Shown in pieces: positions 1 through 21,775 of a stretch of DNA of 21,775 nt. Origin of the DNA: a virus. Under the pieces are notes generated by a model that saw only the letters and a list, made by a program, of their open reading frames with translations, did no database searches and was not told the DNA's origin. Position 1 is the first letter of the stretch. Every line of letters begins with the position of its first letter. The position numbers and the translations under genes were made by a program. Where the stretch lies: positions 1-21,775 of the IMG/VR virus record IMGVR_UViG_3300050821_005810. The stretch is one strand, 5' to 3'.

Positions 1-1
1 T

Positions 2-1699
2 CGCGGCCAGGCCCGATTCTCCCGCTCTGCTCCGGCGCAGCAGGTCAAGACGGACATTCAGGACGGGATTCGGCGCTTCATCTCGGTGGGTTACGGCGTC
101 AACGAGTACACGCTCGACAAATCCTCGAAAGAGGAAGGCGACACGTACCGCGCGACGAAGTGGACCCCGATGGAGGTGAGTTCGGTCGGCGTCCCCGCCG
201 ATCCGACTGTGGGCAACGACCGCAAGGCCGGGGACAGGCTGTACCCGCTTTCGATTCGCAGTGCAGTAGTAGCAGAACCAAATCCGGCTTCCGAGCCGAA
301 TCTAAGGGAGGTCACCGTGGAACCAGTAATCACAGTGGAACAGCATCAGAAAAATGCACGGGCCGCCGCCGCTGAAATCTTTCGGCTCGGCAAGGTCCAC
401 AACATCGAGCACGACGTGGTCGCGAAAGCCGTCGAAGAAGGGAGATCAGTCGACGAGTTCTCGCGCATCTGTCTCGACGAAGTTGCGAAACGCAACGGCG
501 CCGGTAAGCCGGGCACGCCCGCAGCGGCCGAAAATCAGGACCGCCTCGAGCTCACCGACAAAGAGCAGCGGAACTACAACCTCGCGCGCGGGATCATGAC
601 CGCGATTTCGAACGATGAAGCTTCGAAGTCCGGCAGCGCGAAGCGCTTCAACTCCTTCGAGACGGAAGTCTCGCAGGAGATCGAGAAGAACTGGCGCGGC
701 TCGCGTCACGGCGGTTTGTTCGTGCCGTGGTCTCTGCGCCATGCATGGACCGCCGATCTCACGAAGCGATTCGGTGAGCACGGCGGCGTGCAGCAAACCC
801 GCGCGGGTCTGGACTCGGGAAACGCGACGGCCGGTCAAACGCTGAAGTTCACCGAGCCCGGCGAGTTCATTCAGTTCCTGTACAACCAGATGCGCGTGAA
901 GCAGCTCGGCGCTCGCACCATCGCAGGACTGAAGGACAACGTCTCCTACCCGAAACAAACCGGGCGCGCGACTGGCTCGTGGGTGGGTGAAAATCCTGGC
1001 ACCGACGTCGCCGATTCCGCGCTGACGCTCGGGTCAATCGCCAGCTCGCCGAAGACCTACCAGAGCTCCAGCTCGTATTCGCGGCAGTTGCTGGCGCAGG
1101 CGGTCATCGACGTCGACACCCTCGTGCGAGAAGACCTCGCGCGCGATCAGGCGCTGGCCATCGACTCCGTCGCGATTGTGGGCGGAGGCTCGAATCAGCC
1201 CGTCGGAATCGTTTCGACTTCCGGCATTCAGTCCTACGTCGTCGAGTCCGACAGCGGAAACGGCGGGGTTCTTGCCTGGGATGACATCGTCATCATGAGC
1301 GAGAAACTCGAAGACGCCAACGCCGACCAGCTCGGCGAAGGCGCGTGGCTCACCACGCCCGGCGTGAAGTCCTCGCTGAAGCGCACCGCTCGTTTGGGGA
1401 ACACCATCGGTCTGCCGATCTGGGCGGATGACAACACGGTCGACGGATTCAAGGCCGCGTCATCGAACCAGGTCGCAAGCAACGGCACGAAGGGCAGCGG
1501 CTCGAGCCTCCACACGCTCATCCGTGGAATCTTCGAGACGATGGTCATCGGCATGTGGGGCAGCGGGTTCGAGCTAGTCGTGGACCCGTACCGCCTGAAG
1601 AAGCAGGGCATGATCGAACTCACCACGTTCATGCTCACCGACGTCACGCTGAAGTACCCCACGGCGTTCGTCGTGGCCACGGCAGTAGCGACCGTCTAA
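2..1699 (+). CDS. Prohead protease (C-terminal part) fused to HK97-type major capsid protein; 5' partial
   Basis: The frame is open from base 2, so the true start lies left of the window. Residues encoded by about 2-250 look like the end of an HK97 (S78) prohead protease: IRRFISVGY followed by a W-x-P-x-E-V-S segment and VPADPTVG. Without a stop the frame enters a capsid protein. Counting from the GTG at 86, residues 78-205 are helical and charged like a delta (scaffolding) domain, with ELTDKEQRNYNLARG at 155-169. GG-LFVP at 209-214, WVGE at 299-302 and SRQLLAQ at 332-338 are typical HK97-fold capsid features. The protease matures the head and the capsid part forms the shell. The catalytic residues are outside the window. 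An in-frame Shine-Dalgarno plus GTG at 304-319 could also give a separate 460-residue capsid protein. I am sure of both families. How the polyprotein is expressed is inference. Confidence 0.93.
   Translation, partial: RGQARFSRSAPAQQVKTDIQDGIRRFISVGYGVNEYTLDKSSKEEGDTYRATKWTPMEVSSVGVPADPTVGNDRKAGDRLYPLSIRSAVVAEPNPASEPNLREVTVEPVITVEQHQKNARAAAAEIFRLGKVHNIEHDVVAKAVEEGRSVDEFSRICLDEVAKRNGAGKPGTPAAAENQDRLELTDKEQRNYNLARGIMTAISNDEASKSGSAKRFNSFETEVSQEIEKNWRGSRHGGLFVPWSLRHAWTADLTKRFGEHGGVQQTRAGLDSGNATAGQTLKFTEPGEFIQFLYNQMRVKQLGARTIAGLKDNVSYPKQTGRATGSWVGENPGTDVADSALTLGSIASSPKTYQSSSSYSRQLLAQAVIDVDTLVREDLARDQALAIDSVAIVGGGSNQPVGIVSTSGIQSYVVESDSGNGGVLAWDDIVIMSEKLEDANADQLGEGAWLTTPGVKSSLKRTARLGNTIGLPIWADDNTVDGFKAASSNQVASNGTKGSGSSLHTLIRGIFETMVIGMWGSGFELVVDPYRLKKQGMIELTTFMLTDVTLKYPTAFVVATAVATV
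304..319 (+). promoter_or_regulatory. Internal ribosome binding site and GTG start for a stand-alone capsid protein
   Basis: AAGGGAGG at 304-311 lies 5 nt before GTG at 317-319, in the same frame as the fused protease-capsid reading frame. The start would give a protein beginning MEPVITVEQHQ and ending at 1699. The spacing and strength are as good as at other starts in this window. A TAA at 303-305 in another frame directly precedes it, giving the look of an ordinary gene junction. Confidence 0.6.
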
Positions 1700-1741
1700 C
1701 CCTTCCCGCGCTCCGGCGCGGCGCAATGAAAATCTCGGCGA

Positions 1742-1764
1742 GGGCGGGAGCGATCCCGCCCTTT
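1742..1764 (+). terminator. Hairpin after the capsid gene (terminator or attenuator)
   Basis: An 8-bp perfect stem, GGGCGGGA (1742-1749) with TCCCGCCC (1754-1761), closes a GCGA tetraloop of the stable GNRA type and is followed by only three T residues. The short T-tract suggests partial termination, or an RNA stability element that raises capsid mRNA relative to downstream genes, rather than a full stop. Confidence 0.6.
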
Positions 1765-1787
1765 GCCGCAAAACGAGAGAGGTTCGT

Positions 1788-2039
1788 ATGACGGAAAGCA
1801 AAACCAAAAAGCTCAGGCTCACCCGTTCGATCATCCTGAATAAAACCCACGCCGAGAAAGGCTCGGTCCACGAAGTGCCGAACGCTCTAGCGCAGCGGCT
1901 CGTGGGCGAAGGTTCCGCGGAGCACATCGACCCGCAGGACGCCGAGACGAGCGTCAACCGGATGGAGTCTCCATCCAATCGCGACCCGGAAACGAAGCAG
2001 GTCGCCGGCGCGCCGCCGAAGGTCAAGGCTGCGAAGTAA
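1788..2039 (+). CDS. Small hypothetical head-region protein (83 aa)
   Basis: Starts at ATG 1788 after GAGAGG. The first half, with KLRLTRSIILNKTHAEKGSVHEV and an ALAQRLVGEGSAE segment, resembles the small proteins often encoded just after siphophage capsid genes (a short beta strand, then a helix ending in G-x-G/A). The second half is polar, rich in Pro, Lys and Glu, and probably disordered. It contains no catalytic motif. Its stop codon abuts the start of the next gene (TAA-ATG), so the two are probably translationally coupled. A head completion or accessory role is inferred from position only. Confidence 0.8.
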   Translation: MTESKTKKLRLTRSIILNKTHAEKGSVHEVPNALAQRLVGEGSAEHIDPQDAETSVNRMESPSNRDPETKQVAGAPPKVKAAK

Positions 2040-2351
2040 ATGCCGCAACCGTCCACGGCTCCGGCGTTCGGCGATGCGGACATTCCCGCTCTGATGGCGG
2101 ATATGTCCGTCGCGATCACAGTCGGAGGCGTGGCCGGCGTCGGTTTGCTGGACGAGGCCGATCAGATCCTCGTGCATGACGACCAGCGCGGCGAAGTCGT
2201 GGCCACCGCGACGACGCTCACCGTGCAGTCCTCCGCTTTTCCAAACGCCGCGATCGGCCAGGCCGTCGTGGTGGGAGCGAAGAACTTCACGGTGCGCGAG
2301 CGGCTTCGCGAATCGGATGGCGGTCTAACCAAGCTTTTGCTCGGCAGCTAA
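2040..2351 (+). CDS. Head-tail joining protein, lambda FII-like / Gifsy-type (103 aa)
   Basis: Starts at ATG 2040, directly on the stop of the previous gene. The segments MADMSVAITVGGVAGVGLLDEAD, EVVATATTLTVQSSAFP, AIGQAVVV and NFTVRERLRESDGGLTKLLL follow the pattern of the small beta-barrel head-tail joining proteins (lambda gpFII; the Gifsy prophage family misnamed 'ATP-binding sugar transporter-like'). Such proteins join the filled head to the tail. The length, about 100 residues, is normal for the family. The place between the capsid and the tail genes fits. The family call is from remembered similarity and is fairly secure. Confidence 0.8.
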   Translation: MPQPSTAPAFGDADIPALMADMSVAITVGGVAGVGLLDEADQILVHDDQRGEVVATATTLTVQSSAFPNAAIGQAVVVGAKNFTVRERLRESDGGLTKLLLGS

Positions 2352-2372
2352 AAATTTCGGAGGAGGGAACTC

Positions 2373-2849
2373 ATGACAGTCGTTTTGAAAACACCTTTTC
2401 TCGGCCTGGTAAGGCCGCAGCACGGCGAGAACGAAGTGGAAGGCGAGCATGCCGGCGTGCCGAACGAGGCAGCGAACCTCGATGCCATCGACGCGAAGTT
2501 GCTCGATCACAACAATGAGGACGTGCGTCACTTTTTCCCGGGCGCGCCTGGGAATTCCGCAGTCGTCGCTCAGTTCGTCGCGACGCGCGCGATGGGATTT
2601 GCCATCAACGCGCCGGGTTCGAAGGCCGTCCTCGCGGTCGCTGCGACGGCGTCCACCGTTCTGACGGTCAAGAAAAACGGCACGTCCATCGGCACGATCA
2701 CCTTTGGCGTGGCGGGAACGACCGGGACCTTCGCGTTTGCGGCCGCAACTGAACTCGCAGCTGGCGACGTGCTAACTGTTGCGAACCAGGCTTCAGCGGA
2801 TGCGACTGCAGCGGGGATTTCGATCACGTTCCAGTTCAACCGAGGCTAG
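2373..2849 (+). CDS. Phage structural protein with C-terminal beta-domain (158 aa)
   Basis: Starts at ATG 2373 after a strong GGAGGAGGG. Residues 1-55 are polar, with a PNEAANLDAIDAKLLDHN helix-like segment. From about residue 65 to the end the protein reads as a beta-sandwich: VATRAMGFAIN, STVLTVKKNGTSIGTITF, TGTFAFAAATELAAGDVLTV and a final ISITFQF strand. This alternating pattern is common in phage virion proteins that carry fibre, baseplate or decoration domains. Its position between head-joining and tail-terminator genes suggests a head-neck decoration or whisker. No direct evidence separates these roles. Confidence 0.82.
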   Translation: MTVVLKTPFLGLVRPQHGENEVEGEHAGVPNEAANLDAIDAKLLDHNNEDVRHFFPGAPGNSAVVAQFVATRAMGFAINAPGSKAVLAVAATASTVLTVKKNGTSIGTITFGVAGTTGTFAFAAATELAAGDVLTVANQASADATAAGISITFQFNRG

Positions 2850-2885
2850 GCGGCGCGCTGCAACTCTGCAGGGGAGGAGACGTCC

Positions 2886-3185
2886 ATGTCCGACAAAACG
2901 CCGGCTGGCGCGGCTCGCATCGTGAAAACGAAGCGGGTTCAATACGCGATCACGGCGAACGACGTTTCCTCCGGCTTCACCAGCATCGACGTGGTTTGGG
3001 ATTCGCCGTTTCTCGACCTGAATTACACCGCGGATCAGAACGTCGAGGTAATCGCGCCGGCGGACCCATCGGTTTACTCCGTCCTCGGATTCACGCGGGA
3101 CGTGAACAAGGTGACCGTGGTTATCGCAAACGATGGCGCGGCCGGAGACGTGGTCGTGATCCACGCGCACGCGGAACACGACTAG
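2886..3185 (+). CDS. Hypothetical neck-region structural protein (99 aa)
   Basis: Starts at ATG 2886, with GGGGAGGAG upstream. The protein is almost all beta-strand pattern (VQYAITANDVSSGFTSIDVVW, NVEVIAP, VNKVTVVIAN, GDVVVIHAHAEHD), acidic at the end, and has no cysteine or catalytic motif. It resembles small beta-rich tail or neck proteins that flank the tail terminator gene, but I do not recognise a named family. The stop codon TAG overlaps the Shine-Dalgarno region of the next gene. Confidence 0.78.
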   Translation: MSDKTPAGAARIVKTKRVQYAITANDVSSGFTSIDVVWDSPFLDLNYTADQNVEVIAPADPSVYSVLGFTRDVNKVTVVIANDGAAGDVVVIHAHAEHD

Positions 3186-3193
3186 GGGGAATT

Positions 3194-3655
3194 TTGGCAG
3201 CGTCCATTCGCGAACAGATCATTTTGGCTCTCGTGGCGGCGCTCACCGACCAGCCGAATCCGCCGGCGGGCCTCACGATCCATCGCGAAAGGACGAGGCC
3301 GATCGAGCAGGACAGCCTGCCGGCGATCATGGTTTACGCCGACGACGACGTCCCGAAGCCGCTCGCAGCGCAGGTCTACCGATCTCCGCTGACCGAGCGG
3401 CAGCTGTCTCTGGCAATCGAATGCAGGGCACAAGGGTCGAGCACGGTCCCGCCGGACCAGGCGCTCGACCCGGTGCTCGTTTTTGCGGCTCTCGCGGTGT
3501 TCGCCGATGAAAGTTTCGGCGGTCTCGCGAGCGGCGTGGAGGAAGGCAGGACCGTGTGGGTTTCCCGCGAGGGTGACGTTGCGGTCGCTGCAGCGAAGTG
3601 GGGAATCACGGTCAAGTACCGGACGAGCAGGCTCGATCCGACTTCAAAAAGCTAA
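3194..3655 (+). CDS. Tail terminator-like / minor tail protein (153 aa, TTG start)
   Basis: I place the start at TTG 3194, just after AGGGGGA (3184-3190), which overlaps the stop of the previous gene; the open frame runs further upstream, but only across that gene. The protein begins with AASIREQIILALVAAL and continues with IHRERTRPIEQDSLPAIMVYADDD and a C-terminal KYRTSRLDPTS. This layout, an N-terminal helix, a hydrophobic LPAI-x-VY strand and a beta C-terminus, is typical of tail terminator (gpU-like or HK97 gp10-like) proteins that cap the tail tube. Its place directly before the major tail protein agrees. The family assignment is inferred from pattern and synteny. Confidence 0.75.
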   Translation: MAASIREQIILALVAALTDQPNPPAGLTIHRERTRPIEQDSLPAIMVYADDDVPKPLAAQVYRSPLTERQLSLAIECRAQGSSTVPPDQALDPVLVFAALAVFADESFGGLASGVEEGRTVWVSREGDVAVAAAKWGITVKYRTSRLDPTSKS

Positions 3656-3667
3656 GGGAGGACAGTC

Positions 3668-4477
3668 ATGAGCATTAAGTATCAAATTCCGCACATCCCG
3701 ATGCTCGGGAAGGGTTCGATTCTGCTCGACCAGTTCGATGTGAACGGGAACCCGACCGGAGTGTTTAAGCATCTCGGCAACTGCACAAAGTTTGAAATTG
3801 ATTTGAAAGACGATATTGCTGAGCTCTACCAGAGCCTCAACAAAAACGTCACGCTCATCGCGACTGCGGTGAAAAAGCGCCAGCCGAAAGTCACCATCAC
3901 CGGCACTGACTTCTCGTCCGACCACATCGCCATCGCGCAGATGTCGGCGGGGAAAACAACTCTGGCGACGACGGCGACGACGTTCACGGCCGAGACGCTG
4001 ATCTCAGCGGCGCAGGCTCCGAACGCGATCGGCCGCTACTTCAAAACGTTGAACATGAACATCGACAACGTGGGCACGCCTCCGGTGCTGATGTCGAATT
4101 CCGTCACGCTCGTGCTCGGCACGGACTATCTCGTCCTCGATCCCGTCCAGGGAATTTTCTACATCCCGGCCGGCTCGACCATCGCCAGCCACGCGGTCAC
4201 GATCACGTACCACACCCTCGTCGGTAGCTTCGACCAGGTTGCGGCGGCGACGATCCCGTTCGTGCAGGGCCATATTTATTTTTCGCCGGACCCCGTAGAC
4301 GGCCAGTCCATCGCGTGCGACATCTGGCGCGTGAACCTGAACCCGAACGGGCAACTCGGTCTCATCGCCGACGACTACGGCAACTGGTCGCTCGACGGGA
4401 ACATTCTCGACGACACGGCCAACCATCCGAACGCGAATTTCTACCAGTACACATTCATCGGGGTGGGCATCGCGTAA
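3668..4477 (+). CDS. Major tail (tube) protein (269 aa)
   Basis: Starts at ATG 3668 after AGGGAGGA. The sequence opens with an N-terminal strand and loop (SIKYQIPHIPMLGKGSILLDQFD), has a GNCTKFEIDLKDDIAELYQS segment typical of tube proteins, then KKRQPKVTITGTDFSSDHIAIA. The C-terminal half carries beta strands (YLVLDPVQGIFYIPAG, TITYHTL) and ends in a YQYTFIGVG strand. The position before the chaperone and tape measure genes is the canonical one for the tube subunit. A strong terminator follows at 4550-4582, which would allow high expression of this gene and lower expression of the chaperones. Confidence 0.85.
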   Translation: MSIKYQIPHIPMLGKGSILLDQFDVNGNPTGVFKHLGNCTKFEIDLKDDIAELYQSLNKNVTLIATAVKKRQPKVTITGTDFSSDHIAIAQMSAGKTTLATTATTFTAETLISAAQAPNAIGRYFKTLNMNIDNVGTPPVLMSNSVTLVLGTDYLVLDPVQGIFYIPAGSTIASHAVTITYHTLVGSFDQVAAATIPFVQGHIYFSPDPVDGQSIACDIWRVNLNPNGQLGLIADDYGNWSLDGNILDDTANHPNANFYQYTFIGVGIA

Positions 4478-4549
4478 GGACGGACTTCCCGGGGCAGGCG
4501 GGACCAGGCGCAAAGCGGCGTTCCGGTGCTCGGGAGGAATGGGAGGTTT

Positions 4550-4582
4550 GGGGGAGCCGCCGCGAAGCGGCTCTCCCTTTTT
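4550..4582 (+). terminator. Strong rho-independent terminator after the major tail gene
   Basis: An 11-bp stem pairs GGGGGAGCCGC (4550-4560) with GCGGCTCTCCC (4567-4577) with one G-U pair. The loop is CGCGAA and five T residues follow (4578-4582). This is a textbook intrinsic terminator. It lies in the 141-nt gap between the major tail protein and the tail chaperones, a common place for partial termination in siphophages. I see no clear promoter in the rest of the gap. Confidence 0.88.
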
Positions 4583-4618
4583 GTTTCGAAGTCAGCGGGT
4601 CCGAACCCGGAGGAATGA

Positions 4619-5080
4619 ATGGAAGAGCTCACGCTCGCAGGCCGCAAGTTTGTAGGCATCTCGCAGTCCCTCACCGCAAATCAGGACGATTACATCATCG
4701 GCCACATGCGTCGAGCCGGCGTCCTTGACGTGCTCGTCGCGTCGAAGGGCAAAAAATTCACGCAGGAGCAGGAGGCCGAGGAACTGCTCACCGCCATCCT
4801 GCTCTCCGGGCGCACGCAGCAAATTCTCGCCGGCTGTCTCACCGAAGAGGGCAAGGCCTGGACGCGTGAGGAGGCCGACCGCAATGCAACCTGCTTCGCC
4901 GCGATCACCGACGAAAAAGAGAAGGCTCAGATGCGTACGGCGATCGTGGGGTTCGTCATCGGTTTTTTTTCATCCGGGGAACGATCACAGGAGAGTTCCC
5001 CGAAATCTTCGAGCCCGAACGGAAGGGGCCGCCGCACAAAGAGCGCGGCGCAGTCGACCTCGGGGACTTCACGCAACTGA
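4619..5080 (+). CDS. Tail assembly chaperone, short form (gpG-like, 153 aa)
   Basis: Starts at ATG 4619 after GGAGGAATGA. It begins MEELTLAGRKFVGISQSLTANQDDYIIGHMRRAG and is mainly helical, with EEADRNATCFAAITDEKEKAQMRTAIVGFVIGFF before the frameshift site at 4963. The part after the site is Ser/Gly/Arg-rich and looks unconstrained, as expected for an in-frame tail. It sits between the major tail protein and the tape measure protein. G-type chaperones bind the tape measure protein and help recruit tail subunits; they are absent from the finished particle. The assignment rests on synteny, size and the frameshift. Confidence 0.87.
   Translation: MEELTLAGRKFVGISQSLTANQDDYIIGHMRRAGVLDVLVASKGKKFTQEQEAEELLTAILLSGRTQQILAGCLTEEGKAWTREEADRNATCFAAITDEKEKAQMRTAIVGFVIGFFSSGERSQESSPKSSSPNGRGRRTKSAAQSTSGTSRN
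4963..5002 (+). promoter_or_regulatory. Programmed -1 ribosomal frameshift element
   Basis: Eight T residues (4963-4970) provide the slippery heptamer T-TTT-TTT in phase with the zero frame (4963-4969). After a 5-nt spacer (4970-4974), an 8-bp GC-rich stem begins: CGGGGAAC (4975-4982) pairs perfectly with GTTCCCCG (4995-5002), around a 12-nt loop. Slippage by -1 joins the chaperone to the downstream frame ending at 5286. Slippery site, spacer and stem all have the classical geometry. Confidence 0.88.
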
Positions 5081-5286
5081 TTCGAGTGGTCGCGAAGTTC
5101 GACCGCGATCGGATGTTTCAGGTTTTTGATTGGCCGCTCCGGGACTTGTTTCTCGCATACCTGGAGGCGATGCGCGACGCGGCGCTGGCGAATTACAACC
5201 GCGATGTGCTCGTGTGGGCCACGCTCGCGCCGCACCAGCGGCGCCAGACGAAGCCGCCGGATGTGCCGCGGGTCCTGAGAGGGTGA
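4969..5286 (+). CDS. Tail assembly chaperone T part, made as a G-T fusion by -1 frameshift
   Basis: This frame is reached only by slipping -1 at the T run; it has no well-placed start of its own. GTG 5086 is possible but has no Shine-Dalgarno sequence and would remove a third of the frame. The T part encodes 105 residues, beginning FIRGTITGEFPEIFEPERKG and containing TQLIRVVAKFDRDRMFQVFDWPLRDLFLAYLEAMRDAAL. The total fusion, from ATG 4619, is 222 residues (117 + 105). In lambda the G-T fusion binds the tape measure protein through G and the tube subunit through T. The stop at 5284-5286 lies one base before the tape measure start, so translation is tightly coupled. Confidence 0.85.
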   Translation, partial: FIRGTITGEFPEIFEPERKGPPHKERGAVDLGDFTQLIRVVAKFDRDRMFQVFDWPLRDLFLAYLEAMRDAALANYNRDVLVWATLAPHQRRQTKPPDVPRVLRG

Positions 5287-5287
5287 G

Positions 5288-7993
5288 ATGGCTGACGCTC
5301 CCGAAATCAAAGTAAAGCTCACAGCGGAGGACACGGGTGTCGCCGCTGCGATTAAGGAACTGGGCGCGCAGCTGAAGAACCTCAAAAAGCAGGAGGACGA
5401 GACCGCGGCGTCCGGCCTGTCGCTCGCGCGAGCCTTCGAGGGAATCGCCTCCGCCGGCGCGCTGCTCGGTCTCGCGAAAATCGGGAAGGACGCGTTCGAC
5501 TCCGCCGTTGGGATCAGCAAGATGGCGGACAAGACCGGCCTAACGACACAAACCCTCAGCGTGTTCCACAAGGTCGCGGGCGACGTGGGAGTCTCGACCG
5601 AGGCGGTCGATAAGGGCCTGGTCAAAGCAGCGAAATCGATCACCGAATTCCAGCAGGGCAACCAGAAGGCGGCGCAGGCTTTCGCTCTGCTCAACATCGC
5701 GCAGAAGGACTTCATCGGCCTGTCTCCCGACCAGAAAATTCAGCTGGTCACCTCACGCCTCGGCGGAATGGCTGCCGGCTTTCAGAAGTCCACCGCCGCG
5801 CAGCTGATTTTTTCGAAGGGCGGCTCGGAGCTCATCCCGGTGATGAACGCTCTGGCCGCGCAGGGTTTCGACAAGGCGACCGAGGCGACGTCTAAGCTCG
5901 GACTCCTGCTCGACCGCAGTGCGACCGATTCCTTCATCGCGGCGAAGGCTTCGATTCAGGAACTTACAGACACCGGGAAGGGAATGGCCACGCAGTTCGA
6001 GGCAGGTCTGCTTCCGGCTGTTTCCGACGTCGGGGAAGCTCTGGCCGAATCGCTGCAGCAGGGCGGCGTGAATTTTCAGGAAATCGGCAAGTACGCCGGC
6101 GACGTTGTGCGCGGCATCGCGCTCGCTTTCCTCACGCTCGGCCAGACGCTCGGCACGGTTGCGGCCAGCATCGAGACTCTTTTCGAGGACGCGTTCGATG
6201 CGATCAAAACCCACACCGCCAAAACATTCATCGCGCTCGGGCAGGCCGGCACGGGTGATCTGATTGGCGCGTATCAGACGCTGAACGCAGCGACGAAGGG
6301 ACAGACCGGCATCGTGGACCAGGAGGTCGCGAAACAGAAGGCGATCTATGCGACGCTGCGCGATTCGATCAAGGCGGACGTCGCGAACCTGTTTCCATCG
6401 GCGGAGGAAGAGGAGAAGAGGAAAAAAGCGCGCATCGCGAATCTGCGGCCGGACGAGGGCGACACGACCGCGGAGAAGCCGATCATCGCCGAGCCGCGCG
6501 ACGCCGCGGGGAAGGCTCAGGTCTCGCTCGAGGAAAAAATCCTGCAGGACCAGCTCGCGATTCACCGCGCGTTCGCGAAGCAGGAGGAGGCCATCGACAA
6601 GGAGCGCTACGACGACGGTCTGATTTCATCGAAGGAGTTTTACGAAAAGCGCAAAGCCCAGGCTGCGGCTGACTCCGAGGAGGAAATCGCGATCTTGCAG
6701 AAAGAGCGCGCCATCGCGCTCGCTGCCTCGGATAAAGCCGGAGCGGATGCGGGGAAACAGATCCCGGGTTCTCCGCAGCAGGACAAGCTTCTCGCCGAGC
6801 AAATCGCGGGGAAGGAAAAAGTCGCGGACCTCGACGCGCGGATCAGCGAGGCGCAGATCAACGCCTCAACGAAAATCCACGCGCTGAACACCGAGGAAAA
6901 CAAGGCGCAGCGCGAGAGCCAGCAGCAGACGCTCGACTTCGAGAAGCAGCTGGCCGAACTGCAGGGCAAGCGCAGCGAAACCGCGCGCGCCGAAATCGAG
7001 GCCGAGGCGCAGAAGCGCCAGAAGCAGATCGAGCAGGCCGGCGGAAACGACGCGCAGAGGACCCAGCTGCTCGCCGAACTCGAGCAGTGGAAGCAGCTGA
7101 AGCTCGCGGTCGCGGCCTACGACGACGCGAAGAAAAAAACCGAGCAGGACCTGAAGGCGTTCGAGACGCAGCGGCAGGGAATCCAGATTCAGCAAAAGAC
7201 CGGCCAGATTGCGCCGCTCGAGGCCGAGAGGCAAATCAACGAACTCATAAAGCAGCGGCTGCCGTTGCTGCAGGCGGACGCCCAGGCCGAACTCGCCGGC
7301 GCGCAGAAGACCGGGAACCTGGACAACGTCGCCGCCGCGCAGCAGACCGTCGTGGGCATAAACAACATCAGCGAGTCCGCCGGAAAATTGCAGGAGCAGA
7401 TCGGCTCGAGCCTCGCTTCCAGTTTCACCACTTTTTTTGAAACCGTCGGGCGCGGCACAAACACCGTCGCGCGATCCTTCGAGAAGCTCGCCGCGAGCGT
7501 CATCCAGTCCATCGAGCAGATGCTCATCAAGCTCCTGCTCCTGAAAATCGCCAAGGCTGCAGCGGGCGCGTCCGACGACGGCGGAGGCAGCGGATTTTTC
7601 GCGGGTCTCGCCGGCGGCCACGCCGAGGGCGGACTGATTAAAGGCCCGGGCGGACCGAAGGCCGATGCGATCCCCGCGCGCCTGTCCGACGGCGAGTACG
7701 TCATGAAGGCCGAGGCCGTCTCGCGTTTCGGAGTTCAGGGCCTGGATGCGATCAACCGCGGTCTGCAGCCGCCGTCATTCGCGAGTCTAGCTCTCCCGAA
7801 ATTCTCCGAGGGCGGACTGGTGGGATCAGTTGGCGCGCCTGGTGCGAGCGGCACGGCGCATGTCGCCATCAGTCTCGACAAGGGTTTGATCCTGCAGCAC
7901 CTGCAGAGCAAAGACGCCGGCCGCATCGTGCTCGACCACATCACCAACAATCCGAAGGCCGCGAGTAAAGCGCTCGGAAGGAGCCAGGGATGA
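5288..7993 (+). CDS. Tail tape measure protein (901 aa)
   Basis: Starts at ATG 5288 after GAGAGG. The N-terminus (IKVKLTAEDTGVAAAIKELGAQLKN) is the helical start usual for tape measure proteins. Two hydrophobic stretches lie near residues 52-66 and 277-294. A long charged, coiled-coil, Gln/Glu/Lys/Ala-rich rod runs from about 374 to 720. The C-terminus has GGHAEGGLIKGPGG and PARLSDGEYVMKAEAV (about 776-806), a signature of tail tape measure C-termini. The protein sets tail length; by the usual rule of about 0.15 nm per residue it predicts a tail near 135 nm. It is the largest helical protein here and is preceded by the G/GT chaperones, as expected. Confidence 0.93.
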   Translation: MADAPEIKVKLTAEDTGVAAAIKELGAQLKNLKKQEDETAASGLSLARAFEGIASAGALLGLAKIGKDAFDSAVGISKMADKTGLTTQTLSVFHKVAGDVGVSTEAVDKGLVKAAKSITEFQQGNQKAAQAFALLNIAQKDFIGLSPDQKIQLVTSRLGGMAAGFQKSTAAQLIFSKGGSELIPVMNALAAQGFDKATEATSKLGLLLDRSATDSFIAAKASIQELTDTGKGMATQFEAGLLPAVSDVGEALAESLQQGGVNFQEIGKYAGDVVRGIALAFLTLGQTLGTVAASIETLFEDAFDAIKTHTAKTFIALGQAGTGDLIGAYQTLNAATKGQTGIVDQEVAKQKAIYATLRDSIKADVANLFPSAEEEEKRKKARIANLRPDEGDTTAEKPIIAEPRDAAGKAQVSLEEKILQDQLAIHRAFAKQEEAIDKERYDDGLISSKEFYEKRKAQAAADSEEEIAILQKERAIALAASDKAGADAGKQIPGSPQQDKLLAEQIAGKEKVADLDARISEAQINASTKIHALNTEENKAQRESQQQTLDFEKQLAELQGKRSETARAEIEAEAQKRQKQIEQAGGNDAQRTQLLAELEQWKQLKLAVAAYDDAKKKTEQDLKAFETQRQGIQIQQKTGQIAPLEAERQINELIKQRLPLLQADAQAELAGAQKTGNLDNVAAAQQTVVGINNISESAGKLQEQIGSSLASSFTTFFETVGRGTNTVARSFEKLAASVIQSIEQMLIKLLLLKIAKAAAGASDDGGGSGFFAGLAGGHAEGGLIKGPGGPKADAIPARLSDGEYVMKAEAVSRFGVQGLDAINRGLQPPSFASLALPKFSEGGLVGSVGAPGASGTAHVAISLDKGLILQHLQSKDAGRIVLDHITNNPKAASKALGRSQG

Positions 7994-9180
7994 GCCTGCA
8001 AACCGGAACGGCATCGAGCTACACCGATCTGCTGAATCAGCTCGACACGTTCCTGACCACGAACGGCATGGCGCTCGTGCCCACTTTTGTTGGCACCGGC
8101 AACGGCACCATCGCCGCGCAGGGCGGCTCCGCATCGGTCGCCGAGACGATCACCGTCACGTTCACCAGCTCGACGGCGTTCGGCGTCGTGGGTTCTGTCT
8201 CGGGGTCACTCGGCACCGGCACAGTCGGCACGGCGTTCACTTCGACCAAGACGAACTTCACGATCACTGCAGGCGGGACGGCGTTCGTCGCGACCGACGC
8301 GTTCACCTTCGCGGTCTGTCCGCCGTGGACTTCGCTCCGCCGCACCAGCGGCTTCGAGATGATTTGGCAGGCTCCCGGCAATGGAGGACTCGACGCCATC
8401 ATCGTGGGCGCGCAGGTGTTTTCGAACGTCACCGGCGATTACTTCGACTGGCGGCTCGGCGGATTTCAGGCGTTCGATTCCGCGCTAACGTTCCAGAATC
8501 AGCCGGGCTATGTGGGCGGGCCTGGTCAGACGAAGTGTTCGCCGATCCTTCCGCTCTGGAATTCCACGATCCCGTATTGGTTCGTCGCGAATGGGCGCCG
8601 GGTGATCGTGGTCGCTCAGGTCTCGAGCGTTTTCACCGTCGCCTACCTCGGATTCATGAGCTCCTACCAGGCTCCGGGCGCTTTTCCGTATCCGCTCGTG
8701 GTGGGCGGCTCGCTCGCTTTCCACGGCGGAACATTTTCGAGCGAGCCAGTGGCGACGTCGCCGAATTTCCGCTGGAGCTATGCGGGCGATGAGATGCGCG
8801 CGTTCCCCGTTTGCGATCCGAACGCGATGAGCAACGATTCCGATTCTCCCCTTCGTCTGCGGCAGGTGACCGGGAACTGGCGAGGATTTTCAGCGTCAGC
8901 GGCCGACGCGACGTTCGGCAAGGTCTGGCCCTACGACGGCGTCACGCCGACGAACTGGGACTGGCGGCCGAATCTCGACGGCAGCTATCCGCTCCTGCCC
9001 ATCGTGCTGCATGACAACACGCCGAACGTCTACGGCGAACTCGAGGGAGTGAAGGCGATAACCGGATTTTCGCAGGGCGCGACGAACACCATCACCGATG
9101 CCGCCGGCGTCACCTATCTCGTGATGCAGAACGTCTTCCGCAACACCAAGGCGGATTTTTTCGCGGTCCGACTCAGCTAG
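7990..9180 (+). CDS. Tail structural protein with inserted beta-module (396 aa)
   Basis: ATG 7990 overlaps the tape measure stop (ATGA). The first 30 residues (GTASSYTDLLNQLDTFLTTNG) match the start of the next gene's product. Residues 35-109 form a beta-domain (GTGNGTIAAQGG ... TFTITAGGTAFVATDAFTF) that interrupts what is otherwise continuous with the family. The rest has aromatic-rich strands such as YFDWRLGGFQAFDSALTFQNQPGY, FPYPLVVGGSLAFHGG and DWRPNLDGSYPLLPIVLH. Proteins of this type sit between the tape measure and hub genes in some siphophages. I know no function; a distal tail or tip part is inferred from position. Confidence 0.85.
   Translation: MSLQTGTASSYTDLLNQLDTFLTTNGMALVPTFVGTGNGTIAAQGGSASVAETITVTFTSSTAFGVVGSVSGSLGTGTVGTAFTSTKTNFTITAGGTAFVATDAFTFAVCPPWTSLRRTSGFEMIWQAPGNGGLDAIIVGAQVFSNVTGDYFDWRLGGFQAFDSALTFQNQPGYVGGPGQTKCSPILPLWNSTIPYWFVANGRRVIVVAQVSSVFTVAYLGFMSSYQAPGAFPYPLVVGGSLAFHGGTFSSEPVATSPNFRWSYAGDEMRAFPVCDPNAMSNDSDSPLRLRQVTGNWRGFSASAADATFGKVWPYDGVTPTNWDWRPNLDGSYPLLPIVLHDNTPNVYGELEGVKAITGFSQGATNTITDAAGVTYLVMQNVFRNTKADFFAVRLS
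8092..8316 (+). repeat. Beta-module copy 1 (within the 396-aa tail protein)
   Basis: Residues 35-109 of the tail protein starting at 7990. The signature is G-x-GNGTI, then ETITVT, VVGSVSGS, and FTITAGGTAFV-x-x-D-x-FTF. A diverged copy of the same layout is found at 13301-13591 in the gpJ-like protein. This is similarity at the protein level, not a DNA repeat. Confidence 0.6.
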
Positions 9181-9189
9181 GAGAGCCTG

Positions 9190-10188
9190 ATGCCTTACCA
9201 AAACGGAAGCGCGACCTCCACGACCGACCTGCTGCAGCAGCTCGTCACTTTTCTCGCGGCGAACGGCTGGACGACGGACCTGTCCGCTAGCGAGGGCCTA
9301 GGCTGGCGCGCGCACCTCCACAAGAGCGCGAACTACGTGCATCTGCGCGCCGCGGAGAACGAAGCGGTGTGGCAGTCGCATTTTGGGAGTACCGCGTACT
9401 CACTCGCGATCTACACCGGGACGTCCTTCAACTCCGGGCAGCCCTGGAACAATCAGATCACCGGCGCTCCGATCCAATCGGGCGGCTCTGCTCCCGTGGG
9501 CGCGGCCGCCTACACTTCAGCTGGCCCGTTCACGAATTACTACTTCATGACCGACTCGGCGGCGAACAACGTCGTGGTGGTCATCGAGGTCACTCCAGGA
9601 CTTTTCGCCTATGTGGGATGGGGAAGCTCACTGGTCACTGCCGGCACGATCACCGGCGGCGCTTATTTTTTCGGGAGCGCGAACGGATTCCAGGCGAGCG
9701 ATCCGACTCCGGGAGCCAATGTTCCAGGCTACTCCGCGACGGCCGCGTGTCCCGGCACCAACGCGGATTCACTCGCCGGGAACAACGTCTGCTACGTCCG
9801 CGCGGACGTGGACTCGTTCACCGGAAAGTGGATCAGCATCGGGCCGAACACAGCAGGGACGACTGGATACACCGGGAAGGCTGGCGCGAGTTCCGTTCGC
9901 GCTCATTCGATCACATCGACGTCGCCGATCCCGTCTTACGCGCAATCCGACGGCCCGTCCGAGTTTCAGTTTCTGCAGACCAGCGCGCAGGACGGCCGCG
10001 CGAATCTTCTCCCGGTTTATCTCTGGGCGCTGCGCGACGGAACGACGACGGGTTTCTCGATGCTCGGCTCGCTGCCCACGGTGTTTTGCACGAACGGCGT
10101 CGGGAACGGTTTTTCCAACGCCAGCGAGTATTCGATCGGCGGGCAGACCTACAAAATGTTTCCGAATTTCGCGGTGCTCAAGGCCTAG
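9190..10188 (+). CDS. Tail structural protein, paralogue of the preceding gene at the N-terminus (332 aa)
   Basis: ATG 9190 follows AGGAGA, whose first bases are the stop of the previous gene. The N-terminus (GSATSTTDLLQQLVTFLAANGW) is clearly related to that of the 396-residue neighbour. After it come beta-rich segments (YVHLRAAENEAVW, TNYYFMTDSAANNVVVVIEVTPGLFAYVGWG) and a C-terminal half with RANLLPVYLWALRDGTTTGFSMLGSLP and a final YKMFPNFAVLKA. Related proteins occur in phage and prophage tail clusters, where the function is unassigned. The stop TAG is followed directly by the ATG of the next gene. Confidence 0.85.
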   Translation: MPYQNGSATSTTDLLQQLVTFLAANGWTTDLSASEGLGWRAHLHKSANYVHLRAAENEAVWQSHFGSTAYSLAIYTGTSFNSGQPWNNQITGAPIQSGGSAPVGAAAYTSAGPFTNYYFMTDSAANNVVVVIEVTPGLFAYVGWGSSLVTAGTITGGAYFFGSANGFQASDPTPGANVPGYSATAACPGTNADSLAGNNVCYVRADVDSFTGKWISIGPNTAGTTGYTGKAGASSVRAHSITSTSPIPSYAQSDGPSEFQFLQTSAQDGRANLLPVYLWALRDGTTTGFSMLGSLPTVFCTNGVGNGFSNASEYSIGGQTYKMFPNFAVLKA

Positions 10189-11907
10189 ATGTCAACCTTT
10201 GCGGGTCAACTTTTGCTCGTCGGTCCGGGGCAGGTCTCCCCGAAGAACTCGAGCAGCGACGTCACCGGGATGACCGAGATCACCGCGCGGTCCGTCAGTC
10301 TCTCGACCGCAGAGCGCAGCGCGCATGGTCCCGCGCAGCCTTCCATCTCGCTCGTATCCAAGGCGAAAGTCGGAGCGCAGGCTTCGGTTTTTGGTGGACT
10401 ATTGTTCGAGCGGATCATCGTGCTGCCTCGCACCGAGGCGCTGCAGTTCGTTTTGACCGCGACGCAATTCGCGATCGAGGTGTGGAACACCCGCCAGAAT
10501 CACGACGACGTCCTCACGGCGATCAACATCACCGGCTCGGGCGGTCTCACGCTGGCCGATCCGCTGGGCGAGCCGCTGCTTTACGCCGCGCAGGATTCGC
10601 GAATCTACCAGGCGACTGTCCCGTCATCCGGCTCGACGAACATCGACCAGGACGTGGTTTTTGTTTTTGCTTCGGGACTCACTGGCGCCGACTGCGAGGT
10701 CACCGGCTCGCGCATCGTGCTTTTTTCCGTGCAGCCGGACTGGTCCGAGGGGATGGCCGAGTCCATCTCCTACCTCACCGACGTGCTCGCCGCGTATTCG
10801 GACAACGAACAGCGGCGCGGCCTGCGGCAGTTCCCGCGTCGCGCGCTGCGCTTCCGCGCGCTCACGCTCAACGCGCGCAACGCCGCCGGCATGGAGTCGC
10901 TGATATGGGGATGGCAGGACCAGCCGTACGGCGTCCCGTGGTGGCCGGACGCGACGCCGATCACCGCGAACGTCGCCGCGGGTTCGTTTTCGATCCCGTG
11001 CAACACGGTCGACCGCCAGTTCGCGGCCGGCGGTTTGTGCTGCATCTTTCAGGATGAGTTCACCTTCGAGGCGCTGACGATCGAGGCGGTCTCGCCCTCC
11101 GCGATCACCGTGCTCTCGCCGACGCAGTTCAACTGGACGGCGAATCCCGCGATTCTGGTGATGCCGGTTTTTCTCGCGCGCATCAGCGACTCCATAGACG
11201 TGGCGCGCTACTCGAGCGAGATAGACCAGATTGACGTGCAGTTCATCGGCGAGGCGATGCAAGCGGCTCCGGCGCCGACGACCACGCTCACGCAGTACAA
11301 ATCCATCGACGTTCTCGAAATTCCGCCGAACTGGGCCGGCGCGCCGCTGAAGCGCAATTACAAGCGCTCAATGGTAACCATCGATCCGAAGATCGGTCCG
11401 GTCACCGTCGTGGACAAGGGCGGGACTGCCATCGTGGGCCAGCCGTTTCCCTGGTGGCTCGACGGCCATTCGAACGTCACCACTTTCCGCGCGTTCATCC
11501 TTCGGCGCTTTGGCCGGCTCAATAGTTTCTGGATTCCGACCTGGGATCAGGACCTGGTGCTGAATGGCGACGTCGGGCCGACCGACACCGGCATCGTGAT
11601 CAAGAGCGAGTTTTATTCGCGTTTCTTTTTCCCGGATCAGTCGCGCCGTTTCATCTCGTTCATTCCGATCAGCGGCGGTCCGAACGTGTATCGGGAAATC
11701 ACCGCGGCGGAGGACAACGGCAACGGCACCGAATCGCTGGTGCTCGACTCGCCGACCGGCACAGCCTTTCCCGCAGCGAGCACCATGATCTCTTTCCTCA
11801 CGCTCGCGCGGCTCGGGTCCGATGACGTTGACATCGAGTGGGAGACTGCGGACTTCGCGACCGCGAACCTCGAATTGAAGGAAGTTCCCCGGGAGGTGCC
11901 GTCGTGA
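10189..11907 (+). CDS. Tail structural protein, distal-tail / gpM-position (572 aa)
   Basis: ATG 10189 abuts the previous stop. The N-terminal half is beta-rich (FAIEVWNTRQNHDDVLTAINI; SRIVLFSVQPDWSEGM). The segment ALRFRALTLNARNAAGMESLIWGWQDQPYGVPWWPD looks like a subunit-packing motif repeated in the C-terminal half: TTFRAFILRRFGRLNSFWIPTWDQDLVLNG. The end (IDVARYSS; DDVDIEWETADFATANLELKEVPREVPS) also fits tail proteins of the distal tail/gpM type that sit between the tape measure and hub. The exact lambda equivalent is not certain. The TGA stop overlaps the GTG of the next gene (GTGA). Confidence 0.82.
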   Translation: MSTFAGQLLLVGPGQVSPKNSSSDVTGMTEITARSVSLSTAERSAHGPAQPSISLVSKAKVGAQASVFGGLLFERIIVLPRTEALQFVLTATQFAIEVWNTRQNHDDVLTAINITGSGGLTLADPLGEPLLYAAQDSRIYQATVPSSGSTNIDQDVVFVFASGLTGADCEVTGSRIVLFSVQPDWSEGMAESISYLTDVLAAYSDNEQRRGLRQFPRRALRFRALTLNARNAAGMESLIWGWQDQPYGVPWWPDATPITANVAAGSFSIPCNTVDRQFAAGGLCCIFQDEFTFEALTIEAVSPSAITVLSPTQFNWTANPAILVMPVFLARISDSIDVARYSSEIDQIDVQFIGEAMQAAPAPTTTLTQYKSIDVLEIPPNWAGAPLKRNYKRSMVTIDPKIGPVTVVDKGGTAIVGQPFPWWLDGHSNVTTFRAFILRRFGRLNSFWIPTWDQDLVLNGDVGPTDTGIVIKSEFYSRFFFPDQSRRFISFIPISGGPNVYREITAAEDNGNGTESLVLDSPTGTAFPAASTMISFLTLARLGSDDVDIEWETADFATANLELKEVPREVPS

Positions 11908-12701
11908 CGTTCGATGCACAGGAGCAGCTGCCGAGCGGCGCGCAGCCCTACGAACTGTATCTGTTTCAGGGCACCGGGATTTTCTTCGCTCTCACCAACG
12001 CGGACGAGGCGATCACCTACCTCGGCAACACCTACCAGCCGACGACGATCACGCGTTCGGAAATGGAGCAGTCGAACGAGGTCGTGTCCGGGCAGATGAA
12101 AGTTTTTCTCCCCGACACGCATCCGCTCGCGGCACTCCTGCTCCCGTACCTGCCGACGTCGCCAATTGCGATCACGGTCTACGGCTCGCACTACGGCGAC
12201 ACGCAGACCGTCGTGCTTTTCACCGGGACGGTAGCGAGCGCGCGCTATACCGACCAGTGCGAGCTCACCTGCAATTCGTCGCAGTACTTGCTGCAGCGGA
12301 AGATCCCGCGCCAGCTCTACCAGTCGCCTTGCGGCCACATCTTCGGCGACAACGGCTGCGGAATTGATCTCGCCGCGCACACCTACTCCGGCACTGTCGC
12401 GACCATTGATTCGACCGGGACTGTGCTGACGGTCACGGGTTTTGCTTCGCTCCCGGACTCGCTGACGGGCGGGTTTCTTCGCTTCGGAAATTTCGTGCGG
12501 ATGATTGTCTCGAACTCCGGCTCGAGCGTGACGCTGCTCTCGCCGATCACGGGCCTGCAGGTGGGGAGCGCGGTGCTGGGCACCGCCGGCTGCCAGCTGA
12601 CGTTCGCGGCATGCCAGGCGTACAAAAACAGTTTTAACTTTTTGGGATTCGATCTGATTCCTGAGATCAATCCCTTCGATGGAAGCGCGTCGGTAGGCTA
12701 G
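11904..12701 (+). CDS. gpL-like tail tip hub protein, phage BR0599 / DUF2163 family (265 aa)
   Basis: I place the start at GTG 11904, which overlaps the previous stop and follows GGGAGG (11891-11896) by 7 nt; the longer upstream frame only runs over the previous gene. The N-terminal domain (PYELYLFQGTGIFFALTNADEAITYLGNTYQP, EVVSGQMKVFLPDTHPLA) matches the beta-barrel of gpL/BR0599 proteins. The C-terminal domain holds C143-x8-C152 and C230-x6-C237, with the motif CGHIFGDNGCGIDL. Lambda gpL binds an iron-sulfur cluster through four C-terminal cysteines with the same local spacings. The protein should form the hub that joins the tail tube to the tip protein encoded next. Confidence 0.85.
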   Translation: MTFDAQEQLPSGAQPYELYLFQGTGIFFALTNADEAITYLGNTYQPTTITRSEMEQSNEVVSGQMKVFLPDTHPLAALLLPYLPTSPIAITVYGSHYGDTQTVVLFTGTVASARYTDQCELTCNSSQYLLQRKIPRQLYQSPCGHIFGDNGCGIDLAAHTYSGTVATIDSTGTVLTVTGFASLPDSLTGGFLRFGNFVRMIVSNSGSSVTLLSPITGLQVGSAVLGTAGCQLTFAACQAYKNSFNFLGFDLIPEINPFDGSASVG

Positions 12702-12733
12702 CGCTTCAGGGGTGGTGAGTCTTCTTCTGGCTG

Positions 12734-15640
12734 GTGCTCCTGCTTTTCGTCGCAACGACTGTCGTGGGCGCTCTGCTCGCTCCGCATCCGCAGGGGCCTA
12801 CGCCGGGCGCGCTCGGAGACTTTTCGATTCCGACGGCGGAGGAAGGGCGCGCGATCCCCGTGGTGTACGGCACGGTGAAGATCGGCGGCGGGAACACGGT
12901 GTGGTGGGGTGACCTGCTGGTGAAGCCGATCAAGCCTTCGGCGCTGGATGTGATTTTTTCGTTCGGCATGGCGAAGTCGCAGGGTTTCCAGTACTACCTC
13001 GGCTGCCAGTTCGCGCTCTGCCAGGGGCAGGTCGACGAACTCCTCGCGATCGAGGCGGACAAGAAAGACATTCAGTACACCACCAACAACATCCTGAACG
13101 GCAACGGGACGCTCAACTATCTGCAACTGCTCGCGAACTCGCCGAATCTTTTCGGCGGGACAAACGCCGGCGGCGGCGGAGGCATCGCCGGAACCATCGA
13201 CTTCTACTACGGCCAGCCGAACCAGCAGCCGAACGACTATCTCTCGCGCGTGCAGGGCCGCGTCGCTCTCGACCAGTCGGGAATCGGCTACACCTACTCC
13301 GGCGTGGGGAACGGCACGATCACCGCGGAGTCCGGCGGCGCGTTCGCGCGCAACGAGACGATCACCATCACCGCGGTCGGCATTGACAACAACTCCAGCG
13401 ACTCGACGTTCCTGAAGATGCGCTTCAGCGTGGTGGGTTCTCTCTCCGGGACGATCACGGCCATCAATCCAAACGCCGACGGCTCGCACAGCTGCTTCGC
13501 GGACAATGCGTTCAGCGCGAACCAGATCAATTTCACCATCGACACCGGCTCCATCCAGTTCAGCGTCGGAGATCAGTTCGTCATCGTGACGCAGCACGCG
13601 CAAATCGCGCCGGCGTACCCGCGGCTCTGCTACTCCGTGTTTGAGCAGCTCTACCAGGGCACATCGAACTATTTGAAGCCGCTCGCGTTCATCATCCGGC
13701 GCACGCCGGACCCGTTCGCGATGGGTTCCTCGTGGGCCAACCTGAACGGCGACGCGAATCCTGCCGCGATGGTTTATGACCTGCTCACCGACGTCGACTT
13801 CGGACTCGGAATTCCCAGCTCGACCGTGGACATCGCGAACTTTAAGGCCGTGGGCACGGTGCTGCAGGGAGAGGGTCTCGGCCTCTCGATGCAGTTCGAC
13901 ACCCAGGCATCCGCCGACAATCTCATCGGCGAAATCATGCGGCACATCGATGGCGTGCTCTACACCGACCCGGCGACGGGCCTGTGGACGATCAAGCTCG
14001 CGCGCGCGGACTACGATCCCACCACGCTGCCCGAACTCACGGTCGACAACGTCCTCGGCACGCCGGACTTTTCCCGCGGCTCGTGGGAAGAGACCACCAA
14101 CCTGGTCAACATCAAATTCCTGTCGCGCCTGAACAACTTCAATTCGCGAATCGTGACTGGCTACGATGCGGCGAACTACGCGATCACCCAGGAAGTGCGG
14201 CCGCAGACCATCGAGTTTCTCGGCATCTCGCAGGAGGCCGCGGCATCGCTGATTCAGACGAGGGTGCTGAAAACCTTCACCTACCCGCTGTCGAAAATAA
14301 AACTCGTCTGCAATCGCACCGCGTGGCAGTTCCGCCCAGGCGGAGTGTTCCGCTTCACGTGGGCGCCGCTGGAGATCACCAACCAGATTTTCCGCATCAC
14401 GCGCATCGGCTACGGGGAACTCACCGATGGAAAAATCACCATCGACGCGGTCGAGGATATTTTCGGGATCAATGACACCGCCTTCGGTGCGCCGCCAGTT
14501 TCTGGATGGGTGAATCCGCTGACGTCGCCGGCGGCGCCGGATTACCAGCTGGCGATGGAGAGTCCCTACGCGATGTCCACTTCCTCGGACGAGCGCATCT
14601 CCGTCGGCTGCGTGCGCGGCGATTCGATCAGCCGCGGCTTCGAGATGTTCGCGGACGAGACGGGCGGCTCGAGCTACACCTCGTACGGAACGATTGACGG
14701 ATTCATGCCTTCCGGCCTCACCGAGGCGGACTACCCGATCAACACCGCAGCCATCGACGCGACCGGCTTCACGCTCTCCGCCACGGGCGCGCGCGATCTC
14801 GACCAGCTCGCCTCGACGACTGCATCCGGTCTTACCAACGGCGCGAATCTTCTGATGTTCGTCGACACCGGAGAAATCTGCTCGTGGCAAACCGTCACGC
14901 CGAACAGCGACGGCAGCTACACGATCTCCGAGGTGATGCGCGGAATCTTCGACACCATCCCGGCCGATCATCCGACGGGCACGCGCATAATTTTCCTCGA
15001 GATGGGTTTCGATTTCCTGAAACCCGCGACTGTCCCGACCGCCGGCGCTCCTGGTCCGACAGGCGCAACAGGCCCGACGGGTCCAACCGGCGCAACCGGC
15101 TCGACGGGTGCCACGGGAAGCACGGGCGCAACCGGCTCGGCGGGCGCGACAGGCGCGACGGGTCCTGCGGGTCCGACAGGGCCTACAGGCCCAACGGGTC
15201 CGACGGGACCGACTGGCGCGACCGGCGCGACGGGTCCGCCAGGAACCATTGCCTCGCGCGGCAACGTCACGGTCACGACAGGCTCGCTCGCGAACGCTGC
15301 ATCGCAAACCGGCACAGTCACCATCGGGAAATCCTTCGCGATCACCCAGCTCTCGGCGACGTGCGCGTGCCGCGTGCGGCTCTATTCGACCGCCGCGCAG
15401 ATGGCCGCGGATGCTTCGCGTCCGCCGACGCAGGTGCCGGCGATCGGAACATCGCACGGCGTGATCTGCGATTTCGTTTTGAACGGGATCACCGGCCTAA
15501 ATTTCATCTGTTCGCCGGAAGTGTACGGCGCGAACTGCGAGGCGACGGTAGTCTCGCAGATCTCGTATTCCATCGAGAATTTGAGCGGCTCGACGACGAC
15601 CGTCGGCGTGACCATGACCTGCAAAATCGAGGAGGCTTAG
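12734..15640 (+). CDS. gpJ-like tail tip / baseplate protein with collagen-like stalk (968 aa)
   Basis: The start is uncertain: GTG 12734 is used, with CTG 12731 also possible; an in-frame stop at 12716-12718 limits it. The Shine-Dalgarno sequence is weak and distant. The N-terminus is hydrophobic, then [28 protein letters not shown], a hallmark of gpJ-type and GTA-type tip proteins. Residues 190-286 are an inserted beta-module. Next come [15 protein letters not shown], a central hub domain (residues 330-590) and a region ending [22 protein letters not shown]. Residues 771-836 are 22 Gly-X-Y triplets (15044-15241). A final beta-domain (840-968) contains six cysteines. The protein probably contacts the host and opens the tail. 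Tip function is well supported; the binding target is unknown. Confidence 0.9.
13301..13591 (+). repeat. Beta-module copy 2, inserted in the gpJ-like protein
   Basis: Residues 190-286 of the protein starting at 12734: [33 protein letters not shown], and [21 protein letters not shown]. The order and phrasing match the module at 8092-8316. It separates [10 protein letters not shown] from [19 protein letters not shown], which are adjacent in gpJ-like proteins as I remember them. Confidence 0.6.
15044..15250 (+). repeat. Collagen-like Gly-X-Y repeat (22 triplets plus GTI)
   Basis: The triplets are [18 protein letters not shown] and GPP, ending in GTI. At the DNA level it is a degenerate 9-base periodicity (G-G-n, then two codons) rather than exact copies. 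Such Gly-Pro/Ala-Thr repeats form triple-helical stalks in phage fibres and spore surface proteins; trimer formation here is inferred. Confidence 0.93.
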
Positions 15641-16765
15641 ATGTCGACGCAACTGCTTTCGACGTGCGTGCCGGGAACGACTTCCTTCGCGGATTTTAAA
15701 TCCTGGGCGCAGGCGATCTCCGCGTGGATGGCCTCCATCGGATGGCTGCAGACGAACGACACCGGCCAGGCAGTGTGGACCGCAACGGTGCTGACCTGCA
15801 CGCAGGTCGCGATGTCCGGCACGACGGCGACGATCAGCTATTCCAGTTTCACGGGGCCCGCTCCGCGCGCGGGAATGAGCGTCACGTTCAGCGGCTTTTC
15901 GAACAGCGGAAACAACACCGCGCTCACTCTAACCGCTGTCTCGGGAGGAAGCTCCGGCACCGTGACCGCGACGAACGCGAGCGGCGTGAACGAGACGCAC
16001 GCGGGGTCCGGCACGACGACCGCGCAGACGACCGTCCCGACATCAACCAACACGATCTACGAAATTTGGGAATCGCAAGATGCGAGTTCCTCGACGCTGC
16101 CGATTTTCCTGCGACTCGAGTACGGGCAGGGTTCGACGGCGAACTCGGTTTTGTTCAAGATCACGGCGGGTGTCGCATCGAACGGGTCCGGGACGATCAC
16201 CACAAACACAACCTCCACGCTCTCGCACTCGACGACCATCGTAGGCACGACCGGAGTCGGGAACACCTCGATTTTTTCCGGCGACACGTCGCGCGTGATG
16301 ATCGCGCTGTTCCTGAACGCGGCGAGCGCATCGAATCCGTTTTTCTTCGCGGTCGAGCGCTCGCACAACAGCTCGGGCGCCGACACCGATTCCTATTTCA
16401 TGTTGGTCACCAACCTTGGAACGAGCGGGACGAGGAACGCCGCGCAGCAGATCATCCAGAAGCCGGCGCTCGGCGGGACGCTGACGGCGGAGACCGCTCA
16501 CATCACCGCGCTCACCACGCTGTCGAGCGGAGTCGTGGGGACCAACATCGCGCTCGGTCCGCTTTTCCCGGTCATCGGCAAGCTCGATAACCCGTGCATG
16601 GCGATGGCGTTTGCAAGGGGCGGCGACATCGTGGAGGGCGCGACGGTGATCGTCCCGTACTACGGCTCGAATCACACGATGTACTGCTCGAAGGCCAACA
16701 CCATGCAGACCAACGAGCCGCTCGGCAATTCGTCGGGCAACGGAACGCTGTACCGCTACGAGTGA
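15641..16765 (+). CDS. Tail fibre-like structural protein (374 aa)
   Basis: ATG 15641 follows the previous stop (TAG) directly. The N-terminus (PGTTSFADFKSWAQAISAWMASIGW) resembles those of the two paralogous tail proteins at 7990 and 9190. Residues 50-130 form a beta-module with GMSVTFSGFSNSGNN and TNASGVNETHAG, a pattern seen in other phage fibre-like proteins. The rest is Ser/Thr/Gly-rich with aromatic strands (IFLRLEYGQGSTANSVLFKI, NPFFFAVERSHNSSGADTDSYFMLV). It is downstream of the tip protein, where fibre or receptor-binding genes are common. A fibre role is inferred; no enzymatic motif is present. Confidence 0.82.
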   Translation: MSTQLLSTCVPGTTSFADFKSWAQAISAWMASIGWLQTNDTGQAVWTATVLTCTQVAMSGTTATISYSSFTGPAPRAGMSVTFSGFSNSGNNTALTLTAVSGGSSGTVTATNASGVNETHAGSGTTTAQTTVPTSTNTIYEIWESQDASSSTLPIFLRLEYGQGSTANSVLFKITAGVASNGSGTITTNTTSTLSHSTTIVGTTGVGNTSIFSGDTSRVMIALFLNAASASNPFFFAVERSHNSSGADTDSYFMLVTNLGTSGTRNAAQQIIQKPALGGTLTAETAHITALTTLSSGVVGTNIALGPLFPVIGKLDNPCMAMAFARGGDIVEGATVIVPYYGSNHTMYCSKANTMQTNEPLGNSSGNGTLYRYE

Positions 16766-16771
16766 GGACGG

Positions 16772-17005
16772 ATGTCGACTTTCAACGCGGACACTCTGAA
16801 TCATCCGGTCGACGGCGGGGAAATTCCCGGCTCCGGCGGATCAGGCCCGACGAACTATTCGATGGGCGTGAGCGCGCCGCCGTCGGGCGGCTTCGTGCAG
16901 TTTTTTAATCCGACGATCATCTTCTCGCTCGGCTGCGTGAACAACGGTCCGGGCGGTCTCTCGAGCACGGGCCAGGGTCAAATCTTTCCGACGGGGCGAT
17001 CATGA
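16772..17005 (+). CDS. Small Gly/Ser/Pro-rich hypothetical protein (77 aa)
   Basis: ATG 16772 follows a GAGGA-type Shine-Dalgarno. The protein is low in complexity in the middle (GGEIPGSGGSGPTNYSMG, APPSGGFVQFFNPTIIFSLGC) and has one short hydrophobic strand. The stop overlaps the next ATG (ATGA), so it is translated with its neighbour. It may be a linker or a small tail-tip part; I do not recognise a family. Confidence 0.7.
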   Translation: MSTFNADTLNHPVDGGEIPGSGGSGPTNYSMGVSAPPSGGFVQFFNPTIIFSLGCVNNGPGGLSSTGQGQIFPTGRS

Positions 17006-17454
17006 CCACCAACGTAAAGCTCGCGCCGTACACCCTGGGCGCCGAATTCCCGATCACCAGTGAGTCCGACGTCGCGGTCACGCTCGCGCAGCGCGCGCTG
17101 CAGCCCTACCCGCCGGGAAATGTTTTAGTGAACGGCACCGCGTTTCCCTCTACGACCTCGGGGGATGTCACGGTGACGTGGAACCATCGCTATCGCCTCG
17201 GTCCCTTCATCGTGGCGCAGAACGCCGGCGACGTCGCCGGAGGCCCGGAAGGGAACTACACGATTGCGATTTCGATCAACAGCGTTCTGATTCGCACGGT
17301 GACGGGGATCACCGCGAAGACTTTCACCTACACCCACGCGCAACGCGTCATCGATGACTCGAACCTGGCCCACCTGACGACGATCACGCTCACTCCGGTG
17401 AACGGGACTCTCGCGGGGCAGCCTCGTTCGCTGACGTTCCTGATGAATCCATAA
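17002..17454 (+). CDS. Tail-tip beta-domain protein, like the C-terminus of gpJ/GTA tip proteins (150 aa)
   Basis: ATG 17002 overlaps the previous stop. The segments PPGNVLVNGTAFP, GDVTVTWNHRYRLG, AGDVAGGPEGNYTIAISI, IRTVTGITAKTFTYTHAQRVIDD and LTPVNGTLAGQPRSLTFLM follow the C-terminal beta-domain commonly attached to gpJ- or GTA-type tip proteins. Here it is a separate short gene. It probably attaches to the virion tip or to the fibre-like protein. The similarity is from memory; the family relation is likely but unverified. Confidence 0.78.
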   Translation: MTTNVKLAPYTLGAEFPITSESDVAVTLAQRALQPYPPGNVLVNGTAFPSTTSGDVTVTWNHRYRLGPFIVAQNAGDVAGGPEGNYTIAISINSVLIRTVTGITAKTFTYTHAQRVIDDSNLAHLTTITLTPVNGTLAGQPRSLTFLMNP

Positions 17455-17471
17455 AACTGCGCGGGGGAAAA

Positions 17472-17753
17472 GTGAACGGACGAATCCACGAAGACCAGAC
17501 AGCGGAGGGGCGAATCGCGGCGGTCGCGAAATCGTTCCTGGTGCAGATGCGCGACAAGTACAAGCGGGACCCGGACTACGCGGACTTCCGCGACGTGCTC
17601 AGGCCATTCGTGCAGCGCGAGATGCTGCGCGCGCGCATCGACGAAGCCCGTAAGTCCTACGGCCAGGGGCTGACGACCCGGATGGTCGAGCTCGCCAAGG
17701 AACTCGACGCGCTCGAGTTCCCGGACGAATTCGATCTGAGACAGTTCCAGTGA
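17472..17753 (+). CDS. Charged helical hypothetical protein (93 aa)
   Basis: GTG 17472 lies 3-4 nt after GGGGGA. The sequence is highly charged and helical (GRIAAVAKSFLVQMRDKYKRDPDYADFRDVLRPFVQ, LTTRMVELAKELDALEFPDEFD), with no membrane helix and no cysteine. Its stop overlaps the GTG of the next gene. It starts the lysis block but has no known role there. I do not recognise a family. Confidence 0.75.
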   Translation: MNGRIHEDQTAEGRIAAVAKSFLVQMRDKYKRDPDYADFRDVLRPFVQREMLRARIDEARKSYGQGLTTRMVELAKELDALEFPDEFDLRQFQ

Positions 17754-17962
17754 ACCACATCGCGGAAATCGCCTGGGCGCTCATCGGCGCGGTTTTCGCG
17801 GCCGGCGCGCTGTACGCGCGGATCAGCCAGATGCGGAAGGACATAAACGGCATCGGCGCCGGCCGCCGCCGCTTCGAGAAGAACTTCACGCTGGTGCTGA
17901 TGGTCATGACCGAGAGCAAAGAGGACCGCGAAATGCTGGCGCGCTACCTGAAGGACCTATGA
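17750..17962 (+). CDS. One-helix membrane protein, holin/antiholin or Rz accessory candidate (70 aa)
   Basis: GTG 17750 overlaps the previous stop. Residues 5-23 (AEIAWALIGAVFAAGALYA) make one N-terminal membrane helix; a basic linker (GAGRRRFEKN) and a charged C-terminal helix follow. It ends on the ATG of the endolysin gene. Such one-helix proteins placed before an endolysin are often small holins or antiholins, but the sequence alone cannot decide. Confidence 0.75.
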   Translation: MNHIAEIAWALIGAVFAAGALYARISQMRKDINGIGAGRRRFEKNFTLVLMVMTESKEDREMLARYLKDL

Positions 17963-18546
17963 ATTTTCCTCTGCCCGTCCCGCTCATCTCCGCGATCCTC
18001 GGGCCTTACGGTCCTGTCGCGAACGTCGCGGCGAACTGGCCGCTGGTCGAGGAGGCGCTCGACGGCTGCATGATTTACTCGCCGATGTGCGCCGTCGCCG
18101 CGATTGCGACGATCTCGGTCGAGACCGGGACGTTCTGCCCGATCAAAGAGCGCGGCGGTCCGGCCTACCTCACGAACCTGTACGAAAACCGCAAGGACCT
18201 CGGCAACGACGAGCCGGGCGACGGCGCGAAATTTCGCGGCCGCGGTTTCGTGCAGATCACCGGGCGATGGGACTACGAGCACTTCGGCGGAGAGATGGGA
18301 CGCGACCTGGTTTCGAATCCCGACCTCGCGCTCGACCCCTCGGTCGCCGCCGTGATCCTCGCGCTGTATTTCCGGGAGCGCCAGATCCGCGAGTACGCGG
18401 ATCAACAAAATTGGGAGATGGTCCGACGCCGCGTGAACGGCGGTCTCACCGGATGGCCGCGTTACATCGACGCCGTCACGAAGCTCGTGTCCGCTCTCAA
18501 AACCCCGCCTCCGCAGGCGGGAATCCAAACGGAGGTAACAGCATGA
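17959..18546 (+). CDS. Endolysin, GH19 chitinase-like fold (195 aa)
   Basis: ATG 17959 overlaps the previous stop (ATGA). The protein has the phage GH19 pattern: AAIATISVETGTF with E55 as candidate general acid, GGPAYLTNLYENRKDLGN, EPGDGAKFRGRGFVQITGRWDYEHFG (85-110) and VRRRVNGGLTGWPRYIDAV (155-173). The second catalytic acid is probably E77 or E85. GH19 lysozymes cut beta-1,4 bonds in peptidoglycan. No signal peptide is seen, so release depends on a holin. The stop overlaps the ATG of the next gene. The family call is secure. Confidence 0.93.
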   Translation: MNFPLPVPLISAILGPYGPVANVAANWPLVEEALDGCMIYSPMCAVAAIATISVETGTFCPIKERGGPAYLTNLYENRKDLGNDEPGDGAKFRGRGFVQITGRWDYEHFGGEMGRDLVSNPDLALDPSVAAVILALYFRERQIREYADQQNWEMVRRRVNGGLTGWPRYIDAVTKLVSALKTPPPQAGIQTEVTA

Positions 18547-18800
18547 CGATTCAAAAAGTCGAAGCAGATCTGGCGAAGTACCACATTTTGCACCTGGTCA
18601 TCGGAATGATCGTTGCTGCGGTGCTGCTCCCGCTCCCGAAAATAATCGGAGTGTGCGTCGCAGTGTTTTTGCTGGCGATGGTTTTGCCGTCCGTGATCCT
18701 AGCCGAATTCGGAGCGCAGTCGAAGTGGCTCGACCGAATCGCGGTCCTCGCCGGCGCGATCCTCGTCGGAGTGATTTTCCACCTGCTTCACAAACTCTGA
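18543..18800 (+). CDS. Holin candidate with three hydrophobic segments (85 aa)
   Basis: ATG 18543 overlaps the endolysin stop (ATGA) and follows GGAGG about 8 nt upstream; the frame is open further upstream only over the endolysin gene. Three hydrophobic segments are visible: ILHLVIGMIVAAVLLPLP, IIGVCVAVFLLAMVLPSVILAEF and IAVLAGAILVGVIFHLLHKL. A short charged N-terminus and three membrane segments fit a class I holin. Position directly after the endolysin supports this, but no signature motif confirms it. Confidence 0.82.
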   Translation: MTIQKVEADLAKYHILHLVIGMIVAAVLLPLPKIIGVCVAVFLLAMVLPSVILAEFGAQSKWLDRIAVLAGAILVGVIFHLLHKL

Positions 18801-18807
18801 GGCGCGT

Positions 18808-19065
18808 ATGGACTGGCTCCGCAAGACCGCGCAGAAAGTCCTCTCGATCACGCACGGGAGGACTACTGCGTTTTTCATGGCGTTTTTTGTTTCGGGCAAC
18901 GTGTTCCACGCGCTGCATCGGCTCGACCACGTGTACGTCGAGTTCATGGTCGGACTCGGCGGTCTCGTGATCGGCCATTCGTGGAAGGAAGATAAAGCGG
19001 AGCAGATGCTCGGGCCGCGTCCGCCGGCGGGACCGGACCCGATGCAAGGAGCACCTCATGCTTAG
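18808..19065 (+). CDS. Two-helix membrane protein, second holin candidate (85 aa)
   Basis: ATG 18808. The N-terminus is basic (MDWLRKTAQKVLSITHGRT). Two hydrophobic segments follow: AFFMAFFVSGNVFHAL and EFMVGLGGLVIGHSW. The C-terminal tail is charged and proline-rich (KEDKAEQMLGPRPPAGPDP). Its C-terminus overlaps the next start by 8 nt. Two membrane segments, and a place between another holin candidate and the spanin-like gene, suggest a holin or antiholin. Confidence 0.78.
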   Translation: MDWLRKTAQKVLSITHGRTTAFFMAFFVSGNVFHALHRLDHVYVEFMVGLGGLVIGHSWKEDKAEQMLGPRPPAGPDPMQGAPHA

Positions 19066-19687
19066 TCTCAGAGCCAAGTGGGAAATCGCCGGCGCGGTTA
19101 TCGGGCTGCTCGGAATCCTGGTCATCGCCGGCGCGCTCCGCGAGGCGCGGCAGGACGCCGCGAAACTGAAGGCCACGCTCGCTTCGCAGCAGGTGGTGGT
19201 CGCCGACGCCACAAAACGCGAGACGACCCGGGACGATCAGGCCAAGGCGACCGTCGAGACCATCGAAAAGGCCGAGAAAGCCGTTCAGACGCCCACACAG
19301 GCGATTCGGGCGATACGTGCGTCTATACCCCTCCCGGTGCCGATTACGCTTGAGCCCGCCGTCCCTGGTGCGACGGCTCCGGCGCCAGGCGCGCTCCCGG
19401 ACGCCCCGGTAGCGAATCTTCCCACCCAGGACCTGAAGGCGCTCGCCGACTTCGGCGCTGCCTGCCAGGAATGCAAGGTTCAGCTCGCCGCGGCGCAGGC
19501 GGACAAGGCTGACGATGCGGTCAAGCTCGCTGCGGTCACGAAGGAGCGGGATGCGGCGGTGACGGTTGCGAAGGGCGGATCAAAGTGGCAGCACATCAAG
19601 CGCGCGGCGAAGTGGACGGCGATCGGTCTCGGCATCGGCGCGCTCGGGGGAGTCGCCGCGGTCTGCGGGACGGGTCACTGCAAATAG
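19058..19687 (+). CDS. Spanin-like lysis protein with membrane segments at both ends (209 aa)
   Basis: ATG 19058 follows AAGGAG by about 6 nt. Residues 8-27 form an N-terminal membrane anchor (WEIAGAVIGLLGILVIAGAL). Residues 28-95 are charged and coiled-coil-like, followed by a Pro/Ala-rich linker (about 92-130) and a second charged helix (134-175) with ECKVQLAAAQADKADD. Near the end, GSKWQHIKRAAKWTAIGLGIGALGGVAAVCG is a Gly-rich hydrophobic segment. No lipobox cysteine follows the N-terminal anchor. The N-terminal part fits an inner-membrane spanin (Rz-like). The C-terminal hydrophobic segment is unusual for one. No embedded outer-membrane spanin was found. Confidence 0.72.
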   Translation: MLSLRAKWEIAGAVIGLLGILVIAGALREARQDAAKLKATLASQQVVVADATKRETTRDDQAKATVETIEKAEKAVQTPTQAIRAIRASIPLPVPITLEPAVPGATAPAPGALPDAPVANLPTQDLKALADFGAACQECKVQLAAAQADKADDAVKLAAVTKERDAAVTVAKGGSKWQHIKRAAKWTAIGLGIGALGGVAAVCGTGHCK

Positions 19688-19715
19688 TTTTGCTCACTTT
19701 TGCACAGGGCGGCGC

Positions 19716-19745
19716 TTGACACGTTGTGCGTACGCGGGGTAAGGT
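19716..19745 (+). promoter_or_regulatory. Sigma70-type promoter for the small DNA-binding protein gene, with palindrome in the spacer
   Basis: A perfect -35 box TTGACA (19716-19721) is followed after 18 nt by TAAGGT (19740-19745), a weak -10 that keeps the three best-conserved positions. The palindrome GCGTACGC (19728-19735) lies in the spacer and is a possible operator. Transcription would start about 6-8 nt before the ATG at 19758, giving a very short leader. No Shine-Dalgarno sequence is visible. Confidence 0.6.
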
Positions 19746-19757
19746 CACGCCATCCAA

Positions 19758-19949
19758 ATGGCAGCCAGCCCAAAAGCGCGCGAGGAACGCATCCATCTGC
19801 GCGTCAGCGTGGGGGAAAAGCGGAAGTTTCAGCGCCTCGCCCGCTTTCTCCGCACCGACGTCAGCGAGGTCGCGCGCCGGCTGCTTCATCAGGAAGCCGA
19901 TCAGTACTTCCGCCGGCTCAGAAAATCCCCTCCGCAGGTCGCTGCTTAA
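19758..19949 (+). CDS. Ribbon-helix-helix-type small DNA-binding protein (63 aa)
   Basis: ATG 19758. The sequence has the form of a ribbon-helix-helix protein: a strand with alternating residues (ERIHLRVSV) followed by GEKRKFQRLARFLRTDVSEVARRLLHQEADQYFRRL, two helices separated by a turn (RTDVSEVARR). Its size, basic nature and layout fit Arc/CopG-like repressors. It is preceded by a promoter with a palindrome and could repress itself. It is isolated between lysis and early genes. Confidence 0.72.
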   Translation: MAASPKAREERIHLRVSVGEKRKFQRLARFLRTDVSEVARRLLHQEADQYFRRLRKSPPQVAA

Positions 19950-20089
19950 ATGCCTCTCGCCGTCCTTCCCACCTGTTTCGTCAGCGCGCACATGCAACAT
20001 AATATACACACGTGGGATTCGTTCGTCCCGGATATACAACATAATACCCATTGCAATTTTAGTAACTATCTCGCTACTCCCGTACCCCA
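19950..20089. other. AT-rich intergenic patch with a direct repeat
   Basis: This 140-bp stretch between convergent genes is much richer in A and T than the rest of the window from about 19991 to 20075. It holds two exact copies of CAACATAATA (19995-20004 and 20037-20046), 42 bp apart, four helical turns. Between them, GGGA (20014-20017) and TCCC (20026-20029) can pair. No terminator is seen. Possible roles include protein binding sites, an att core or an origin; none is shown. Confidence 0.55.
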
Positions 20090-20407
20090 TCAGGCTGATT
20101 CCAGTAGGTTTTTCAGGGATTCGCGGAAATCTTCGAGGCGCTGTGGACCTGGCTTTTCCGGCTCCGCGAGCCGTTGTAACTCGGTTATCGTTTGCGTCCT
20201 AGTAACCCTCGCCATCAGCTCTGGCCCGTGTTTTCCGAACCATTCAAAGAGCAGCGCTTCCGCCCGGACCTCCGCCCAGCGCTCCAGCAACTCGGTGAGT
20301 TCCTTCTGCCGATTCCGCGCGTCGTTCAATTTGTTGAGCAGGACGTTCTGCATCGAGGTTTCGGAACAGCCGAGCAGGTACTCCAGCAGCAGCGCATCAT
20401 CCGCCAT
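20090..20407 (-). CDS. Leftward hypothetical helical protein (105 aa)
   Basis: On the minus strand, ATG at 20405-20407 follows GGGGGA about 8 nt upstream. The protein is leucine-rich and helical: ALLLEYLLGCSETSMQNVLLNKLNDARNRQKELTELLERWAEVRAEALLFEWF, with repeated hydrophobic spacing that suggests a coiled coil. The C-terminus is polar and charged. It is the only leftward gene in the window. Its ordinary codon and amino acid usage, as opposed to the Ser/Arg-rich opposite frame, supports it. No family is recognised. Confidence 0.78.
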   Translation of the reverse strand: MADDALLLEYLLGCSETSMQNVLLNKLNDARNRQKELTELLERWAEVRAEALLFEWFGKHGPELMARVTRTQTITELQRLAEPEKPGPQRLEDFRESLKNLLESA

Positions 20408-20436
20408 TTTCAGGTTCCCCCATTCGTTTTGTGGTG

Positions 20437-20452
20437 TGCGAGGTGGCTCGCA
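20437..20452. promoter_or_regulatory. Perfect dyad upstream of the leftward gene
   Basis: TGCGAG (20437-20442) and CTCGCA (20447-20452) are perfect inverted arms around GTGG. The dyad starts 30 bp from the leftward start codon and is a candidate repressor site or leader hairpin. Confidence 0.45.
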
Positions 20453-20493
20453 GGTCCGAGGGGAAATTCAGCGGGGTGACGTCTGGACCGAAA

Positions 20494-20507
20494 GGACTGT
20501 ACTGTCC
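20494..20507. promoter_or_regulatory. Near-perfect dyad in the divergent gap
   Basis: GGACTGTACTGTCC reads the same on both strands at 12 of 14 positions. It sits near the middle of the gap and is a candidate operator for the neighbouring helix-turn-helix protein. Confidence 0.4.
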
Positions 20508-20699
20508 GCCTCGGCTCTGTTGACGCTCTCGACTCGTGAAAGGTTTCCACAGTTTTTGTGCAGTGATCACATGCGGCAGACGCGCTGGTCGACGCAAGTG
20601 AAATCCAGAGCAGCATAAAAAATAGTTTCGAAGTGGGCGAAGTCCGGCAGTCGCAGCGGGAATCGATACCGGGTGTGGGCAGTCGAGGGGAGGAAAAAA

Positions 20700-21038
20700 T
20701 TGCAAAACGGCGCACCGGCAGGTGAGTGGTCAACATTCGAGCGCTTCGTTCGCAGCTATGGAGTGGAACTTCTGGCGGCTCGTCTCGAAATAAAACCCTC
20801 GGCGATCTACCACTGGCTGCGCGGCACGACGTCTCCCCATCCCGCAAACGCGATCAGGATTCAGCGGCTCGCAGCGCGTCGCCACGTGGCGCTCTCGCTC
20901 GAGGATATCTACGAACACTTCCGCGAACTTCACGGTCTCACCCGCGTCCGGCAAGCCGGCCGCGATCACGAAGGAGGAAACCATGGACTCAAAACCAGAG
21001 GAAGTCAGCCTGTCGAATCTCTGCGGCGGTGCGATTGA
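20700..21038 (+). CDS. Helix-turn-helix (Cro-like) transcriptional regulator (112 aa)
   Basis: I choose TTG 20700, 5 nt after AGGGGAGGA (20686-20694), over an upstream GTG at 20673 that lacks a Shine-Dalgarno. The segment FERFVRSYGVELLAARLEIKPSAIYHWLRGTTSPHPANAIRIQRLA has the helix-turn-helix form of Cro/CI-like proteins, with ELLAARLEI then SAIYHWLRG as the recognition pair. A further helix (LSLEDIYEHFRELHG) follows. The last about 19 residues overlap the next gene by 56 bp and are Arg/Gly-rich. The protein is likely to bind the divergent gap. Confidence 0.8.
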   Translation: MQNGAPAGEWSTFERFVRSYGVELLAARLEIKPSAIYHWLRGTTSPHPANAIRIQRLAARRHVALSLEDIYEHFRELHGLTRVRQAGRDHEGGNHGLKTRGSQPVESLRRCD

Positions 21039-21327
21039 GGAAGTTTTTCAGCGGGAGTTCGCGCAGGTGCTCGCCAACATCGCGGACGTCAACACGGACC
21101 CCGAGGCCAAAAGAAAAATCACGCTGGAGTTCACGATCCTGCCGTTCGAGGACCGCTCCGGCGCGCAGGTGACGTTCGCCTGCAAATCGAAGACGGTCCC
21201 GGTCGAAGCCGTGAAGGGGACTGTGTTTCTGGAGCGGCGTGGACTCGTGATGGTCGCGCGTCCGCACGATCCAAAGCAGCAACGGATGTTCGATGGGAAG
21301 CTCGCAGCCTCGAACGACGTGCAGTAG
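20983..21327 (+). CDS. Phage early protein resembling the 'replication terminator' family (114 aa)
   Basis: ATG 20983 follows AAGGAGG (20971-20977) by 5 nt. The segments LCGGAIEEVFQREFAQVLANIADVNTDPEAKRKITLEFTILPFEDRSG and VTFACKSKTVPVEAVKGTVFLERRG have the same order as small early proteins of Firmicute phages that are annotated 'replication terminator protein' (GAL-x-E--N--L--VLENI-DPNTDP--KRK-TL, then a K-K---P-K------ strand). The annotation name is historical and the function is not established. It pairs with the gene that follows, as in those phages. Confidence 0.75.
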   Translation: MDSKPEEVSLSNLCGGAIEEVFQREFAQVLANIADVNTDPEAKRKITLEFTILPFEDRSGAQVTFACKSKTVPVEAVKGTVFLERRGLVMVARPHDPKQQRMFDGKLAASNDVQ

Positions 21328-21359
21328 CAGCAAAAATCCAAAACTGAAGGAGGCTCTCC

Positions 21360-21775
21360 GTGATCAAGGAGGCCATAGATCGGGTGTTGCAACTCGCAGT
21401 TCCGAACCAGATTGTGTTCGGAGACAAGACGTACGTCGATAAAACCATGCAACTGCTCGCGCCGCCGAAGGCCGACGGCATTCGAGTCTCGACTCTGCAG
21501 GGTCTGGTGGACCTGCTAGACGGCGAGTTCGAGAACGCAAAAGAGAACGACGACCTGCTCGTTCACATCGAGGACCCGTTCACCGTCTCTCTGCTCGGCC
21601 GCGTCTCCGACGAGTTTGGCCGGCGCACCGAGTACGCGACCGCGAAGTACCCGAAGGAGTGTCCGTCCTTCCTGTTCGGCACCTGGTTCACCACCGAGAA
21701 TTTCATCATCGCGGTGCAGCAGGGATTTCAGCGGGTGTTGATTCAGAACGACGACGGGAGTTTCGCGAAGGACCT
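21360..21775 (+). CDS. Phage early protein, partner of the preceding gene (3' partial, 138 aa seen)
   Basis: GTG 21360 follows AAGGAGG (21347-21353) by 6 nt. The protein starts MIKEAIDRVLQLAVPNQIVFGDKTYVDKTM and continues VSTLQGLVDLLDGEF, LLVHIEDPFTVSLLGRVSDEFGRRTEYATAKYP and TWFTTENFIIAVQQGFQ. This matches the layout of an uncharacterised phage early protein family that in many phages follows the 'replication terminator' gene (TLTGLVDYI, HVESPT-V-L, FGQYMDTESFIIGLQS). The window ends within it. The role is unknown; a DNA metabolism gene may follow. Confidence 0.8.
   Translation, partial: MIKEAIDRVLQLAVPNQIVFGDKTYVDKTMQLLAPPKADGIRVSTLQGLVDLLDGEFENAKENDDLLVHIEDPFTVSLLGRVSDEFGRRTEYATAKYPKECPSFLFGTWFTTENFIIAVQQGFQRVLIQNDDGSFAKD

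Follow-up and report, generated by a model that had tools for sequence, protein, structure and literature searches.

We propose that the G/T locus of a 21,775-base virus record (IMG/VR record IMGVR_UViG_3300050821_005810, positions 1 to 21,775; henceforth referred to as the window) very probably encodes a pair of tail assembly chaperones, G and the fusion GT, the latter produced by -1 slippage at positions 4963-4969. This reading, put forward in a first-pass annotation of the same DNA, is strongly supported by the conservation and phase of the slippery heptamer, by a switch of coding frame at the heptamer and by the position of the locus among the tail genes. The conservation, the phase, the frame switch and an enrichment of stimulatory signals emerge from comparison of related sequences. 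The frameshift itself is of a known kind, ordinary in long-tailed phages; what makes the locus a variant is its protein family and the way its signals are combined. The window carries head and tail genes in the order major capsid protein, tail terminator, major tail protein, G/T stretch, tape measure, and tail assembly and tip proteins (Table 1). G and T thus lie between the major tail protein and the tape measure, where genes of the chaperone type are found, and the comparative evidence places the shift late in the first gene, from which it leads into a second frame. The same gene order is seen in L077, a relative described below. Elsewhere in the window, two neighbouring open reading frames (7990-10188) may be a tandem duplication, since each matches phrog_687 (structural protein), and a tail protein (12734-15640) contains a collagen-like Gly-X-Y stretch at about residues 770-850.

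Table 1. Features of the G/T locus and its flanking genes in the window.
Feature	Position	Strand	Basis
Major tail protein	3668..4477	+	phrog_807, E 1.6e-29
G Shine-Dalgarno, GGAGG	4609..4613	+	read directly
Gene G, putative tail assembly chaperone, 153 aa	4619..5080	+	ATG at 4619; position and frameshift
Shine-Dalgarno-like stimulator, GGGG (candidate)	4948..4951	+	read directly; group anti-Shine-Dalgarno enrichment over synonymous null
Slippery heptamer, T_TTT_TTT	4963..4969	+	T8 run 4963-4970; kept in 54/55 distinct loci
T domain, -1 frame, 105 aa plus stop	4969..5286	+	frame switch; T match -1 to G
Stem-loop, 8 perfect bp (4975-4982 with 4995-5002)	4975..5002	+	read directly; fold against null
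Tape-measure Shine-Dalgarno, GAGAGGG, inside the end of T	5277..5283	+	read directly
Tail tape measure protein	5288..7993	+	phrog_8462, 339, 9483 and others named tail length tape measure protein

Relatives were collected by searching IMG/VR with G, T and their alignments, and a genome collection with T. In addition to the window, 118 loci were screened (L001-L118, where L001 is the window itself and many are repeated views of one contig). Two have no T match: L010, which has no G match and was taken as chance, and L118, whose contig ends before the junction. The other 116 loci and the window, all with a T match, correspond to 55 distinct loci as judged by identical junction DNA, of which one (L103) was left out of the statistics and counted as an exception. 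Among the remaining 54, L060 has no G start inside its contig, and L072 and L116 end within T. Four of the screened loci (L008, L011, L046 and L078) are views of IMGVR_UViG_3300021405_000030, a 39.4-kb record whose G and T proteins are identical to those of the window and which is probably the same phage or a sister phage.

Read from the ATG of G, the codons at the run are GGT (4961-63), TTT (4964-66) and TTT (4967-69), which bears out the phase assigned to the heptamer in the first-pass annotation. A run of T is weak evidence when taken alone: TTTTTTT occurs four times over the two strands of the window, a count that includes two overlapping matches at the slip site, against 1.53 expected, and 13 of 100 shuffles reach four. 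Its weight comes from conservation, because the heptamer is kept in all but one of the 55 distinct loci, as TTTTTTT in 51 and as TTTTTTC in three, and is broken in L103. The 73-column alignment of the junction in the 54 loci contains no gaps. The codon preceding TTT TTT is GGT in 39 loci, GCT in four, ACT in three, AAT, GTT and GAT in two each, and CAT and TTT in one each; it therefore specifies Gly, Ala, Thr, Asn, Val, Asp, His or Phe and ends in T in every locus. The first Phe codon is TTT in all of them, while the flanking genes favour TTC (1248 versus 590).

A homopolymer could also act during transcription, if RNA polymerase added one U on the T run and part of the mRNA encoded GT in the ordinary way. 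The run of eight T in the window would suit such a mechanism, as would the eight or nine T present in 21 of the 54 loci (eight in 20, nine in one). However, the run measures just 7 T in 30 loci and 6 T in three, and this shortness in 33 of the 54 argues against transcriptional slippage, for which realignment sites are described in excerpts of PMC3711429 as often 8 nt or longer, or as two shorter runs. Further, the three TTTTTTC loci keep an XXXYYYZ heptamer yet shorten the homopolymer, and the Shine-Dalgarno (SD)-like and hairpin signals considered below sit at distances suited to the ribosome. We regard transcriptional slippage as improbable and favour slippage of the ribosome.

In the -1 frame, translation would run to a stop codon at 5284-5286, with one base between it and the tape-measure ATG at 5288, and GT is predicted to consist of residues 1-117 of G followed by 105 residues, 222 in total; both the extent of the open frame and the length of the fusion agree with the first-pass annotation. 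The zero-frame stop codon of G is at 5078-5080. The match to T is in the -1 frame relative to G in 55 of 55 distinct loci. Column variability, calculated over 53 loci, is highest at position 3 of the zero frame up to the heptamer and at position 3 of the -1 frame from that point on, and in 253 sequence pairs with an ungapped identity of 68-97%, third positions of the -1 frame account for 57.5% of the differences within the overlap and 52% of those beyond it. The switch in variability and the excess at third positions indicate that the heptamer is where a protein-coding extension in the second frame begins. The frame alone is compatible with a +2 shift as well as a -1 shift, since both lead into it. 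We also considered the zero-frame tail as a second selected protein and rejected it, since variability past the heptamer tracks the -1 frame. Synonymous conservation is higher in the overlap (0.22) than after it (0.12) or upstream (0.13), and part of this constraint is left unexplained. AlphaFold2 models built from the alignments of relatives have a mean pLDDT of 83 for T, which is modelled mainly as helices, and of 77 for G, in which the zero-frame tail (residues 121-153) falls below 50; G is thus predicted to be disordered from residue 121, in keeping with the earlier description of an ordered helical -1 product and a low-complexity zero-frame tail.

An independent start for the second frame had been named at the outset as an observation that would speak against a frameshift, because T would then be a separate gene and its overlap with G incidental. 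An ATG, GTG or TTG in the -1 frame does precede the heptamer in 26 of the 54 loci, at -111 in 24 of them. All 24 are followed by G (NTGG) and overlap the TGG codon of the invariant Trp81 of G, which would explain them as by-products of that codon. No such start is present before the heptamer in the other 28 loci, among them L060, which is cut by the start of its contig, and the window, where the first -1-frame start lies 117 nt past the heptamer and within the conserved T domain. Conservation of the heptamer would, moreover, lack a reason if T were initiated separately. We therefore consider a separate T gene very unlikely, and ribosomal slippage from G into T remains the preferred reading.

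Two natural exceptions bear on the relation between slip site and T. L103 has C_TTT_TTT in place of the heptamer and meets a TAG stop at the third -1 codon downstream, and its T domain is found only in fragments; G (2498-3073 region) is intact, the tape measure is open to the end of the locus, and a search of the 15.8-kb record for a second G found none. In L019 an intact G/GT is followed, before the tape measure, by a second copy of G (3435-3803) that has neither the T run nor the T domain. The slip site and T are thus missing together in L103 and in the second copy of L019, an observation in favour of the frameshift. L019 also contains an extra open reading frame just before G (2398-2760), with the internal repeat SGEIIVK present twice and no PHROGs match. 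Homopolymers are error-prone and L103 shows that decay occurs, but an assembly or sequencing error in the run, or a pseudogene, can be dismissed with near certainty, as 54 distinct loci share the phase and align without gaps around the run, the length of which varies by substitution at its edges and not by insertion or deletion.

The first-pass annotation had described the frameshift element as complete with the heptamer and the stem and had overlooked a purine run, GGGG, which is separated from the heptamer in the window by 11 nt (4952-4962). Across the group, pairing with a 9-mer that we take to be the anti-SD end of 16S rRNA averages about -3.5 kcal/mol for 8-mers whose first base lies 18 to 15 nt ahead of the heptamer, compared to -1.0 to -1.4 kcal/mol in synonymous shuffles. 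At these positions 35-36 of the 54 loci are at or below -3 kcal/mol, where 12-14 are expected; -4 kcal/mol is reached by only 26 of 53 loci. The effect is located in codon -5, as codons composed of purines and ending in G are chosen there beyond their usage: GGG in 11 of 16 Gly codons, AGG in 10 of 16 Arg codons and GAG in 9 of 10 Glu codons, against a group usage of 22%, 7% and 42%, respectively. Purine-purine-G occupies codon -5 in 11 of 24 representatives sharing less than 75% identity (3.0 expected, P=5.7e-6) and in 6 of 13 sharing less than 70% (1.1 expected, P=2.9e-5). The synonymous nulls follow the codon usage of the flanking open reading frames and ignore zero-frame constraint in the overlap, and kinship was handled by thinning alone, at 98, 85, 75 and 70% identity. 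The SD-like element is absent from 11 of the 54 loci. A second anti-SD peak at -48 (37 of 54 loci versus 27 expected), for which we know of no role, shows the noise of the measure.

We considered whether the purine run might be an initiation site and rejected this, as the window has no -1-frame start after it until the one within the T domain. GTG does occur at codon -3 in 23 of the 54 loci, but it is in the zero frame and just 3 nt beyond the purine codon. True initiation sites in the group pair well: anti-SD pairing of -4 kcal/mol or below precedes the start of G in 46 of 53 loci, compared to 34% of 810 control 17-mers from inside G; for the tape measure, the figure is 39 of the 42 loci with an identified start. 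This pairing suggests an active anti-SD partner in the host. Excerpts of PMC5009743 give 9-14 nt as the distance at which SD-like sequences stimulate -1 frameshifting, a range that includes the 11 nt seen in the window.

Downstream of the heptamer, the window has the 5-nt spacer (4970-4974) and the perfect 8-bp stem reported in the first-pass annotation, although in many relatives the stem is interrupted. The window hairpin is predicted at -17.7 kcal/mol, against -8.3 kcal/mol for the synonymous null, with 0 of 200 null sequences as low, and is well under both nulls used. For the group, the mean z of 30-nt windows dips to about -1.3 at offsets +3 and +6, whereas every other offset examined gives a value from -0.53 to 0.26, and the hairpin window from +6 to +36 has a mean z of -1.5, below zero in 21 of 24 representatives. 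Taken singly, 13 of 54 loci (39 nt) and 20 of 53 (30 nt from +6) fall beyond the 5% limit of their synonymous null. The stem is not kept pair by pair: its positions can pair in 71.2% of cases across relatives, compared to 70.1% after shuffling, with 44 of 500 shuffles as high, although sliding the stem by 1-3 columns lowers the figure to 17.5-59.9%. RNAalifold, applied to the relatives' alignment, returned no pairs and no common structure, and no covariation signal was found. We read this as a hairpin that is favoured at the stem site on average and probably built differently among lineages. Interruption of the stem in relatives was an observation that the first-pass annotation itself had named as adverse, and this part of its proposal is weakened accordingly; the SD-like run is statistically better supported than the individual base pairs of the stem.

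The search for tail chaperone families that the first-pass annotation had suggested placed G and T in no described family beyond chance. None of the 53 G or 52 T members matched a PHROGs family at E<=0.01, and Pfam gave scattered weak matches of G and T to unrelated families (best E 0.0035), which we took as chance. At the level of structure, the best 50 of 284 BFVD matches to the G model include none at E<=0.001; chaperone entries of Arthrobacter phage Kitkat rank 6 and 15 (E 0.027 and 0.17; probability 0.97 and 0.85), and at least four further chaperone entries occur in the same best 50 among mostly unnamed proteins. A look for frameshifting in the Arthrobacter phage paper found nothing. The PDB fold search with the G model gave nothing clear, its best Z of 3.6 being meaningless for a helical protein, the BFVD search with the T model reached a best E of 0.82, and no homology was detected when hhalign was run against lambda G and P2 E, each as a single sequence. 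Because family and fold matches are weak, the chaperone role rests on position and frameshift and not on homology; tail assembly chaperones are described as low in sequence similarity (excerpts of PMC5009743), and a family match is therefore not a strict requirement for membership. Searches of 50,697 named phage records with G and T by tblastn gave no match. L077 lies on a 159-kb contig of a metagenome-assembled genome of Terriglobia (Acidobacteriota), on which the phage genes are flanked by CstA and GGDEF/EAL genes on one side and Thy1 and sigma-54 activator genes on the other, so that it looks like a prophage. From L077 alone, the host of the window phage may be Terriglobia-like.

From the comparison of these loci we infer that ribosomes do slip here, at some rate, and that the products act as chaperones. 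Ribosomes would start at 4619 and most would stop at 5080 to yield G, whereas a minority would move back by one base at U_UUU_UUU, where both Phe tRNAs would pair again with the overlapping UUU codons, and would continue to 5286 to yield GT. Slippage would probably be raised, in the manner of E. coli dnaX, by pairing of the purine run at 4948-4951 with the anti-SD end of 16S rRNA and probably also by the stem-loop that begins 5 nt past the heptamer. If lambda is a guide, G would bind the tape measure and the T part of GT would recruit the major tail protein. All three U_UUU_UUC loci (L004, L041 and L111) are among those without the SD-like element (3 of 11, versus 0 of 43 with it; Fisher P=0.0067; after thinning to 24, 2 of 8 versus 0 of 16, P=0.10), and this trade-off, noticed after looking, is suggestive only. 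No trade-off is seen between the SD-like element and hairpin strength (Spearman 0.20, P=0.15 for 54 loci; 0.41, P=0.049 for 24), strong elements and strong hairpins tending to co-occur. As a wider picture we offer, tentatively and with more doubt than confidence, a chaperone family without named relatives, carried by phages of Terriglobia and probably of other soil bacteria, in which a dnaX-like three-part U7 cassette sets the G:GT ratio and the slip codon trades off against the upstream element. The 54 loci, which vary in heptamer ending, SD-like element and hairpin, form a natural series for testing control of that ratio. They also provide a lead for annotating GT in phages in which neither half belongs to a known family, and they draw attention to the tail genes of a phage group that has no match in the named records and has one member in a Terriglobia contig.

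Comparison with known systems, which draws on excerpts of the papers cited, covers lambda, P2-like phages and E. coli dnaX. Lambda-type G/GT frameshifting is described as widely conserved in long-tailed phages (PMC5009743), and one cluster of HK97-like chaperones shifted at 6-7% in reporter experiments (PMC3711429). Like the window, lambda has G/GT between the major tail protein and the tape measure, a -1 shift near the end of G and a T extension (PMC5009743), but its slip site is GGGAAAG, the same upstream stretch pairs with the anti-SD at -2.1 kcal/mol and not at the -5.5 kcal/mol of the window, and its G (one sequence) has no similarity detectable by hhalign. The first-pass annotation had called the T run a less common variant; it does differ from GGGAAAG, but T6G, T7G and T7C sites are already published, with TTTTTTG at the tail site of P2 and Burkholderia P2-like phages (PMC3091744); Smp131 and the prophages related to it have T7G or T7C (PMC3931495). 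P2 E/E+E' and its P2-like counterparts thus share with the window a T-run heptamer in the tail gene before the tape measure and a -1 shift, and P2 E reads KVVGF before the shift where G of the window reads FVIGF. In P2, however, the 45-nt fold is -9.8 kcal/mol (-17.7 in the window), the 8-mer that pairs best with the anti-SD lies closer, starting 11 nt ahead of the heptamer (18 nt in the window), and homology is not detectable, hhalign aligning only nine columns; no hairpin was found for P2, KS5, KS14 or KL3 in the account given in excerpts of PMC3091744. An SD stimulator at tail-chaperone sites is not a new idea, since the PRFect predictor already counts ribosome-binding-site scores among its features there (PMC10885494). 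Among the titles and abstracts covered, a scope outside which fall most subscription journals and the survey of Xu et al. 2004, we found no SD stimulator reported at a tail-gene site. In signal architecture the locus resembles E. coli dnaX, which has an upstream SD-like element, a homopolymeric slip site and a downstream stem-loop (PMC5009743, PMC3711429). dnaX differs in that its slip site is A_AAA_AAG, where U7 or U6C is found here; in E. coli constructs, -1 shifting was weaker on U_UUU_UUU than on A_AAA_AAG (PMC5009743). In addition, the present locus is a phage tail gene and its stem pairs are not conserved among relatives. As its slip site is U_UUU_UUU or U_UUU_UUC and not A_AAA_AAG, we describe the locus as one that probably works like dnaX, without filing it as a member of the dnaX type.
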